NCBI GenBank assembly: GCA_947446815.1
Contig: CANFGT010000004.1
Span: 1-64,000, forward strand
Origin: Acidimicrobiaceae bacterium
GTDB taxonomy: Bacteria > Actinomycetota > Acidimicrobiia > Acidimicrobiales > Ilumatobacteraceae
Reading direction: 5' to 3'
Length of the DNA stretch: 64,000 bases
The notes below the pieces were generated by a model. The model was not told the DNA's origin, ran no database searches, and saw nothing but the letters and a program-made list of their open reading frames with translations. A program made the position numbers and the translations under genes. This document shows positions 1 through 64,000 of the stretch, piece by piece (positions within the stretch are counted from its first letter, which is position 1; the number at the start of each line of letters is the position of its first letter).

Positions 1-395
1 CGGCCAGTGAGATGACGGGTACGACCCAGGGCGTCATCCAAGAGCGCAGCAACCATTCCGCCATGCACACAAGCCGGAGGGCCTTGATAACTCTCGTTGA
101 AAAGCACCTTGGCAGTGATGGAGTTTTCTCCGTATTCATAGGTCACTGGCGGTGCAATTGGATTGAACGGACCAGACAATGGGCTTCGCGTGTAGCGAAC
201 ATCCGAAGGTTGACCAAGACCCAATGTTCCTGCAGCAACAATCTGCTTCTCGAGAGATTCAGCGGTCGCGGCCATCTCTTCGGATTCCACTTCAGGATGC
301 ACGTGATAGATCGCCTTCAGCGTCTTGCGCAACGAAGCAGCGACGCGCTTCATTGTTGGCGACAACGAAACCAGTTGCGGTGCCGGATCAGACAT
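1..395 (-). CDS. PaaI-like hotdog thioesterase, C-terminus cut by window edge
   Basis: About 131 residues are visible from the ATG at 395 before the gene runs off the left edge. Residues 109-124 contain CVHGGMVAALLDDALG, the HGG motif and following helix of PaaI-type hotdog-fold thioesterases, which hydrolyse acyl-CoA thioesters in the cytoplasm. The first 90 residues are a poorly conserved N-terminal extension. The start overlaps the stop of the upstream yqeY-like gene as TGATG, so the two are probably translationally coupled. The missing 3' part means catalytic completeness cannot be judged. The substrate is not predictable. Confidence 0.8.
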   Translation of the reverse strand, partial: MSDPAPQLVSLSPTMKRVAASLRKTLKAIYHVHPEVESEEMAATAESLEKQIVAAGTLGLGQPSDVRYTRSPLSGPFNPIAPPVTYEYGENSITAKVLFNESYQGPPACVHGGMVAALLDDALGRTRHLTG

Positions 396-856
396 CAGGC
401 AAGCGCTGCTTTCACAAGGTCAGCAATCTTTGAGCCATCAGCAGAAGATCCTGCACGTTCGCGCACCGCTTTAACGACAGCGCCCATGGCTTTCATTCCC
501 GTATTGCCTGCAGCAGCTGCGGCAGCCACTTCAGCGGCAACGATTGCACCCAATTCATCATCGGACATTGCAGCAGGTAAGTAAGCAGCCAGTACTTCTG
601 CTTCTGCCTTTTCCTTCACTGCAGCGTCGGCACGGCCGTTCTGCTCGTAGACCTCGGCTGATTCCAAACGCTTCTTCGCTTCAGCTTGCAGCACTTTAAT
701 GATCTGATCATCGCTCAGTTCCACGGCCTCAGTGCCCGCAACCTCTGCATTAGTAATTGCGGACAATGCCATGCGCAATGTTGACTTCTTCAAGTCATCA
801 CCCGCCTTCAACGCTGCGGTCATATCGGCCTTGATGGTCTCTTTAAGGGAAGTCAC
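395..856 (-). CDS. GatB/YqeY domain protein
   Basis: A 153-residue protein matching the whole YqeY family: an N-terminal helical part beginning MTSLKETIKADMTAALKAGD, a central RLESAEVYEQNGR segment, and a C-terminal part with GNTGMKAMGAVVKAV, as in the tRNA-binding tail of GatB. The family is thought to help tRNA-dependent amidation or tRNA handling, but its exact role is unsettled. The ATG at 856 gives the normal family length. It overlaps the thioesterase gene by one base (TGATG). Confidence 0.9.
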   Translation of the reverse strand: MTSLKETIKADMTAALKAGDDLKKSTLRMALSAITNAEVAGTEAVELSDDQIIKVLQAEAKKRLESAEVYEQNGRADAAVKEKAEAEVLAAYLPAAMSDDELGAIVAAEVAAAAAAGNTGMKAMGAVVKAVRERAGSSADGSKIADLVKAALA

Positions 857-893
857 CCTTCAATTCTGCCATGAGACACACACGGTTCGCCCG

Positions 894-1583
894 ATGGCTC
901 ACATCTCTGACACAGTGTTTCCCGTGTCTACGAACGATTACTTCCCTGCACCACCTCAAGGCGGAAAGCTGATTCATACACGTCGTTATGAAATCCGCAC
1001 CTACAAACTGAGCGAAGACAAGTTCCTCATGCGCGGCGTGATCTTCGATGAGAAGCCAGCAGGTCTCTATGTCAAGGACGACCCAGAACCATTGTGGGTG
1101 CATCACATGATCGTTGATCTTGAAGTTGCGTTCCCCTCCCTCGAAATCGTTGGCGCCAATGTGGAGTTCCACGAACGTCCGCATACGCATTGCACTGACA
1201 TCGTTCCGGCATACGAGAAGTTGGTGGGTCTCTCCATCGCTCGTGGCTTCAATGCAAAAGTGAAAGAACTCTTTGGCGGACCACGTGGCTGCACTCACAT
1301 CGGTGCGATGTTGACCGCGATGGCACCTGTTGCCATTCAAAGCATCTGGTCCATGCGAATCGGTTCACCTTCTGTTTCAACTGAGCAACGTGCCGCAATG
1401 AGCAAAGAAGATCGTCGTCGTGGCTACGCCATGAACCTCAACACCTGCCACATGTGGGACGAGAACGGTCAGATGGTGGCCGAGATTGAACAAGGTTTGC
1501 CCGTTGAAGTTCCACTGTGGATTTCAAAGCGATTCAAGAAACTCGGACTCGAAGATTCCGAGTGGGAAAAGCTGCGGGGCTAA
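894..1583 (+). CDS. DUF2889 family protein
   Basis: A 229-residue protein read from ATG 894. A longer frame exists upstream, but it runs back over the divergent yqeY gene and looks non-coding. The protein has the DUF2889 layout: an RRYEIRTYKL start, an HHMIVDLEV strand, the cysteine-containing motif GGPRGCTHI, and late NTCHMWDENGQM. The family has no established function. Sequence and size are typical of actinobacterial members often found among acyl-CoA catabolism genes, which fits the acyl-CoA dehydrogenase and thioesterase nearby (inference). Confidence 0.75.
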   Translation: MAHISDTVFPVSTNDYFPAPPQGGKLIHTRRYEIRTYKLSEDKFLMRGVIFDEKPAGLYVKDDPEPLWVHHMIVDLEVAFPSLEIVGANVEFHERPHTHCTDIVPAYEKLVGLSIARGFNAKVKELFGGPRGCTHIGAMLTAMAPVAIQSIWSMRIGSPSVSTEQRAAMSKEDRRRGYAMNLNTCHMWDENGQMVAEIEQGLPVEVPLWISKRFKKLGLEDSEWEKLRG

Positions 1584-1607
1584 ACCCACACTTGCTCTAG
1601 TTGCGAA

Positions 1608-1958
1608 TTAACGCGCAAATGTTGTGAGCACAAACAACATCGACACCACAAGCAAGACAAAAGCTGGCGCTGTGTCGCGAATGCTGTCTTTCACGCGTGT
1701 GTGAGTTGTAGTAGCGATTGCGAAATATGCGCACAGACATGCGCCAGTGACTTCCGCTAAACGAATGTTGCCGAAGCCAATGATGAGGCCGATAGCGGCA
1801 GCAATCTTGATTGCGCCTAGAACGGGTAATGCATTCGCAGGAACACGCAACTTGTTCATGCTTTGCACCAGCTTGTCTGGCTTCAAGAAATCCATCACAC
1901 CAGAGCCAAGACAGACGGCAATGAGGAGCACTGCGAGGACGCGCGAAGCAAGAGTCAT
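1608..1958 (-). CDS. DoxX-like small membrane protein
   Basis: A 116-residue protein with four hydrophobic segments, at about residues 4-22, 43-60, 66-85 and 97-114. The arrangement and the segment LPVLGAIKIAAAIGLIIGF resemble DoxX-like proteins. These are bacterial membrane proteins of uncertain, possibly redox-related, function. ATG 1958 was chosen over an in-frame TTG at 1976, because the TTG adds only six unlikely residues. It lies 22 bases downstream of the ogt stop, so the two may be co-transcribed. Confidence 0.7.
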   Translation of the reverse strand: MTLASRVLAVLLIAVCLGSGVMDFLKPDKLVQSMNKLRVPANALPVLGAIKIAAAIGLIIGFGNIRLAEVTGACLCAYFAIATTTHTRVKDSIRDTAPAFVLLVVSMLFVLTTFAR

Positions 1959-1980
1959 GGTTGCAACCTTACGCAATCAG

Positions 1981-2496
1981 TCACTTGGACTGTGCGGACA
2001 CTCGCTTTTCAAGGTCCAACAACCAGGACTTCACATGCAACCCTCCACCAAAGCCGGTGAGTGAACCATCAGCGCCAACGACACGGTGGCACGGCAACAC
2101 AATCACCACTGGATTACGACCATTGGCGGAACCAATTGCACGCGTCGCTTTCGGACGGCCAATTGATGTGGCCTGCTGCGCATACGAGACGGTGCTGGCG
2201 TACGGAATCTTCGCCAATGCATTCCATGCATCAACTTGAAACTCTGTACCCACAAGATCAAGCGGAACATCAAAAGAGATACGCGAACCGTCAAGGTATT
2301 CACTTAATTGTGTCACCGCTGCAGCAACAACAGGATGCTGCGCGTCATCACGAACATCCATGCCGACATACGACTTCGGATGAGCATCTACTTCAAACGT
2401 GATGTATCGAACACCACGATCTGACGCCACCACCGTCAACATCCCGAACGGCGCTTGAAGCGTGCCGCGCGAGAATGTGACGGTTTCGGCTGTCAT
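1981..2496 (-). CDS. ogt: methylated-DNA--protein-cysteine S-methyltransferase
   Basis: A 171-residue suicide repair protein that moves alkyl groups from O6-alkylguanine to its own cysteine. The active-site motif PCHRV is present with Cys136 preceded by VIVL. The usual upstream helix FQVDAWNALAKIPYASTVSY contains the DNA-binding part. The N-terminal ribonuclease-like domain is short, as in Ogt. ATG 2496 lies 7 bases after the acyl-CoA dehydrogenase stop, which suggests one transcript from 3738 leftwards. Confidence 0.95.
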   Translation of the reverse strand: MTAETVTFSRGTLQAPFGMLTVVASDRGVRYITFEVDAHPKSYVGMDVRDDAQHPVVAAAVTQLSEYLDGSRISFDVPLDLVGTEFQVDAWNALAKIPYASTVSYAQQATSIGRPKATRAIGSANGRNPVVIVLPCHRVVGADGSLTGFGGGLHVKSWLLDLEKRVSAQSK

Positions 2497-2502
2497 GAGC
2501 AA

Positions 2503-3738
2503 TTACTTGCTAGATGGTTCCTTTGGAAGACCAAGGACGCGCTCGCCAACGATGTTGCGCTGAATCTGGCTTGTTCCACCCCAAATGGTTTCGGAGCGAG
2601 AGAAGAAGAATGCAGACATCATGCCGCTGACTGGGTAACCCTCACGACGCTTTTCGCGTGCGGTTCCTGGCCAGTTGCCGTCACCCATTGCGTAGTCAAC
2701 AAGCATTGCGTTCGCACCAGAGATGTCGAGTGCAAGCTCCATTGCTTCCTTGTGCATTTCGGTCCAGAACATCTTGTTGGTTGCACCGAGTGCAGCCATG
2801 CTTGGATCCTTCTTGCCCATAAGGGTGGTGGAGAGTGAACGAAGACCGTTGATCTTGAGGATCTGGATCTTGGTGTAGTAGTTCATGAGGCGCTGACGGA
2901 TCTTTGGATCGTTGATTGCGCCGTTTTCCTTGGCGCCACGAACCATTGCCTTGTATTCAGACTCGAAGCGGCGGTAACCGGTTGTTGCACTCATGCCACG
3001 CTCGAAAGCGAGAGTGGAGTTTGTAACGATCCAGCCGTTGTTCACGCCACCAACAACATTGTCCTTCGGGCAACGTGCGTTATCGAAGAACACTTCACAG
3101 AACTCTGCGGTGCCGTCTGGCTGCACAATGCCGCGTACTTCAACGCCAGGCTGGCGCATTGGAACGAGCAAGTACGAGATGCCCTTGTGCTTTGGCGCAT
3201 CAGGATCGGTACGTGTGAGAAGGAAGCAGTAGTCAGCGTGGTGGCCCTGTGTGGTCCACACCTTCTGGCCGTTGATGACCCATTCGTCACCGTCGAGAAC
3301 TGCAGTTGTCTTCAAGCTTGCAAGGTCGGAACCAGAGTTTGGCTCGGAGAAACCTTGGCACCAGCGCATGCTGCCGTTGAGAATCTGAGGAAGGAATTCC
3401 TTCTTCTGCTCTTCGGTTCCCCACTGAAGAAGTGTTGGACCAACAAGTGTGTCGCCGAAGAAGTCAGCACGCATCGGTGCCTTTGCATTTGCGAACTCTT
3501 CTGAAAGAACAACACCTTGCATTGTTGAGAGACCCTTGCCGCCGTATTCCTTCGGCCAAGTTGCGCAAATCCAGCCACCAGAGAACAGCTTGCTTGGCCA
3601 TTCATCGTTGAACTTCTTGCGTTCTTCGTTGGACATTTCGAAGCCTTTGTCGAACCAGCCTTTCGGCAAGTTCTCCTGCAGCCAGGCGCGGATCTCCGCG
3701 CGGAACTGTTCGTCTTCGGGGGCATAGGTGAGTTCCAT
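2503..3738 (-). CDS. acyl-CoA dehydrogenase
   Basis: A 411-residue FAD enzyme oxidising acyl-CoA to enoyl-CoA, passing electrons to the electron transfer flavoprotein (etfAB lies at 21693-23455). Visible family landmarks are GFSEPNSGSDLASLKT (FAD/substrate loop), WVINGQKVWTTQG, and the C-terminal signature IWGGTSQIQRNIVGERVLGLP. ATG 3738 (MELTYAPEDEQFR) is preferred to an in-frame TTG at 3777, which would add 13 residues unlike the family. Actinobacterial relatives act on branched, aromatic or steroid side-chain CoA esters, so the substrate cannot be fixed from sequence. Confidence 0.92.
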   Translation of the reverse strand: MELTYAPEDEQFRAEIRAWLQENLPKGWFDKGFEMSNEERKKFNDEWPSKLFSGGWICATWPKEYGGKGLSTMQGVVLSEEFANAKAPMRADFFGDTLVGPTLLQWGTEEQKKEFLPQILNGSMRWCQGFSEPNSGSDLASLKTTAVLDGDEWVINGQKVWTTQGHHADYCFLLTRTDPDAPKHKGISYLLVPMRQPGVEVRGIVQPDGTAEFCEVFFDNARCPKDNVVGGVNNGWIVTNSTLAFERGMSATTGYRRFESEYKAMVRGAKENGAINDPKIRQRLMNYYTKIQILKINGLRSLSTTLMGKKDPSMAALGATNKMFWTEMHKEAMELALDISGANAMLVDYAMGDGNWPGTAREKRREGYPVSGMMSAFFFSRSETIWGGTSQIQRNIVGERVLGLPKEPSSK

Positions 3739-3793
3739 GAGTTCCGATTCTGTCGGAAAAGTCACGGATTCCCCCAATCGGATGGGTATGACC

Positions 3794-3810
3794 GTTCACA
3801 CACCGTTCAC
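3794..3810. promoter_or_regulatory. 11-bp-spaced direct repeat, GlnR/PhoP-box-like
   Basis: GTTCAC occurs at 3794-3799 and again at 3805-3810, exactly 11 bases apart (one helical turn). OmpR-family regulators such as PhoP (GTTCACC repeats) and GlnR (five-base boxes separated by six) bind this kind of spacing. It sits between the divergent acyl-CoA dehydrogenase and the winged-helix/antiporter genes. Similar repeats precede glnK at 6809 and the second amt at 8721. The regulator assignment is inference. Confidence 0.45.
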
Positions 3811-3855
3811 AAGGGGCGAACAGACCCGAAAACTGGCCTGCGTACCGTGAGAGCC

Positions 3856-4146
3856 ATGGTGGATATGGAAATTTCAGGCGACAGCCGTCCGACCCCTTTA
3901 GATATAGAGGTGCTCCGCATCCTCATTGCTTCGGCAGGCAAGATCGTGGGACGCGACTTCATTGCCCGCCAATCGGGACTGGACAGCACTTCGGCCCGAC
4001 GCGTTGACGCTTCGCTTGTCGCTATTCGCCGTTGGCTGGGGGCCGACGTGTTGGTCACCGTTCGCCGTCGTGGCTGGATGCTGACTTCTGAGGGGCACTC
4101 CGCCGCCGAGGCTTTCCTGCGCCAGCAGGTAGACACTCCACAGTGA
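3856..4146 (+). CDS. stand-alone OmpR-type winged-helix protein
   Basis: A 96-residue protein made almost only of a winged-helix DNA-binding domain of the OmpR/PhoB C-terminal type: LDIEVLRILIASAGKIVGRD (first helices), ARRVDASLVAIRRWLG (recognition helix region) and VLVTVRRRGWML (the wing strand, normally TVRGxGY). No receiver domain or phospho-acceptor precedes it. ATG 3856 was used; GTG 3847 is possible. Its TGA overlaps the GTG of the antiporter gene as GTGA, so the two are coupled. The 11-bp repeats just upstream are the kind of site such a domain binds, so autoregulation is plausible (inference). Confidence 0.65.
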   Translation: MVDMEISGDSRPTPLDIEVLRILIASAGKIVGRDFIARQSGLDSTSARRVDASLVAIRRWLGADVLVTVRRRGWMLTSEGHSAAEAFLRQQVDTPQ

Positions 4147-6806
4147 TTTCTTCAATTCTCGCTTCCAGTGAAGGACTCGACTTCGGTCAAATCTTTACGT
4201 CGCTCGCACTTGTTTTGGTTCTGGCAAAACTCGCCGCAGAATTGTGTGAACGCGTTCGCATACCGGCCGTCCTTGGCGAGATCACTGCCGGCATCATCGT
4301 TGGTCCTTCCATGTTGGGAATTGTTGAGCCCAGTGATGCGCTTCGTGTTCTTGCAGAAGTAGGCGTCATCATCCTCTTAGCCGAGGTGGGTCTTGAGATG
4401 GACCTCAACGAATTACGTCGAGTCGGCCGTGCCTCCATGTTGGTTGCAATTCTTGGTGTTGTTTTTCCCATGTCCACTGGCGTGTTGGCGGGGACTGCGC
4501 TTGGCGAATCACTCAACGCATCACTCTTCCTTGGTGCAGCACTGGCGGCAACAAGCGTTGGTATCACTGCGCGTGTCTTTGGCGACTTAAAGGCTCTCGC
4601 GTCTACAGAAGCGCGCATCGTGTTGGGCGCAGCTGTCGCAGACGATGTTCTCGGCCTCATCATTCTCACTGTTGTCACACGCATTGTTGAACAAGGTTCG
4701 ATTGATGCAGTTGGCCTCATCAGCACCATCGGACTTGCAGTTGGTTTCCTTGTCGTTGCCGGCGCTATCGGGCTGTTGCTTGTTCCAAGAATTCTCAAGT
4801 TCATTGGCGCAAAGGCAGCATCACCAGCAACAATCGGCGTTGTTGCTGCAGGTATAACTTTCGGATTCTCTGCTGCCGCAAGCGGTGCAAAACTCGCGCC
4901 GATTATCGGTGCCTTTGTCGCTGGTACAGCGTTGGCACGTACAGAGCATCACGATCGCATTGCTCGCGACTTCTCCGTTCTCGGCAGCATCTTCATCCCC
5001 GTGTTCTTTATGCAGATTGGTGTCGACACTGATGTCACGAAGTTCTTCTCTGCGCATGTTCTGATCGTTGCGGGAATCCTCACCACGATTGCGATTGTTG
5101 GCAAAGTGCTGGCAGCGGTTGGAGCACGCGGAACCAACACCGACAAATTGCTCATCGGTATCGGCATGATTCCGCGCGGCGAGGTGGGTCTCATCTTCGC
5201 AACAATTGGTGTATCCATTGGCGTTTTCCACGAAGACCTCTACGCCGTTGTGCTCCTCATGGTTCTTCTCACCACCATCATCACTCCACCGCTTTTGCGT
5301 TGGAGAATTGAGTCCGGTGGCGCAGCACTCGAAGACATTGAAGTTCTAGAAGTGACCGAAGAACCGGTTGGCGGATGGATTCGTCTGATTGACAATGAAG
5401 TGCAATTGCACGGAACGCCACCGGCGTCACTGACACTTGCACTCACATTGGAAGCTGCACTGCTTGCAACACAAGCGCAGCCCAACGGTGCACTGCTGGA
5501 TTGGGCCCATGCCAACCGCAATGAACCACTGACATGGACACCCGAAACAACTCAGCAATTGCTGGAAGTTCTCTTACGTGGAAACTCTCGTTCATGGCGA
5601 TTCCTTGAAATCACCAGTGTGATCGAACGCGCACTTCCCGAAATTTCTTCTGCTCTGCGCTCTCGTCGTGGCGAGACCACAGAACTTGACCCTACGCATA
5701 TGGTGCAGATGCCGATTGTCGAAAGTCTTCGAAAGAAGGGTGCACGCGCAGTCGCAGAGGATTGCAGTCTTCTTCTTGCAGGATTAATTACCGACTTCTC
5801 CGATACCGGCGACATCTCACCATTTATTGATCGTCTCGTACTCACCGATTCCGTCCGTGGAGAGATTCGTTCATTAGTACTTGCGTCTTCTCTTCTGCAT
5901 TCGGCATGCACAACAGATCCATACGAACCGAATCAGAGAGTGCTTGCACAACTGGCTGACTTCCTTGGAACACCACTCATGGTGGAGAAGTGCCGCATGC
6001 TCACCGAAGCACGTGGCGGTATGCAGGATTTCGAATACTCCATCCTCATTGACATCACCACTTCGGTGCAGGGCTTGCTGGCCCACCCAGAGTTGATTGA
6101 AGGAATTGAGAACTCCCTTGAATCAGTACGTCGCCGCGATGCCATTTCACTAACAGAAGATCCATTGGTCATTGAGCGCATTCAACATGCAGCCGCTGTG
6201 TATGTATTGGCTCATGAGCCAGAAACCATTGTTCGACATGCCTCGTTGGTTGAACCAGCTCCTCGCAGCCGAACCGTTCGCGTCAACGTTTACGGCACTC
6301 CTGTCGCCAACGAATGGGAAGTAGATATTGCGACGCGTGACATGCGCGGCTTGCTTGCTCGCATCTGCGCCACACTTGCTGATCGAGGTCTTGAAATCAT
6401 CGATGCGGATCTTGCAACATGGCCTGACGGTGCAGTTCTTGACTCATTCAAGATTCGTTCCGTACAAAAGCCCAGCGCAACACAGATCTCCTTCGACTTG
6501 GAACAACGATTGCGCAAGCGCATCGAGAATCCTCGCCGCCTTGCTCGTGGCACCAAGAACAACATCACTTTTGCCTTGGACAATGAAGCACATCCTTGGC
6601 ACAGCGTGGTGTTGGTGCGTGGCGCAGACCAGCCCGGATTCATTCAGGCTGTTGCTGCAGCTTTCGCACGAGCAAACATCAATGTTCATCACGCAAAGAT
6701 CACAACAAGTGGTGGCGAAGTGGCAGATCGCTTCGAAGTCTCCACGCGACATGGTCGCAAGATCAGCGACCAGGCACTTCGCCGCGTGAGTGCTCTTCTC
6801 TCGTAG
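4143..6806 (+). CDS. CPA2 cation:proton antiporter fused to a GlnD-like degenerate HD and double ACT region
   Basis: An 887-residue protein. Residues 1-390 form about 12 membrane helices of the CPA2 (Kef/GerN-type) family, with IPAVLGEITAGIIVGP near residue 40 and the paired aspartates of AVADDVLG at 167-168, as in ion-coupled antiporters. Residues about 480-690 look like the HD domain of the P-II uridylyl/adenylyltransferase GlnD, but the metal histidines are gone: LITDFSDTG at 548-556 stands where GlnD has LLHDIGKG. Two ACT domains follow (about 720-775 and 820-885), ordered as in GlnD, where they bind glutamine. No nucleotidyltransferase motif is present. No KTN/TrkA_C domain is visible. 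It lies between a winged-helix gene and glnK-amt. I infer a glutamine- or nitrogen-gated K+/Na+ antiporter. Confidence 0.85.
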   Translation: MISSILASSEGLDFGQIFTSLALVLVLAKLAAELCERVRIPAVLGEITAGIIVGPSMLGIVEPSDALRVLAEVGVIILLAEVGLEMDLNELRRVGRASMLVAILGVVFPMSTGVLAGTALGESLNASLFLGAALAATSVGITARVFGDLKALASTEARIVLGAAVADDVLGLIILTVVTRIVEQGSIDAVGLISTIGLAVGFLVVAGAIGLLLVPRILKFIGAKAASPATIGVVAAGITFGFSAAASGAKLAPIIGAFVAGTALARTEHHDRIARDFSVLGSIFIPVFFMQIGVDTDVTKFFSAHVLIVAGILTTIAIVGKVLAAVGARGTNTDKLLIGIGMIPRGEVGLIFATIGVSIGVFHEDLYAVVLLMVLLTTIITPPLLRWRIESGGAALEDIEVLEVTEEPVGGWIRLIDNEVQLHGTPPASLTLALTLEAALLATQAQPNGALLDWAHANRNEPLTWTPETTQQLLEVLLRGNSRSWRFLEITSVIERALPEISSALRSRRGETTELDPTHMVQMPIVESLRKKGARAVAEDCSLLLAGLITDFSDTGDISPFIDRLVLTDSVRGEIRSLVLASSLLHSACTTDPYEPNQRVLAQLADFLGTPLMVEKCRMLTEARGGMQDFEYSILIDITTSVQGLLAHPELIEGIENSLESVRRRDAISLTEDPLVIERIQHAAAVYVLAHEPETIVRHASLVEPAPRSRTVRVNVYGTPVANEWEVDIATRDMRGLLARICATLADRGLEIIDADLATWPDGAVLDSFKIRSVQKPSATQISFDLEQRLRKRIENPRRLARGTKNNITFALDNEAHPWHSVVLVRGADQPGFIQAVAAAFARANINVHHAKITTSGGEVADRFEVSTRHGRKISDQALRRVSALLS

Positions 6807-6808
6807 CC

Positions 6809-6827
6809 GTTTACACAGCGTTTACAC
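6809..6827. promoter_or_regulatory. 11-bp-spaced direct repeat upstream of glnK
   Basis: GTTTACAC at 6809-6816 is repeated exactly at 6820-6827, an 11-base period. It begins two bases after the antiporter stop and lies in the 154-base gap before glnK, so it is well placed as an operator for the P-II/ammonium operon. It has the same geometry as the repeat at 3794. The binding protein could be GlnR, PhoP or the small winged-helix protein at 3856 (inference). Confidence 0.45.
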
Positions 6828-6942
6828 ACCAACCAATTCGCCACACTCCCGAAACATTGGGGCGACAGTTGCGAAATCTCCATTCCGTACGGTGTTCCTA
6901 GTTGCAATAGCAGCGTTTGGACGTCGCCTTCGGGCGGCATAA

Positions 6943-8650
<1,708 letters not shown>

Positions 8651-8664
8651 ATAATCACAACCAG

Positions 8665-8706
8665 AAGACCCGCGTCAACCACTTCGGTGGGAGGCGCGGG
8701 TCTTTT
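8665..8706 (+). terminator. intrinsic terminator after glnK-amt
   Basis: A 10-base stem, AAGACCCGCG at 8665-8674 paired with CGCGGGTCTT at 8695-8704, encloses a smaller CCAC/GTGG hairpin and is followed by a short T run. It begins 14 bases after the amt stop and separates the first glnK-amt operon from the second. Confidence 0.85.
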
Positions 8707-8720
8707 GCTTTGTCCCCTCA

Positions 8721-8747
8721 TTCACCAACTGGAAACAATTACGAAAC
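8721..8747. promoter_or_regulatory. GlnR-box-like triplet upstream of second amt
   Basis: TTCAC (8721-8725), GAAAC (8732-8736) and GAAAC (8743-8747) are separated by exactly six bases each. Known actinobacterial GlnR boxes have the form GTnAC-n6-GAAAC repeated, so this is a close match. It lies 50-76 bases upstream of the amt start. Binding by GlnR is inference; no glnR gene is in the window. Confidence 0.5.
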
Positions 8748-8796
8748 AAAGCACTTCTACGGTTAGGGCCACCTGACAGCCGACCAAAGGACTTTT

Positions 8797-10047
8797 ATGT
8801 TTTTCGCAGCCGACATCGATACCGGAGCAACAGCCTGGGTATTGGTTTCCATCGCAATGATCGCCTTTATGACACCAGGTCTTGCCTTCTTTTATGGCGG
8901 CATGGTCCGGTCGAAGAATGTGCTCGGCATGTTGATGCAGAACATCTTCGCTATGGGCATCATCTCAGTGCTGTGGGCGATGGTGGGCTTCAGTCTTTCC
9001 TTCGGAGGTGACGGTAAGTACTTCGGCAACTTTGACTTCGCGTTCATGAAAAACCTCACCAACATCACGCACGTGCCCGGCTACACAGGCGACTTCGCGT
9101 TGGCAATTCCTGTTCTCGCATTCTTCGCATTCCAGATGATGTTCGCCGTCATCACTCCTGCGCTCATTACGGGCGCAACAGCAGATCGTCTGAAGTTCTC
9201 TGCGTACGCAATTCTCATTGGTGTGTGGGCTGTCATCGTTTACCCCACAGTTGCGCACTGGGTGTTTAGCCCTAATGGTTGGTTGTTCAAGCGCGGTGCA
9301 CTCGACTTCGCCGGTGGCGCAGTGATTCATGTCAACGCCGGCGTTGCGGCACTCGCAATCGTTTTGGTGATGGGCAATCGCAAAGGCTGGCCCCGCGAAG
9401 CAATGCCACCGCACAACTTGCCATTCACCGTGCTCGGTACTGGCATCTTGTGGTTTGGCTGGTTCGGTTTCAATGCTGGTTCTGCATTGGCAGCAAATGG
9501 TCTTGCAGCACAAGCTGTTGTGAACACTCATCTCGCAGCAGCTGCAGCAATGTGCGGTTGGCTTGTTGTTGAAAAGTTGAAGGCTGGCCACGCAACAACA
9601 CTTGGTGCAGCATCCGGTGCCGTCGCTGGTCTTGTTGCCATCACACCATGTGCCGGTTTTGTCGGCGGTATGTCCCCCATCTTCATCGGACTCATCGCAG
9701 GCGTTGTCTGCTACCTCGCTCTCACGCTCAAGACAAAGTTCGGATTCGACGACAGCCTTGATGTCATCGCAGTGCATCTTGTTGGCGGCATCCTTGGCGC
9801 GATCCTTCTTGGCTTCTTCGCAGACGTGAAAGTCAACTCGCTCGGCTTCGACGGTTTGTTCTTCGGTGGCGGTACAGAACTACTGCAAGATCAACTTGTT
9901 GCTCTTGGTGCCACCATCGTCTTCTCGTTCAGCATCACATGGGTGTTGGCAAAGGTTCTCGACCGCACCATTGGTTTGCGCGTCTCGACCGAACATGAAC
10001 TCGTGGGACTCGACCAAAGCCAGCACGCGGAATCCGCATACCAGTGA
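8797..10047 (+). CDS. amt: ammonium transporter (second copy)
   Basis: A 416-residue Amt protein that is only moderately similar to the first. It starts MFFAADIDTGATAWVLVSIAMI and has TPGLAFFYGGMVRSKNVL, DFAGGAVIHVNAG (pore His), WFGWFGFNAGSALA and SLDVIAVHLVGG (pore His). The pattern is closer to typical bacterial AmtB than the first copy is. AAAGGA lies upstream of ATG 8797. The P-II gene follows 33 bases later, so gene order is reversed compared with the first pair. Confidence 0.96.
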   Translation: MFFAADIDTGATAWVLVSIAMIAFMTPGLAFFYGGMVRSKNVLGMLMQNIFAMGIISVLWAMVGFSLSFGGDGKYFGNFDFAFMKNLTNITHVPGYTGDFALAIPVLAFFAFQMMFAVITPALITGATADRLKFSAYAILIGVWAVIVYPTVAHWVFSPNGWLFKRGALDFAGGAVIHVNAGVAALAIVLVMGNRKGWPREAMPPHNLPFTVLGTGILWFGWFGFNAGSALAANGLAAQAVVNTHLAAAAAMCGWLVVEKLKAGHATTLGAASGAVAGLVAITPCAGFVGGMSPIFIGLIAGVVCYLALTLKTKFGFDDSLDVIAVHLVGGILGAILLGFFADVKVNSLGFDGLFFGGGTELLQDQLVALGATIVFSFSITWVLAKVLDRTIGLRVSTEHELVGLDQSQHAESAYQ

Positions 10048-10062
10048 CCACTACTTCTCTAG

Positions 10063-10419
<357 letters not shown>

Positions 10420-10435
10420 CCCCTAATGTCATGGA

Positions 10436-11677
10436 ATGACCATGACACCTGATGCCCCCGCCAAGGCCGAGCGCTGGACAGCGCAATGGAAAGAGCTCTA
10501 CGAGGAAGTCATTAACACCGGCCTCTGCACCGGATGCGCAGGTTGTGTTGTCACATGCCCTCACGATGTCATCGGTTACGAGCACGAAGAAGGCAAGTAC
10601 AAGCCTTTCCACATCGAAGAAGAACTCGGTCTCGACAACTGCATCCACGGCGAGAAGGGCTGCACCACATGCACCCGCGCCTGCCCACGTTTCCGCACAT
10701 GGGAATCATCTGCGAACAAGCACCTCTTTGGCCGCGACCGCGAAGACGACGAGATGGCTGGCATCTGGGAACAACTTCTCCTCACACGCGCGGTTGACAA
10801 GACACAGTTAGAAAAGGGTCAAGACGGTGGCTTTGTCACCGCGATGCTTTCCTGGTTGATGGATAACAACTACATCGAAGGCGCACTCGTCAGTGGCGTT
10901 GAAGACGATGACCGTTGGAAGGCAAAGCCTGTCCTCGTGCAAACGAAAGAAGAAGTTCTTGCAACAGCAGGTTCGCGCTACACGTATTGTGCAAACCCAC
11001 TCGCACTTCCAGAAGCAAAAGAAAAGGGCCTCACCAAGCTTGCACTCGTCGGCATGGGTTGCCAGGTGTCTTCACCACCAGTGATGTGGGATCGCAAAGC
11101 CGGCAAAGTGTCCAAGCCATTCCAATTCAACATTGGCCTGTTGTGCAGCAAGACATTCGACGATGCGATTTTCCCTGAATTATTTGAAGCCAAGTACGGC
11201 TTGAAAAAGCAAGACATGGTGAAGATGAACATCAAGGGCGCCTTCCAAATCTGGATGAACGATGGTTCATTCCACGAGATTGATCTAAAGGAATGCCATC
11301 AGTGGACACGCGAGGGATGCAAGAGCTGTCCTGACTTCGCTGCAGAACACGCAGACATCTCCACCGGCGGTATCGGCAAAGACAACGACTGGACTCTCAC
11401 CATCGTGCGTTCAAAGGTGGGCGTAGAAGTCATCAACCGCATGATTGCTGAAGGCGTGATCGAGTCAAAGCCCGCACAAGAAGACGAAGTTGCAATGAAG
11501 TTGTTGCGCACGCTTTCCATCGTGAGCCGCCGTCGCTGGCCAGACTGGGCCGAAACCACTGTCAAGGTGGGCACGCCTGCTCTGAAGAAGAAGGTTGCAC
11601 CTGCTGCAGACGCTGCACCGGCAGAGGCACCAGCAACTGATGCTGCGCCTGCTGCTGACGCAAAGCCTGCGGAGTAA
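10436..11677 (+). CDS. FrhB/FdhB-type coenzyme F420 iron-sulfur protein
   Basis: A 413-residue protein of the coenzyme F420 hydrogenase/dehydrogenase beta-subunit family. The N-terminus has a cluster motif CTGCAGCVVTCP (Cys31, 34, 37, 41) and a second set, Cys69, 76, 79 and 83 (CIHGEKGCTTCTRACP), so two [4Fe-4S] clusters are likely. FrhB-like domains follow, with QDGGFVTAML, GSRYTYCANP, LALVGMGCQVSS and the late motif GCKSCPDF. Members bind FAD and pass hydride from F420H2 to iron-sulfur partners. The last 25 residues are an Ala/Pro/Asp repeat tail not usual for the family. It follows a P-II gene by 16 bases; a role in nitrogen assimilation (electron supply) is only suggested by context. Confidence 0.85.
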   Translation: MTMTPDAPAKAERWTAQWKELYEEVINTGLCTGCAGCVVTCPHDVIGYEHEEGKYKPFHIEEELGLDNCIHGEKGCTTCTRACPRFRTWESSANKHLFGRDREDDEMAGIWEQLLLTRAVDKTQLEKGQDGGFVTAMLSWLMDNNYIEGALVSGVEDDDRWKAKPVLVQTKEEVLATAGSRYTYCANPLALPEAKEKGLTKLALVGMGCQVSSPPVMWDRKAGKVSKPFQFNIGLLCSKTFDDAIFPELFEAKYGLKKQDMVKMNIKGAFQIWMNDGSFHEIDLKECHQWTREGCKSCPDFAAEHADISTGGIGKDNDWTLTIVRSKVGVEVINRMIAEGVIESKPAQEDEVAMKLLRTLSIVSRRRWPDWAETTVKVGTPALKKKVAPAADAAPAEAPATDAAPAADAKPAE

Positions 11678-11680
11678 ACC

Positions 11681-12592
11681 GTGGCACTGCATCCACAAGC
11701 AGCCAGCCTCGTTGCATTGATGCAGTCACGAGGTGGAAAAGGATTCGCAGAGTCCGATCCCATTGAGGCGCGCATTGCACGCGCTGCAACTGATTACGTC
11801 TCCAATGAACACGTGCATGAAATTCGTGACATGGATGCAGCCGGTGTGCCTGTTCGTTTGTATCGACCGAGCGCCGACAGAAACCTTGGCCTGCTTGTGT
11901 ACTTCCACGGTGGCGGTTGGGTTATCGGCAGCATCAAGTCACACGATGCAACGTGTCGTTCCATTGCGAACGCCAGTGGATGCGCGGTGTTGTCCGTCGA
12001 CTATCGCTTGGCGCCTGAAAATCCATTTCCCGCCGGTCTTGAAGATTCGCTGAAGACCACTGCCTGGGCTGCAATTCATGCAGATGCACTTGGTATTGAT
12101 GTAACACGCATTGCAGTGGGTGGTGACAGTGCAGGTGGAAACCTTGCCGCTGTGGTTGCACAATTGCAGCCAGTCCCCATCGCGTTCCAAGTTCTCATTT
12201 ACCCCGTCACCGATTGCCGTATGAGTACTGCTTCGTATGTTGAGAACTCCGAAGGGCCCTTCTTACGTGCCGTCGACATGGACGCATTCATCAACATCTA
12301 CCTTGACGGCAAGACTTCAACGAGCGATCCACGTGTGTCGCCCATTTGCGCAGACCCCGCGGTACTCGCTTCGTGCCCACCAGCCATTGTGATTACCGCA
12401 GAGCACGACCCATTACGTGATGAAGGTGAAGAATACGGCCGCGCATTAATTGCAGCAGGAGTTCACACCAGCATCGTTCGCTACTTCGGAATGATTCATG
12501 GTTTTGTCGGAATGGCACCATGGGTAGACGACGGCAAGCATGCGATTGTTCATGCTTCTGAAGCACTGCGCATCGCTCTCGCACCTCAGTAA
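11681..12592 (+). CDS. HSL-family alpha/beta hydrolase (first of tandem pair)
   Basis: A 303-residue esterase of the hormone-sensitive-lipase (alpha/beta-hydrolase-3) family. The oxyanion motif HGGGWVIG, nucleophile elbow GDSAGGN, acid region HDPLRDEGEEY and catalytic His in MIHGFVGM are all present. It hydrolyses short acyl or aryl esters in the cytoplasm. The GTG start follows the FrhB-like stop by three bases, so it is probably co-transcribed. It is roughly 55-60% identical by eye to the next gene, a local tandem duplication. Confidence 0.92.
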   Translation: MALHPQAASLVALMQSRGGKGFAESDPIEARIARAATDYVSNEHVHEIRDMDAAGVPVRLYRPSADRNLGLLVYFHGGGWVIGSIKSHDATCRSIANASGCAVLSVDYRLAPENPFPAGLEDSLKTTAWAAIHADALGIDVTRIAVGGDSAGGNLAAVVAQLQPVPIAFQVLIYPVTDCRMSTASYVENSEGPFLRAVDMDAFINIYLDGKTSTSDPRVSPICADPAVLASCPPAIVITAEHDPLRDEGEEYGRALIAAGVHTSIVRYFGMIHGFVGMAPWVDDGKHAIVHASEALRIALAPQ

Positions 12593-12658
12593 CACCGCTC
12601 AACTCAGCCCTGTCGAGCAGGCACGGTTACTCTTGGCTCACCACAATCAGGGGGCTCT

Positions 12659-13567
12659 ATGACACTGCATCCACAAGCACAAGTAATTCTTCAGATGATG
12701 GCTGCCGCTGGCGGTCCCATCATTCAGGACTCTGATGCCGCAGTCTTCCGTGAGTACTACAACTCACGTCAATTGCCTTCCACTGAGGAAGTGTTTGAGA
12801 TTCGCGATGTAGTGGCCGGTGGTGTGCCATCGCGTTTGTATCGCCCCAATGCCAACAAGAACCTTGGCTTATTGGTGTTTTACCACGGTGGCGGCTGGGT
12901 GATTGGCGGTCTCGACTCACACGATTCCGTGTGTCGCTCATTGGCGAACCGCATGGGCCATGCAGTGTTGAGCGTTGATTACCGCTTAGCTCCAGAGAAC
13001 CCGTTCCCTGCTGCTGTTGAAGACGCGATGTGCTCGTTGCGTTGGGCGTACGAGAACGCTGCTGAGTTGGGCATCAACCCCGACCGCATCGCAGTGGGTG
13101 GCGACAGCGCAGGTGGAAATCTTGCAGCCATTGTGAGCCAACAGCGCCCTGTGCCATTGGTATTTCAGATGCTCATCTATCCGGCAACCGATATGACAGC
13201 GTCGTTTCCTTCACACATCGAGAACGCTGGTGGCCCAGTGTTGACGAAGCAAGCAATGGAATGGTTCACGAATCACTACATGCCAGCAAGTGCAGACAAG
13301 AAAGATCCACTTGCGTCGCCACACTTCGCACCAGATTCATTGTTGAAGGGCGCACCTCCAGCGCTCATTATCACTGCAGAACTCGATCCGCTTCGTGATG
13401 AAGGCGAAGAGTACGGTCGCCGCTTAATTGCAAACGGCGTGACAGCCAGCGTGGTGCGTTACAACGGAATGTTCCACAGCTTCTTCCAGATGCATCAGCT
13501 ACTGGATGACGCGAACACCGCACACACTCTCGCCGCCTCCATGGTGGCAAAAGCATTCAACGCTTAG
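12659..13567 (+). CDS. HSL-family alpha/beta hydrolase (second of tandem pair)
   Basis: A 302-residue paralogue of the upstream gene, beginning with the same TLHPQA segment. It has HGGGWVIGG, GDSAGGNLAAIV, LDPLRDEGEEYG and the catalytic His in GMFHSFF, so it should be active. Most change lies in the N-terminal cap (residues 10-45) and in 190-225, the regions that shape the substrate pocket. AGGGGG lies just before the ATG. The stop overlaps the end of the convergent uracil-DNA glycosylase gene by four bases. Confidence 0.92.
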   Translation: MTLHPQAQVILQMMAAAGGPIIQDSDAAVFREYYNSRQLPSTEEVFEIRDVVAGGVPSRLYRPNANKNLGLLVFYHGGGWVIGGLDSHDSVCRSLANRMGHAVLSVDYRLAPENPFPAAVEDAMCSLRWAYENAAELGINPDRIAVGGDSAGGNLAAIVSQQRPVPLVFQMLIYPATDMTASFPSHIENAGGPVLTKQAMEWFTNHYMPASADKKDPLASPHFAPDSLLKGAPPALIITAELDPLRDEGEEYGRRLIANGVTASVVRYNGMFHSFFQMHQLLDDANTAHTLAASMVAKAFNA

Positions 13568-14247
13568 TCAATAACTGCGCGGGCGCGAGCAAAGACCGCG
13601 TCGATCATTGGTTCCGTCAGCTTGCCCGTAAAAGTGTTTTGCTGGCTGGGGTGAAAAGAGCAAATAATCACGGTGCCATCGGGAGCTACCGCTTCCACGC
13701 CGTGGCCAAACTTTGGTCGAGGCTTCACGCCCCACTCTTTGCACACTGCTTCATACGCAAAGCTGCCGAGGCACACCACAACGCGCACCTTCTTCAACAG
13801 TTGCCGTTCGCGTTGCAAGTACGTCACGCACGTGTCGCGTTCAACATTCGTTGGCTTGTTATCGGGTGGTGCACATCGCACCGCGCTCGAGACCCACGCG
13901 CCGGTCAACTTCAAGCCATCGTCTGCGCCGATACTTTCGGCTTGCGTTGCAAATCCAGCCTTATGCATCGCGCGATACAACCAGTCTCCGCTGCGATCAC
14001 CGGTGAACATGCGGCCCGTTCTATTCGCACCGTGCGCAGCGGGTGCAAGACCCATCACCCACAGTCCAGCCTTCGCATCACCAAAACCAGGAACGCCTTT
14101 GCCCCAATATTCCTGATCACGAAACGACGCACGCTTTTCCACGGCCACGGACTCACGCCATTCCACAAGACGTGGACATGCCACACACGCCGTGATGTCA
14201 TCACACACGCGCTTCAATGAATCCACAGAACTACTTCTTGGGTTCAT
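13564..14247 (-). CDS. family 5 (UDGb-type) uracil-DNA glycosylase
   Basis: A 227-residue base-excision repair enzyme removing uracil and related deaminated bases from DNA. Motif 1 reads GLAPAAHGANRTGR, the UDGb form lacking the usual catalytic Asp/Asn. The C-terminal motif is HPSQQNTFTGK. Four cysteines (CVAC near the N-terminus, then RCAPP and DTC in the middle) fit the [4Fe-4S] cluster of families 4 and 5. Its start overlaps the end of the winged-helix gene by 17 bases, so the two share a transcript. Confidence 0.9.
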   Translation of the reverse strand: MNPRSSSVDSLKRVCDDITACVACPRLVEWRESVAVEKRASFRDQEYWGKGVPGFGDAKAGLWVMGLAPAAHGANRTGRMFTGDRSGDWLYRAMHKAGFATQAESIGADDGLKLTGAWVSSAVRCAPPDNKPTNVERDTCVTYLQRERQLLKKVRVVVCLGSFAYEAVCKEWGVKPRPKFGHGVEAVAPDGTVIICSFHPSQQNTFTGKLTEPMIDAVFARARAVID

Positions 14248-14530
14248 GGGCGAGAACCTTCAGCAGCTCGCCGATGCGGTGGTGACGCTCCGATGGATGA
14301 CGCAATGGCAAGTCACGCAACACCACGTATTCATTGCGACGGCCCACCTTGGTCACCTTCAGGTATCCGGCTTCTTCTAGGTCTGCCACAATGCGGTGCG
14401 CTGCGCGCTCGGTAATGCCCACCTCGGACGCGATATCGCGAATGCGGATCTCAGGCTCTGCAGCAATGGTGAGCAGCACATGGGCATGATTCGTTAGGAA
14501 GGTCCACGAGGGTTCTGGGGCCGACTTCAT
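14231..14530 (-). CDS. winged-helix transcription regulator
   Basis: A 99-residue protein that is mainly a MarR/ArsR-like winged helix: NHAHVLLTIAAEPEIRIRDIA, then VGITERAAHRIVADLEEAGYLKV (recognition helix), then VGRRNEYVVL (wing). It has no sensor domain and no cysteine cluster. It is divergent from sbtA across a 65-base gap that holds overlapping palindromes, so it probably controls sbtA and itself (inference). Confidence 0.75.
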   Translation of the reverse strand: MKSAPEPSWTFLTNHAHVLLTIAAEPEIRIRDIASEVGITERAAHRIVADLEEAGYLKVTKVGRRNEYVVLRDLPLRHPSERHHRIGELLKVLAHEPKK

Positions 14531-14552
14531 TGCCCCATTTTGTCATATTTCC

Positions 14553-14585
14553 TGTCATTTGATACATGACACATATTTCATGTAT
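14553..14585. promoter_or_regulatory. overlapping palindromes between regulator and sbtA
   Basis: Two perfect inverted repeats overlap: TGTCAT (14553-14558) with ATGACA (14566-14571), and ATACATGA (14562-14569) with TCATGTAT (14578-14585). They fill the divergent promoter region and end 10 bases before the sbtA start. This is a typical operator layout for the adjacent winged-helix protein, where alternative occupancy could switch the two promoters. It is AT-rich compared with its surroundings. Confidence 0.6.
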
Positions 14586-14595
14586 TATCAGACAT

Positions 14596-15555
14596 ATGAA
14601 CTCATGGAATCTGGCAATCGAAAACCTCACCTCACCGCCTGTATTGGCCTTTGTATTGGGTGCATTAGCAGTGATCCTGCGTAGCGATCTGCGCCTGCCC
14701 GACCCCATTCATACGTGGATCTCCACATACCTCCTTCTCGCCATCGGCCTGAAAGGTGGGCACAGTCTGCGAGATTCAGATCTTGCAAGCCTCACATCAC
14801 CAGCACTTCTCACCATTGCGTTTGGCATCGGAATTCCCATCATCATTTTCTTCGTGACAACTCGCTTGCTCCGACTTACAGCAGCGGATGCAGGGTCCAT
14901 CGCAGCGCACTACGGATCGGTCTCGGTTGTGACATTCACTGCGGCGATGATTTTTGCAACCGAAGCAAAGTTCATCACGGAACCTTTCATGACATCTCTT
15001 GTTGCAATCTTGGAGATACCGGGAATCGTGGTTGCTCTCGTTCTTGCCAGTATGAAAAGCGATGATGTGAATTGGCGCACCGCGGCGCACGAAGTTCTCA
15101 CTGGACGAAGCGTGCTGTTGCTGGTTGGCGGGCTCATCATGGGCTCAGTCAGTAGTGCAAATTCTTTTGCGCGAGTCGAACCATTTTTCGTCGGGATGTT
15201 CTCGGGCTTGCTGACTTTGTTTCTCCTCGACATGGGAGCAACAGTCGCCACTCGTTTCCAAACCAACGGACGAGTACCTCTTCGCCTTGCAGCCTTTGCA
15301 GTAATTTCACCGCTCATCTTTGGGTCATTGGGTGTCATCGCAGCTCACGCGATCGGCCTCTCCATCGGAGGATCCGCCATTTTCGGAATCATGGTCGCAA
15401 GTGCGTCCTACATTGCAGCTCCTGCTGCTGTTCGCATCGCACTTCCGAATGCGGATTCCAGCCTGTCGCTTGGTCTTGCTCTGGGAGTCACGTTTCCCTT
15501 CAATCTCATCTTGGGAATCCCGCTCGCGTTCATGCTGTCTCGTGCGCTCGCATAA
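14596..15555 (+). CDS. sbtA: SbtA-type sodium-dependent bicarbonate transporter
   Basis: A 319-residue membrane protein of normal SbtA length with about ten hydrophobic helices in two repeated halves. Landmarks are YLLLAIGLKGGHSL, AAHYGSVSVVTFTAA (the GSVS substrate/Na+ loop) and IMVASASYIAAPAAVR with ALGVTFPFNLILGIPL in the second half. In cyanobacteria it imports HCO3- with Na+ and is controlled by the P-II-like SbtB. No sbtB lies beside it here. ATG 14596 avoids overlapping the palindromic operator. The role would be supplying bicarbonate for carboxylases (inference). Confidence 0.88.
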   Translation: MNSWNLAIENLTSPPVLAFVLGALAVILRSDLRLPDPIHTWISTYLLLAIGLKGGHSLRDSDLASLTSPALLTIAFGIGIPIIIFFVTTRLLRLTAADAGSIAAHYGSVSVVTFTAAMIFATEAKFITEPFMTSLVAILEIPGIVVALVLASMKSDDVNWRTAAHEVLTGRSVLLLVGGLIMGSVSSANSFARVEPFFVGMFSGLLTLFLLDMGATVATRFQTNGRVPLRLAAFAVISPLIFGSLGVIAAHAIGLSIGGSAIFGIMVASASYIAAPAAVRIALPNADSSLSLGLALGVTFPFNLILGIPLAFMLSRALA

Positions 15556-15608
15556 ACATCAGTCAACTCTTGGGGCATAGAAGCGCGCGCAAGTAGGTTG
15601 GATACTGC

Positions 15609-16262
15609 ATGGCAACCGCAAAGAAAACTGCTCCCCCGTCGTCCACCGTCATCTTGATGGTGCGTCACGGCCAAACCCCCACCACAGGCAAGATTCTTCC
15701 TGGTCGGGCCGCAGGTTTACACCTTGCTGAAGCAGGCGTTGCGCAAGCGCATCGCGTGGCAGAGCGCATTGCAGAGCTGCCAAAGATTGACGCCATCTAT
15801 GCATCACCACTTGAGCGCGCACGCGAAACGGCAGCACCAATCGCAAAGGCTCTGAAGCAGCGCGTGAAGATCGACAAAGGTCTTCTCGAATGCGACTTCG
15901 GCGATTGGACCGGTGCAGAACTCAGCAAGTTGATGAAGCTTCCTGAATGGTCCACTGTGCAGAAAGCACCGAGCACATTCCGCTTCCCCAACGGCGAATC
16001 ATTCACCGAGATGCAAACACGCATGGTGAGTGCGCTTGATCGCATTCGTGCAGCACACCCCGGTGGAACTGTTGTGTGCGTGTCGCATGCAGACCCCATT
16101 AAGGCAGCTGTTGCTCATGCCATGGGTACGCACATCGATCTCTTCCAGCGCATCGTCATCGGTACATGTTCTGTCAGTGCTGTTGCCTACACGGGCCATG
16201 GCCCCATCGTTCTCACGGTCAACTCCACAGGCGGTTCATTAGCCGACCTGCGCCCGTCCTGA
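15609..16262 (+). CDS. histidine phosphatase of the MSMEG_4193 type
   Basis: A 217-residue phosphoglycerate-mutase-like protein with phospho-acceptor motif LMVRHGQTPTTG, LERARETA, the acid-bearing FPNGESFTEMQTR and second histidine motif CVSHADPIKAAVAH. It is followed at 25-34-base intervals by DUF3090 and an SCO1664-like protein. That trio is conserved in actinobacteria, usually near mshC (mycothiol synthesis). The substrate is unknown. Confidence 0.88.
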   Translation: MATAKKTAPPSSTVILMVRHGQTPTTGKILPGRAAGLHLAEAGVAQAHRVAERIAELPKIDAIYASPLERARETAAPIAKALKQRVKIDKGLLECDFGDWTGAELSKLMKLPEWSTVQKAPSTFRFPNGESFTEMQTRMVSALDRIRAAHPGGTVVCVSHADPIKAAVAHAMGTHIDLFQRIVIGTCSVSAVAYTGHGPIVLTVNSTGGSLADLRPS

Positions 16263-16286
16263 TTTCACTGGCACACTGGTAGTCAC

Positions 16287-16817
16287 ATGGGTTTCTATTT
16301 CGACTTCGAAGATGCAGATGGCTTTGCAACAGGCGCCATTGGGCAGCCTGGTGATCGCACCTTCTATGTGCAGGTGCGCGGCGATGGACGCACGGTTTCC
16401 ATCAAATGCGAGAAGCAGCAAGTAGCAGCGCTCGCTGAATACTTGCGCGGCATGTTGGCTGATATGCCCGACACGGGAACCTCCATCGACTCCACTTCCG
16501 CATCACTCGTCAACCCCGTGGAACAAGATTTCGTTCTGGGTTCCGTTGGTCTTGGTGTTGATCGCCCCAACATGCGCATGGTGGTGCAGTTGGAAGAAAT
16601 GGTGTTGGTCGACGAAGACGATGACGACATCTTCGACCTTCTTGATGAAGACGAAGAGGACGACGATAGCACTGTGGTGCGCGTGATGCTCACACCATCG
16701 CAAGCTCGGGCGTTCTGTGACACGGCAGACCTTTTCATCAATGCGGGCCGCGCAATTTGCAAGTGGTGCAGTGCACCGGTGGACCTTGCAGGCCACGCCT
16801 GCCCCAAGTTCAACTAA
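16287..16817 (+). CDS. DUF3090 family protein
   Basis: A 176-residue protein matching DUF3090: start MGFYFDFEDADGFATGAIG, then RTFYVQVR, KCEKQQVAALAEYL, an acidic stretch DEDDDDIFDLLDEDEEDDD (about 110-130), and a C-terminal CKWCSAPVDLAGHACPK that can bind zinc through its three cysteines and a histidine. Function unknown. It is the middle gene of the conserved trio. Confidence 0.88.
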   Translation: MGFYFDFEDADGFATGAIGQPGDRTFYVQVRGDGRTVSIKCEKQQVAALAEYLRGMLADMPDTGTSIDSTSASLVNPVEQDFVLGSVGLGVDRPNMRMVVQLEEMVLVDEDDDDIFDLLDEDEEDDDSTVVRVMLTPSQARAFCDTADLFINAGRAICKWCSAPVDLAGHACPKFN

Positions 16818-16850
16818 GCATTCGCGTCTCCGCACGAACGATTGACACGT

Positions 16851-17549
16851 ATGAGTAACACGCCAGAACTTCTGCAATTACTCACCGATGGTCATCTCGA
16901 GATCGAGGGCCGTATGCCGAACTCCTCGAACGCAACGTTCCTCATGGCTGTGGGCGATGACGGCACGCAAGGCATTTACAAACCACTCACGGGTGAGCGT
17001 CCGTTGTGGGATTTTGAGCCCGGCCTCTACAAGCGTGAAGTTGCTGCGTATCGCCTAAGCGAAGCGTTGCAATACGACATCATTCCGCCGACGGTGGTGC
17101 GCGAAGAACCACTGGGTGAAGGTTCATTGCAGTTGTTCATCAATCACGATCCGTCGTTGCATTACTTCACGTTCCTTGACTCGCGTCCTGAATTGCACGA
17201 CCAATTGCGCAAGATGGCGGTGTTTGACATCGTTGCCAACAACACCGACCGCAAAGGTGGTCACGTGTTGGTTGATGCGAATGATCATCTCTGGGGGATC
17301 GACCATGGCGTGTGTTTCAGTGATGAATTCAAACTGCGCACCGTGATTTGGGACTTTGCCGGCGAAGACATTGCAGAAGAACTTCTCGCACCACTCGAGG
17401 TGTTGATGAATGATGTTCCTACGAATCTCATCTCGTTGCTGACGGACGATGAAATTGATGCGATGCTGGAGCGCACTGAATGGCTTCTGCAAAACAGAGT
17501 CTTTCCCGCACCAGAGAGTCGATATCAATACCCGTGGCCATTGCTGTAA
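16851..17549 (+). CDS. SCO1664-like kinase-fold protein
   Basis: A 232-residue protein of the SCO1664 family, related to phosphatidylinositol-3/4-kinase folds. It has a glycine-poor N-lobe (GIYKPLTGERPLWDF, with a lysine), FDIVANNTDRKGGHVL (catalytic-loop-like D and N) and LWGIDHGVCFSDE (DFG-like metal site). Biochemical activity is unknown. ATG 16851 fits the family; an in-frame TTG lies 9 bases upstream. It is the last gene of the trio. Confidence 0.85.
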   Translation: MSNTPELLQLLTDGHLEIEGRMPNSSNATFLMAVGDDGTQGIYKPLTGERPLWDFEPGLYKREVAAYRLSEALQYDIIPPTVVREEPLGEGSLQLFINHDPSLHYFTFLDSRPELHDQLRKMAVFDIVANNTDRKGGHVLVDANDHLWGIDHGVCFSDEFKLRTVIWDFAGEDIAEELLAPLEVLMNDVPTNLISLLTDDEIDAMLERTEWLLQNRVFPAPESRYQYPWPLL

Positions 17550-17569
17550 CGGCCACGAGATATCCATAA

Positions 17570-18253
17570 CTACACCTCGCGAACCACACCATCTTTGATG
17601 TTCAAGTGGCGCTTTGCACGAGCAGCAACTTTGGAATCGTGCGTCACGACAATGAGTGTTACGTCGTTCTCTGCAGCTTGCGCCTCAAGAAGGTCCATAA
17701 TCTCGTCACGAGTCTCTTCATCCAAATTGCCTGTGGGTTCATCGGCCAACAACACCGCAGGGTTCTTGACGAGAGCACGCGCAATCGCAACGCGTTGCTG
17801 TTGTCCGCCCGATAGCTCTGCAGGCAAGTGATTCAAACGATCACCGAGCCCGACTTTGTTCAGCATCTCCACTGCACGTTCACGACGGTCAGCTGCTGCA
17901 ACGCCTGTCGCTGCAAGAGCGACTTCAACATTTTCCTGCGCAGTCATTGTGGGGATGAGGTTGTAGTTCTGAAAGACAAAACCAATCATTGATCCACGTA
18001 AGCGCGTGAGGGCTGCAGATGACATTGCAGACAATGATCCGCCATTGAACTCGATGGTGCCAGACGTTGGCACGTCGAGAGCTCCGAGCATCTGCAGCAA
18101 TGTGCTCTTGCCGCCACCCGTGGGGCCTTGCACCGAAATGTGTTCTCCGGCGGCGATAGTTAAGTCAACACCGCGCAGGGCGTTCACTTCTTTTCCACTC
18201 TGGCGATATTTCTTTGCCACGCCAGACAATTTGTAGAGAGTTGAAGTACTCAT
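17570..18253 (-). CDS. MacB/LolD-type ABC transporter ATP-binding protein
   Basis: A 227-residue ATPase with Walker [11 protein letters not shown]-loop [18 protein letters not shown], signature [15 protein letters not shown], Walker [13 protein letters not shown] and H-loop VTHDSK. The [11 protein letters not shown] and TGNLD forms are typical of the MacB/LolD/FtsE class working with FtsX-like permeases. The permease gene is immediately upstream with a one-base overlap (TAATG). Confidence 0.95.
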
Positions 18254-19845
18254 TACGCAACACTCCTCAGTGATTCAGCGGGACGAAGACGAGCGGCGCG
18301 CATGCCACCTGCAGCGCCGGCGAGTACTCCGCCGACCACTGCGAGACCAATGGCCAACGCAAGAATCTTTGGCGTGACTGCTGCATGTAACACCACATCA
18401 AATGTGGATTGACCAGGAATACGTCCACCAAACGGACCGTTTCCACCGCCTGGTGGGGTGAAACCACCGGATGGACCAAAGTTGCCACCACGATTACCAA
18501 ACATTCTTCCACCAAAGCCAGTGCCACCCGTTGTTGCCTTCAACGTTGGCGCCACTGCATTCACGATGGCAACACCACCGAAGGCAAGCGCGCCACCAAC
18601 GACACCACCGATGACTCCCTGCACCACACTCTCGGCCATCACTTGACGAACAATCTTGTTGCTCTTCCAGCCGAGTGCCTTGAGCGTGCCGAACTCACGT
18701 GTACGACGTGCTACGCCAGCCATTGTGAACAACATTGCAAGTGCAAAAGCAACAATGAGAACAACAATTGATAACCACTTGCCCATGTTTGACATGAGAT
18801 CAGAAGCAGTGGACAACGAGCCTGACACTGTGTCAGCAAGATCCGCCGAGGTGCTGATTGTTGCATCGGGAAGCAATGTGGTGAGCGCGGATGAAGCAGC
18901 CTTCACGGTGCTGCCACTCGCTGCCTTCACATAAATATTTGTGACCCCAGACGAGACGTTTGCAAGCGTGCGAGCAACATCAATGGGGATATACGTGTTT
19001 GATGCGGTTTCAGCAGCACCCGATGCTGGTCCAACAAGACCAACAATGGTGAACTTCTTGCCGGCAATGGTGACGGTGCTTTTCAGCTTCAACTTCTCTG
19101 TTGTTGCATAGGTGCTGTCCACCACCACGTTGTATTTGCCAGCATCAGCAGTTGTTAAAAGTCGACCTGACGACAACTTCACAGAACTCATGGGGCCAAC
19201 CTCAGCTTTTGAAGCATTTATGCCCAGAACAGAGAACTCGGTGATGGTGAATGCGGAACCACCCTTGCCATCTGCACCACCCGTGGGTGCGGTAACTGTT
19301 GTAGAGGTTGATGGCGCAACGGTCATGCCTGGAGCAAGTGTGTCTGCCCCACCAGACTGACCGTTCCGATTTCCATTTCCAGATGATGGTGCGCCATTGT
19401 TCGACTCGTTGCCGAATCGGCGTTGCATGAACGTTGGCAACTCACCTTCAAAGGTGGTGTTTGTCAACTTCAATGCAGTGGCAACTGCTGCAACACCTTC
19501 GGACTTAGTGACCGAAGCAACTGTTGCATCGTCAAATGTTGTTGCGCCACGTTCCGTACGAAGTCGCGTACGGCTAATCGTCTGTGTTCCTCCAGATTGT
19601 TGACCATCACCACTACCAATATCGAACCGCGGCGGGCCATCGCCAGGTGCAGCCTGTTGCGTAATCGTGATATCTGTACCGATTCCATAGAGCGAATTCA
19701 AAACTTGCGCCTGCGAATCCTTTACTCCGGTAGAGATTGCGCTCACCGTGGACACCAATGCAATACCAATTGCAAGTCCGAGAGCCACGATGATGGTCTG
19801 TCGACGGCGATTCATCAATTCGCGTCGTAAATATGTAAGGAACAT
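18253..19845 (-). CDS. FtsX-like ABC permease with Gly-rich inserts
   Basis: A 530-residue MacB-like permease with one N-terminal helix (about 18-40), a long periplasmic-side domain, and three C-terminal helices (about 355-380, 405-430, 495-520). Two low-complexity inserts stand out: a Gly/Asn-rich stretch around residues 150-170, and a Gly/Phe/Pro-rich loop between the last two helices (about 445-485). The family uses mechanotransmission to export peptides, lipoproteins or drugs; no partner periplasmic adaptor is adjacent. The gene partners the ATPase at 17570. Confidence 0.88.
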   Translation of the reverse strand: MFLTYLRRELMNRRRQTIIVALGLAIGIALVSTVSAISTGVKDSQAQVLNSLYGIGTDITITQQAAPGDGPPRFDIGSGDGQQSGGTQTISRTRLRTERGATTFDDATVASVTKSEGVAAVATALKLTNTTFEGELPTFMQRRFGNESNNGAPSSGNGNRNGQSGGADTLAPGMTVAPSTSTTVTAPTGGADGKGGSAFTITEFSVLGINASKAEVGPMSSVKLSSGRLLTTADAGKYNVVVDSTYATTEKLKLKSTVTIAGKKFTIVGLVGPASGAAETASNTYIPIDVARTLANVSSGVTNIYVKAASGSTVKAASSALTTLLPDATISTSADLADTVSGSLSTASDLMSNMGKWLSIVVLIVAFALAMLFTMAGVARRTREFGTLKALGWKSNKIVRQVMAESVVQGVIGGVVGGALAFGGVAIVNAVAPTLKATTGGTGFGGRMFGNRGGNFGPSGGFTPPGGGNGPFGGRIPGQSTFDVVLHAAVTPKILALAIGLAVVGGVLAGAAGGMRAARLRPAESLRSVA

Positions 19846-19931
19846 TGTCTCTCCTAGAGCCGAACAGAACCTAGGTCCTTTTGCCCATTAGAGAATGAGC
19901 GAGTGTCTAAGAAGTAGGTAAGAATCGGAGA

Positions 19932-20903
19932 ATGGCTCAGTCCCTCGACGATCTCATCCGCAGCACTGACCTTGATGGTCTTGTGCGTCATGTGGATGAC
20001 ACGTGTTCGGCTCGTGATTGGGAACTTCTGGTGCGAACTCGTAATGAGGCGCGCAGTGCTGTAAACACGGGTCGTCAGTTGTGGCCCATTGCGACACTTG
20101 CCAACTATCGCCTTGCGCTGTGGGCACCTGCTGAATTCGCCGTCCGCGCACTTGATGACACTGCCCGCACATTTATGCCAGGGCCCGTGAGTGAAATTCT
20201 TGCGGTGCATCATTCATGGGAAGACTTGGATGAACATCTCGCGCCAGGTCACGATCGCTCGCTCGTGGCGTATGAACGTGCATTGCGTGGTGACGAAGTT
20301 GATGAGGACGAACCTGCAGTGCTCGACGTACCCATTAACCCACAATGGTGGGAGCCGCTCTATTCGCTCGCGATCTACACCGATGATGGTGTGCAGTTCG
20401 ACTCTGTCGACACCGCAGCAACAAATGTGATTCTCACAGCTGCACATGCATCGGCCATTGCCGACAACACCGTTGATGTGTTTCGCCGAATGATGGAACC
20501 GTGGACTGCTCAGTCAAATGGCACGGCACACGCTGCTGTGGTGGAAGGCGGCGTAGAAGAAGCTCTCGGTGCATTAGGGCTTACGAGCGCCGGCATTACC
20601 GACATCACACATCTCGAAGCCCTGCAATTGTTGGGCTGGGCTGCCTCGACTGGTGGAGCACATGGGAAGCGTCGTGGCGCGGCTACTGGTAGAAGTGAGG
20701 CATGGTGGCTGTTGGCCACATTCACGGGCTTAGACGAGGACTGGCCATGCGATGCGGAAGAGTTGGGCGAGGTAATTGAGACACTGAACTTCTCGGTGTT
20801 CCGCAATGACGAAGTAGCGACCACCGGCTGGGGCCTTCACATGATTATTGAAGACCCCGAAGAAGGTCTCACGGTTGCACTCAGCGCCACCGACCACGCC
20901 TAA
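19932..20903 (+). CDS. hypothetical protein, unrecognised
   Basis: A 323-residue soluble acidic protein I do not recognise. Residues 1-120 contain helical repeats with conserved-looking Trp and Arg (DWELLVRTRNEARSAVNTGRQ, TLANYRLALWAPAEFA). Residues 215-250 form a Gly/Ala-rich segment ending GGAHGKRRGAATGR, and the C-terminus (FRNDEVATTGWGLHMII, then a last beta strand) is globular. No signal or membrane segment. The start ATG at 19932 is 86 bases from the divergent permease gene. Coding use is normal for the window, so it is a genuine gene, possibly lineage-specific. Confidence 0.7.
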   Translation: MAQSLDDLIRSTDLDGLVRHVDDTCSARDWELLVRTRNEARSAVNTGRQLWPIATLANYRLALWAPAEFAVRALDDTARTFMPGPVSEILAVHHSWEDLDEHLAPGHDRSLVAYERALRGDEVDEDEPAVLDVPINPQWWEPLYSLAIYTDDGVQFDSVDTAATNVILTAAHASAIADNTVDVFRRMMEPWTAQSNGTAHAAVVEGGVEEALGALGLTSAGITDITHLEALQLLGWAASTGGAHGKRRGAATGRSEAWWLLATFTGLDEDWPCDAEELGEVIETLNFSVFRNDEVATTGWGLHMIIEDPEEGLTVALSATDHA

Positions 20904-20926
20904 CCCTTTTCCGTCTCAGAGGACGT

Positions 20927-21235
20927 CTAAGGAATCTTGTAAATAATTAAAGCCATTTGCCCGAGCATTATCGCTGCAGTGATGCCAAGGGAACTCCAGA
21001 TTGAGTTCCTCACATTTTGAATTTCACCTTCTAGTCGCTCAATGTCCTTCTGAACGTGCCCAATGTCAGATTTCAGTGCTACTTGAACTTGATCCAAATC
21101 TGATTTTCGAACAACGTCAGACCATCCGGATGGCGGTAGGTGTTCCATCATTGTGTTTGCTACTTCTTCACCCATAAGCCCTCTCAAACATGTGTGCATT
21201 TCAAATCGTTGTGCTTCTGTAATAACTGCCGTCAT
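20927..21235 (-). CDS. small coiled-coil tail-anchored protein, DUF1640-like
   Basis: A 102-residue protein. Residues 1-35 include MGEEVANTMMEHLPPSGWSD, a segment known from actinobacterial proteins related to DUF1640. Residues 38-78 are a heptad-rich coiled coil (KSDLDQVQVALKSDI...), and residues 80-98 are a single C-terminal membrane helix. ATG 21235 has GAAGGAGAAG upstream. Function unknown. It pairs with a similarly built small protein next door. Confidence 0.65.
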   Translation of the reverse strand: MTAVITEAQRFEMHTCLRGLMGEEVANTMMEHLPPSGWSDVVRKSDLDQVQVALKSDIGHVQKDIERLEGEIQNVRNSIWSSLGITAAIMLGQMALIIYKIP

Positions 21236-21306
21236 TTCTTCTCCTTCGTCTAGTGGTTTCAGAGAATGTGTTCGGCGCAAGAACCACTAAGGCAATCAAT
21301 TCCGTG

Positions 21307-21477
21307 TTAGTGCTTTCGCAAAATGAGCACCAGGATGCCTAGATAATTAATGAACGTAAATGTGCCGACTGCAATCACTGCGCAAAGGACATTGGACATT
21401 TCCCTCTTGCCTGAATAGAACTCTTTGTGAAGCGAATTGAACCGGTCTTCAATTCGGCGCATTTCATAATCTGTCAT
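21307..21477 (-). CDS. small tail-anchored protein
   Basis: A 56-residue protein read from ATG 21477: a charged helical part (YEMRRIEDRFNSLHKEFYSGKRE) followed by a 24-residue membrane helix and a final RKH. The longer reading to 21600 adds a Cys/His/Lys stretch with poor coding character. It has the same layout as the downstream gene, helix or coil then C-terminal membrane segment, so the two may act together. Function unknown. Confidence 0.45.
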   Translation of the reverse strand: MTDYEMRRIEDRFNSLHKEFYSGKREMSNVLCAVIAVGTFTFINYLGILVLILRKH

Positions 21478-21624
21478 TGACACGTGCAACTTCTTTCTCT
21501 CGTGATGAAGAAGATTGTGCATGAAATTGATGAGGCATTTCAACTGCCGTTTTTGCAAACACGCAAAACAAAACACAGTGTTCATCAAAGCAAACAACAC
21601 ACAACAACAAGTGTCGTAATAATC

Positions 21625-21659
21625 AAACAGACCCCCGCCGCAATGGCGAGGGTCTGTTT
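21625..21659 (-). terminator. intrinsic terminator of the etfBA operon
   Basis: AAACAGACCC (21625-21634) pairs with GGGTCTGTTT (21650-21659), with inner GCC/GGC pairing around a GCAAT loop. It lies 33 bases beyond the etfA stop on the minus strand. Adenines on the other side would also allow some termination of plus-strand transcripts. Confidence 0.85.
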
Positions 21660-21692
21660 AAAAAATAATCTGACCAAACGGCCAGTGAAAAA

Positions 21693-22652
21693 TTAGCGAG
21701 CCTTGAGGGCTGCGATGATCTGTGGGAGAACCTTGTGAACGTCTCCCACGATGCCAAGGTCGGCAACACCAAAGATTGGTGCTTCCTTGTCCTTGTTGAT
21801 CGCGATGATGTTCTTGGAACCCTTCATACCCACCATGTGCTGTGTTGCACCGGAGATACCAGCTGCGATGTAGATGGTTGGCTTTACAACCTTGCCGGTC
21901 TGGCCGACTTGGTAGCTGTAAGGAACCCAACCAGCGTCAACGATTGCGCGTGATGCACCAGGTGCACCCTTCAACAATGTTGCAAGCTCTTCGACCATTG
22001 CGTAGCTAGATGCTTCGCCAAGACCGCGACCGCCAGCAACAACGATGTTTGCTTCGTCAAGCTTTGGACCAGTTGTCTCTTCAACGTGAACAGCAACAAC
22101 CTGTGCTGAACCTGTTGCGCCGAGGTCTGGAACTGCAACTGCGGTGACCGCTGCTGCTGCACCGCCTGCGGATTCTGCCGCGAATGACTTCGGACGGAAT
22201 GCTGCGAGGTAAGGACCAGCGCCAGTGAATGTGGTGCTGACAAGTGTGTTGCCACCAAAGATTGGTGTCTGCACGGTGACGCCATCACCGCTGTCTGCGA
22301 TGTCGATGTTGTTCGTAAGAACTGTCTTGTCCAACTTCACGGAAAGGCGAGACATGATGTCGCGACCTTCGGTGTTCTGCGGGAACATGATGAGGTCAGG
22401 GGTGTTGCCACCGTCGATAACGCTCTTCAGTGCGGATGCGATTGCAACGCCAGGAAGGCTCTTGCCGATTTCAACTGCAAGAACTGCAGTTGCGCCGTAC
22501 TCGCCGAGAACTGCTGCTTCTGCGCCGCTACCTGCAATGAATGCAGTGACGTTGGAAGAAAGCGAACGTGCCTTGGTGAGCAATTCGAGCGTGGCCGACG
22601 TAGGCGCGCCATTGGCTGCCTGTGCGAAGACCCAGATGTTGTTCAGTGCCAT
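21693..22652 (-). CDS. etfA: electron transfer flavoprotein alpha subunit
   Basis: A 319-residue EtfA. The N-terminal domain ends near residue 190. The C-terminal FAD domain has [21 protein letters not shown], the [25 protein letters not shown] block and the FAD signature [34 protein letters not shown]. EtfAB takes electrons from acyl-CoA dehydrogenases (one lies at 2503) and passes them to the quinone pool. It is 26 bases downstream of etfB. Confidence 0.97.
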
Positions 22653-22678
22653 TCTGTAACTCCTCTAGATACTTCGAC

Positions 22679-23455
22679 TCAGATGACCTTCAGGTTCTCA
22701 AGGAACCCAACGATCTTGCCGAATGTTTCGCCGTCATCTTCGATGACTTCGCCAGCTTGACGAGCTTCTGCCTGTGTGACATTGCTGATCTTCTGGCCTG
22801 CTCCTGCCCAACCGACTGGCGTGACGTTGAGGTCCGCTGCGGTGACTTCTTCCACTGGCTTTGACTTTGCAGCCATGATGCCCTTGAAAGATGGGTAGCG
22901 AGGCTCCACCACACCAGCGGTCACGCTGATGAGTGCAGGAAGCGCACAAGTGACTTCGTCGTAACCAGCTTCGGTCTGACGGTCAACCTTCAGTGCGCCA
23001 CCTTCAACAGAAACTTTCTTTGCGAAAGTAACGGAAGGAAGTCCAAGAAGTTCTGCCATCTGCTCTGGCACGGTGCCGGTGTAACCATCGGAAGACTCTG
23101 TTGCACCGATGATGAGGTCTGCACCACCGAGACGCTGCACTGCTGCAGCAAGAATCTTTGCTGTGGTGAGCGCATCGGAACCCTGCAATGCAGGATCGGA
23201 GATGAGCACTCCCTTTGCAGCACCCATGGCAAGAGCGGTACGAAGACCTGCTGTTTCACCATTCGGTGCCATGGAGATGAGGGCAACCTCTCCGCCGCCG
23301 GCCTTGTCGACCAACTGCAGCGCCATTTCAACGCCGTAGGCGTCGGAATCGTCGAGGATGAGCTTGCCATCACGCTTCAGGGTGTTAGTGGCCCCATCAA
23401 GCGCACCAGGCGCTGCGGGGTCGGGGATCTGCTTGACACAAACGATCACATTCAT
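22679..23455 (-). CDS. etfB: electron transfer flavoprotein beta subunit
   Basis: A 258-residue EtfB beginning MNVIVCVKQIPDPAAPG, the normal N-terminus. YGVEMALQLVDKAGGGEVALISM, DLIIGATESSDGYTGTVPEQMAELLG and the late recognition-loop region PRYPSFKGIMAAKSKPV are characteristic. It binds AMP and contacts the dehydrogenase. ATG 23455 was chosen; an ATG three codons earlier is possible. It forms an operon with etfA. Confidence 0.97.
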   Translation of the reverse strand: MNVIVCVKQIPDPAAPGALDGATNTLKRDGKLILDDSDAYGVEMALQLVDKAGGGEVALISMAPNGETAGLRTALAMGAAKGVLISDPALQGSDALTTAKILAAAVQRLGGADLIIGATESSDGYTGTVPEQMAELLGLPSVTFAKKVSVEGGALKVDRQTEAGYDEVTCALPALISVTAGVVEPRYPSFKGIMAAKSKPVEEVTAADLNVTPVGWAGAGQKISNVTQAEARQAGEVIEDDGETFGKIVGFLENLKVI

Positions 23456-23573
23456 AAGAGACATTGTTACCGACAAGTTGGCTATTCACCCAACCCGAGC
23501 CCCCGAGGAACCTTGCTTTTGGAGTGACGTTTGTCGTGACCCAGCCCGTGGGGCGCTGATACCGTAAAAAGCC

Positions 23574-24497
23574 TTGCGTCTCCTACTGATTGTGAACTCC
23601 TTTGCGTCCTCTGTGACGGCGAAAAACACCGTGGCGGTCCACCAACGCCTGGCGGAGCACCATGACGTGCAGGTGGTGGAGACCAATCGCCGCGGCCATG
23701 CCACCCGTTTTGCCGAAGACGCCGCACGCCGAGGTATCGACGTCGTTGTGGCCTATGGAGGCGACGGCACCTTGAATGAAGTCGCCACCGGCGTTGCCAC
23801 CACAGAGACAGCCCTTGCTGTTTTGCCCGGTGGGTCTACCAATGTGTTCGCTCGCACTCTCGGAATGCCGAATGATGCGCTGCAGGCAGTGGACCTGATT
23901 GTGGATGCGCTCGATCGCAACGACATCTCCCCCATTGGGCTGGGTCGCGCCAATGGCAGGTACTTCACATTCCATACCGGTCTCGGCTACGACGCCGCTG
24001 TGGTGCGGTGGGTGGAACAACGAGCAGCCCTCAAGCGATATGCGGGACATCCGTTGTTTGTTCTCGCATCGCTGAAAACGTTCTTCATGGATTTCGATCG
24101 CAAGCGTCCGCACTTCTCGCTGCAGTTCGAAGATGGTCACACAGTTGATGAGGGTTACTTCTCTGTTGTGATGAACACGAACCCGTACACGTATCTCGGT
24201 AATCGTCCGCTTGATCTTGTGCCCAGCACAAAGTTGGAAACAGGTCTTTCTGTTGTCACGTTCAAGACGATGAATCCTTCACACATCATTCGCACACTTG
24301 CTTCTGCGTTGAAGGGTGGCGGTGTGAAGGAAAAGCCGTGGCTAGACATCCAGACGAATGTCAAAGCAGTGACGGCTAGTGACTCACGCGCATTCCCGTA
24401 TCAACTTGATGGTGACTACTTGGGCGAAGTGCGTGAAGTGCAGTTCGAGTACGTGCCGAATGCGTTGCGCCTCGTTCGCTCACACCCACCACTCTGA
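23574..24497 (+). CDS. diacylglycerol/lipid kinase catalytic-domain protein
   Basis: A 307-residue soluble kinase of the DAGK family. Landmarks are IVNSFASS, the ATP loop AYGGDGTLNEVATGV, LAVLPGGSTNVFARTLG and the C-terminal RAFPYQLDGDYLGE. It phosphorylates diacylglycerol or a related lipid. It starts with TTG at 23574. In mycobacteria a DAGK-like gene also lies by whiB1-pdtaS, so this fits conserved gene order. Confidence 0.9.
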   Translation: MRLLLIVNSFASSVTAKNTVAVHQRLAEHHDVQVVETNRRGHATRFAEDAARRGIDVVVAYGGDGTLNEVATGVATTETALAVLPGGSTNVFARTLGMPNDALQAVDLIVDALDRNDISPIGLGRANGRYFTFHTGLGYDAAVVRWVEQRAALKRYAGHPLFVLASLKTFFMDFDRKRPHFSLQFEDGHTVDEGYFSVVMNTNPYTYLGNRPLDLVPSTKLETGLSVVTFKTMNPSHIIRTLASALKGGGVKEKPWLDIQTNVKAVTASDSRAFPYQLDGDYLGEVREVQFEYVPNALRLVRSHPPL

Positions 24498-24512
24498 TTT
24501 TCTCGTCGTGTG

Positions 24513-24531
24513 CGCTGGCGTGACGCCGGCG
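24513..24531. terminator. GC hairpin between convergent genes
   Basis: CGCTGGCG (24513-24520) and CGCCGGCG (24524-24531) can pair with one mismatch around a 3-base loop. It lies in the 52-base gap between convergent stops, but there is no T run, so termination is uncertain. Confidence 0.35.
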
Positions 24532-24549
24532 AACGTCTTAGGGAACGAC

Positions 24550-25251
24550 TTACTTCGCGTTGGCGATGACCTGTAGCGCCACGTCGGGCACGTTGGTGCA
24601 GATGCCATCGATGCCCCACTCAATCACTTCTGCCATACGGGCTGGGTCGTCAATTGTCCATGAATTCACCTGTAAACCAGCCTGATGGAACACGTCCACA
24701 CAGTTGCGTGTCAGGTGTTTTGTGTATGGGTGCAATGCCGTGTGACCCATGTTCACCATCTCGCGGGCAACGCGTTCACAGTCCTCGTCACGCACACCTT
24801 CAGTGAGCCACGCAGTGCGCACTTCAGGGCGCAACGTACGCATCGCATCAATAGTTGGGCGATGAAAACACGAGATCAGCCAACGATGATCTTCACCACG
24901 TTCACCTAAATAAGTTGCAACAGTTGCTGCCAACGTGTCGTTTGCATCAAAGTCTGCATCAGTCGGGTGATTCTTAATTTCAATGTTCACCCACATGCCT
25001 GCACATGCATCAAGCGCTGCCGGAAGAAGTGGAATGTGCTCCGGAAGTTCTGATGCATTGATCTCACAAATGAGTCGACCATCGGCAAGTGCTGCGTCGT
25101 GATGCACAGCCATTGCGCCGTCTGCTGTGCGACGAACATCAAGCTCAACGGCGTTGCTTCCCATCTGACCTGCACGCAGAAAAGCAGCGAGTGTATTTTC
25201 GCGCTCTGCCTTGGAGGCTCCACGGTGGGCGATTACCTGCGTTGTTGCCAC
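24550..25251 (-). CDS. glycerophosphodiester phosphodiesterase
   Basis: A 233-residue GDPD enzyme, which splits glycerophosphodiesters to glycerol-3-phosphate and alcohol. The TIM-barrel metal and catalytic motifs are visible: IAHRGASKAERENTLAAF, VELDVRRTADGAMAVHHDAAL, WVNIEIKN and late SWTIDDPARMAEVIEWGIDGICTN. No signal peptide, so it is cytoplasmic. The start is GTG at 25251. Confidence 0.93.
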   Translation of the reverse strand: MATTQVIAHRGASKAERENTLAAFLRAGQMGSNAVELDVRRTADGAMAVHHDAALADGRLICEINASELPEHIPLLPAALDACAGMWVNIEIKNHPTDADFDANDTLAATVATYLGERGEDHRWLISCFHRPTIDAMRTLRPEVRTAWLTEGVRDEDCERVAREMVNMGHTALHPYTKHLTRNCVDVFHQAGLQVNSWTIDDPARMAEVIEWGIDGICTNVPDVALQVIANAK

Positions 25252-25356
25252 GATGCAACCTGCTTTCTAAAACGTATTTATTTCTTTTTAAAAATACATC
25301 AATGAACTTTGCATTCTTCATTGTGAGAACGCATTCTCGCTCGTAGTGTTCCATCC

Positions 25357-25375
25357 CGAGGTGCTCGTCACCTCG
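25357..25375 (+). promoter_or_regulatory. hairpin in whiB leader
   Basis: CGAGGTG (25357-25363) and CACCTCG (25369-25375) form a perfect 7-base stem with a 5-base loop, 43 bases upstream of the whiB start. There is no T run. It may be a leader structure or, with the AT-rich stretch at 25260-25305, part of the promoter region. Confidence 0.4.
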
Positions 25376-25418
25376 CCCACCGAGCGCTTCGGCGCCTCCA
25401 ACAAGCAAAGGAAAAAAC

Positions 25419-25724
25419 GTGTCAATTCTCGCGTCTTCGCTAGCTCTCGGAAGTGCTGATTACAGCTGGAGGGCATTGTCTACTTGCCGCGACACCGACC
25501 CGGAATTGTTCTTTCCTGTGGGCACCACTGGCCAGGCTCTCTTGCAGATCGCAAAGGCCAAGTCCGTGTGCTGCCAGTGCCCCGTCACCACGGAGTGCCT
25601 CGAGTTCGCCCTTGAGACCAACCAAGACACCGGCATCTGGGGAGGCACTTCAGAAGAAGAGCGCCGTCAGATCCGCCGCGAAGCAGCAGCCCGCGCCCGC
25701 GCTCAGCGCACCGCTTCTCTCTAA
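25419..25724 (+). CDS. whiB1: WhiB-family iron-sulfur regulator (WhiB1-like)
   Basis: A 101-residue WhiB protein with the four cluster cysteines Cys23, 51, 54 and 60 in the C-x27-C-x2-C-x5-C spacing of WhiB1, and the GIWGG turn at 72-76. The tail RRQIRREAAARARAQR is a basic DNA-binding region. WhiB proteins bind sigma factor and a [4Fe-4S] cluster that reacts with nitric oxide. An extra Cys52 sits beside a ligand. GTG start with AAAGGAA upstream. It converges on the PdtaS-like kinase gene, as in Mycobacterium (whiB1-pdtaS). Confidence 0.93.
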   Translation: MSILASSLALGSADYSWRALSTCRDTDPELFFPVGTTGQALLQIAKAKSVCCQCPVTTECLEFALETNQDTGIWGGTSEEERRQIRREAAARARAQRTASL

Positions 25725-25781
25725 GCCACTCTCGGCTGAATACGGCCCGTCGGCCAGGCCAGGCTTTTGCCGGCGAAACGA

Positions 25782-27284
25782 CTAGTCGTTTTCTAACGGC
25801 ACCCGCAGAGCAATCACGGTTCCCGTATTCCCTGGCTTTGGCTCCAGCTCCACCTCTGCCAACTCTTCTGGCAACGCCGGACGCATCTCGATAGAGCCCG
25901 CCAGTTCCGTGGTCACCAAGGTGCGCACGATGGAGAGACCCAAGCCCGTTGCATCGTCCAACTGGAAGCCTGCAGGAATACCGCGGCCATCGTCAATGAC
26001 GAACACACTGAGAATGCCGTTGTCGACGTTCAGGCGCACCACCACCGTGCCACCGCCATCACCTTCGGGGTAGCCGTGGTCCACTGCGTTCTGCAGAAGC
26101 TCTGTGAGCACCACCGACAGCGGCGTGACAACAGTTGCGGGCAAACGTCCACCATCACCGATGACGGTGAAGCGCATCGGGCGATCAGGCGACTGCAAGC
26201 TTTCTTCCACGAGGCGAAGAAGTGGGCGAACAATCTCGATGAAGGCGACATCGTCGCCAGGTTCACGCGACAAGGTTTCGTGCACCAGAGCAATGGTGCG
26301 AATACGACGCACCGATTCTGCAACGGCGGCTTTGGCCTCTGCAGATTCCAAACGACGGCCTTGCAAACGCAGCAACGCAGAGATGGTCTGCAAGTTGTTC
26401 TTCACGCGGTGGTGAATCTCGCGAATCGTGGCGTCCTTGGAAAGAATCAGGCGATCACGACGGCGCAGTTCTGACACGTCGCGCAACAACATGAGACCAC
26501 CGGTGACTTCGTTGCCACCTTCTTTGGTGACCACCAGTGGAATGCAACGTGTGAGAAGCGTGACATCGCCTGTTTGTTCGAACTCTTCCACCACTGGTTC
26601 TTGACGTTCGAATGCTTGGCGCACGGATGAATCAATGACGCCGAGTTCTGCAAGTGTCTGCCCCACTGCATTGGCGCTAATGCCCACGCGATGCAATGCA
26701 GATGTTGCGTTGGGTGATGCGTATCGAATGCGTGAGTCGGCATCGAGAACAATTGCACCGTCACCCACGCGTGGCGCCACACTGCTGTCGGCCACGCGAC
26801 CCGCAAATGGGAAGTCGCCCTCGATGATCATTTCGGCGAAGCGATCAAACATGTCGAGATATGTGCGTTCGAGTTCGCCAGGCTGACGTCCGGTGCGGCG
26901 CGACCATTCGCGTGTCATCACTGCGATGGGCTTGCCTTCAAACACCACAGGAATCGCCATCATGCGGCAATCCTCTTCGATACCTTCCACGAAGATCTCG
27001 TCTTCGACGATGACGCCCGAGTTATACGCCTTGGTGAGGAGTGACTCTTCGCCTGCTTCGGCTAAGGCACCCACACGGTCAACGAGATACAGGGTTTGTC
27101 CGGTGGCGGCGCGCACTTGGGCCAGCACCAGCCACTTGTTGCCCTCAGTGGGCACATGCAACATGAGGTCGGAGAAACAGAGGTCGGCGAGCATTCCCCA
27201 CTCGCTGACGAGGTTTCCTAGATGGACAGTCTGTTCTTTCGAGAGTTCTGTCTGTTGACGTGCAAGTTCACCAATGGTTGACAT
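25782..27284 (-). CDS. pdtaS: PdtaS-like cytosolic sensor histidine kinase
   Basis: A 500-residue kinase without membrane helices. Residues 20-150 are a GAF domain, about 165-275 a PAS domain (DGAIVLDADSRIRYASPNA), then the HisKA_2 motif EIHHRVKNNLQ with His291/292, and an HATPase domain with LLQNAVDHGY, DDGRGIP and GLGLSIV. The architecture equals PdtaS, which signals to the RNA-binding antiterminator PdtaR; no pdtaR is in this window. Mycobacterial PdtaS reports nitric oxide and copper, which fits the WhiB1 neighbour. Confidence 0.92.
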   Translation of the reverse strand: MSTIGELARQQTELSKEQTVHLGNLVSEWGMLADLCFSDLMLHVPTEGNKWLVLAQVRAATGQTLYLVDRVGALAEAGEESLLTKAYNSGVIVEDEIFVEGIEEDCRMMAIPVVFEGKPIAVMTREWSRRTGRQPGELERTYLDMFDRFAEMIIEGDFPFAGRVADSSVAPRVGDGAIVLDADSRIRYASPNATSALHRVGISANAVGQTLAELGVIDSSVRQAFERQEPVVEEFEQTGDVTLLTRCIPLVVTKEGGNEVTGGLMLLRDVSELRRRDRLILSKDATIREIHHRVKNNLQTISALLRLQGRRLESAEAKAAVAESVRRIRTIALVHETLSREPGDDVAFIEIVRPLLRLVEESLQSPDRPMRFTVIGDGGRLPATVVTPLSVVLTELLQNAVDHGYPEGDGGGTVVVRLNVDNGILSVFVIDDGRGIPAGFQLDDATGLGLSIVRTLVTTELAGSIEMRPALPEELAEVELEPKPGNTGTVIALRVPLEND

Positions 27285-27339
27285 GGACGCTCCTTCCGAG
27301 CGTCAAGTCTGCCCCACATACGCGGGGCGGGTGAGTCAA

Positions 27340-27576
27340 TCAGCCGCCGAAGCCAATCTTGCGCTCTGCGTCGCTGGAGCCGATTTCCACGTAGGCGATC
27401 TTCGCTGTTGGGATCGCAATGTCGCGACCCTTCTTGTCGGTGATCCACATGGTGGTGATTTCACCCTTCAACGCAGCTTCTACGTTCTTCTTCAAAGCGT
27501 CACGTGACTTTGCGTCGTCTTCCACCTCGTAGGCGAGCTCGCGGGCAACTTGTGTGATTCCGATGCGAATGTCCAC
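27340..27576 (-). CDS. DUF3107 family protein
   Basis: A 78-residue protein, the normal DUF3107 length: MDIRIGITQVARELAYEVE, a helical middle, then WITDKKGRDIAIPTAKIAYVEIG and a Gly-Phe end (RKIGFGG). The family is conserved in actinobacteria; function unknown, proposed ATP-binding from annotation only. AAAAGGA precedes the ATG. It lies 62 bases downstream of mrp. Confidence 0.85.
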   Translation of the reverse strand: MDIRIGITQVARELAYEVEDDAKSRDALKKNVEAALKGEITTMWITDKKGRDIAIPTAKIAYVEIGSSDAERKIGFGG

Positions 27577-27638
27577 TGTGTGATTCCTTTTGTAGAACGT
27601 GCTTTTACGGTACAGGCAGAGCCGTGTACGAAGAGGGG

Positions 27639-28784
27639 TTACCCGAGCAGTTTCAAGCCCTTGCTAAACAACTTCTTTGGCTTCATTGCATCAACCTGAG
27701 CGGCCAATGAATGGAATGCCTTGCCTGTTTCACTGTCAGGTGCAACTGCAGCGATGGGCTTGCCATCGTCGCCACCTTCGCGCAACGCCATGGTGAGCGG
27801 AATTTGTGCAAGCAACGGAACACCGAGCTCGTCAGCAAGTTCCTGGCCGCCACCGCTGCCGAAGAGTTCGTAACGCTTGCCGTCATCACCGGTGAACCAT
27901 GACATGTTCTCGATGACTCCGCGCACAGGCAAGTTGACTTTCTTTGCCATCGCAGCAGAGAGACGTGCAACTTTTTGTGCTGCTTCTTGTGGTGTTGTCA
28001 CAACAAGTACTTCTGCCTTTGGCAGATATTGACTAAGGCTGAGTGCGATATCGCCGGTGCCTGGTGGCATGTCGATCAGCAAGTAGTCGGGTTCATCCCA
28101 GAAAACGTCGGTGAGGAACTGCTCGAGCGCTTTGTGCAGCATTGGTCCGCGCCAGATGACAGCTTCGCCATCGGGAACGAAATAGCCAATAGAAATGCAC
28201 CGAACTCCGTAGTTCTCTGGTGGCAACAACATCTCGTCGATGATCACGGGGTCGCGGTCGGCACCCAACATGCGAGGAATAGAGAAACCGTAAATGTCGG
28301 CGTCCACAATGCCCACGGTGTGGCCTGCTGCTGCAAGTGCAACAGCAAGGTTGGTGGTGACGCTGCTCTTCCCCACGCCGCCCTTGCCCGATGCGATGAG
28401 CAACGGACGTGTCTTTGAATCCTTTGCAGCGAATGGAATCACGCGACCTTCGGCATGACCTTGTGCTTGGTTGCTGCCGGCAGAGGCCTTCGGGTCACCG
28501 TTGAGCATCTTGCGAACATTGGCGCGCTGCTCGTCGGTCATCACACCAAAGTTGAGACTGACAGGGGTTCCGTTGGTGAGAGGCGCAAGCGCGTTGGTGA
28601 CAAGACCTTGAATCTCGTTACGCATCGGGCAACCCGCAATGGTGAGGGTGATGGTGAGCGAGATGCCCTGGCTAGAAATAGCCACATCACGCACCATGTC
28701 GAGATCGACAATGGAACGGTGCAGTTCGGGGTCTTGGACGGGGCGAAGCGCCTCGATGACCTGTTCAACAGTTGCTGTGGACAT
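27639..28784 (-). CDS. mrp: Mrp/ApbC P-loop iron-sulfur carrier
   Basis: A 381-residue protein. Residues 1-95 are a DUF59/MIP18-like domain, with AGCPMRNEI. Residues about 120 onward are the ParA-like NTPase with the deviant Walker A SGKGGVGKSSVTTNLAVALA, DADIYGFSIPRM and LLIDMPPGTGD. The usual CxxC of Nbp35-type carriers is absent or altered: IENMSWFTGDDGKRYELFG replaces the ENMSxFxCPxCG segment, so cluster ligation may differ. ATG 28784 (MSTATVEQV) was chosen over an upstream in-frame extension. It is divergent from a SufR-like regulator. Confidence 0.9.
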   Translation of the reverse strand: MSTATVEQVIEALRPVQDPELHRSIVDLDMVRDVAISSQGISLTITLTIAGCPMRNEIQGLVTNALAPLTNGTPVSLNFGVMTDEQRANVRKMLNGDPKASAGSNQAQGHAEGRVIPFAAKDSKTRPLLIASGKGGVGKSSVTTNLAVALAAAGHTVGIVDADIYGFSIPRMLGADRDPVIIDEMLLPPENYGVRCISIGYFVPDGEAVIWRGPMLHKALEQFLTDVFWDEPDYLLIDMPPGTGDIALSLSQYLPKAEVLVVTTPQEAAQKVARLSAAMAKKVNLPVRGVIENMSWFTGDDGKRYELFGSGGGQELADELGVPLLAQIPLTMALREGGDDGKPIAAVAPDSETGKAFHSLAAQVDAMKPKKLFSKGLKLLG

Positions 28785-28818
28785 GTGGGCTCCAGGGGGT
28801 ATTAGCACTACGGCCATA

Positions 28819-28829
28819 GGTAGAATACC
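28819..28829 (+). promoter_or_regulatory. promoter and small palindrome for a leaderless SufR-like gene
   Basis: TAGAAT at 28821-28826 makes a good -10 element 6 bases before the GTG at 28833, so transcription probably starts at the start codon (leaderless). The element lies inside the perfect palindrome GGTAGAATACC (28819-28829). A GGTATT at 28798-28803 also mirrors AATACC. The whole divergent gap is only 48 bases, so the regulator could control both genes here. Confidence 0.5.
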
Positions 28830-28832
28830 TGC

Positions 28833-29564
28833 GTGACCGAAGTGACCACCACCCACGTCATGACACCGAAGGCATTTACTGCCAATGTGTCAGCGATTAC
28901 ATCCGCTTTTGGTGACCCCACACGTCGGGGTATCTATTTGTATGTTCGCGAAGCCGACCACGGCGTGACCGCAGCACAGGTGGCAGAAAAGTTTGAACTG
29001 CACCCCAATGTGGCGCGCCACCACCTCGACAAGCTTGCAGCCGGCGGATACCTCGAAGTCACCGCCGCGCTACACAAGGGCACCAGCGTGGGACGCCCCT
29101 CCAAGCACTACAAAGTGGCCAGCAAGGAAATGGAAATTAGTTTCCCTGTGCGCACCGACGATCTTGTTCTCACGTTGCTCGGCAAAGCACTGGCCGCACT
29201 GCCCACCGAAGCTGCTCACACCATTGCGGAACAAGTGGGTAAGGAATACGGCCAAGCAATGGCAACGGGTCTCACGGGACACGATGCTGCTGTGGGTACA
29301 CGTTCCTTGCGTTCTGCATTGCAAGCAGTTGCCGATGCCTTAACTGCACATGGTTTTGCCGCACACACCGAGAAGAGCAACAACAAGCTGAGTATTGTCA
29401 CCAGCCATTGTCCGTTTGGTGATGTTGCAATCGAACACCCCGTCATCTGCGCTGTCGAGCGCGGGATGGTGAAAGGCATGTTGGGCGCTATCTACGGCGA
29501 CACCGACCCTGAAACCACTGGAACCATCGCAACAGGCGACACTCTCTGTGTCACCAGCGTTTAA
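28833..29564 (+). CDS. SufR-like iron-sulfur transcription regulator
   Basis: A 243-residue protein. Residues about 20-90 are an ArsR-type winged helix (DPTRRGIYLYVREADHGVTAAQVAE, LHPNVARHHLDKLAAGGYL, wing GRPSKHYKV). The C-terminal half has CPFGDVAIEHPVICAVERGMVKGML and a last cysteine in GDTLCV, matching the SufR cysteines that hold a [4Fe-4S] or [2Fe-2S] cluster. SufR represses iron-sulfur assembly genes when its cluster is full. No suf operon is adjacent, but the divergent neighbour is the Mrp iron-sulfur carrier. GTG 28833; ATG 28860 is an alternative. Confidence 0.82.
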   Translation: MTEVTTTHVMTPKAFTANVSAITSAFGDPTRRGIYLYVREADHGVTAAQVAEKFELHPNVARHHLDKLAAGGYLEVTAALHKGTSVGRPSKHYKVASKEMEISFPVRTDDLVLTLLGKALAALPTEAAHTIAEQVGKEYGQAMATGLTGHDAAVGTRSLRSALQAVADALTAHGFAAHTEKSNNKLSIVTSHCPFGDVAIEHPVICAVERGMVKGMLGAIYGDTDPETTGTIATGDTLCVTSV

Positions 29565-29588
29565 ACCTCTTATATAAGGAGAACCACC

Positions 29589-30989
29589 GTGACTGCAGTA
29601 GCCGAGCCACACACCGACATTGCCAACATCGCGGGCATGGCCACTTCGTTGCGCGCCGCCTACAACGCAGGCACGACTCGCCCGCTGGAATGGCGCCGTC
29701 ACCAGCTGCAGCAGATGGTGAACATGCTGGAAGAGAACGAAGCTGCGTTCTCTGATGCATTGCGCATAGACCTGGGCAAGCCCACCGTGGAAGGTTTCAT
29801 CACCGACATCGCATTCGTCATTGGCGAAGTGAAGACGATGATCAAGAACTTGAAGAAGTGGAACAAGCCAGAGCGCGTGTCCTCCCCCATCGTCACGCAG
29901 CCTGCAAAGTCGCGCCGTATTCCTGAGCCTCTTGGTGTGGTGTTGGTGATTGCTCCGTGGAACTACCCCGTGCAGTTGTTGTTGGTTCCTGCCGCTGGCG
30001 CACTTGCTGCTGGTAACGCAGTGATGATGAAGCCATCGGAAGTGTCCGCTGCAACATCTGCTTTGCTGGCACGTTTGGTGCCGCAGTATTTCGATTCCAG
30101 TGCAGTGGGCATTGTGGAAGGTGGCGTTGCAGAAACAACCGAACTTCTTGCACAGCACTGGAACCACATCTTCTACACCGGCAATGGCACAGTGGGCCGC
30201 GTGGTGATGGCAGCAGCCGTGAAGCACCTCACACCCGTGACATTGGAACTGGGTGGAAAGAGCCCCGTGATTGTTGATGAATCAGCGAATGTGCGCGTAA
30301 GTGCACGCCGCATTGCATGGGGTAAGTGGTTAAACGCTGGCCAGACATGTATCGCACCTGACTATGTGATGGTGCACGAGAAAGTGCGTGCACAATTTGT
30401 GGAAGAACTGCAGAAGGCAATCACTGCGTTCTATGGCGAAGACCCACGCCTCAGCGAAAGCTATGGCCGCATTGTGACGAGCCGTCACTTTGATCGCTTG
30501 CGTGGCTTGATGGCTGGCGGCACACCGATTATTGGTGGCGAGACTGTTGGCGACGATAAGTACATCGCACCCACCGTGTTGGACAACGTGGACATGAGTT
30601 CACAGTTGATGCACGAAGAAATCTTTGGACCGTTGTTGCCGATCATTTCGATTTCATCGGTGCAGACAGCGATTGATCACATCAATGCAAACCCACATCC
30701 GTTGGCGTTGTATGTGTTTGCAGAGAACAAGCGCGTGGTGAACGACGTGTTAGCTCACACCACGGCCGGTGGCGTGACAGTGAATGGCACCTTGTTGCAT
30801 CTCACCAACCCGAACCTTCCGTTCGGCGGAATTGGTGAGAGCGGCATGGGCGCGTATCACGGCATCAGCAGCGTGCGTTTGTTCCAACACATGAAGCCCG
30901 TGCTTGCACGCGGCACCAAGATGGACCCATCACTTCCTTACCCGCCGTACACCGACCGCAAGGCAAAGATCTTCCGAAAGATTCTTTAA
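29589..30989 (+). CDS. aldehyde dehydrogenase
   Basis: A 466-residue NAD(P)-dependent ALDH of the class 3 / AlkH type. It has APWNYPVQLLL (cofactor loop), MKPSEVS, FYTGNGTVGRVVM, catalytic Glu in TLELGGKSP and catalytic Cys in WLNAGQTCIAPDY, and EEIFGPLLPI. The length and the C-terminal tail (PPYTDRKAKIFRKIL) suit class 3 enzymes, which oxidise fatty or aromatic aldehydes. GTG 29589 has ATAAGGAG upstream. It is 24 bases after the SufR-like gene. Confidence 0.94.
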   Translation: MTAVAEPHTDIANIAGMATSLRAAYNAGTTRPLEWRRHQLQQMVNMLEENEAAFSDALRIDLGKPTVEGFITDIAFVIGEVKTMIKNLKKWNKPERVSSPIVTQPAKSRRIPEPLGVVLVIAPWNYPVQLLLVPAAGALAAGNAVMMKPSEVSAATSALLARLVPQYFDSSAVGIVEGGVAETTELLAQHWNHIFYTGNGTVGRVVMAAAVKHLTPVTLELGGKSPVIVDESANVRVSARRIAWGKWLNAGQTCIAPDYVMVHEKVRAQFVEELQKAITAFYGEDPRLSESYGRIVTSRHFDRLRGLMAGGTPIIGGETVGDDKYIAPTVLDNVDMSSQLMHEEIFGPLLPIISISSVQTAIDHINANPHPLALYVFAENKRVVNDVLAHTTAGGVTVNGTLLHLTNPNLPFGGIGESGMGAYHGISSVRLFQHMKPVLARGTKMDPSLPYPPYTDRKAKIFRKIL

Positions 30990-31321
30990 GGCTGAGCCTG
31001 CACAATTTGAATCTCGAGTGACTCTGCTTTCGCACGAGCGATAGCACCAACAAGTGCAATCATTGCGAGACCAAAGCTGTACAGCATCCAAGCAGCAATC
31101 AATACGCCCCACCCTGGAAGCACAATGTTCCAGTTCGTTGTCTTGCTGTAGCCATCATCTGTTTTGTTAACAGCGAAGATTGCAAACATTCCGATGATCA
31201 CAGCAAATGAAAGCACGACAAAGAAACCTTGTGCCACGCCATAAATGAGATCACCGAGACGATTGGCATCGTTTGCAGCTTTTCTTGCTGAGGCAATTCG
31301 TTCTTTACTGATTGTGCCCAT
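30986..31321 (-). CDS. small membrane protein, unrecognised
   Basis: A 111-residue protein with a basic N-terminal helix (KERIASARKAANDANR) and two membrane helices (about 30-50 and 68-92). It ends with a charged tail. I do not recognise a family. Its end overlaps the aldehyde dehydrogenase stop by four bases. The ATG lies about 10 bases downstream of a CTAGGGGGA site. Confidence 0.6.
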   Translation of the reverse strand: MGTISKERIASARKAANDANRLGDLIYGVAQGFFVVLSFAVIIGMFAIFAVNKTDDGYSKTTNWNIVLPGWGVLIAAWMLYSFGLAMIALVGAIARAKAESLEIQIVQAQP

Positions 31322-31400
31322 GAGTCCCCCTAGAGAAAGTCACACTTATGTGACTGCACAGAAGGTAATTCTTGGATGTATCAGTAAAGAGAACTCAAGA

Positions 31401-31416
31401 CGCAACTCACGTTGCG
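31401..31416 (-). terminator. weak hairpin downstream of sulfite-oxidase-like gene
   Basis: CGCAAC (31401-31406) and GTTGCG (31411-31416) form a perfect 6-base stem with a 4-base loop, 7 bases past the stop on the minus strand. The following bases are only partly T-rich, so it is a weak terminator candidate. Confidence 0.4.
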
Positions 31417-31422
31417 AAGGGG

Positions 31423-32034
31423 TTAGTTGCCCCAGTGGCGCTGTTCGAGGAATGGGTCGCCATACATGTGGTAACCGTTACGTTCCCAGAAGCCTGGCTT
31501 GTCGGCATTCATTAACTCGATGCCGCGCAACCACTTTGGTGATTTCCAGAAATATAAGTTTGGAATCAATAAGCGCACCGGGCCACCATGAATCGGTTCC
31601 AACGGTTCGCCTTCGTATTCCCACACCACCAGTGATTCATCAAGCATTGCGTCGGTGAGTGGCAAGTTGGCGGTGTAGCCAAACTCTGCATGACCCATCA
31701 CATGTGTTGCATCGGGTTGAATGCCGGCTTTGTCTAACAAGTCCTTCACGCGCACACCGCGCCACACGGTGTCGAACTTCGACCACTTGGTCACACAATG
31801 AATATCTGTGGTGAGTGTGGTGGATGGCATTGCAGTGAGTTCTTCAAACGTGAGCGTGTAGGGGTTGTCCACTAAGCCGCCAATAGTGAGGTTCCATTCG
31901 CCGGGGCCATAACTGGGCACATCGCCAACGTGCAGCACAGGAAAACGATCGGTGAGGTATTGACCCGATGGCAAGCGTGCGGGGTCGAGACCCATCGCTT
32001 CCACTTCTTTTCGGTTGCGCTCAAAGAAACTCAT
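31423..32034 (-). CDS. sulfite-oxidase-like molybdopterin oxidoreductase
   Basis: A 203-residue single-domain protein of the oxidoreductase molybdopterin-binding family. The molybdenum-ligating cysteine is in TDIHCVTKWSKFD, and GGLVDNPYTLTFEEL, VWEYEGEPLEPIHGGPVRLLIPNLYFWKSPKW mark the fold. It has no Tat signal, heme or dimerisation domain, so it is the short cytoplasmic type (YuiH-like) rather than secreted MsrP. The substrate is unknown. A MOSC-domain molybdenum protein is also in the window (52344). Confidence 0.88.
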   Translation of the reverse strand: MSFFERNRKEVEAMGLDPARLPSGQYLTDRFPVLHVGDVPSYGPGEWNLTIGGLVDNPYTLTFEELTAMPSTTLTTDIHCVTKWSKFDTVWRGVRVKDLLDKAGIQPDATHVMGHAEFGYTANLPLTDAMLDESLVVWEYEGEPLEPIHGGPVRLLIPNLYFWKSPKWLRGIELMNADKPGFWERNGYHMYGDPFLEQRHWGN

Positions 32035-32075
32035 ACGTTCATTCTGCCGTCATGTGGTGCCAGTACGGTGGGCAT

Positions 32076-32540
32076 ATGCCGTTGTATGTGATTCGCCATG
32101 CCCATGCCGGTTCAAGGTCTGCGTGGTTAGAGGATGATCGCGTGCGACCCTTGAGCGACAAGGGTTGGCTACAGGCGAAGGCCATTGCCGAGCGCATTGC
32201 ACCGCTGGGGCCGAGCGTGTTGCTGACCAGTCCGTACTTGCGTTGTCAACAAACACTGGAGCCTTTGGCTGAGTTGACCGGGTTAACCGTGCAGCACGAT
32301 GCGCGGCTGGAAGAAGACTCTCCGTTAGAGCGTTCGTTAGCAGCGATTGAAGATGCTCCAGACAATGCCGTGTTGTGTAGTCATGGAGATGTGATCCCAG
32401 ACTTCATCAACGGATTGATGCGCCGCGGCATGGACATGCATAATGCGCCTCTGGCTTTGCGCAAAGCATCAACGTTTGTGTTGCACCATGTGAATGGATT
32501 GTTCACACACGCGGAATATTGGGAGCCACCTGCGGTCTGA
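32076..32540 (+). CDS. SixA-like phosphohistidine phosphatase
   Basis: A 154-residue histidine phosphatase. Landmarks are YVIRHAHAGSR (phospho-His), RPLSDKGWLQAKAIAE, SPYLRCQQTLEPLA and CSHGDVIPDFI (second His). The short size is like SixA. ATG 32076 (MPLYVIRHAHAG) is clearly right; the frame extends upstream over the divergent gene. The stop is three bases from the end of the HNH gene. Confidence 0.88.
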   Translation: MPLYVIRHAHAGSRSAWLEDDRVRPLSDKGWLQAKAIAERIAPLGPSVLLTSPYLRCQQTLEPLAELTGLTVQHDARLEEDSPLERSLAAIEDAPDNAVLCSHGDVIPDFINGLMRRGMDMHNAPLALRKASTFVLHHVNGLFTHAEYWEPPAV

Positions 32541-32543
32541 TCT

Positions 32544-33242
32544 TTACTTCCCGAGTTTCTTTCGAAGCTGATCGATTTTCAGCGCTTTGTTGCGATTGGA
32601 ATGAATCATCATGTGGCAATTTGCGCAGACAACGGCAAGTTCAGACAATTTTGTCTCACGAGGCTGATCTGTGTCTTTAAGTTGATTTTTATGATGAACA
32701 ACAAGACAGCGGCTACCTAAACCACCGTGTTTACGCCCATAATTCACGCCACAACATTCACACTTTCCACCTGCACGTTGAAGGGCTGCTAACCGTAAAC
32801 CCGGATTACGAGATCGCGACCTCGACTCCGTCAGAATTCCCTCAACGGCTCGATCAACCAATCCCATCTTTTTTCCGCGGGCAGTTTTCCAGACCAATGT
32901 TGCCAAATCTTTGTCCACGACCTTCTCTGAGCGTGGTGGCTTAAAACCCGTCGCGGCAAAGACATCTTCACCTGAAATAGGTTCCTTGAACAGATGCTCA
33001 GTCGTCATAACGACTTCTTCACCTTTCCAACCTTTAGTGCCGGGTCGCCAGTTGGTTTCGACTGTGCCCCATCCAACATAAGTTCTGTCAATACCACCTA
33101 CATACAGCAAATATTTATCGCCATTAGAAGTTTCCTCAGGCAGAAAAAACGGAACGTCCGTTGGCTTTGATGCAGGACGACCATTTTCTAGCCAGCTGGA
33201 ATAGGCCTTGCTATTGCTGGTGTAACAAATCAATACTGACAT
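32544..33242 (-). CDS. HNH endonuclease with N-terminal reader-like domain
   Basis: A 232-residue protein. The C-terminus (about 155-232) is an HNH nuclease with CECC, CLVVHHKNQ, a helix and VCANCHMMIHSNR, giving the zinc cysteines and metal-binding histidines as in McrA-like enzymes. Residues 1-110 form a beta-rich domain with YLLYVGGIDRTYVGWGTVE and several tryptophans, reminiscent of EVE/PUA-type modified-base readers; that likeness is by eye. Together this suggests a modification-dependent (type IV) restriction enzyme. It starts one base after the DUF6308-like gene (TGAAATG). Confidence 0.72.
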   Translation of the reverse strand: MSVLICYTSNSKAYSSWLENGRPASKPTDVPFFLPEETSNGDKYLLYVGGIDRTYVGWGTVETNWRPGTKGWKGEEVVMTTEHLFKEPISGEDVFAATGFKPPRSEKVVDKDLATLVWKTARGKKMGLVDRAVEGILTESRSRSRNPGLRLAALQRAGGKCECCGVNYGRKHGGLGSRCLVVHHKNQLKDTDQPRETKLSELAVVCANCHMMIHSNRNKALKIDQLRKKLGK

Positions 33243-33243
33243 T

Positions 33244-33999
33244 TCATTTCCTCGTCTTTATTTGAATATTTCGCGCGTTGGCTTCCATCCAAAGAATGAT
33301 GTCCAATCTCCTCAGAGTGGTGAGGTCCCCGCATCCATCTGGGACAACCAGTTGATCAAGGTAATCCCGAAGTGAAACACTGCCTTCCGTAAACAACTTG
33401 CGAACAGACAACCACCAGTTCTCATTCGGCTGCAAATCAAGCAAAGCAACAATTCGTGAATCTTTAATTGGAACTACTACAGGGAATTTCGACGCAAGTA
33501 ATTTAGATGTTGTTACTGGCCCTATTTTGTGAGCTCTTAGGCATTCGTACAACTGAAATAACGATCCACTTTCCTCTAAGCGCTTCTTGTTCCCCACAAG
33601 TAAGGCCTCATCGCACGACCAAAGCTCCCCTGTCCCACCATCCAACATCTTTTGAGCGTCGTCGATCAAACCATCCCGATAAATGTCAGGTTCAATCAGC
33701 CATTTCGCCGCATTGATTGGAACCACCACAGATAATGATTCAACAGCGAGAATGTCCCAGGGGGTGAATCGGCGTGCATCACTCCGATTTCTGAAGTATT
33801 CGAATAGTCGACCGTCATAACGCCGGAGATACCAATCCAGATGGTCTTCAATGCGGCTCCTGTTTATCGGATTAAGCAACCATTCCCGAACTTCATTAAG
33901 AGGTAGCGGCTTTGATCGGTCAGGCAGAGCAGGCGGATATGCATCCCGAAGGTGCTGCTTGGTCTTCGGAACCCAATTATTCGTCCGCCCTTGACTCAT
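33244..33999 (-). CDS. DUF6308-like protein
   Basis: A 251-residue protein that resembles DUF6308 proteins of actinobacteria: an RFTPWDILAVESLSVVVP segment (about 75-95) followed by helices with GPVTTSKLLASKFPVVVPIKDSRI (about 157-180). That segment looks like a helix-hairpin-helix of the DNA glycosylase fold. The WWLSVRKLF and LDIILWM helices follow. The catalytic function is unknown. It is AT-richer in wobble positions than the window average and sits in the putative defence block. Confidence 0.6.
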   Translation of the reverse strand: MSQGRTNNWVPKTKQHLRDAYPPALPDRSKPLPLNEVREWLLNPINRSRIEDHLDWYLRRYDGRLFEYFRNRSDARRFTPWDILAVESLSVVVPINAAKWLIEPDIYRDGLIDDAQKMLDGGTGELWSCDEALLVGNKKRLEESGSLFQLYECLRAHKIGPVTTSKLLASKFPVVVPIKDSRIVALLDLQPNENWWLSVRKLFTEGSVSLRDYLDQLVVPDGCGDLTTLRRLDIILWMEANARNIQIKTRK

Positions 34000-34111
34000 G
34001 TGGCCTCGTCAATGGCGACAAGCTCAACTTGTTTAAACATAAAGGTCGATAGCGAGTTCATTTTTACCTAGCCAATAACTATCAGAAATCATGATTGCCT
34101 TGCTGGACATA

Positions 34112-34426
34112 TTAGAAACGGCTTTCGTTGATTTGAAGTTTTTCTCGAACAACTGAAGCGATGTCAACATCCAGCACATCAGCAAGACGCAAGAGATAAA
34201 TCTGAACATCGGCAATCTCTAACTCAATTGCCTTCTTTTGTTCCGCGCTCAAAGAACTAACTGATGATTCCTCCGGGGTTAACCACTGAAACTCTGCAAG
34301 AAGTTCACCGGCCTCACCTGCAAGTGCCATTGCCAAATTCTTCGGCGTGTGAAATTTATGCCAATCGCGAGCGTCAGCGAATGAACGCACTTCATCTGTT
34401 AATTCTTTGATGATGTTCTCTGACAT
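34112..34426 (-). CDS. MazG-like nucleotide pyrophosphohydrolase
   Basis: A 104-residue all-alpha NTP-pyrophosphatase of the dCTPase/RS21-C6 subgroup. Metal ligands are visible as LAGEAGELLAEFQWL (Glu38, Glu41, Glu45) and ELEIADVQIYLLRLADVL (Glu70, Asp73). Such enzymes hydrolyse dNTPs to dNMP and PPi, cleaning or depleting the nucleotide pool. The protein stops soon after the last helix (LQINESRF); relatives often carry about ten more residues. It begins one base after the nuclease-helicase stop, so co-expression is likely. Confidence 0.88.
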   Translation of the reverse strand: MSENIIKELTDEVRSFADARDWHKFHTPKNLAMALAGEAGELLAEFQWLTPEESSVSSLSAEQKKAIELEIADVQIYLLRLADVLDVDIASVVREKLQINESRF

Positions 34427-34427
34427 T

Positions 34428-36296
34428 TCATTTTCCTGTTTCTACGGATGGAAGTAATTGTTTGAAGTATTCGGAAGTTGCATGATCCGTGAAGTACACG
34501 TAGCAACCTTTCATACCTCTGCTCATCAGCGTTCGATACGTATTACGGATGATTTCATCGGCCTTTTGAGATGCGAGAATCGGGTTCTCCTTCATCTCTT
34601 TCTTGTAGCCATGAAGAGATTTATCGGTTTTGGCACGAGCTTCAGGAATCGCGATCAATTCTCCTGCCTCAAACACAAGGTCTGGCCCAACGATGACCCC
34701 GACGTAGTCGAGCTCAAGGCCTTGACACGTATGGATGCAGCCGACTTCCTTCACTGAATCAGGGTGAATAATCCAGGCTTGATTCACCCGATCAAGATTC
34801 CATTCGGCAGCGAATCCAAACTCCGGAAACTTGATGTCCAGTTCATTTGGATTCTTTTTGCTCACCCAGTCCCAGCAGTAACCAGCAACAACTCGTGATT
34901 TGTTGTTCTCTTGATTTTTTTCTTTAATCAAATTGTGAAGTTCAGTAGGACTATCAACAATTCTGAAGTCAAAGCGTTCAGGCGAGAAATAACTCTCGTT
35001 GTCAATCTTCACGCCCAACGCGTTATCAAGCCAGACCATGTAGTCATCGGAACCACTACAGCGGAATTGAGAAGTGAGTTCGAGGTACTGAACTTGAGTT
35101 CCCGCTTCTGCAGCGAATTGCTCAATGGAGTTAATTTCTCCAATGTCCTTCCACGTGACCTTCTGTGCTTCATCGATAAAGAAGACTGAAGTTCGAGCGG
35201 CTTCAATTATCTCCTTGATTTGATTCACGCCACCCTTTGCATATTGAGTCCTCAATTTCAAACGATGTGCTTCGTCAACAATGAGAACGTCAAACGAATC
35301 TTCTTTCACGCCAACATATGAGCCAGAACCACTAAACAAATCGTGGATTACACCGCTGCTCATCACACCTTTTAATTTGGATTCAAAAACTGTGCGAGGC
35401 GCGGCATTAGGTGTGATGTATCGAGCATTCATTCGCAGACTTGAAAGGCGGGACAGCGCATTAATGGAGATAACTGATTTCCCAGTTCCAGGCCCGCCCT
35501 TCACGATGATGACTTGCTTCTGACCAACCATTGCCTCAGTTGCTGTAGACACAATCTTTTCCAAAACTGTCTTTTGATCGTCAAGGAGAACGAACTCCTC
35601 AAGACCTTCAAGCATTGATCCAACAGCTTCTGCGAGTTGTTTCGATGGGCGAATCGGCGAAGCATCGACCCTCTTCAACATCTCTTCGCCCACGCCTTGG
35701 TTAATCCGCGTCTTGATTAGTTCGCGCAAGGGATCAATCTCTCCCTTGATGAATACGGGTGCCTTCACCGTGTCGGATTGATAACGCTGATCTCCGACAA
35801 CTTCCTTTGACTTGCAATTGTGAAGATATGCGCATGCAGCTATCTGAAGATCATTCGAATAGACGTATTCGTTGAACGTACTGAGGTGATACGCATAACT
35901 CCATGCCTGATACGAGGGATGCGGCTGATCACGTTGTGCGCCTCCCAGGAACGTACGCACATGTCCATCCAACGCAGAGAACACAATGTCTTCCCATTGC
36001 TTTAACTCAACGATGACCATTGATTCTTTGCCGGAGGAATCTCTCCCAGCAATCAAGAAATCAATTCGGAATTTCCGGCCATTGAGTCGATATTCAACGG
36101 CAACGGTTGAGTCATTTGGAATTGATGTATCAGACATCACATGGAACATTGCATTTCCAAGCGAGTTACGCCACGACTGAGTCTCCGAATGACCGACTGA
36201 AATGTTGAGATTCTTCTTTACTTGTGCCGCAACGATGTCATCAATCGTCGGCGCATCTTTTAAGAATTGTTCTTTCGAGGCCAAATATGCAAGCAC
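34428..36296 (-). CDS. PD-(D/E)XK nuclease fused to DUF2075 helicase
   Basis: A 622-residue protein. Residues about 60-100 have a restriction-type nuclease core: FRIDF (Asp79) followed by VIVELK (Glu97, Lys99). Residues 255 onward are a DUF2075 (Schlafen-class, superfamily 1) helicase with Walker A GGPGTGKSV (267-275), Walker B VLIVDEAHRL (341-344), ELTSQFRC, and the late CIHTCQGLELDYVGVIVG motif. The GTG at 36296 is close to its AAAAGG site, so a TTG at 36284 is possible. Similar combinations occur in antiviral loci; a function in cleaving foreign nucleic acid is inference. Confidence 0.85.
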   Translation of the reverse strand: MLAYLASKEQFLKDAPTIDDIVAAQVKKNLNISVGHSETQSWRNSLGNAMFHVMSDTSIPNDSTVAVEYRLNGRKFRIDFLIAGRDSSGKESMVIVELKQWEDIVFSALDGHVRTFLGGAQRDQPHPSYQAWSYAYHLSTFNEYVYSNDLQIAACAYLHNCKSKEVVGDQRYQSDTVKAPVFIKGEIDPLRELIKTRINQGVGEEMLKRVDASPIRPSKQLAEAVGSMLEGLEEFVLLDDQKTVLEKIVSTATEAMVGQKQVIIVKGGPGTGKSVISINALSRLSSLRMNARYITPNAAPRTVFESKLKGVMSSGVIHDLFSGSGSYVGVKEDSFDVLIVDEAHRLKLRTQYAKGGVNQIKEIIEAARTSVFFIDEAQKVTWKDIGEINSIEQFAAEAGTQVQYLELTSQFRCSGSDDYMVWLDNALGVKIDNESYFSPERFDFRIVDSPTELHNLIKEKNQENNKSRVVAGYCWDWVSKKNPNELDIKFPEFGFAAEWNLDRVNQAWIIHPDSVKEVGCIHTCQGLELDYVGVIVGPDLVFEAGELIAIPEARAKTDKSLHGYKKEMKENPILASQKADEIIRNTYRTLMSRGMKGCYVYFTDHATSEYFKQLLPSVETGK

Positions 36297-36575
36297 CTTT
36301 TAGAGACTAACCAGTTAGATCAACCTGTTTAACTTCTCGTCAGTCGTATCACGCCACCTTCGTACTTAACCAAGACGGCACTTCCCTGTCAGATGAATTG
36401 GTAGGACACAGGATTCATTAAAGGATCATTGTCAACTATCGCGGACGTGGGGAACCGGTTGTGGCGCAGGGGTAAAACCAGACATTGCACCTTGATACCC
36501 AGGCTACGAAGCCGTCACTACTACGTGAACTACATGATCCAAAGTTTATCTCTTGACACATCCTCTTTTTAGTCT
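36297..36575. other. 279-base gap without a convincing gene
   Basis: This gap separates the putative defence block from the small protein and the ccm operon. It contains likely promoter sequence for the helicase gene at its left end and TTGACA at 36553. A stretch at 36470-36500 looks like part of a tRNA D-arm, but no T-arm or acceptor stem follows. Nothing else is recognisable. Confidence 0.6.
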
Positions 36576-36743
36576 GTGGAAGTGGAGAACAATCCGAAGT
36601 TCAGTTCATGTTGTGGGCCCGGCGAATGGGTGGTGTGCAATTGCATCACAGAAGGTGGCAATTATGTGCCACTCGACAAAGTAGAAAACAATCTTGAGTC
36701 TGACGAAACTGACGAATCAACAAATCCGTCAGACAACGCTTAA
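36576..36743 (+). CDS. 55-residue cysteine-containing small protein
   Basis: An open frame from GTG 36576 (a second GTG lies at 36582) to TAA 36743. The product has CCGPGEWVVCNC near residue 13, NYVPLDKVE in the middle, and an acidic Ser/Asp/Asn tail. Four cysteines in CC and C-x-C arrangement could bind metal. It is the only credible frame here and ends four bases before the convergent ccmI stop. TTGACA at 36553 may be a -35 element, though no clear -10 is seen. Function unknown. Confidence 0.45.
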   Translation: MEVENNPKFSSCCGPGEWVVCNCITEGGNYVPLDKVENNLESDETDESTNPSDNA

Positions 36744-36747
36744 AGAA

Positions 36748-37467
36748 TTAGCCGCCGCGCTTGACGGCGGCGTTCACTTCTTTCACGATCGCATTCACGA
36801 AGCTCGTCACGGATGCTGGTGGGTTCATCGCCACACACACATCCAGCTGCTTCTTCGCTAACGATGCCTGTTCCAAGAATCGGAAATACACAATGCCTAA
36901 GAAGCAGTGTGCATCAGGGTATTGCGGGTCGGCCTGTTGCGCCTTCAACAAGTCGCTCACCGCAGTAATCAACGCCAACTGCTTCACATCGCCCGTTGCT
37001 TCACGCGCGGTCAACGCCAACAACCAGCTGCGGTATGTCAACGCTTCTGCATTATCGGGCTCTAACTTGAGCACCTGGCTATACAACTCAATCGACTTTG
37101 AAGGGTTGGAAAAGTTCAACTGACGCGCACTGGCCAACAAACCCGCAGTGCTTTGTTCAATTCCACCCGTAGCTGATTGCCCTGGCAAACGCTGGCCTGA
37201 GAATCGCGCCACCAACACACCGCTACCCACTGCGACAGCAAGAACAACAGCCGCTGCAATCAATCGCTTGCGCCACGGTGTTACCGGCGCATCAACATGC
37301 GCAGCGGTGCCTTCTAGTTCTCGCGTAATTGCAGCTGTGCGCGCCACATAGCCATCCCGCAACGTCGCGTAATCGGCATTGTCAATATCCCCTGCTTCGC
37401 GTTCACGTTCCAGGTCTCGCAAAGAGTTCAGCAAGAACCGTTGTTCGTCGCGCAGTTCGTCGGTCAT
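36748..37467 (-). CDS. ccmI: CcmI-like TPR protein of cytochrome c maturation
   Basis: A 239-residue protein with an N-terminal coiled region (RFLLNSLRDLEREREAGDID), a membrane helix at about 68-88, and a C-terminal TPR region (SKSIELYSQVLKLEPDNAEALTYRSWL, AQQADPQYPDAHCFLGIVYFRFL). This matches CcmI/CycH, the chaperone that delivers apocytochrome c to the heme lyase. The ATG at 37467 overlaps the ccmH stop (TGATG). It is the last gene of the operon. Confidence 0.8.
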   Translation of the reverse strand: MTDELRDEQRFLLNSLRDLEREREAGDIDNADYATLRDGYVARTAAITRELEGTAAHVDAPVTPWRKRLIAAAVVLAVAVGSGVLVARFSGQRLPGQSATGGIEQSTAGLLASARQLNFSNPSKSIELYSQVLKLEPDNAEALTYRSWLLALTAREATGDVKQLALITAVSDLLKAQQADPQYPDAHCFLGIVYFRFLEQASLAKKQLDVCVAMNPPASVTSFVNAIVKEVNAAVKRGG

Positions 37468-37964
37468 CACACGTTCTCGTCGTCGGTGGGGTCCACGCCC
37501 ACATCGGCTGCCAACAACTTGTTCACCAAGTCAATGTCGTCGCTGGTGGCACCTGCAGTGTTCTGCCGCCGCCATTTACGAAACGCCACAGCCAACCCAG
37601 CTACCGCACACACCAACACAGCAATGGGCAACACCCACACCAAGGAATCAAGACCGGTCGCACGTGGCACCAACAAAATCTGTGCATTGAACGAATCTGC
37701 GATGGTTCCGATGATCTCGGTGTCGGTCTTGGTTCCTGCAGCAACTTCACGCGCGACTTGCTTGCGAATGTTCTCCGCAGCCGATGCTCGCGAGACATAC
37801 ACACTTTCGCCATCACACGTAGGGCATGCAATGCGCTTCGTGATGGCATCGATGCGATCGCCTTGTGTCATTGGGCCTTTGTCGCGCGTGGTGCCCACAG
37901 CCAACAAGCCAACGGTGAGGATTGCCATCAGCATCCACATGGGCCACGACTTCAACTTCTTCAC
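37467..37964 (-). CDS. ccmH: CcmH thiol-disulfide protein
   Basis: A 165-residue membrane-anchored protein. The N-terminal helix (about 8-24) is followed by a domain with RIACPTCDGESVYVS, which stands for the LRCxxCQ active site that reduces apocytochrome disulfides. A second membrane helix lies at about 106-128. The ATG overlaps the ccmG stop by four bases. Confidence 0.88.
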   Translation of the reverse strand: MKKLKSWPMWMLMAILTVGLLAVGTTRDKGPMTQGDRIDAITKRIACPTCDGESVYVSRASAAENIRKQVAREVAAGTKTDTEIIGTIADSFNAQILLVPRATGLDSLVWVLPIAVLVCAVAGLAVAFRKWRRQNTAGATSDDIDLVNKLLAADVGVDPTDDENV

Positions 37965-38551
37965 GACTGCCCCGAATACTGGCGCTTCAACTCATCAAGT
38001 CGTGCCGTGAGGAAACCTTCACTCAATGCACCAATGACTCTCATGCGCACATAGCCATCGGGGTCGATGACCCAACTCTCTGGCACCTTTGCCACGCCGA
38101 ATGCAACAGAGATAGCGCCGTCATCGTCGCGCACTTTGCCCCAGTCGCCGCCGTTGGTGTCGAAGTACGCCTTCACTGCAGCATCAGAGTCGTCGTTCAC
38201 AACGGTGTACAGCTCCACGGGGTCATCACTGCCCTGTTGCTCTTTCGCGAACTTCACCAATAACGGATGTTCTTGGCGGCACGGAACGCATGTGCTGTTG
38301 AAGAAGTTCAGCACCACCCAGCTGCCCTTACGACGCGCAAGATCAAAGTTGCCACCATCAATAAGTGTGCTCTTCACTTCAGGTGCGGGCTTGCCCAACA
38401 ATGGCGACTCTGCTGAATCTGTTCCACCAGGATTTGCAAACGCCAACAACGCGAGGAACGCAAGAAGTACAACACCCACAGCGCCGGCGATGTACGGCGC
38501 GAACGGACGCTTGCGCGCTACGACAACTTCGGAAGATGGCGTATCGCTCAT
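37961..38551 (-). CDS. ccmG: CcmG/DsbE-type thioredoxin
   Basis: A 196-residue membrane-anchored thioredoxin with a helix at about 20-42 and active site FFNSTCVPCRQEHP. WGKVRDDDGAISVAFGVAKVPESWVIDPDG follows, with the cis-Pro loop. It acts outside the membrane to keep apocytochrome or CcmH reduced. It overlaps ccmF and ccmH by four bases at each end. Confidence 0.92.
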   Translation of the reverse strand: MSDTPSSEVVVARKRPFAPYIAGAVGVVLLAFLALLAFANPGGTDSAESPLLGKPAPEVKSTLIDGGNFDLARRKGSWVVLNFFNSTCVPCRQEHPLLVKFAKEQQGSDDPVELYTVVNDDSDAAVKAYFDTNGGDWGKVRDDDGAISVAFGVAKVPESWVIDPDGYVRMRVIGALSEGFLTARLDELKRQYSGQS

Positions 38552-40515
38552 GCTTCCACTGCTTCAGGAACTCGCGCTGATGTGGGGTCTGTCGGGCGAC
38601 GGCGACGACCAGGGAATGCCGACAACAACGTGCCGATACCCATGAGTCCGCCACCAATCCATAACCACATCACCATGGGCTTAATGAACACCTTGATCTT
38701 TGCGGCATCGCTGCTCACCTTCACTGGTGGTTCCAGCGTGAGATACAGGTCGTACGCAAACGACGACTTCACCGATGGCGTACCAATGTTGCTGCCCATC
38801 GACTTGAACTTGCTCACCGCCGGCGTATACGCCTGGCCACCATCGATGCTCACCAATGCAGCAATCTCACTGCGCCGTGCATCTGATGTTTGGCGGAAAC
38901 CAAGAAGTTCAAAGGTGTGCCCGCCATAGCTGGCAACAACGCCCTTCTTCAACGACAACTCTTGGCTGTGCGTGTAGCTATTGCTTGCTGCCAACGCAAC
39001 CGCAATGAGAATCACGCCAATGTGCACCACCATGCCGCCATTGGCACGACCCACTAAACCACGCCAACCTTGACGACGCGTTGCCAACACCAACTGACGC
39101 ATTGCTGCACCGCCGGCGAAACCGCCCAGCGTGAACGTGAGCAATGCTTCGAATCCTGTTGCGCCAAGAACAACGGAGAACGCAAGTGCTGCGATGCCCG
39201 CCCATGCAGGCCAGAACAAACGCTGCGACAACAACTCACCCGATGCTTTACGCCACGGCAACACCGGCGCAATACACATGAGGAACAACAACACGAGACC
39301 AGTTGGAACAGCCAACTTGTCGAAGAACGGCTCGCCAACAACAAGTTGACGATTCTGCAGCGCTTCCACGATGAGTGGGAACACCGTGCCCAGCAACACG
39401 ATGAATGCGAACACACTGAAGATCACGTTGTTCGCAAGAAATGCACCTTCGCGCGACAACGGCGAGTCGATAATCCCCGGTGCACGCAACTTGTCGCCGC
39501 GCCACCCAATGAGCGACACCGACACCACCACGATGATCGCGAAGAACGTGAGCAAGTACGGCCCAATGTTCGAATCACTAAACGCATGCACGCTGTTCAA
39601 CACACCGGAACGTGTGAGGAAGGTGCCGAGAATGGTGAGACTGAACGTGGACACCAACAACGACAGGTTCCACACGCGCAACATGCCGCGACGCTCTTGC
39701 ACCAACACCGAGTGAATGTATGCAGTGGCGGTCAACCACGGAATGAACGATGCGTTCTCTACCGGGTCCCATGCCCACACGCCGCTCCAGCCCAACACTT
39801 CGTAGCTCCACCACGAACCAAGGATGATGCCGAGCGTGAGAAAGCCCCACGAGATCAGTGCCCAGCGACGAGTTTCAACAAGCCAGCCTTCGCCCACGCG
39901 ACCCGTGATGAGTGCACCCATCGCGAATGCAAACGGAACCGTCATGCCCACATAACCGAGATACAGAATCGGCGGGTGGAACACCACGAGGATGTGGTTC
40001 TGCAACAGCGGGTTCGGACCGGGACCATCCAACACGCCGGGCTTGCCCGCGCCAAACGGATTCGCAGGACCAAGCGTAAGCAAATAGAAGAAAATGGTGA
40101 CGAAGAACATTGTTGCCATTGCCCAACCCACCATGGGGTCGTTCAACTTGTTGCGGTATTTCACCACGATGCTCACGGTGAGGAGTGTGAGGATGAGCAC
40201 CCACAACAAAATGGAGCCTTCGAGTGCACTCCAGATGGCGGTGAAGTTAAACAACGCCGGCGTGCTCCAGCTGCCCACCTTTTGCACATAGGCCAAGGAG
40301 AAATCGCGATTGATAAGCGCGGTTTCCATGAATGCAAACGCACCAACGGCACCTGCGCACGCGAGGAATGCAAAACGAGGAAGAAGACGCAATACCTTGG
40401 CGTCGTTATGACGTGTGCCAGAGATGGCTGCAAACATGCCGAACACCGCGGCAATCAGCCCCACTAACAGCGAGGCACGACCGAGTGGTCCGCCTATCCC
40501 GCTTGCGAAGAGCAC
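38548..40515 (-). CDS. ccmF: CcmF heme lyase
   Basis: A 655-residue polytopic protein of normal CcmF size. The tryptophan-rich heme-handling WWD segment reads GSWWSYEVLGWSGVWAWDPVENASFIPWL (shown in part by GWSGVWAWDPVEN). HHILV-like histidine positions, for example QNHILVVFHPPILYLGYVG, are present. It ligates heme to the CxxCH of apocytochrome c. GTG at 40515 overlaps the ccmE end by 22 bases. Confidence 0.95.
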   Translation of the reverse strand: MLFASGIGGPLGRASLLVGLIAAVFGMFAAISGTRHNDAKVLRLLPRFAFLACAGAVGAFAFMETALINRDFSLAYVQKVGSWSTPALFNFTAIWSALEGSILLWVLILTLLTVSIVVKYRNKLNDPMVGWAMATMFFVTIFFYLLTLGPANPFGAGKPGVLDGPGPNPLLQNHILVVFHPPILYLGYVGMTVPFAFAMGALITGRVGEGWLVETRRWALISWGFLTLGIILGSWWSYEVLGWSGVWAWDPVENASFIPWLTATAYIHSVLVQERRGMLRVWNLSLLVSTFSLTILGTFLTRSGVLNSVHAFSDSNIGPYLLTFFAIIVVVSVSLIGWRGDKLRAPGIIDSPLSREGAFLANNVIFSVFAFIVLLGTVFPLIVEALQNRQLVVGEPFFDKLAVPTGLVLLFLMCIAPVLPWRKASGELLSQRLFWPAWAGIAALAFSVVLGATGFEALLTFTLGGFAGGAAMRQLVLATRRQGWRGLVGRANGGMVVHIGVILIAVALAASNSYTHSQELSLKKGVVASYGGHTFELLGFRQTSDARRSEIAALVSIDGGQAYTPAVSKFKSMGSNIGTPSVKSSFAYDLYLTLEPPVKVSSDAAKIKVFIKPMVMWLWIGGGLMGIGTLLSAFPGRRRRPTDPTSARVPEAVEA

Positions 40516-40979
40516 TTCACTGCCTCTTTATTTGCTTCCGCAAGACGACCCTTGTTCTTCTCGATGTATTGATTGCTGTGCTTCACTTCGATGCGATCGC
40601 TCTCGAACGTGCCATTCAACAAACGGCCATGTGCCACCACAGGAATACATTCCTGAAAAATGCCGCCAGGATCGCCTTGATATACAACGTGAATCGACTT
40701 TGTGTTGTAAGTCATGTCGAACTCGGTGGTTCCATCAACACTTTTCACTGAGTGCTGCTTCACGATGCCTTGCACGCGGATACGACGATCGCCGTTGCAT
40801 CCACTGCGCACACCGACTTCGTCCACATTGCAGTAGTAGTCGATTGCACTGGTAAGGAACTTGGTGACAACAACTCCACCGGCCAACAGTGCAACAACGA
40901 TGAAAGAAATCGCAATCCAGTTGCGCTTTTTCTTTGCTGGACCAGCAGATTCACCTGCTGTACGTGGTGTTAGGTCCAC
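40494..40979 (-). CDS. ccmE: CcmE heme chaperone
   Basis: A 161-residue protein with a lysine-rich N-terminus (PAKKKRNW), one membrane helix (about 21-42) and an OB-fold domain. The heme-binding His and Tyr are in KHSNQYIE (H-x3-Y), as in classic CcmE. The extra cysteines in YYCNVDEVGVRSGC are unusual and may form a disulfide. GTG 40979 with GAGGAAA upstream was chosen because further upstream the frame overlaps ccmD. Confidence 0.85.
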   Translation of the reverse strand: MDLTPRTAGESAGPAKKKRNWIAISFIVVALLAGGVVVTKFLTSAIDYYCNVDEVGVRSGCNGDRRIRVQGIVKQHSVKSVDGTTEFDMTYNTKSIHVVYQGDPGGIFQECIPVVAHGRLLNGTFESDRIEVKHSNQYIEKNKGRLAEANKEAVKCSSQAG

Positions 40980-41104
40980 GGCATTTCCTCGCTGGTGGCG
41001 TTCTTCGACAATTCGCGTCCGCGACGAATGACATACACCGCGTAACCAATGACTGATGCAAATGTGAGCACCCAACTACCGATGATGAAACTTGCGTGAT
41101 CCAT
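40970..41104 (-). CDS. ccmD: CcmD, 44-residue membrane protein
   Basis: A 44-residue open frame between ccmC and ccmE, too small for many gene callers. It starts MDHASFIIGSWVLTFASVIG, has one membrane helix (about 6-26), then a positively charged end (RRGRELSKN) and finishes EEMPWT. Size, position and topology match CcmD, which helps release holo-CcmE from CcmABC. Its ATG overlaps the ccmC stop by one base (TAATG), and its end overlaps the ccmE start by 10 bases. Confidence 0.85.
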   Translation of the reverse strand: MDHASFIIGSWVLTFASVIGYAVYVIRRGRELSKNATSEEMPWT

Positions 41105-41850
41105 TAGTTCGTTGCCTCTTCGCGTCGAGCTTCAATTGCAGCATCAAGTCCGCGGTCTGCCACTGCATCTTCTAACGCCAATGAGCGCTGACGATGTATG
41201 ACCAGCCATGCAAACAACATGGTGAAAGCAATGAGACCCAGGAACAACGAGAACAGCATGAGACCATCGAGAGCGACTTTTGCATTCGGATCGGCCACCG
41301 AGGCCTTCTGATGCAAAGTGCGCCACACATTCACGCTGAAGTGCACCAACGGAATTTCAAGAATCGCGATGAGCGCAAGAACAGCGCTGCGGCGTGCGCG
41401 TTGACGATGAGTTCCACCCAAGCGACGTACAGCCAAGTAACCGATGTATGTAATAAAGAGGAATGCAGTGCTGGTGAGACGCGCATCCCACACCCAGTAG
41501 GTGCCCCACGTGAGTCGGCCCCACAAACTGCCCGTTACCAACGAGACAGCAACGAACAGAACACCAATTTCGCCAGCGGCACCTGAGAAGCGGTCCCAGA
41601 TAAGTGAACGGTTGCGACCAGAGAGATAAATAGCCGAGCACAGTGCTGTCATTCCGAAGGCGAGATATGCCACCCAGATGGACGGCACATGCACGTACAT
41701 AATGCGAACGGTGCTGCCCTGATTGATGTCTTCGCCGGAGAAAATGAGGCCGCAGAACGTCAACAACACCATGAGGATGATGGTGAGCACGCCCAAGATG
41801 CGGGTGTTACGGGTACCGGTTCCGCGCGGGGTGGTCACAGCAGAATTCAC
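41104..41850 (-). CDS. ccmC: CcmC heme-handling permease
   Basis: A 248-residue protein with six membrane helices. The tryptophan-rich motif GRLTWGTYWVWDARLTS (about 120-136) binds heme, with flanking histidines in MYVHVPSIWVAY and PLVHFSVNVW. With CcmAB, D and E it loads heme onto CcmE. An 83-base gap separates it from ccmB. Confidence 0.94.
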   Translation of the reverse strand: MNSAVTTPRGTGTRNTRILGVLTIILMVLLTFCGLIFSGEDINQGSTVRIMYVHVPSIWVAYLAFGMTALCSAIYLSGRNRSLIWDRFSGAAGEIGVLFVAVSLVTGSLWGRLTWGTYWVWDARLTSTAFLFITYIGYLAVRRLGGTHRQRARRSAVLALIAILEIPLVHFSVNVWRTLHQKASVADPNAKVALDGLMLFSLFLGLIAFTMLFAWLVIHRQRSLALEDAVADRGLDAAIEARREEATN

Positions 41851-41933
41851 GGGGGCAAGTCTTACCTGCCAGCACCCACTTGGGAAATCGGCAGAGGTGG
41901 TTATCCGTCAACCCCGGCCATTGACCAAACGGG

Positions 41934-42629
41934 CTATTCGTCCACCAGTGGGCCGAATGCCACCGAACCCACGGCAGCAAAGATCACCGCGAAGACGAGG
42001 AGCAGCACAATCCAGGGCCATCCCTCGGACACCTTGGTGCCGCCACTGCCAAAGGCAGCCTCGGTGGCACGGGTTGCCCCAATGAGAACGGGGGCCACCA
42101 CAGGCAAAAGCAGCAGTGGCAGAAGGGTTTCGCGGCCGCGGGCGCCACCGGCCAACCCGCCATACAAGGTGCCCACACATGCCAAGCCCACAGTGGCGGC
42201 CAGCAGGGTGACCAGCGCTTCGGCGAACCCCACGAGGGTCATGTTCACCCCATAGAGCACCACGGCGGTGCCCACCAGCAGAAGTTCCAGGGCGAAGAGC
42301 TGCACCATGAGCGCCAGCGACTTGCCCGCAAAGATGGCCGAGGGGTCGACGCCTGCCACGCGCAATGCATCGAGTGCACCATCGGCACTTTCCACGGCAA
42401 ACGTGCGCTGGATAACTACAAGCATGCTGAACAATGTGGCGAGCCACACGAGACCCGGCGCCACACGTTGCAAGATGCCGTCGTTGTCGAGAGCGAAAGC
42501 GAACAACACCATGACGATGGCGGCGAATGGCGCAACCTGATTCACGAGGATGCGGCTGTTCCATTCAATGGTGAGATCCTTGCGTGCGACTGCAACAGCA
42601 ACACGACGACGTTGAGAGACCGTGCTCAT
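41934..42629 (-). CDS. ccmB: CcmB ABC permease
   Basis: A 231-residue protein with six hydrophobic segments. VARKDLTIEWNSRILVNQVAPF at the start, RTFAVESADGALDALRVAGVDPSAIFAGKSLAL, and LPLLLLPVVAPVLIGA are close to CcmB. It forms the membrane part of the CcmAB ATPase. Four-base overlap with ccmA. Confidence 0.92.
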   Translation of the reverse strand: MSTVSQRRRVAVAVARKDLTIEWNSRILVNQVAPFAAIVMVLFAFALDNDGILQRVAPGLVWLATLFSMLVVIQRTFAVESADGALDALRVAGVDPSAIFAGKSLALMVQLFALELLLVGTAVVLYGVNMTLVGFAEALVTLLAATVGLACVGTLYGGLAGGARGRETLLPLLLLPVVAPVLIGATRATEAAFGSGGTKVSEGWPWIVLLLVFAVIFAAVGSVAFGPLVDE

Positions 42630-43261
42630 TGCGCACCACCACCGTCGACGGTGACAGTACGTGTTGCAAGGCTTGCAGCGCGTTCACTTTCATGACTTGC
42701 CAGCACCACTGTTGCGCCTGCAGCAACTGCATTGCGCAACAACGCATCAAGTTCATCGCGCCCCGCAGCATCAAGGCCTGCGTGTGGTTCGTCTAACAAC
42801 CAAATTTCTGCACGACGCACAATGAGGCTTGCCAATGCAGTGCGACGACGCTGCCCTGCTGACAACTGGCCGGCTTTCACCTTTGCCAAGCGGCCATCAA
42901 CACGCATCGTCCGCATTGCGTTCGCTACTTCATCTTTCGACGCACCCACCGTGCTTGCCCAGAACTGAATGTTCTGCTCCACCGAGAGATCGAGATACAA
43001 ACCGTTGGTGTGACCGAGCAGACCAACACGCGTACGAATGTCCTGCCTGTTCGTCGCAAGGTCGATGCCCAAGATGGTGCCCGTGCCACGTTCGATGGGC
43101 ATCAAGCCTGCACACACACGGAGCAGAGATGTTTTGCCTGCACCGTTTGGCCCTTGTAATAGAAGAATCTCGCCGCGCTGCACCGTGAGATTCACACCCG
43201 CCAGTGCAGGGAAAGAACCGAGTACCGCCACTACTCCATTGAGTTCAATGACGGTTTCCAT
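42626..43261 (-). CDS. ccmA: CcmA ABC ATPase
   Basis: A 211-residue ATP-binding protein with Walker A GPNGAGKTSLLRV, Q-loop GLLGHTNGLYLDLSVEQN, signature LSAGQRRRTALASL, Walker B IWLLDEPHAGLD and H-loop ASHESER. The short length and LSAGQ signature are typical of CcmA. It powers release of heme-loaded CcmE. First gene of the ccmABCDEFGHI operon. Confidence 0.94.
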   Translation of the reverse strand: METVIELNGVVAVLGSFPALAGVNLTVQRGEILLLQGPNGAGKTSLLRVCAGLMPIERGTGTILGIDLATNRQDIRTRVGLLGHTNGLYLDLSVEQNIQFWASTVGASKDEVANAMRTMRVDGRLAKVKAGQLSAGQRRRTALASLIVRRAEIWLLDEPHAGLDAAGRDELDALLRNAVAAGATVVLASHESERAASLATRTVTVDGGGAQ

Positions 43262-43323
43262 GCGCCCGCCACGCTAGTGAACGCCAGAGCGTGACAACAA
43301 CGCGCAAGTAAGGTCGTTTGTGT

Positions 43324-44244
43324 ATGGATTCCACCGAGCTCACAGCACTTCGGCGGCGTCACCGTATTAATAAGGCTTTAGACGTCTTCGGCAAGACCCT
43401 CATTTCTGCGGGGCTTCTCCTTCTTCTCTTTGTGGCGTATCAGCTATGGGGCACAGGACTTGCCGAACATCAGGCCCAGAACAAGTTGAAGTCGCAGTTT
43501 TCCGCTGCCACCACTGTGCCCATCACGACTCCCACTACTGCTCCCACCACCACCACGATTGCGCCTGCGCCACAGACAGGCGACGTTGTTGCAGAGATCA
43601 TCATTGACAAGATCGGTCTCGACAAATTTGTTGTTGCCGGTATTGGATACACAGAACTTGAAAAAGGTCCTGGGTTATTTACAGGCTCTCCTCTTCCCGG
43701 CCAGTTAGGCAATGTCGCCATCGCTGGTCATCGCACGACATATGGTGCACCCTTCGGACGCCTGAATGAACTCGCCGACGGTGATCGCATTGTGTTTCAC
43801 ACAACGCATGCGCAGTACGTGTACCTCGTTGTGGGCGCACCAAAGATTGTGAAGTCATCTGATGTTGATGTCATTCGTACCGTCGACCCCACGCGAGCAA
43901 CACTCACTCTCATCACATGCCACCCGAAGTGGACGTCGAAGAATCGTTTACTAGTGACAGCACAATTGCTCTCTAGCATCACGCCACAAAAAGCCACCGT
44001 GTTTGTCGCCAACAACAAAGCACCCGAGTCGGCGCTGACGGAAGGTTGGTTTCATGATCCGTCTGCTTGGCCAATCGTGGCTGTGTACGCAGTGCTACTC
44101 GCACTCATCGCCATCGCAGCGAATTGGTTGACACGTCGGCGATATCAGCGCATGGTGGTGTACCCCATCGCTGCAGTTGTGTTTTTGCCCGTTTTGTTTG
44201 TGTTCTTCACATATCTCACGCGATTACTGCCAACGAATCTGTAA
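43324..44244 (+). CDS. class E-like sortase
   Basis: A 306-residue protein. An N-terminal membrane helix (about 24-45) is followed by a Thr/Pro-rich linker (TTVPITTPTTAPTTTT) and the sortase domain, with catalytic His in AIAGHRTTYGAPFGRL, Cys in TLITCHPK and Arg in NRLLVTAQL. Two C-terminal hydrophobic helices end the protein. It would link a secreted protein to the cell surface. No obvious LPxTG or LAxTG substrate gene is in the window. ATG 43324 was chosen; TTG 43318 is possible. Confidence 0.85.
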   Translation: MDSTELTALRRRHRINKALDVFGKTLISAGLLLLLFVAYQLWGTGLAEHQAQNKLKSQFSAATTVPITTPTTAPTTTTIAPAPQTGDVVAEIIIDKIGLDKFVVAGIGYTELEKGPGLFTGSPLPGQLGNVAIAGHRTTYGAPFGRLNELADGDRIVFHTTHAQYVYLVVGAPKIVKSSDVDVIRTVDPTRATLTLITCHPKWTSKNRLLVTAQLLSSITPQKATVFVANNKAPESALTEGWFHDPSAWPIVAVYAVLLALIAIAANWLTRRRYQRMVVYPIAAVVFLPVLFVFFTYLTRLLPTNL

Positions 44245-44285
44245 CCGCTCGTTGAATTTCGGTTCATTCGCCTACCATCAATGGC

Positions 44286-44549
44286 GTGAACACCCCCCAA
44301 CACGACCCAGTGAGAGCACGTCGCGAACGAGTCGCGCATTTCAACTTGCTCGCTAATCGCATTGGCTATCTCTTTATGGCGCTCGCTATCAGCTGTTTTG
44401 TGATGGCGTATGCATTCGGCTTCAAAGGGCCGCTTGTCACCGTGGTGATTGTCAGCATCATCATCGGATCCATCCTTCTTGCTCCTTCCATTGTCATCGG
44501 TTACGCGGTGAAAGCCGCAGAGCGCGAAGACCGCGAGAACGGCATCTAG
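44286..44549 (+). CDS. small two-helix membrane protein
   Basis: An 87-residue protein with a basic N-terminus (DPVRARRERVAHFN), two membrane helices (about 26-44 and 49-70) and a charged end (KAAEREDREN). It resembles small actinobacterial integral membrane proteins of unknown function. GTG 44286. It lies 41 bases after the sortase and 4 bases before the TetR gene, so all may be co-transcribed. Confidence 0.6.
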   Translation: MNTPQHDPVRARRERVAHFNLLANRIGYLFMALAISCFVMAYAFGFKGPLVTVVIVSIIIGSILLAPSIVIGYAVKAAEREDRENGI

Positions 44550-44553
44550 GCCC

Positions 44554-45120
44554 GTGACCCAGATTGATCGTCGTCGCCAAATTCTTGACGCTTCTCTCAA
44601 AGCGTTTTCTACTGCGGGTTATCACGCAACCTCAATGAATGGCATTGCCGATGCGCTGAACATCACCAAGCCAGTTGTGTATCAATATTTCGATTCCAAG
44701 CGTGCGCTGTATCTCGAGCTCATGAAAGACGTGGGCGAATCACTTCTGCGCAGTGTGACTACTTCTATTTCTGCAACGGGCGAACCCCGCGCTCAAGTAG
44801 AGCAAGGCATGATCGCGTACTTCACATGGGTGGACAACAACCGCGAGGCGTTTGCGTTGCTGTTTGAAAGTTCTGCACGAGTTGACGACGAGTTTGAAGA
44901 CATCATCAGTGAGTTTGAAGAAGGCGCAGCACGTGCCATCTCGCCTTTCATTGCAGTAGAAAAAGCCGATGTCTACACATTCGCCATTGGCATTGTGGGC
45001 ATGGCCGAGGCCGTCAGTCGCCAAGTCATCAAGTCGGGTCGACCATTCCAGCCCGAAACATTGGGCCATGACCTTGCCGTGATGGCGTGGGGCGGACTTC
45101 GCTCCATTGGTCAGCACTAG
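44554..45120 (+). CDS. TetR-family transcription regulator
   Basis: A 188-residue regulator. Residues 1-50 are a TetR helix-turn-helix, RRRQILDASLKAFSTAGYHATSMNGIADALNITKPVVYQYFDSKRALY. The C-terminal helical ligand domain is unspecific. It starts with GTG four bases after the preceding gene. The ligand and target are unknown; divergent genes are absent, so it probably acts on its own operon or elsewhere. Confidence 0.92.
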   Translation: MTQIDRRRQILDASLKAFSTAGYHATSMNGIADALNITKPVVYQYFDSKRALYLELMKDVGESLLRSVTTSISATGEPRAQVEQGMIAYFTWVDNNREAFALLFESSARVDDEFEDIISEFEEGAARAISPFIAVEKADVYTFAIGIVGMAEAVSRQVIKSGRPFQPETLGHDLAVMAWGGLRSIGQH

Positions 45121-45129
45121 AATTGCACC

Positions 45130-45792
45130 ATGCCAAATCCCGGAGAGCACCATCCTGCTTTTGAAGAATATTGCGAATGCATCTTCGAACTCCGTGAAGA
45201 CAACTTGGAAGTTATCCAGGCGCGCGTTGCAGAGAGACTTCGTGTTTCACGTCCATCTGTTTCTGAGATGATCAAGCGCCTCACCGAAGAGCGCCTCATT
45301 GCTGTCACCGATGGACAGATCACTCTCACCGATGAAGGTGAAGAACTCGCAGAACGTGTTGTGCGTCGTCACCGTTTAGCAGAACGATTCATGACCGACA
45401 TTCTCGGATTGTCCTGGGCGTTGGCTCATCGCGAAGCAGGCCGTTGGGAACACGTGATGTCTGATGCCGTCGAAGATGCGATGCGCATCAAGTTGGGCAA
45501 CCCCACCACGTGTCCGCACGGCAACCCCATTCCGGGCTCTGGCTATGTTGCGCCGGTTGCGGTGAAGTTGGCCGATCTCCCGGAGGGTCAGCACTTCATT
45601 GTGTCGCGTATCCCTGAAGAGCTTGAGTTCTCTCCTGGCATGCTCGAGTTTCTCGAAAAGACAAACCTCATGCCTGGCATGAGCGGTGTAATTGGCGCCA
45701 CAACCGCAGCAGGCGACATGACAGTTAGCGTGCACGGCACAGACATCACAGTTGAGAAGTTCGCCACCGGGCGCATTCTCGTCACCGTTTAA
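45130..45792 (+). CDS. DtxR/MntR-family metal-dependent regulator
   Basis: A 220-residue protein. The N-terminal winged helix has VAERLRVSRPSVSEMIKRL, and the dimerisation domain has RRHRLAERFMTDILGLSW and HVMSDAVEDAM. A C-terminal SH3-like (FeoA-type) domain follows (about 140-220). Metal ligands are plausible in HRLAE, CPHGNP and HREAGRWEHV. It senses Fe2+ or Mn2+. The gene is 9 bases downstream of tetR. Confidence 0.92.
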   Translation: MPNPGEHHPAFEEYCECIFELREDNLEVIQARVAERLRVSRPSVSEMIKRLTEERLIAVTDGQITLTDEGEELAERVVRRHRLAERFMTDILGLSWALAHREAGRWEHVMSDAVEDAMRIKLGNPTTCPHGNPIPGSGYVAPVAVKLADLPEGQHFIVSRIPEELEFSPGMLEFLEKTNLMPGMSGVIGATTAAGDMTVSVHGTDITVEKFATGRILVTV

Positions 45793-45825
45793 TTCAGCTA
45801 CCTCACTAGACATCGGAGCCCCACG

Positions 45826-46248
45826 ATGAAGAACTCAACCCGCCTTCTTGTTGTTGGTGTGTTCGCCGTTGCACTCAGTTCGTGCTCCACACAAATCTTG
45901 ACGGCCAACACCACCTTGCCTCCGTCCGAGACGTCCACCACTGTTCCTGTTCCCACCGGAACTGCTTTGGAGTTACTCGCGCAATTGGGCACTGTGGTGC
46001 AAGGTTTGGGTCAAGCAGTTGTCGATGGCGACAACGACACCAAAGCGCATAAGGTGGCACAAACCGACGCCATTTGGAAGGTGTTGGAACCAGAGATTCG
46101 CGCATCAGGGGTTGACCTTGTTGACGACATTCAGCGCATCGTTGGCTTTGTTCATGTTGCAGTGGAGCGCAAGCGCCCAGCCGAAGCCGACAAGGCCGCA
46201 CGTTTCCTCGCGTTGATTATGGAAACAGCACCTGCACTACTGAAGTAA
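45826..46248 (+). CDS. putative lipoprotein
   Basis: A 140-residue secreted protein. The signal peptide ends with a lipobox VALSSC (Cys20), so it should be a lipoprotein. A Thr/Pro linker (LPPSETSTTVPVPT) precedes a helical domain (about 50-138) of unknown family. ATG with no overlap to the DtxR gene. Function unknown. Confidence 0.7.
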   Translation: MKNSTRLLVVGVFAVALSSCSTQILTANTTLPPSETSTTVPVPTGTALELLAQLGTVVQGLGQAVVDGDNDTKAHKVAQTDAIWKVLEPEIRASGVDLVDDIQRIVGFVHVAVERKRPAEADKAARFLALIMETAPALLK

Positions 46249-46350
46249 TTTGCAGTCAGTTTCTTCACCGAACTCATTGTGGGGGTTCAGAATTTGGGCA
46301 ATTTCGGCCAGAGTCACAGATGACCTATTCCGCAATGAAACACTGTCGAT

Positions 46351-46743
46351 ATGAAGAAGATTTTCTTAAGAACTGCTTTGGTCGGAACTCTCATTTTGTT
46401 TGCTGGATGCGGAAGTTCTGCATCCAATTCTGATTCCAGTGCTAGCCCCAGTTACGACTCTGGTAGCGATCCCAGTTACGACTCTGGTAGCGATTCCAGT
46501 TACGACTCTGGTTCTGACTCCGGCAGCGATTCCAGTTACGGATACACCGCAGAAATTGCAAACAACTTCGTGAGTAGCTGCAGTAGCAGTGGTGGTACTT
46601 ACAGTCAATGTTCGTGCATGTATAACTACATTAAAGACAACATGACATACGCAGAATTTGCTCGTATCGACGCAGAGATGACCGATGGATCCCCAGCATC
46701 TGACTACCCAGTTTTGGTTAATGCATTGGATCAGTGCGCCTAA
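46351..46743 (+). CDS. repeat-containing lipoprotein
   Basis: A 130-residue secreted protein with lipobox LILFAGC (Cys20). Residues about 32-64 are a repeat of SYDSGSDP. The C-terminal domain (about 70-130) has Cys residues in SSCSSSGGTYSQCSCMYNYI and a last DQCA, likely forming disulfides outside the cell, as in other small actinobacterial surface proteins. Function unknown. Confidence 0.68.
   Translation: MKKIFLRTALVGTLILFAGCGSSASNSDSSASPSYDSGSDPSYDSGSDSSYDSGSDSGSDSSYGYTAEIANNFVSSCSSSGGTYSQCSCMYNYIKDNMTYAEFARIDAEMTDGSPASDYPVLVNALDQCA
46447..46518 (+). repeat. 24-base tandem repeat inside the lipoprotein gene
   Basis: Three head-to-tail 24-base units (46447-46470, 46471-46494, 46495-46518) code for PSYDSGSD-like peptides; the first two are identical and the third changes near its end. 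Such in-frame repeats can expand or shrink by slippage. Confidence 0.8.
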
Positions 46744-46754
46744 GGCACTTTGTA

Positions 46755-48872
46755 TTACAGCATTGCGTCGGGCAGTGGCATCTTGTGCACGACCGACAAA
46801 CTGCGTGTTGAACGCGTGAGCGTGACATACAGCAAGCGCAAACCCTGAGGGTCTTCTGCGATGACAGCTTGTGGTTCCACCACGATGACATCGTCTAGCT
46901 CTAAGCCCTTTGCCATTGTTGCGGGAACAATCGACAACCCTTGATCAAGTCCGGCCGCGCGAGCAAGCCCATGGTTGATGCCTGCAGCATTTAATGCATC
47001 CGAGATGGCAGGAATGATGTCCTCGGCGCAGATGATTGCAGCGCGACCGCCATCACGCGCAATGACTTCACGCGCACGTTGTACAACTGCATCTACTAGT
47101 GATGCGTCTTGTGCAACCGGAATGATGACAGGGCCTTCATCGCCTTCGCGCACACTGCGAGGCGCACGCAAACCTGGTGTTGCAGCGAGCATCACCTTGT
47201 CGGCAAGTTCCATAATTTGTGCTGGGATGCGATAGCCAACAGAAAGACCTACAACGCGGGGCTCTTTCTTGTTGGGCAAGTGTTCCAACACATCGTTCCA
47301 ATCGTTTGCAGCAAGTGGTCCCGTTGCTTGCGCAATGTCACCCACCAACGTCATCGAGCCACTAAGGGAGCGACGCGTCACCATGCGCAACTGCATGGGT
47401 GTGAGGTCTTGCACTTCGTCCACCACGATGTGGCCATATGTACGAATCTCATCAGCGTCGTTGATCTTGCCGTTACGGCGAGGCTTTGGACCAAGAAGGT
47501 AACGAGCCTCGTCTAACAATGCGGCGTCTGCAGTAGTCCAACGCACATCTGCCACTGACTCTGAGCGCTCACGATGCAATGTGAGATATTCCGCCTCGGG
47601 CAAGATGCCTTGCGCTGCAAGCTTGAGCAACGCCTTTGAACCAAAGAGATCATGCAATAACTGCGCTGGAGTCAGCAATGGCCACATCCGCTCAAATACG
47701 GCGCGCATCTCAGGCATCTCGCGCAATGCATCACGTACATCATCGACTTCTGCTTCACCACGGAAAGTTGCAGCCATTGCAGACCACACTTCGTTTTCTA
47801 CAAAGCGACGACCCGCGTTGTGGCGTGGGAAACGACGACGTGCGGCCTTGATGATGTGCACAGACTCTTCGGCGCGCAAACGTACATAACCAGTGCTGTA
47901 TGGCAATACCACGTCTTCACGCAATGAGCGCTCGCGGTCAAAGATTGCCTTGTCGATGACGCGCGAAATCTTCTTCTGACCCTTCACACGCGCCACAGAC
48001 GATGACTCACGTCCGCCGAACTGCACTTCCGGAATAAGGTCCCCGAGAATCACTTGCTGTACGCCTGCTTCACCGAGTGACGGCAACACGCGTTCGATGT
48101 AACGCAAGAAGATGCGGTTCGGACCAATTACCAACACGCCTTGATCTTCCAGAGGGAAACGATGCGTATAGAGAAGGTATGCAGCGCGGTGCAATGCAAC
48201 AACGGTTTTGCCGGTGCCGGGACCACCCTGCACCACCAACACTCCCGCTTGCGGTGAACGAATGATTTCGTCTTGCTCTGACTGAATGGTGGCAACGATG
48301 TCGCCAAGTTGACCCGTGCGACTACGCCCTAACGCAGTGAGCAACGTGCTGTAGCCACGCAAACCTTGACGCGGATCATCTTCGCCACCAAGACCTTCAT
48401 CGTTGCCAATACCAAGATGACCTTCACCAAAGAGTTCATCTTCAAGCGCCAACAAACGTGCAGCTTCAACAACGAAGTGACGACGACGCAACAAACCCAT
48501 GGGCTCACGGCCAGTGGCGCGATAGAACGGCTCGGCAACAGGTGCGCGCCAGTCAACAACAACAGGTTCACGATTCGCATCGGCAACTGCAAGACGCCCG
48601 ATGTGGAACGCCTCGACTTCATCGCCTTCTTCCGCCGTGCGGTCGATACGACCAAACACCAATGCAGCATCACCGAGATCTAATTGCTCGAGACGGTGCA
48701 CCAGGTTTTCATCAAAAACATTGCGTTCGAGTCGTGCTTGAAAGGTGCCCCCAGGGCCAGATGAGGTGAGCTCGCGAATCTTCATAGCGCCGGTTTTGCT
48801 GGCTTCTAAACATTCATACGCGAACAGGATGAATGCCTGCTCCTCTGCCATCTCTGGATGCTGTTGGGTCAT
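46755..48872 (-). CDS. HelD-like RNA polymerase recycling ATPase
   Basis: A 705-residue superfamily 1 protein of the HelD/HelR group. It has an N-terminal coiled part starting EMAEEQAFILFAYECLEASK, a DWRAPVAEPFYRAT segment found in HelD, Walker A VVQGGPGTGKTVVALHR, Walker B IVVDEVQDLTPMQLRM, then VGDIAQATG and GLELDDVIVVEPQ. HelD pulls RNA polymerase off DNA or from stalled complexes, and in actinobacteria can give rifamycin tolerance. ATG 48872 was chosen; ATG 48923 would add 17 residues. Convergent with the lipoprotein gene. Confidence 0.85.
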   Translation of the reverse strand: MTQQHPEMAEEQAFILFAYECLEASKTGAMKIRELTSSGPGGTFQARLERNVFDENLVHRLEQLDLGDAALVFGRIDRTAEEGDEVEAFHIGRLAVADANREPVVVDWRAPVAEPFYRATGREPMGLLRRRHFVVEAARLLALEDELFGEGHLGIGNDEGLGGEDDPRQGLRGYSTLLTALGRSRTGQLGDIVATIQSEQDEIIRSPQAGVLVVQGGPGTGKTVVALHRAAYLLYTHRFPLEDQGVLVIGPNRIFLRYIERVLPSLGEAGVQQVILGDLIPEVQFGGRESSSVARVKGQKKISRVIDKAIFDRERSLREDVVLPYSTGYVRLRAEESVHIIKAARRRFPRHNAGRRFVENEVWSAMAATFRGEAEVDDVRDALREMPEMRAVFERMWPLLTPAQLLHDLFGSKALLKLAAQGILPEAEYLTLHRERSESVADVRWTTADAALLDEARYLLGPKPRRNGKINDADEIRTYGHIVVDEVQDLTPMQLRMVTRRSLSGSMTLVGDIAQATGPLAANDWNDVLEHLPNKKEPRVVGLSVGYRIPAQIMELADKVMLAATPGLRAPRSVREGDEGPVIIPVAQDASLVDAVVQRAREVIARDGGRAAIICAEDIIPAISDALNAAGINHGLARAAGLDQGLSIVPATMAKGLELDDVIVVEPQAVIAEDPQGLRLLYVTLTRSTRSLSVVHKMPLPDAML

Positions 48873-49040
48873 AGTCACCCATCCGCTTTCGCTAAAAGAC
48901 ACCCGATTTCGGGGTCTTTCCATGCTATCGGCGTACACATCTCCCGCACTCGGGACACCCGACTGCACAGCCGTCCTGATGTCCGTCACAATCCCCGTCC
49001 GCTGAAAACCCAATGAAATAGCCCACACAGGAGATTCTCG

Positions 49041-49889
49041 ATGCCGAGCCCATTTGCCCGTACGACAACATTTGTCCTTTCCATCGCTGCCGTTCTCTCA
49101 GTGATTCCGTTGCATCATCCGCCAACTGCCATGGCGGCCGGTTCTGGCAGTTCTGGCACCGGCACATCGTCGGGCTCTGGCACATCGTCGGGCTCTGGCA
49201 GCACCGACGGCGAGAACATCGAAGCACAAGTGCGTTTTGATGCACCACCGGCCAGTGACGGATGCGTGTGGGAAACAGTGAGTGGCATTGACCCCGTCAC
49301 CACCGAAGTTGGCAATGCTGCCACTGCACAAGAAACGTTGTTCTTCAAAGCATGCGGAAACAAGATCGTGGGTTATCAATGGATACGCACGGACGCACCG
49401 ACCCGCGTTGCGCAATCTGCAGGAAGCAAAGTGTCGAAGTTGGTCCCCACGTTGTTGATGCGCACCGCACCACCGAGCCATCAAATGGTTGTCGGCATTA
49501 GTACGTGGTTCTGGGTTCCACAGTTGGTGTGGAAACCGATCAGTGTGACGGCCTGGATACAAACACCGGGCGGCCCCGTATCGGTCACCACCACTGCAAC
49601 ACCGAACAAACTCATCTACTCACCTGGCGACGGACATAGTGCGGTGTCGTGCGCGGGTCCGGGTCGTCCGTGGTCATCATCAATAGGTGATCGCGCAACA
49701 ACCAATTGCATGTACGCCTACAAGTCCGCCTCGCACACGAAGCCAGTGCACATCTACAACACCAAAATGTCCATCCAATGGAAGGTCACATGGCGTTCCA
49801 GCCTTGGCATCCGCGGCTCTTTGCCGAGCATCACCACCGGATTACCCATGAAAGTGCATGTTCTGGAGCTGCAAGCGTTGACTCGATGA
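49041..49889 (+). CDS. secreted protein with Gly/Ser repeats
   Basis: A 282-residue secreted protein: signal peptide to about residue 32 (TAMAAG), then a Gly/Ser/Thr-rich linker (SSGTGTSSGSG) and a globular domain with three or more cysteines and GDGHSAVSCAGPGRPW near residue 200. That segment recalls a group of acidimicrobial surface proteins without known function. ATG 49041. Confidence 0.65.
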   Translation: MPSPFARTTTFVLSIAAVLSVIPLHHPPTAMAAGSGSSGTGTSSGSGTSSGSGSTDGENIEAQVRFDAPPASDGCVWETVSGIDPVTTEVGNAATAQETLFFKACGNKIVGYQWIRTDAPTRVAQSAGSKVSKLVPTLLMRTAPPSHQMVVGISTWFWVPQLVWKPISVTAWIQTPGGPVSVTTTATPNKLIYSPGDGHSAVSCAGPGRPWSSSIGDRATTNCMYAYKSASHTKPVHIYNTKMSIQWKVTWRSSLGIRGSLPSITTGLPMKVHVLELQALTR

Positions 49890-49972
49890 CTTCTCTTTCG
49901 ACCAGTTGACAGAAGATGTCTCGATGACCGCGCAACCAATTAGCCTTGCGAGGTACTTCTGAAAGGCACCTT

Positions 49973-50539
49973 ATGAACGAAGACAAGGACCGCTTCCTCC
50001 TCGACCGCCGCTACACCGCAGCATTTGAAAATCTCGAGGACTCAACGATCGCAACACTTGCATGCGCATTGGAAGGCGACCTCAAGGACGCATTCGCTCG
50101 CATCGTCGGACTTTCTGAAGGCGCATTCGAAGACACTGCAACGTTGGGCGCACTTGTGCGTGACGGTATTGCAAAGCGCCGCGTAGCTCACGACTCTGGC
50201 GTCATCCTCGCCGAGCCCTGCACACAGTGGTCCATCGAAGAGTTGGGTGATTCTTCTGAAGACCCCACCTTGGAAGAGTTGCATGTGCTCCTTCCAAAAG
50301 CCATCGAAAAGTTCGGCATGGATGCAGTTCGCCTCATGGTGATTCAGTACTCCCGCTCGCTCAAGGGCTTCCGTCAACTTGTTGTTGAAGATGAGCGCTT
50401 TGCTATGCCGTCTGCAGTAGCAAACATGGGCGTGCTTGAAAAGGACGAGGCAGAACAAGCTGCAAAGCGCGATGCGCGCAAGGCAAGAAAAGCTGAAGAG
50501 GCCGCGAAGAAGGCCAAGCAGCAGGGTAAGCGCCGCTAA
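49973..50539 (+). CDS. hypothetical protein with Lys/Ala-rich tail
   Basis: A 188-residue soluble helical protein I cannot assign. It has FLLDRRYTAAFENLEDSTIATLAC at the start, TQWSIEELGDSSEDPTLEELH in the middle, and a strongly basic end (AAKRDARKARKAEEAAKK) that may bind nucleic acid or be a coiled coil. ATG 49973 has GAAAGG at the right distance; an earlier in-frame start is unlikely. Convergent with pfkA, 30 bases apart. Confidence 0.6.
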   Translation: MNEDKDRFLLDRRYTAAFENLEDSTIATLACALEGDLKDAFARIVGLSEGAFEDTATLGALVRDGIAKRRVAHDSGVILAEPCTQWSIEELGDSSEDPTLEELHVLLPKAIEKFGMDAVRLMVIQYSRSLKGFRQLVVEDERFAMPSAVANMGVLEKDEAEQAAKRDARKARKAEEAAKKAKQQGKRR

Positions 50540-50569
50540 TTGCTGAAGTGCGCGCCAATGAGCGTGCTG

Positions 50570-51604
50570 TTAGCCAAAGAACACGGTGGCGACATCGTCG
50601 TACAACGACAGGTCGACATAACGAGTTTTACCCACGACATGCGAGAGCGGTACTCGAACAATTTGTTCATTGCGCACGCCCACCATTGTGTTGCACTCCC
50701 CTGCATGCAGTGCTTCCACTGCTGCAATGCCCAAACGCGTGGACAACACACGGTCGAATGCATTGGGTGTTCCGCCGCGTTGGACATGACCGATCTGCAC
50801 CACACGTGTTTCATAACCGGTGCGTTCTTCAATTGCACGCGCCACTTCCACACTGATGCCACCCAAACGCGGACGACCAAATGGATCGAGGTCGTACTTG
50901 GGCTGCGGCAATGTGCCTTCTTTCGGCATCGCGCCTTCGGCAACCACAACGATGGACGCATAACGACCGCGCGAATGCTTACGCATGACTTCATTGGCGA
51001 TGTCATCAATATCGAAGGGGCGTTCGGGGATGAGAATCGCTGTTGCACCACCCGCGATCCCTGCATACGTTGCGATCCATCCGGTGTCACGACCCATTAC
51101 TTCCACCACCATCACACGGTCGTGGCTTTCTGCCGTGGTGTGCAAACGATCAATTGCTTCGGTGGCGATTTGCACCGCAGTGTGGAAACCAAAGCACACA
51201 TCAGTTTCCGCGACATCGTTATCGATTGTCTTCGGCACGCCAACAACAGGAATTCCCATCTCTGTGTTCAGTTTCGATGCCACCCACAATGAACCATTGC
51301 CACCAATCACAATGAGTGCGTCAACACCCAGTTCGGCAAGATTTTCTTTGACCCGCTCCGGACCATCTGGGTGGTCGTACGGACTTCCGCGACGAGTGCC
51401 CAGAATGGTGCCACCGCGCGGAAGGAAGCCTGCGAGGTGGGCCACCGTGAGCTCAATCGTGCGCTTTTCCAGAACGCCATCCCAAGCATCGAAGAACCCG
51501 ACCACAGTGTCCCCATGATCGTTAATGGCCTTACGTGTGACTGCGCGGATCACTGCGTTCAAACCTGGGCAATCGCCTCCGCCAGTGAGTACGCCTATTC
51601 GCAT
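50570..51604 (-). CDS. pfkA: 6-phosphofructokinase, group III type, with Asn at the Mg site
   Basis: A 344-residue PFK with GGGDCPGLNAVIRA, TRRGSPYD, VPKTIDNDV (catalytic Asp), MGRDTGWIA and GHVQRGG. Lys125 in PKTIDND is the residue of mixed or PPi-using group III enzymes. The Mg-ATP motif, normally GGDGS, reads GGNGS (Asn103), so a residue that usually coordinates Mg is changed. Group III enzymes from actinobacteria use ATP or PPi; the substrate here is uncertain. Confidence 0.9.
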   Translation of the reverse strand: MRIGVLTGGGDCPGLNAVIRAVTRKAINDHGDTVVGFFDAWDGVLEKRTIELTVAHLAGFLPRGGTILGTRRGSPYDHPDGPERVKENLAELGVDALIVIGGNGSLWVASKLNTEMGIPVVGVPKTIDNDVAETDVCFGFHTAVQIATEAIDRLHTTAESHDRVMVVEVMGRDTGWIATYAGIAGGATAILIPERPFDIDDIANEVMRKHSRGRYASIVVVAEGAMPKEGTLPQPKYDLDPFGRPRLGGISVEVARAIEERTGYETRVVQIGHVQRGGTPNAFDRVLSTRLGIAAVEALHAGECNTMVGVRNEQIVRVPLSHVVGKTRYVDLSLYDDVATVFFG

Positions 51605-51617
51605 ACTGGGAGACTAA

Positions 51618-52316
51618 CTATGCGACGGGCGCAGGAGGCACAGGCGCCTCAGAAGAGTGCTTCTGTTTCTCCACTGTGAGCTCATCGAAATATTTCGCCA
51701 ACGTATTGCGAGCCATTGCTGCAGCAAGTTCGAGGCGGAATTGCACTTCTGTTGCTGGACCTTCGCCATAACCAATGCCCGCAGGCTTACCGGAGCCACT
51801 GGAGGCAAACACGGTGTACCCAAGCGGAGCATGTGTCATGTTCATGAGCTTGGCGAATTTCCACTCGTGCGTGCGGACCGCTCCGGTGAACATGATGCGT
51901 TTGTTGGTAACCATCGCATGACCCTCGTCTGTGACGGAGATGGATTCAGCACCGGTCGTGATGTTGCCTTTCATGCCACCGGTGTTCATTCGAACTCCGC
52001 CGAACAGCGGGAACGAAACACCGCCGTATCCCCCGCTGTACTGCGAGGGAGCCTTCACGATTTCGAGATAGGCAGCGCCTTGCAAAAATGCGATGGGGAA
52101 TTCATCGGCATCAAGCATGAAGCCGTGATCCGTCATGTCAACAAACTGTTCGTGCGTGCGACCTTCCATGCAGTCACGCACAATCGTGAGCATCTCGTCA
52201 ACTTTGTCTTCTTCCGCTTTCCACTGTGCATATGCCGCGCTATACGCAGCCGATGCATCTGTGAACGCACGTTCTGCCTTGCGTTGCTTAAGGTTCTGAA
52301 GAATTCCCATACCCAT
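51618..52316 (-). CDS. hypothetical protein with PH-like strand region
   Basis: A 232-residue soluble protein. An N-terminal coiled coil (LQNLKQRKAERAFTDASAAY...) is followed by a beta-rich part with SISVTDEGHAMVTNKRIMFTGAV, similar to the first strands of bacterial PH-domain proteins. The C-terminus has FRLELAAAMARNTLAKYF. Function unknown. Several in-frame ATGs (52310-52328) are possible. It is 13 bases after the pfk start side on the same strand, and co-transcription is possible. Confidence 0.6.
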   Translation of the reverse strand: MGMGILQNLKQRKAERAFTDASAAYSAAYAQWKAEEDKVDEMLTIVRDCMEGRTHEQFVDMTDHGFMLDADEFPIAFLQGAAYLEIVKAPSQYSGGYGGVSFPLFGGVRMNTGGMKGNITTGAESISVTDEGHAMVTNKRIMFTGAVRTHEWKFAKLMNMTHAPLGYTVFASSGSGKPAGIGYGEGPATEVQFRLELAAAMARNTLAKYFDELTVEKQKHSSEAPVPPAPVA

Positions 52317-52343
52317 CACCATAGGCATTCGGTGTGTCGCAAA

Positions 52344-53171
52344 TTATTGAAATATCACAGAATCATTTACTGAAATAGCACCGGGCTGCACAATGCGTGC
52401 GTACACGCCGAGGTTCTGATTCAAATCACGCACGATGTGCCGCAAGATGGAACGGTCCTGTGGGATGTCCGCGTTGATCTCTCGCGTCACCATCACGCAT
52501 CGCGGGCAAGGGTCGAGAAACTCAATGACTGCTGAACCAATTGATGCCATGCGGCCCTTCCAAGAAAACTCTGGGTGACCCGCCTCTGCCCCATCAATCA
52601 CCATGCTGGGGCGAAAGCGACGCATGTCAATCACAGACTCAGGCAAAGCATCGCGCAATGCCTGCACCGCTGACGTTGTCATCACTAACAATGGCCAGCA
52701 GTCGTAATGCGTTCCTGGGGGCGATTCAAATTCCATTACTTCGGGCGGAAATACGCTGAAGTCCGGCAGCGGTTCATCTTCGTCACGACCAAAGACGCCA
52801 CGTAGTTCCACCATTGGGTCTGTGGAATCGGATGGGCCACGACGGAAGTGTTGAAGATTTCCATCAGCGGGAAGCGACTCGAGTGCAACAGAGATTCCCA
52901 GCGCTTCGGACAATGCGGAGTTCACATTCGCATCGTTCGACGAGACCACCGCACCATTAGGCAACGTGATGTTCACAGCTTCACCAGTGCGCACTGCGGT
53001 GAACTTCATAAGATCACCGATCTTTTTGGCTCCGCGAATACCGCCGCGCTCCAGATCACGAATCGCCCAATGACGATCACCTGAAATACCGAGCGGTGTT
53101 ACTTCAATGGAATCAACGGTTCCGCCGACCATGGACTTGACCGGATACGACCACAACTGCGAGACATGCAT
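52344..53171 (-). CDS. MOSC-domain protein
   Basis: A 275-residue protein of the YcbX/MOCO-carrier type: N-terminal beta-barrel (MHVSQLWSYPVKSMVGG, GISGDRHWAI), then the MOSC domain with RRFRPSMVIDGAEAG and the conserved cysteine in DPCPRCVMV. MOSC proteins bind molybdenum cofactor and may act in detoxification or sulfur transfer. ATG 53171; GTG 53177 is possible. The window also holds a molybdopterin oxidoreductase (31423). Confidence 0.87.
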   Translation of the reverse strand: MHVSQLWSYPVKSMVGGTVDSIEVTPLGISGDRHWAIRDLERGGIRGAKKIGDLMKFTAVRTGEAVNITLPNGAVVSSNDANVNSALSEALGISVALESLPADGNLQHFRRGPSDSTDPMVELRGVFGRDEDEPLPDFSVFPPEVMEFESPPGTHYDCWPLLVMTTSAVQALRDALPESVIDMRRFRPSMVIDGAEAGHPEFSWKGRMASIGSAVIEFLDPCPRCVMVTREINADIPQDRSILRHIVRDLNQNLGVYARIVQPGAISVNDSVIFQ

Positions 53172-53210
53172 CTCCACAGCATTTCACGCGCGCCCATTGC
53201 GCAGGGTGAA

Positions 53211-53834
53211 TTAGCTGTAGTACGGGTTTGAGCCGGTGGCGTGGTCTGTCACGTCGCGCACCTTCAGAATGCCTGGCACTTGCTCCACCAATGTGGTTTG
53301 CACGCCTTCGAGCATTGTCATCTTGCTCATGGAGCAACCGTGGCAACCGCCGCCCATGGTGAGATACGCAACGCCTTCGTTGTCGTGGCCCACGAATGTG
53401 ACGAAGCCGCCATGTGCAGCAAGCGAAGGATTCACATCAACAGAGATCACTGCTTCGACTGCCGCAGCTAATTCATCATCATTGACAAGACCATCGATCA
53501 TCGGTGCAGGTGGCTTATTCGGGTTACGAATAATGAGGCCTTGACGTTCATTGAAATCGAGCGACGCACCATTGATGTGTTCAAACGAATTCAGCGGGAT
53601 GATGACCTTCAGTCCGCCGATGGTGCGTACTTCATCGCTGAACGCAGCTTGCGTGACAATTTCAAACGACAAGTCGTATGTGAAATCTTCACCGGGTGCG
53701 GCGATTACTTCAAGACGAAGACCGAGACGTTCCTTCTCAGGTTCTTCATCACGCAACAACAAAAGCTGCTTGATGCCTTCTTCGGTGATTTCAATAATCG
53801 TGTCGGCGTTCTGGGGGGCAAGAGGACTGCTCAC
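53211..53834 (-). CDS. nfuA: NfuA-like iron-sulfur carrier
   Basis: A 207-residue protein with two parts. Residues about 10-110 are an A-type (HesB-like) fold lacking the three cluster cysteines, as in NfuA. Residues about 115-205 are the NifU C-terminal domain with INP-like VDVNPSLAAHGGFVTFV and the cluster motif MGGGCHGCSM. It carries [4Fe-4S] clusters to targets. GTG 53834 was chosen because upstream residues lack conservation. It overlaps none; the SDR gene begins on the other side. Confidence 0.9.
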   Translation of the reverse strand: MSSPLAPQNADTIIEITEEGIKQLLLLRDEEPEKERLGLRLEVIAAPGEDFTYDLSFEIVTQAAFSDEVRTIGGLKVIIPLNSFEHINGASLDFNERQGLIIRNPNKPPAPMIDGLVNDDELAAAVEAVISVDVNPSLAAHGGFVTFVGHDNEGVAYLTMGGGCHGCSMSKMTMLEGVQTTLVEQVPGILKVRDVTDHATGSNPYYS

Positions 53835-53864
53835 GCCCCGAAGGTTAGCGACACCCAACAGCGG

Positions 53865-54653
53865 TTACTGCCCCACACGCAGGTTGGACCCGCCGCCATC
53901 AACCTGAATGCGCTGACCCGTGACGTACGAGGCTTGCGGAGAGCAGAAATAGAGCACGGCCTGAGAAATGTCCTCGGGCTGGCAGACACGACCGAAAGGT
54001 GCGCCAGCGTCCATGAATCGCAAGTCGTCCGCTTCGCGGTTACCCGTAATGGCACGAGCAAGACGCACTCCCATATCAGTTTCCACTAGGCCAGGCGCCA
54101 CGATGTTCACACGGATGTTGTGAGGGCGTTCTTCCTTGGCAAGTGTGAGCGCTAGTGCTTCCATTGCTGCCTTTGCCATGTTGTACGGAGCACCATTGGC
54201 CGACATGCCACTGGTCGCCACGGACGAAATAAACACCACATGACCACCGCCACGAGTGCGCATGTGTGGCAGGAACGCGCGACACAACTGATGAGGTCCG
54301 AGCGCATGGGTAGCAACAAGGTTCCACACTTCTTCGGCTTCGGTATCAACCACACTGCGACCTTTTGATGCATTGCCGCCGTTCACAACAACAATGTCGA
54401 TACCACCGTGCGTTGCGATGATCTCTTGCACCAGTGCAAAGTTTTCTGCAGGTACATCGTTCGAGCCTTGATGGATCGTTGCGGAACCACCTGCGTCAAG
54501 AATTTCGCGCAACGTTTCTTCGGCCGCATCTTTGTCTCGGCGATAGTTGATTGCGACTGTTGCGCCGTCTGCCGCAAGTGCAAGCGAGATGGCTTTACCA
54601 ATTCCGCGACCCCCGCCCGTGACGACCGCGATTTTCCCGTCGAGAACACCCAT
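53865..54653 (-). CDS. short-chain dehydrogenase/reductase
   Basis: A 262-residue classical SDR. Cofactor motif TGGGRGIGKAIS, NGGNASK in place of NNAG, catalytic Ser in FISSVATSG, Tyr-x3-Lys as YNMAKAA, and PGLVETDM. The C-terminal YVTGQRIQVDGGGS is typical of FabG-like members. The substrate is unknown. It is 30 bases upstream of nfuA on the same strand. Confidence 0.93.
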   Translation of the reverse strand: MGVLDGKIAVVTGGGRGIGKAISLALAADGATVAINYRRDKDAAEETLREILDAGGSATIHQGSNDVPAENFALVQEIIATHGGIDIVVVNGGNASKGRSVVDTEAEEVWNLVATHALGPHQLCRAFLPHMRTRGGGHVVFISSVATSGMSANGAPYNMAKAAMEALALTLAKEERPHNIRVNIVAPGLVETDMGVRLARAITGNREADDLRFMDAGAPFGRVCQPEDISQAVLYFCSPQASYVTGQRIQVDGGGSNLRVGQ

Positions 54654-54712
54654 TACATACCCCCATATATGAAGTTCCGAGGCCTGACACCTCTATGTGA
54701 CAACCTAGACGC

Positions 54713-55630
54713 ATGAACGAAGGCAGTCGTAAGGCAATCATCGCGGCATTTTTCGCCAACATGGGAATAGCCATCGCAAAGTTTGTTGGCTTCCTTCTCA
54801 CTGGTTCCGCCGGCCTTGCCGCCGAAGCCGTGCACTCATTCGCCGATACAGGCAACCAGGGTCTTCTCATGTTGGGCGCCAAGCGTTCCTCCAAGGTGCG
54901 CGACGAAGAGCATCCCTTTGGTCATGAACGTGAGCGCTACTTCTGGGCCTTCGTTGTTGCCCTCGTGATGTTCAGCATGGGTGGTTTGTTCGCCATCTAC
55001 GAAGGCATCAGCAAACTGCGTCACCCACATGAAACTGAAAGCCTTCCAATCGCAATCGGCATTCTTGCGGTCGCGATTTTGCTGGAGTCCTATTCATTGC
55101 GCACCGCATTGAAAGAAGTCGCACACGTCAAGAACCCCAAGCAGAGCTATTGGCAATTCATTCGTGTTTCAAAGTCTCCCGAGCTTCCCACCGTGTTATT
55201 GGAAGATATCGCTGCAGAAGCTGGCCTTGTTATTGCGATGATTGGTGTAGTGGTTGGTCACTTCACGCATAACCCACGCTGGGACGCCGCAGGTTCTGTT
55301 GCCATTGGTGTTTTGCTCGTTGCCGTTGCCTTCATTCTCGGATTTGAGATGAAGGCATTGCTCATTGGAGAATCTGCCTCGCTTGATGATCGCACTGCTC
55401 TGATTTCTGCTTTGCGTAATCATGAATTTGTTTCAGAAGTGATCTACATGCATACCGAACACCTCGGGCCAGAGACTCTGCTTGTTGCTGCGAAAGCAAT
55501 CTTTGACCCAGCACTGACCGCAGGCGATGTGAGCCGCATCATCGATGAGGCAGAAGTATCAATGCGTGCTGCCGTCCCCACTGCTCGATTCATCTTCATC
55601 GAGCCCGACGTTCAACGCATCGCCCGCTAG
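54713..55630 (+). CDS. cation diffusion facilitator
   Basis: A 305-residue CDF exporter with six membrane helices. Metal site A is partly visible (AEAVHSFADTGNQ in TM2, and IAAEAGLVIAM in TM5). A C-terminal cytoplasmic domain (about 210-305) has VIYMHTEHLGPETLLVAAKAIF. It moves Zn2+, Co2+, Mn2+ or Fe2+ out of the cell using protons; selectivity is not assignable. ATG 54713. Confidence 0.9.
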   Translation: MNEGSRKAIIAAFFANMGIAIAKFVGFLLTGSAGLAAEAVHSFADTGNQGLLMLGAKRSSKVRDEEHPFGHERERYFWAFVVALVMFSMGGLFAIYEGISKLRHPHETESLPIAIGILAVAILLESYSLRTALKEVAHVKNPKQSYWQFIRVSKSPELPTVLLEDIAAEAGLVIAMIGVVVGHFTHNPRWDAAGSVAIGVLLVAVAFILGFEMKALLIGESASLDDRTALISALRNHEFVSEVIYMHTEHLGPETLLVAAKAIFDPALTAGDVSRIIDEAEVSMRAAVPTARFIFIEPDVQRIAR

Positions 55631-55644
55631 TCTTCACAACACAA

Positions 55645-55734
55645 CCAAGGGGAGCTCGCACGATTCGGCGGGCTGAGAGGGTGGCCGCGGCTACCGACCC
55701 ACAACCTGATCTGGGTAATGCCAGCGGAGGGAAA
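55645..55734 (+). promoter_or_regulatory. TPP riboswitch
   Basis: A complete thi-box aptamer: the first conserved CTGAGA at 55673-55678, ACCTGATCTGG at 55704-55714, and the 3' core TAATGCCAGCGGAGGGAAA at 55716-55734. The Shine-Dalgarno GGAGGG at 55726-55731 is part of the 3' core and lies 7 bases from the next ATG, so TPP binding should hide the ribosome site directly. Confidence 0.93.
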
Positions 55735-55738
55735 CGGA

Positions 55739-56398
55739 ATGGCTCCTCGCCACGCACTCATATTCATTGGTGGAAATGCACCGGATGTACCTGTCATGTC
55801 TCACCTTCCCGATGCAGCCCTAGTTATCGCTGCAGATTCAGGGTGGGCTCATGCCGTAGCAATGGGATTCACGCCCGATGTTTTGGTGGGCGATATGGAT
55901 TCGATTCGTCCAGAACATTTGGCAGCAGCGCACGCAAGCGACGCCGAAATCATTGAGCACCCAAGCGACAAAGACTTCACCGATACAGAACTTGCGTTGC
56001 AGCTTGCACGCAAGTTTGAGTATCGACACATTCATCTTGTATCTGGTGGAGGCGACCGCTTCGATCACTTGCTGGCAATGGTGCACTCATTGGTTGCACA
56101 CGCAGATGAAGCAACTATGACGGCCCACATTGGAGCGCAACATGTTCGCATCGTGACTCCACGAGAATCTGCACAGTTCGAAGGAACAGTCGGCGACATC
56201 ATTTCGCTGCTTCCTTTAGGTGGACACGCGAAGGGTGTCATCACTTCGGGTCTGCAGTGGGAACTCAAGCGCAGCACATTGCGTTCATTTGCATCTCGCG
56301 GTGTGAGCAACGTTGTCGTCTCACCCGTCATTTCTATCTCTGTACGCACGGGCGCACTCGCCGTCATCTCTACCTCAGCCACAGGAACCCACAAATGA
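55739..56398 (+). CDS. thiamine pyrophosphokinase
   Basis: A 219-residue kinase transferring pyrophosphate from ATP to thiamine. Motifs are AADSGWAHAVAMGFTPDVLVGDMDSI (the metal aspartates), SDKDFTDTELALQLA and SGGGDRFDHLLA. The C-terminal part with GVITSGLQWEL and SNVVVSPVISISV binds thiamine. ATG 55739 follows the riboswitch ribosome site; ATG 55718 would start inside the aptamer. It overlaps thiB by four bases (ATGA). With ThiB/P it makes a thiamine salvage route. Confidence 0.9.
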   Translation: MAPRHALIFIGGNAPDVPVMSHLPDAALVIAADSGWAHAVAMGFTPDVLVGDMDSIRPEHLAAAHASDAEIIEHPSDKDFTDTELALQLARKFEYRHIHLVSGGGDRFDHLLAMVHSLVAHADEATMTAHIGAQHVRIVTPRESAQFEGTVGDIISLLPLGGHAKGVITSGLQWELKRSTLRSFASRGVSNVVVSPVISISVRTGALAVISTSATGTHK

Positions 56399-57378
56399 AA
56401 AAGATTCTTGCCCTTCTCATTGCAGGCAGCGCTTTAGCAAGTTGCGCTATCCAGTCCGAATCATCGAATGACATCCCCAAAGAAATCACGCTCATTGCCT
56501 ACGACGCGTTTACGCCAGAAAAAGGCGTCTTTGATGATTTCACCACGCAGTACGGGCCAAAAGTAAATGTGGTGACCGCGGGCGACACGGGCGCAATGGT
56601 GAGTAAAGCAATTCTTACGGCGGGCAACCCCGAGGGCGATGTCATATTCGGCATCGACAACACCTTCATCTCACGTGCCGTTTCGGGCAAAGTTCTCGAT
56701 GAATATCAAGCCGTTGATGAAGGCGACGTGTGCGTCAACTTCGACAAGTCATGGTTTGCATCACGCAACATTGCAGTGCCCACCACCTTCGAAGATTTTG
56801 TGAAGCCTCAATACAAGGGTTTGCTCAGCGTGGAAGATCCTGTGAACTCCGCACCTGGCTTTGCGTTTCTTCTTGCCAGTATCCATCACTTTGGTGAAGA
56901 CAGATGGCAGACCTACTGGAAGCAACTAAAGGCAAACAGCGTGCGTGTCTCTGCCGACTGGACATCTGCATACACAGCAGACTTCTCAGGCTCCACCGGC
57001 AAAGGCAAGTATCCACTTGTTGTTTCATATGGTTCTAGCCCGCCAGCAGAAGTGATGTTTGCAGAAATACCGCTCACCGATGCACCAACCGGTGTCATTA
57101 CGTCCACGTGTTTTCATTCCGTTGAATACGTTGGAATGTTGCGAGGAACAAAGCATCAGAAAATGGCGCGTGCGTTAGTGGAATATCTATTGGCAAAGAA
57201 GTTCCAAGAGTCAATGCCCACCACTCTGTTTGTGTATCCGGTGAATAAAGCCGCTGTATTGCCTGAAGTGTTTACAAAATACGCCGTACGCCCGACAACA
57301 ACAGAAACATTTGATGCAGCCACTATCGAGAAAAATCGTGACGGCTGGATTGACGCATGGAGAAACATCTTCTTGTAA
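56395..57378 (+). CDS. thiB: ThiB-like thiamine-binding lipoprotein
   Basis: A 327-residue substrate-binding protein. The lipoprotein signal ends LIAGSALASC (Cys17). The mature part has EITLIAYDAFTPEKGVFDDF, NPEGDVIFGIDNTF, VPTTFEDFVKPQYKGLL and SYGSSPPAEV, close to ThiB of the ABC transporter family 1. It delivers thiamine or TPP to ThiP. Start overlaps TPK stop; stop overlaps the thiP ATG. Confidence 0.9.
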   Translation: MKKILALLIAGSALASCAIQSESSNDIPKEITLIAYDAFTPEKGVFDDFTTQYGPKVNVVTAGDTGAMVSKAILTAGNPEGDVIFGIDNTFISRAVSGKVLDEYQAVDEGDVCVNFDKSWFASRNIAVPTTFEDFVKPQYKGLLSVEDPVNSAPGFAFLLASIHHFGEDRWQTYWKQLKANSVRVSADWTSAYTADFSGSTGKGKYPLVVSYGSSPPAEVMFAEIPLTDAPTGVITSTCFHSVEYVGMLRGTKHQKMARALVEYLLAKKFQESMPTTLFVYPVNKAAVLPEVFTKYAVRPTTTETFDAATIEKNRDGWIDAWRNIFL

Positions 57379-58913
57379 TGAATTCAGTGACACGCGTTGC
57401 TCGACGCGCACAAGCATCTGTGATCCTGGCGTTCGCTCTTTTCTTTGCGTTTCCTGTCATCACGATGGTTGTCAAATTTGCCCGTGTCTCAGAACTTATT
57501 CACTCAATCACTGATCAATCACTACGCGACGTGTGGTGGTTCACCTTCTGGCAAGCAATAGTTTCCACTGTTCTTGCAGTTCTCGTGGCACTTCCATTCA
57601 CATGGGCTATCTCACGCCACACGATTCGATTCTCTCGCGCAATGACGGGCTTCATCACTGTCCCCTTCCTCATGCCGGCCGTTGTTGTTGCAACAGGCAT
57701 CAAAGCAATCCTTCCGAATGCAGCGGTGCCAGGAATTCTGTGGGCGCATGTCGTGTTCAATGTGGCTGTCGTTGTGCGCATGGTCAGCCCACAATGGATG
57801 CTGCTAGACCGCGCGATTGAAAACACTGCAGCCGATCTTGGTGCTGGCCGTATCCGCACCTTCTTCTACGTTGTCCTACCGCATATTCGAACGTCACTTC
57901 GCAGTGCAATAACAGTCGTCTTCCTGTTTTGCTTCACCAGCTTCGCAATCGTCACCATTCTTGGTGGCATCTCTCATCGCACCATCGAGTCAGAAATTTT
58001 TACGCAGGCTGTCCGACTCGGCAACACTCGGACTGCAACATCGCTCGCCGTGCTACAAGCAGCTGTTGTACTTATCGTGATTCGTTTCAGCCGTGCATCA
58101 CCGCTAAAACTGGACGACCCTTCGCAGACGATTCAGGCCTACTCAGAACCTCCAACACGATTGCGCGGAGTGATTCTCCTCTCGCTTGCTGCACCACTCT
58201 TCATCGTGTTGACGCCATTTGTTGCGGTCATCATTCGCTCGTTCACATTGAAAGGACGCTTCACCATTAGTGGTTATCGATGGCTATTCGATGGATCAAC
58301 GGAATCGGTAGGCGTCAATATCTCTCATACCCTCACCACCTCATTTATGTTCGCCACACTCTGCGCTGTTCTTGCAACAACTGCGGCGCTCATCATCAGC
58401 ATGGCGCGCAACAGAACTTCTTTCATTCCTGTCCTCACCGCGCTTCCCCTCACCATCTCGGCAGTCACACTTGGTCTCGGGCTCATTGTCACGTTCAACA
58501 CATGGCCATTCAATTGGCGCTCACAGTGGTGGTTAATCCCAGTGATTCACTCCGTCATCGCTCTTCCGCTCTCGCTTCGCACACTGCAGCCAGCAATCGA
58601 AGCAATACCAACAGACCTCTACGACGCCTCTGCATCGTTAGGTGCATCGCCATGGCGAACGTGGGCACGCATCGAATTGCCCCTCATCCGTCCTGCTCTC
58701 ATGCGTGCCGCCGGATTCGCAGCTGCAGTATCGCTTGGCGAATTCGGTGCAACATCATTCCTGAGTCGGAGCAATTCAATGACCATTCCAATTGCGATCG
58801 GCCAGTTGCTGAGCCATCCCGGAGAGATGCCAAACCAGTCGGCATTCGCATTGGCCACACTTGTCACTATTGTCATCGCGCTTGCACCTCAGGTACGACG
58901 GCGCCATCGTTGA
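57378..58913 (+). CDS. thiP: ThiP-like thiamine ABC permease
   Basis: A 511-residue fused double permease with two sets of about six membrane helices, each with a permease loop (DLGAGRIRTFFYVVLPHI near 160, and ASLGASPWRTWARIELPLIRPAL near 425). This is the ThiP/iron-type fused arrangement. ATG 57378 overlaps the thiB stop as TAATG; an ATG seven codons upstream is possible. No ThiQ ATPase gene follows, which is unusual. Confidence 0.9.
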   Translation: MNSVTRVARRAQASVILAFALFFAFPVITMVVKFARVSELIHSITDQSLRDVWWFTFWQAIVSTVLAVLVALPFTWAISRHTIRFSRAMTGFITVPFLMPAVVVATGIKAILPNAAVPGILWAHVVFNVAVVVRMVSPQWMLLDRAIENTAADLGAGRIRTFFYVVLPHIRTSLRSAITVVFLFCFTSFAIVTILGGISHRTIESEIFTQAVRLGNTRTATSLAVLQAAVVLIVIRFSRASPLKLDDPSQTIQAYSEPPTRLRGVILLSLAAPLFIVLTPFVAVIIRSFTLKGRFTISGYRWLFDGSTESVGVNISHTLTTSFMFATLCAVLATTAALIISMARNRTSFIPVLTALPLTISAVTLGLGLIVTFNTWPFNWRSQWWLIPVIHSVIALPLSLRTLQPAIEAIPTDLYDASASLGASPWRTWARIELPLIRPALMRAAGFAAAVSLGEFGATSFLSRSNSMTIPIAIGQLLSHPGEMPNQSAFALATLVTIVIALAPQVRRRHR

Positions 58914-58930
58914 CCACTACTGTCACAGCC

Positions 58931-59899
58931 ATGAAAGCTGCTGTGTATGACCTTGTAGGCGGACCTGAAGTGTTCCGTTATGAAGAAGTGGCGGAGCCAC
59001 AACTTCGCAAAGGTGGCGTCCTCATCGATGTCGCATTCATCGGTATCCAAGGTGGGGATCTCTTGCATCGTCAGGGTGGCGTTCTTGCAACAACACCGCA
59101 CATCGTGGGTTATCAGTGTTCTGGCATCATTCGCGAAGTGGGCGACGGTGTCGCTGATTTTGTGAAGGGTCAACCTGTCGTTGCGACAATGGCATACGGG
59201 TCACACGCTGAAGTTGTCAGCGTTGCAACCGCATCAGTGTGGGCGTTGCCCGATGGAGTGTCACTTCAACAAGGTGCCGGCGTACCTATTGAATTTGGTA
59301 CGGCACACGATTGCTTGTTTGAGTTCGGTCGGTTGCAAGCAGGTGAATCAGTTCTGATTCAGGCAGGTGCCGGTGGAGTCGGACTCGCAGCAATTCAGTT
59401 AGCAAAGGCAGCAGGCGCAACAGTGTTCGCAACTGCGTCGAGCGATGATCGCCTCGCACGTCTCAAGGACTACGGCCTTGACTACGCAATCAACTACGTA
59501 CAGGTTGATACTGCACACACAATTATGGAGATCACAGAGGGCAAGGGCGTCAACCTCGTTGTTGACCCAGTGGGCGGAAAAACTCTTGAAGCCAGCATCG
59601 CCTCGCTCGCCTACCGCGGTCGTGTGAGTTACGTCGGCAACGCGGGCCGCGAGCCCCAGCCGCCACAAATTGGTGGACTTATGGGCAAGAACGCAGAGAT
59701 TCACGGGGTCTTCCTCGGTGCCGAAATGGCCATGAACGGTGGTCGTACTCACCCGATGATTTCTGCGCTCCTCGACCGCGTTGCATCAGGCGATTTGACC
59801 GTTGTCACAGACAAGGTCTTCCATCTGGCTGAAGCTGCTGATGCGCATCGCTATATCGAGAGCCGCCAGGCTTTCGGGCGCGTTCTAATGAAGCCGTAA
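58931..59899 (+). CDS. zinc-free MDR quinone oxidoreductase
   Basis: A 322-residue NADPH:quinone oxidoreductase of the medium-chain dehydrogenase family. Landmarks are MKAAVYDLVGGPEVFRYEEV, a GYQCSGIIREVG loop, the NADPH motif IQAGAGGVGLAAIQLAKAAG and GVNLVVDPVGG. No zinc-binding cysteines are present. ATG 58931 starts the family-conserved MKA; the upstream frame lies inside thiP. It reduces quinones or activated alkenes. Confidence 0.92.
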   Translation: MKAAVYDLVGGPEVFRYEEVAEPQLRKGGVLIDVAFIGIQGGDLLHRQGGVLATTPHIVGYQCSGIIREVGDGVADFVKGQPVVATMAYGSHAEVVSVATASVWALPDGVSLQQGAGVPIEFGTAHDCLFEFGRLQAGESVLIQAGAGGVGLAAIQLAKAAGATVFATASSDDRLARLKDYGLDYAINYVQVDTAHTIMEITEGKGVNLVVDPVGGKTLEASIASLAYRGRVSYVGNAGREPQPPQIGGLMGKNAEIHGVFLGAEMAMNGGRTHPMISALLDRVASGDLTVVTDKVFHLAEAADAHRYIESRQAFGRVLMKP

Positions 59900-59997
59900 A
59901 TCTCACCAAACGTGTCAGCAATTGCGGGTTTGTTAACAATTCGTTCTCTGGCCCCTCTAGATGCACGACCAGACACATGGCGTGCTTAGAGTAGTAA

Positions 59998-60014
59998 TCA
60001 CCGCCCTGCGGTGA
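59998..60014 (+). promoter_or_regulatory. hairpin covering the start region of the potassium transporter
   Basis: TCACCGC (59998-60004) and GCGGTGA (60008-60014) form a perfect 7-base stem with a 3-base loop, ending three bases before the ATG at 60018. It takes the place of a normal Shine-Dalgarno, so it could hide or position the start. No c-di-AMP riboswitch pattern is recognisable. Confidence 0.5.
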
Positions 60015-60017
60015 AAT

Positions 60018-61886
60018 ATGGCTTCAATTAAAAAATTCCTTCTCGGCAACCCCATCTCTAGCGAAGAGGAAGCACACCAGCGCCTCAGCAAAAAGATTGC
60101 GCTTCCCGTTTTTGCATCCGACGCGATCTCATCCACTGCATATGCAACCGATGAAATTCTCGTGGTGCTTCTCATGGGTGCTGGCGCTGGCGCAGCTGCG
60201 TTCCGCCCACTTCTTCCCATCGCCATCATCGTGTGTGTGCTCTTGGCCATCGTGGTCATGTCGTACCGCCAAACGATCATGGCGTACCCATCAGGTGGTG
60301 GCGCATACATCGTGAGTCGCGAGAACCTCGGTTCTCTTCCCGCGCTTGTTGCTGGTTCATCGCTTCTTGTTGACTACATCCTCACCGTCTCGGTGAGTGT
60401 TGCCGGCGGCGTGCTCGCCATCCGAACCGCCACTGGTCTCAGTGGATCATGGGCTGTGCCACTCTGTTTGTTCTGCATTTTCATCATGACCGTGATGAAC
60501 CTTCGCGGCGTGAAGGAATCCGGAGCAGCATTCGCTGGTCCGACGTACTTCTACATCGTGATGCTCATCATTCTCATTTTCACGGGCCTGTACCGCATCT
60601 TCGTTCAACACGTTGGCCCAATTCCAGAATCAATGTTGAGCGAAGAAGCCGCCACGCTTGCAGCCGGAAATGGTTCGCTAGGTCTGTACATGTTGCTTCG
60701 CGCTTTCTCTTCGGGTGCAGTTGCACTCTCAGGAGTGGAAGCTGTTTCAAACGGCGTTCCTGCATTTGAAAAACCTGAAAGCAAGAACGCGTCCACCACA
60801 TTGATGTGGATGGGCGGAATCCTTGGTTCCTGCTTCCTCGGAGTTTCTGTTCTTGCCGTGCACCTCAAGCCATTCCGTGGCGAGCACGACGGCAACGGAC
60901 TTGGTCTGATGGCGCAGTACTTGTACAACGGCAAAGGCGTCATGTTCTGGGCCACGATGATCGGAACATTCCTCATCTTGATTCTCGCCGCGAACACTGC
61001 ATACGCAGACTTCCCTCGCCTGGCATCCATCATCGCAAAGGATGGCTACCTCCCCCGCCAGTTCTTCAACCGCGGTTCACGTCTGGTGTTCTCGAACGGC
61101 GTGTTGTTCCTCGCCGCAGTCGCAAGCATTCTCATCATTGCCTTTAACGGTGACATCTCGAAACTGATTCCGCTGTACGCCTTTGGTGTGTTCACAGGTT
61201 TCACACTCAGCCAGTCGGGCATGGTCAAGCACCACCTGAAGCTGCGTGAAGATGGCTGGCGTCTCGGTTTGGTAATCAACGCCATTGGTGCAACGACGAC
61301 AGGCCTTATTGCAGCCATTGTTGTTGTTTCAAAGTTCACCGAGGGCGCATGGATCCCTGCCATCATCATTCCGTTTGCAGTGTGGACCTTTAAGTCCATC
61401 GGCAACCACTACGAAAAGGGAAACCAAGCCGTTCACGTAGAGCCTGGCTACTGGCCACGTCGCGAAACGCACACCATGGTTGTGCTTGTTGGTGGAATCA
61501 ACAAGGGCGTTTTGCATGGCTTGAACTATGCGAAGTCGCTCCACCCCGATCGCCTTGTTGCAGTCACCGTTGCAAGTGATGACGAAGATCGTCAGCGCAT
61601 TGAAAAGCAGTGGCGTGAATACAATGTGCCGATTGAACTCGACATTGTGTACTCGCCTTATCGTGAGCTCACGAACCCCATCATGCAGTTCCTCGACGAA
61701 CTTGATGACAAACACGATGACGACATCATCACGGTCATTATTCCTGAGTTCGTCACCGCGTGGCGCACACAGTGGCTCCACAACGGAAGCGCATTTGCCC
61801 TCAAGGCAAAATTGCTGCACCGTCCACACACAGCCGTGCTTTCTATCCCCATTCATATGACAGATCACGGGACCGAGGAGGTCTAA
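60018..61886 (+). CDS. KimA-like APC-superfamily potassium transporter
   Basis: A 622-residue protein with about 12 membrane helices and a C-terminal cytosolic domain (about 455-622). The start FLLGNPISSEEEAHQRLSKKIALPVFASDAISSTAYATDEIL is the hallmark of the KimA/YdaO group; PSGGGAYIVSRENLG, LSGVEAVSNGVPAFEKPESKNA and YADFPRLASIIAKDGYLPRQF follow. KimA imports K+ with H+. The two TrkA genes downstream suggest NAD/ATP-linked control. Confidence 0.86.
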   Translation: MASIKKFLLGNPISSEEEAHQRLSKKIALPVFASDAISSTAYATDEILVVLLMGAGAGAAAFRPLLPIAIIVCVLLAIVVMSYRQTIMAYPSGGGAYIVSRENLGSLPALVAGSSLLVDYILTVSVSVAGGVLAIRTATGLSGSWAVPLCLFCIFIMTVMNLRGVKESGAAFAGPTYFYIVMLIILIFTGLYRIFVQHVGPIPESMLSEEAATLAAGNGSLGLYMLLRAFSSGAVALSGVEAVSNGVPAFEKPESKNASTTLMWMGGILGSCFLGVSVLAVHLKPFRGEHDGNGLGLMAQYLYNGKGVMFWATMIGTFLILILAANTAYADFPRLASIIAKDGYLPRQFFNRGSRLVFSNGVLFLAAVASILIIAFNGDISKLIPLYAFGVFTGFTLSQSGMVKHHLKLREDGWRLGLVINAIGATTTGLIAAIVVVSKFTEGAWIPAIIIPFAVWTFKSIGNHYEKGNQAVHVEPGYWPRRETHTMVVLVGGINKGVLHGLNYAKSLHPDRLVAVTVASDDEDRQRIEKQWREYNVPIELDIVYSPYRELTNPIMQFLDELDDKHDDDIITVIIPEFVTAWRTQWLHNGSAFALKAKLLHRPHTAVLSIPIHMTDHGTEEV

Positions 61887-61889
61887 ATC

Positions 61890-62537
61890 ATGCACACCAT
61901 CATCGTTGGCTGCGGACGCGTGGGTTCCACCGTTGCGCGAGAACTAGATGCCGAAGGGCATTCAGTTGTCATCATCGACCGTAAGCCAGAAGCTTTCCGT
62001 CGACTTGGCGAAAACTTCAAAGGTCGCACACTCACCGGAATCGGATTCGACCGTGACCTTTTGATCACCGCTGGTATCACAAGCGATTGCGCTGTTGTTG
62101 CTGTCACTAATGGAGACAACTCCAACATTCTCGTTGCACGCGTGGCACGCGAGATGTTCGGCGTGGAGCGCGTTGTTGCTCGCATCAACGACCCGAAGCG
62201 CGCAAAGATTTACGAGCGCCTAGGTGTATCCACCGTTGCTGCTGTTGCGTGGGCAAGTAACCGCACCATGCAGTACGTACTTCCCCGTCGTGGCACCACC
62301 GAGTGGAGCGACCCAACAGCAACGTTCCATCTTGCAGAGCGTCGTGTTTCTGCAGAACTTGCGGGCACAAAAGTTGCTGATGCAGGCATTCAAATTGCGC
62401 TCATCGTTCGCAATGGCTCTGCACAAGTTGCTGACGTTGCCACGTTGTTGCAAGAAAACGACCTCATTCACGTTCTCGGCACCGCCGATCAAATCGAGTC
62501 ATTCGACAATGGCTCAACAGTCGCAGGAGCACACTGA
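61890..62537 (+). CDS. TrkA-family potassium regulator (first)
   Basis: A 215-residue protein: an RCK_N Rossmann domain (IIVGCGRVGSTVAREL, acidic VIIDRKPEAF) and a C-terminal TrkA_C domain (about 140-205). It resembles actinobacterial CeoB. It binds NAD(H) and controls K+ transport. Four bases after the transporter stop, and overlapping the second trkA by one base. Confidence 0.92.
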   Translation: MHTIIVGCGRVGSTVARELDAEGHSVVIIDRKPEAFRRLGENFKGRTLTGIGFDRDLLITAGITSDCAVVAVTNGDNSNILVARVAREMFGVERVVARINDPKRAKIYERLGVSTVAAVAWASNRTMQYVLPRRGTTEWSDPTATFHLAERRVSAELAGTKVADAGIQIALIVRNGSAQVADVATLLQENDLIHVLGTADQIESFDNGSTVAGAH

Positions 62538-63202
62538 TGAAGATTGTTATCGCAGGAGCCGGAAGCGTCGGCCGTTACATGGCTAAGCAGCTCTCCGCTT
62601 CCGGCCACACCATTGTCATCATCGACAACGACCCAAATGCCGTTTCACGTGTTGAAAACACTGATTCCATTACATCGATTCAGGGCGATGCTTGTGAAGT
62701 CGACATTCTCACCGCAGCTGGTGTTTCCGATGCCGATGTTGTCGCAGCAGTCACCGGAGACGACGAAGACAACCTCGTGATCTCGCTTCTCTCGAAGCAG
62801 GAATTTGGGGTTCCTCGCGTTGTGGCTCGTGTGAACTACCCGAACAACGAATGGATGTACAACGAAATGTGGGGCGTGGACGTCTCTGTTTCTACCCCGC
62901 ACCTCCTCACCGGCCTCGTTGAAGAGGCCGTCACCGAGGGTTCATTGGTTCGTTTGATGGCGTTTGACCATGGCAAGTCCGGCCTCGCAGAGGTGACTTT
63001 GGCCGATGGATCACCCGCCATCAACCAAACAATTGGCTCACTACAACTTCCTCGCGAAGCAACAGTTGTTGCTGTGATCCGCGACGGCCACGTGGTGACA
63101 CCAGCACCCGACACCGTGCTTCATGCGCATGATGAAGTGATGGTTCTCGCCAGTGGCGATTGCGACGCAGATATTCGCGCCGCCCTCATCGGAACCAAAT
63201 AG
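62537..63202 (+). CDS. TrkA-family potassium regulator (second)
   Basis: A 221-residue RCK protein, a CeoC-like partner of the first. N-terminal IVIAGAGSVGRYMAKQLSASGHTIVIIDNDPNAV binds nucleotide, and GDEDNLVISLLSKQEFGVPRVVARVN follows. The C-terminal TrkA_C domain ends HAHDEVMVLASGDCD. TGATG overlap with the first gene. The two probably make a hetero-oligomeric gate for the transporter. Confidence 0.92.
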   Translation: MKIVIAGAGSVGRYMAKQLSASGHTIVIIDNDPNAVSRVENTDSITSIQGDACEVDILTAAGVSDADVVAAVTGDDEDNLVISLLSKQEFGVPRVVARVNYPNNEWMYNEMWGVDVSVSTPHLLTGLVEEAVTEGSLVRLMAFDHGKSGLAEVTLADGSPAINQTIGSLQLPREATVVAVIRDGHVVTPAPDTVLHAHDEVMVLASGDCDADIRAALIGTK

Positions 63203-63210
63203 GTCGGAAA

Positions 63211-63528
63211 ATGGCGCTTTTTCGCCGTAAAAAGGCTGATTCAGCACCCGCAGAGCCTGTGATTGGCATGCCAATGGTGGATGTGCCATTGCGTACACCT
63301 GTCACTGTCTGTGGAAAAGTGACACGGATGCGCACCCGCCCTGCGCATGGTGTGCCCGCTTTGGTTGTCACTTTGCGCGATGAAACAGGCTTTGTTACTG
63401 CCATTTGGACGGGTCGACGCACCATCGGTGGCATTGCGTTGGGTCGCACCATCTGCCTTGAAGGGGTCTGCACGAAGGCAAGCGACGGCGCCACCTTCAT
63501 GAACCCTGCATTCACCCTCATCAAGTAG
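63211..63528 (+). CDS. OB-fold nucleic-acid-binding protein
   Basis: A 105-residue protein beginning MALFRRKKADS, then an OB-fold: TPVTVCGKVTRMRTR, ALVVTLRDETGFVTAIWTGRRTIGGI, LGRTICLEGV. It is conserved downstream of trkA pairs in actinobacteria, function unknown. ATG 63211 was chosen over an upstream in-frame start that lies inside the second trkA. Confidence 0.8.
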   Translation: MALFRRKKADSAPAEPVIGMPMVDVPLRTPVTVCGKVTRMRTRPAHGVPALVVTLRDETGFVTAIWTGRRTIGGIALGRTICLEGVCTKASDGATFMNPAFTLIK

Positions 63529-63602
63529 ACACATCCCCCGCTTTGGGTGTGACCAGAAACTAGTGCTGGAAATCCCCGTTTTCACTGGCTAGATGGAATA
63601 CG

Positions 63603-64000
63603 GTGAAGTCCATGAAGAAGCGTGAACTCATTCAAGCAGTAGCACTCCACACTGAGGTCGATAATAAGACCGCAGCAAAATTGGTCGAGGGAACCATTGA
63701 TGTAATCCTCGCCAATGTTGCAAAGGGTGAAGTCGTAAACATTTCCGGTTTTGCAAAATTTGCAAAGATCAAGCGTCCAGCACGCACCGGTCGTAACCCG
63801 GCCACCGGAGAAACAATCCAGATCAAGGCAAAAACAGTTGCCAAGATCACAGCTCTTAAGGGCTTCAAGGACATTGCACTCGGTGTTGCACCAGCTCCAA
63901 AGCTGAACACCAAGAAGGCAGCTCCTGCACCAGCAGCAAAGAAGGCAGCCGCTCCTGCAAAGAAGAAGGCAGCACCAGCTAAGAAGAAGGCTGCTGCAAA
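63603..64000 (+). CDS. HU-type histone-like protein with Lys/Ala/Pro tail, cut by window edge
   Basis: 132 residues are visible and the end is outside the window. Residues 1-95 are an HU fold: KKRELIQAVA, GEVVNISGFAKFAKIKRPARTGRNPATGETIQI (the DNA-clasp arm, GRNPATGE) and KAKTVAKITALKGFKD. From residue 105 a repeated KKAAAPA-type tail begins, as in mycobacterial HupB. It compacts DNA. GTG 63603 is used; ATG 63612 is an alternative. Confidence 0.92.
   Translation, partial: MKSMKKRELIQAVALHTEVDNKTAAKLVEGTIDVILANVAKGEVVNISGFAKFAKIKRPARTGRNPATGETIQIKAKTVAKITALKGFKDIALGVAPAPKLNTKKAAPAPAAKKAAAPAKKKAAPAKKKAAA

Follow-up and report, generated by a model that had tools for sequence, protein, structure and literature searches.

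A NapA-type antiporter with a GlnD-derived tail beside ammonium transport genes in Acidimicrobiia: a candidate amino-acid-modulated Na+/H+ exchanger

Introduction

Why should a membrane antiporter that is encoded next to genes for P-II and ammonium transport end in a region laid out like the sensory half of GlnD? This question is raised by a protein encoded in the window, by which we mean the whole 64-kb stretch of DNA that was analyzed. The answer we favor, at a probability of roughly 0.55, is that the protein is an electrogenic Na+/H+ antiporter of the NapA type, and that its exchange activity is modulated by an amino acid, most likely glutamine, binding to a retired GlnD tail.

Domain organization of the fusion

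The protein is encoded by a single open reading frame, and its GTG start codon overlaps the TGA stop codon of a small winged-helix gene by 4 bases. It combines a NapA-type antiporter (residues about 14-390) with the C-terminal part of GlnD (residues about 405-887), which comprises the linker, the HD domain and the ACT-ACT pair. The corresponding features are as follows.

3847..4146, forward strand: small winged-helix protein (OmpR/PhoB-type effector domain), 99 aa, no receiver domain seen
4143..6806, forward strand: antiporter-pseudoGlnD fusion of 887 aa, with a GTG start that overlaps the winged-helix stop codon
4182..5312, forward strand: NapA-type transport domain, residues 14-390 (Pfam; D167, D168 and K321 identical in 29/29 aligned rows)
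5355..6095, forward strand: linker of GlnD type followed by a degenerate HD domain, residues about 405-651 (hhalign E 8.8e-14; HD residue counts; structure model m2998eb6b1935)
6096..6278, forward strand: helical connector toward the ACT pair, residues about 652-712 (predicted helices)
6279..6512, forward strand: ACT1, residues about 713-790 (Pfam; structure model)
6567..6797, forward strand: ACT2, residues about 809-885, with the DxxG loop D829/G832 (Pfam; structure model; loop counts)

The Pfam family Na_H_Exchanger matched residues 24-385 with an E-value of 6.5e-61 (206.7 bits against a curated cut-off of 26.2), and the ACT family matched in two stretches (E 1.3e-15), the best of which covers residues 822-885. 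No Pfam family was found in the middle region 396-709, and the NCBIfam GlnD models matched the protein at about 672-883 only. Since 29 full-length relatives from other genomes could be aligned, the fusion is neither a chance event nor the product of a single bad assembly. AlphaFold modeled the tail alone with a pLDDT of 85.4 and a pTM of 0.77, and the full protein with a pLDDT of 82.0 and a pTM of 0.59; given the latter value, the arrangement of the tail relative to the membrane domain is not fixed by the model.

The tail is derived from GlnD

An alignment of 67 fusion tails was compared by hhalign with an alignment of 38 GlnDs of relatives. Tail columns 11-489 (residues about 406-885) aligned with GlnD positions 299-769 at an E-value of 3.7e-32, the linker, HD and ACT-ACT regions being colinear between the two. 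The similarity is not confined to the ACT part (4e-24 when compared alone), because the middle region by itself aligned with the GlnD linker and HD domain at 8.8e-14, compared with 0.46 for the control alignment of the same region with the N-terminal half of GlnD (1-290). Residues 480-700, for which a KTN or unrelated fold would have spoken against a GlnD-like sensory half, thus belong to the region that aligns with GlnD, and no RCK/KTN family matched over the tail at E-values up to 10 (Pfam) or 1 (NCBIfam). In addition, an HMMER profile of 28 tails, searched against genomes of the class and phylum, matched GlnDs of other actinobacteria over most of the tail (5.0e-61, 3.7e-56 and 2.7e-55); these are true GlnDs, as their N-terminal halves match the GlnD of the window genome. 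Together, Pfam, hhalign and HMMER bear out the originally predicted joining of an antiporter to a GlnD-like sensory half. On these alignments, the whole tail is a descendant of GlnD, from which the nucleotidyltransferase half is missing, the place of that half being occupied by the antiporter.

It should be noted that this relationship is easily overlooked. A GlnD HMM of near kin matched none of 20 isolated tails (0/20), so the middle region is visible only by the tail profile or by profile-profile comparison. Among the NCBIfam GlnD models, TIGR01693 did reach further toward the N-terminus, to model position 486-497, in three g4 fusions. No GlnD was present among the listed Foldseek or VIA matches. 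The window genome also encodes a normal GlnD, with a Pfam HD match of 7.5e-11 and scores above two NCBIfam GlnD cut-offs. As phmmer found no relative of this GlnD among solved structures at an E-value of 0.01, the tail would offer a way into GlnD structure.

Decay of the HD site and retention of the ACT loops

We examined the five metal-binding positions of the GlnD HD domain (H, HD, H, D), which we take to be H418, H446, D447, H488 and D529. In this count, as in those of the ACT loops, gene neighborhoods and tree, rows were merged only if sequence-identical, near relatives being counted apart and many of the genomes being draft bins. Each of the five residues was present in 38/38 GlnD rows. 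At the same positions of the tails, histidine was found in 1/67 (H418), 4/67 (H446) and 2/67 (H488) rows and aspartate in 0/67 (D529), with D447 alone widely kept (63/67). Consequently, 61 of the 67 tails retain at most one of the five residues (one in 58, none in 3), and 6 retain two. The predicted loss of the HD histidine proved right for the window protein, which has T550 at this position and retains the neighboring D551. The HD site of the tail thus looks dead, judging from its residues, and the surviving aspartate (D551) may be structural.

Both of the predicted ACT domains are present, and their DxxG loop is largely retained. In ACT2, D829 is found in 66/67 and G832 in 65/67 tails; in ACT1, D733 is found in 58/67 (N in the other 9) and G736 in 55/67 (A in 12). 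By this conservation the ACT loops look usable.

The transport domain and its predicted ion

Among solved structures, the family profile matched NapA best (PDB 4bwz; 9.5e-92), with KefC (PDB 8bxg) a distant second choice at 1.6e-14. In the 29 aligned fusions, A136, T137, S138, D167, D168 and K321 are invariant, and position 139 is V or I. The scheme outlined in PMC6181914 marks electrogenic exchangers by an Asp at motif position 6 and a Lys at position 8, and Na+-selective CPA2 antiporters by a non-polar residue at position 4; for KefC, the account in PMC11150392 gives a QD ion site with K+ selectivity. When we mapped these motif positions onto the window protein, Asp-Asp at positions 6-7 and Lys at position 8 corresponded to D167, D168 and K321 (29/29 rows), and the Kef signature (QD, with Thr at position 4) was absent from the fusions, in which the acidic pair is DD and position 139 holds V or I. 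The original prediction had proposed a link to K+ or pH. Its K+ part is not favored: the NapA-like ATSV/I, DD and K motif makes the ion more probably Na+ than K+, and electrogenic Na+/H+ exchange is what this motif predicts. Transport of NH4+ occurs in some members of CPA2, and an ammonium-carrying antiporter is a possible alternative reading of the substrate.

Linkage to ammonium transport genes

On its 3' side the fusion gene adjoins glnK and amt, as had been claimed, the full gene order being glnK-amt-amt-glnK (6961-10419).

6961..7299, forward strand: glnK, P-II protein
7301..8650, forward strand: amt, first ammonium transporter (inferred start)
8797..10047, forward strand: amt, second ammonium transporter
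10081..10419, forward strand: second P-II gene

The neighborhoods of relatives were surveyed at 126 loci, which gave 101 distinct antiporter rows when matches to the transmembrane (TM) part of at least 45% identity and more than 200 residues, starting by residue 60, were retained and identical TM stretches were merged. A full tail is present in 74 of the 101 rows, with Amt within 6 kb in 52/74 and P-II within 8 kb in 39/74. At the 46 well-covered loci (those with 3 kb of sequence ahead of the TM match and 4.5 kb beyond it), the corresponding values were 35/46 for Amt and 26/46 for P-II, and ACAD, a neighbor typical of the window's synteny block, was found at 27/46. Tail-less NapA-type antiporters from elsewhere served as a control and had Amt nearby in 1/25 and P-II in 0/25 cases; these were 25 of 35 loci, mostly from other phyla by their titles, and were searched with the window's Amt and P-II, so that diverged copies could escape. 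Of the well-covered loci, 19 were scored as lacking ACAD, and Amt was still near in 12/19, or in 10/17 when L049 and L051 were set aside, in which ACAD lies just beyond the 2.5 kb within which it was scored. At the other 7/19, which belong to families f62, f71, f73 and f78, Amt was not within 6 kb. The predicted tie of the fusion's relatives to nitrogen genes is thus found as a linkage to ammonium transport; it is real, and it outlasts the synteny block of the window.

Distribution and natural variants

Of 199 genomes searched, including that of the window, 190 gave some match, many of which were other antiporters or GlnDs. Full fusions make up the top of the match list, to an identity of about 40%, and occur in several families of the order. 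The tail profile added fusions from further families of the class (f62, f70, f71, f73 and f78), and outside the class the fusion was found in two genomes (L205 and L206) of one family, f100. The named genomes that bear it are mostly Acidimicrobiia, Ilumatobacteraceae or Actinomycetota bins, the few other taxon names probably being mislabelled. Within the genus and family to which the window belongs, several genomes yielded no match to the fusion. Outside the class we also observed a free-standing 470-aa pseudo-HD/ACT-ACT protein (L207, 7530-8942, reverse strand); the 18-kb stretch that encodes it gave no match to Amt, P-II or an antiporter.

In eight antiporters the chain stops where the membrane part does; one of them, L115, shares about 87% identity with the window protein over that part. 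In a tree of 99 of the 101 rows, in which seven rows ending at contig ends were labelled as truncated, the tail-less label changed 5 times and was nested among full-length rows, which suggests that the tail-less antiporters arose by about five losses. Amt and P-II lie near 7 of these 8 antiporters, the exception being L066. The label for ACT-less tails was given to 9 rows of one clade (L067, L068, L069, L070, L072, L074, L075, L171 and L172), to L224 and to L161; in L161 the ACT part lies in a second open reading frame, which may reflect a frameshift. The clade of 9 retains a pseudo-HD remnant of 192-196 aa and has no ACT domain, so control cannot run through ACT there. In a search of 20 sequences the tail profile matched 10 of 12 ACT-less tails (two of the 12 being duplicates) at 1.7e-7 to 8.8e-6, and reported no match for those of L069 and L077. 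Amt is near 8/9 rows of this clade and P-II near 6/9.

The converse arrangement is found in L125 (genome G045), where the tail occurs alone at 7656-9110, without an antiporter, between a winged-helix gene and a complete GlnD that is followed by P-II and Amt. This suggests that a copy of GlnD at an amt-glnK-glnD locus gave rise to the tail.

Genera g4 and g6 are represented by 13 genomes that are 83-98% complete, of which 11 contain Amt, none (0/13) a detected P-II and none (0/13) a GlnD above the cut-off; these genera as a whole seem to have dropped the P-II system. The fusion is intact in 7 of the 13 (G036, G060, G061, G089, G099, G110 and G111), split into two open reading frames or ended by the contig in G076 and G100, and not found in G034, G075, G088 and G120. 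Intact fusions in genomes with neither P-II nor GlnD detected indicate that P-II is not obligatory, and the tail seems to have a use that requires neither protein.

A working model and its alternatives

In the model that we favor, the antiporter would work as a dimer, on the example of NapA and KefC, and the tail would be a GlnD stripped of its nucleotidyltransferase and HD active site, with sensing alone retained. An amino-acid signal would bind the ACT pair, and glutamine is the first candidate ligand because the tail descends from GlnD. Binding would move the pseudo-HD/linker block relative to the transport domain and thereby brake or release exchange, much as the RCK tail of KefC does. Production beside P-II and Amt would match ion and pH traffic to ammonium uptake and assimilation. 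As the tail was lost repeatedly and the antiporter outlived this, a modulatory role is the most plausible one for the tail, probably that of a conditional brake similar to the one in KefC; if the tail-less forms still work, transport would be independent of the tail, as expected for a regulatory add-on. Moreover, the persistence of the tail where P-II was not found favors a small molecule as the signal. More tentatively, at somewhat less than even odds, the retired GlnD may gate the transporter directly, responding to glutamine or a close nitrogen signal without P-II, and may be the last GlnD-type sensor in the genera that lack P-II and GlnD, so that nitrogen status would be read at the membrane. 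Several observations count against the favored model, namely the Ala in place of the ACT1 loop glycine in 12/67 tails, the ACT-less clade, the loci without Amt and the patchy distribution of the fusion.

Three other readings have to be weighed against it. The tail could be an amino-acid gate for another ligand, such as arginine, serine, threonine or a branched-chain amino acid, with the Amt linkage reflecting general nitrogen economy; the specific descent from GlnD and the linkage itself speak against this, and we consider it unlikely. Less probable still as a general account is that the pseudo-GlnD tail is a docking site through which the P-II protein encoded next to the fusion gates transport. 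P-II is the substrate of GlnD, it was found near the fusion far more often than near the controls (26/46 versus 0/25), and it accompanies even the ACT-less clade in 6/9 rows. However, the intact fusions of genera g4 and g6 occur where neither P-II nor GlnD was found, and outside family f1 the neighbor is often Amt without P-II. Docking could hold in part of the family. The repeated, clean loss of the tail would also suit a structural relic that aids dimer stability only and gates nothing, but such a relic would hardly be expected to conserve its ACT2 loop, to be retained over several families and one family outside the class, or to occur free-standing beside GlnD, P-II and Amt as in L125, and we regard this reading as the least probable of all.

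Relation to known systems

The transport domain resembles that of the Thermus Na+/H+ antiporter NapA, with which it shares the ATSV/I, DD and K motif. To our knowledge NapA has no cytosolic sensory tail, and its solved chain of 394 residues differs in this respect from the fusion. From GlnD, the P-II uridylyl- or adenylyltransferase, the fusion retains the linker, HD region and ACT-ACT pair in identical order, but it lacks the nucleotidyltransferase half, has lost the HD site and is joined to a membrane transporter. Plant ACR proteins are not transporters and have no pseudo-HD region as far as we know; they are described as having ACT repeats, likened to those of GlnD, and no recognisable catalytic domain. 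The best mechanistic analogue is KefC, a CPA2 antiporter with a C-terminal metabolite-binding tail as described in PMC11150392, yet its tail is an RCK domain with AMP and glutathione and its ion site is QD, whereas the fusion has a GlnD-derived tail and DD and K.

CPA2 antiporters with gating tails are thus already known (Kef-RCK). Our literature search found no description of an antiporter-GlnD fusion and no CPA2 antiporter with a GlnD-derived tail, in line with the original prediction, which knew of no such case. If the model is true, a single protein would tie ion and pH homeostasis to nitrogen status, and the fusion would illustrate a route from a signaling enzyme to a pure sensor. The natural variants (antiporters without a tail or without ACT, a tail on its own, fusions in genomes where P-II was not found) could be used to dissect ligand sensing by GlnD-type ACT pairs.

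The winged-helix gene and PHO-box-like repeats

The tiny winged-helix regulator that had been predicted upstream is present, although its match to Pfam Trans_reg_C (E 2.2e-4; 21.7 bits versus a cut-off of 26.2) lies below the gathering threshold. By tblastn, 51 of 97 rows have such a gene next to the antiporter. Two exact direct repeats accompany the locus.

3794..3810, forward strand: PHO-box-like direct repeat GTTCAC-N5-GTTCAC, upstream of the winged-helix and antiporter genes (exact match)
6809..6825, forward strand: PHO-box-like direct repeat GTTTAC-N5-GTTTAC, upstream of glnK (exact match)

These are the 2 exact matches to GTTYAC-N5-GTTYAC in the 64 kb, versus 0.04 expected. The whole genome contains 5 such sites, versus 2 for the backwards pattern. 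Two further sites (G000:C3:139949 and C3:142946) precede pstC and pstS in a pstCABS operon, in which PstC, PstA and PstB scored above and PstS below the NCBIfam cut-offs, and the fifth precedes an unrelated-looking gene. Among the 97 relatives with at least 450 upstream bases, the motif with at most one mismatch was found upstream in 39, that is, in 33/51 with the winged-helix gene and 6/46 without it. In Streptomyces coelicolor, the PHO box is described as 11-nt repeats with the core GTTCACC, and PhoP binding at the amtB promoter is reported (PMC4415409). On this basis, a PhoP-type regulon may include the antiporter and glnK. The presence of the same repeats at the antiporter/glnK locus and the pst operon points to phosphate-nitrogen cross-regulation.
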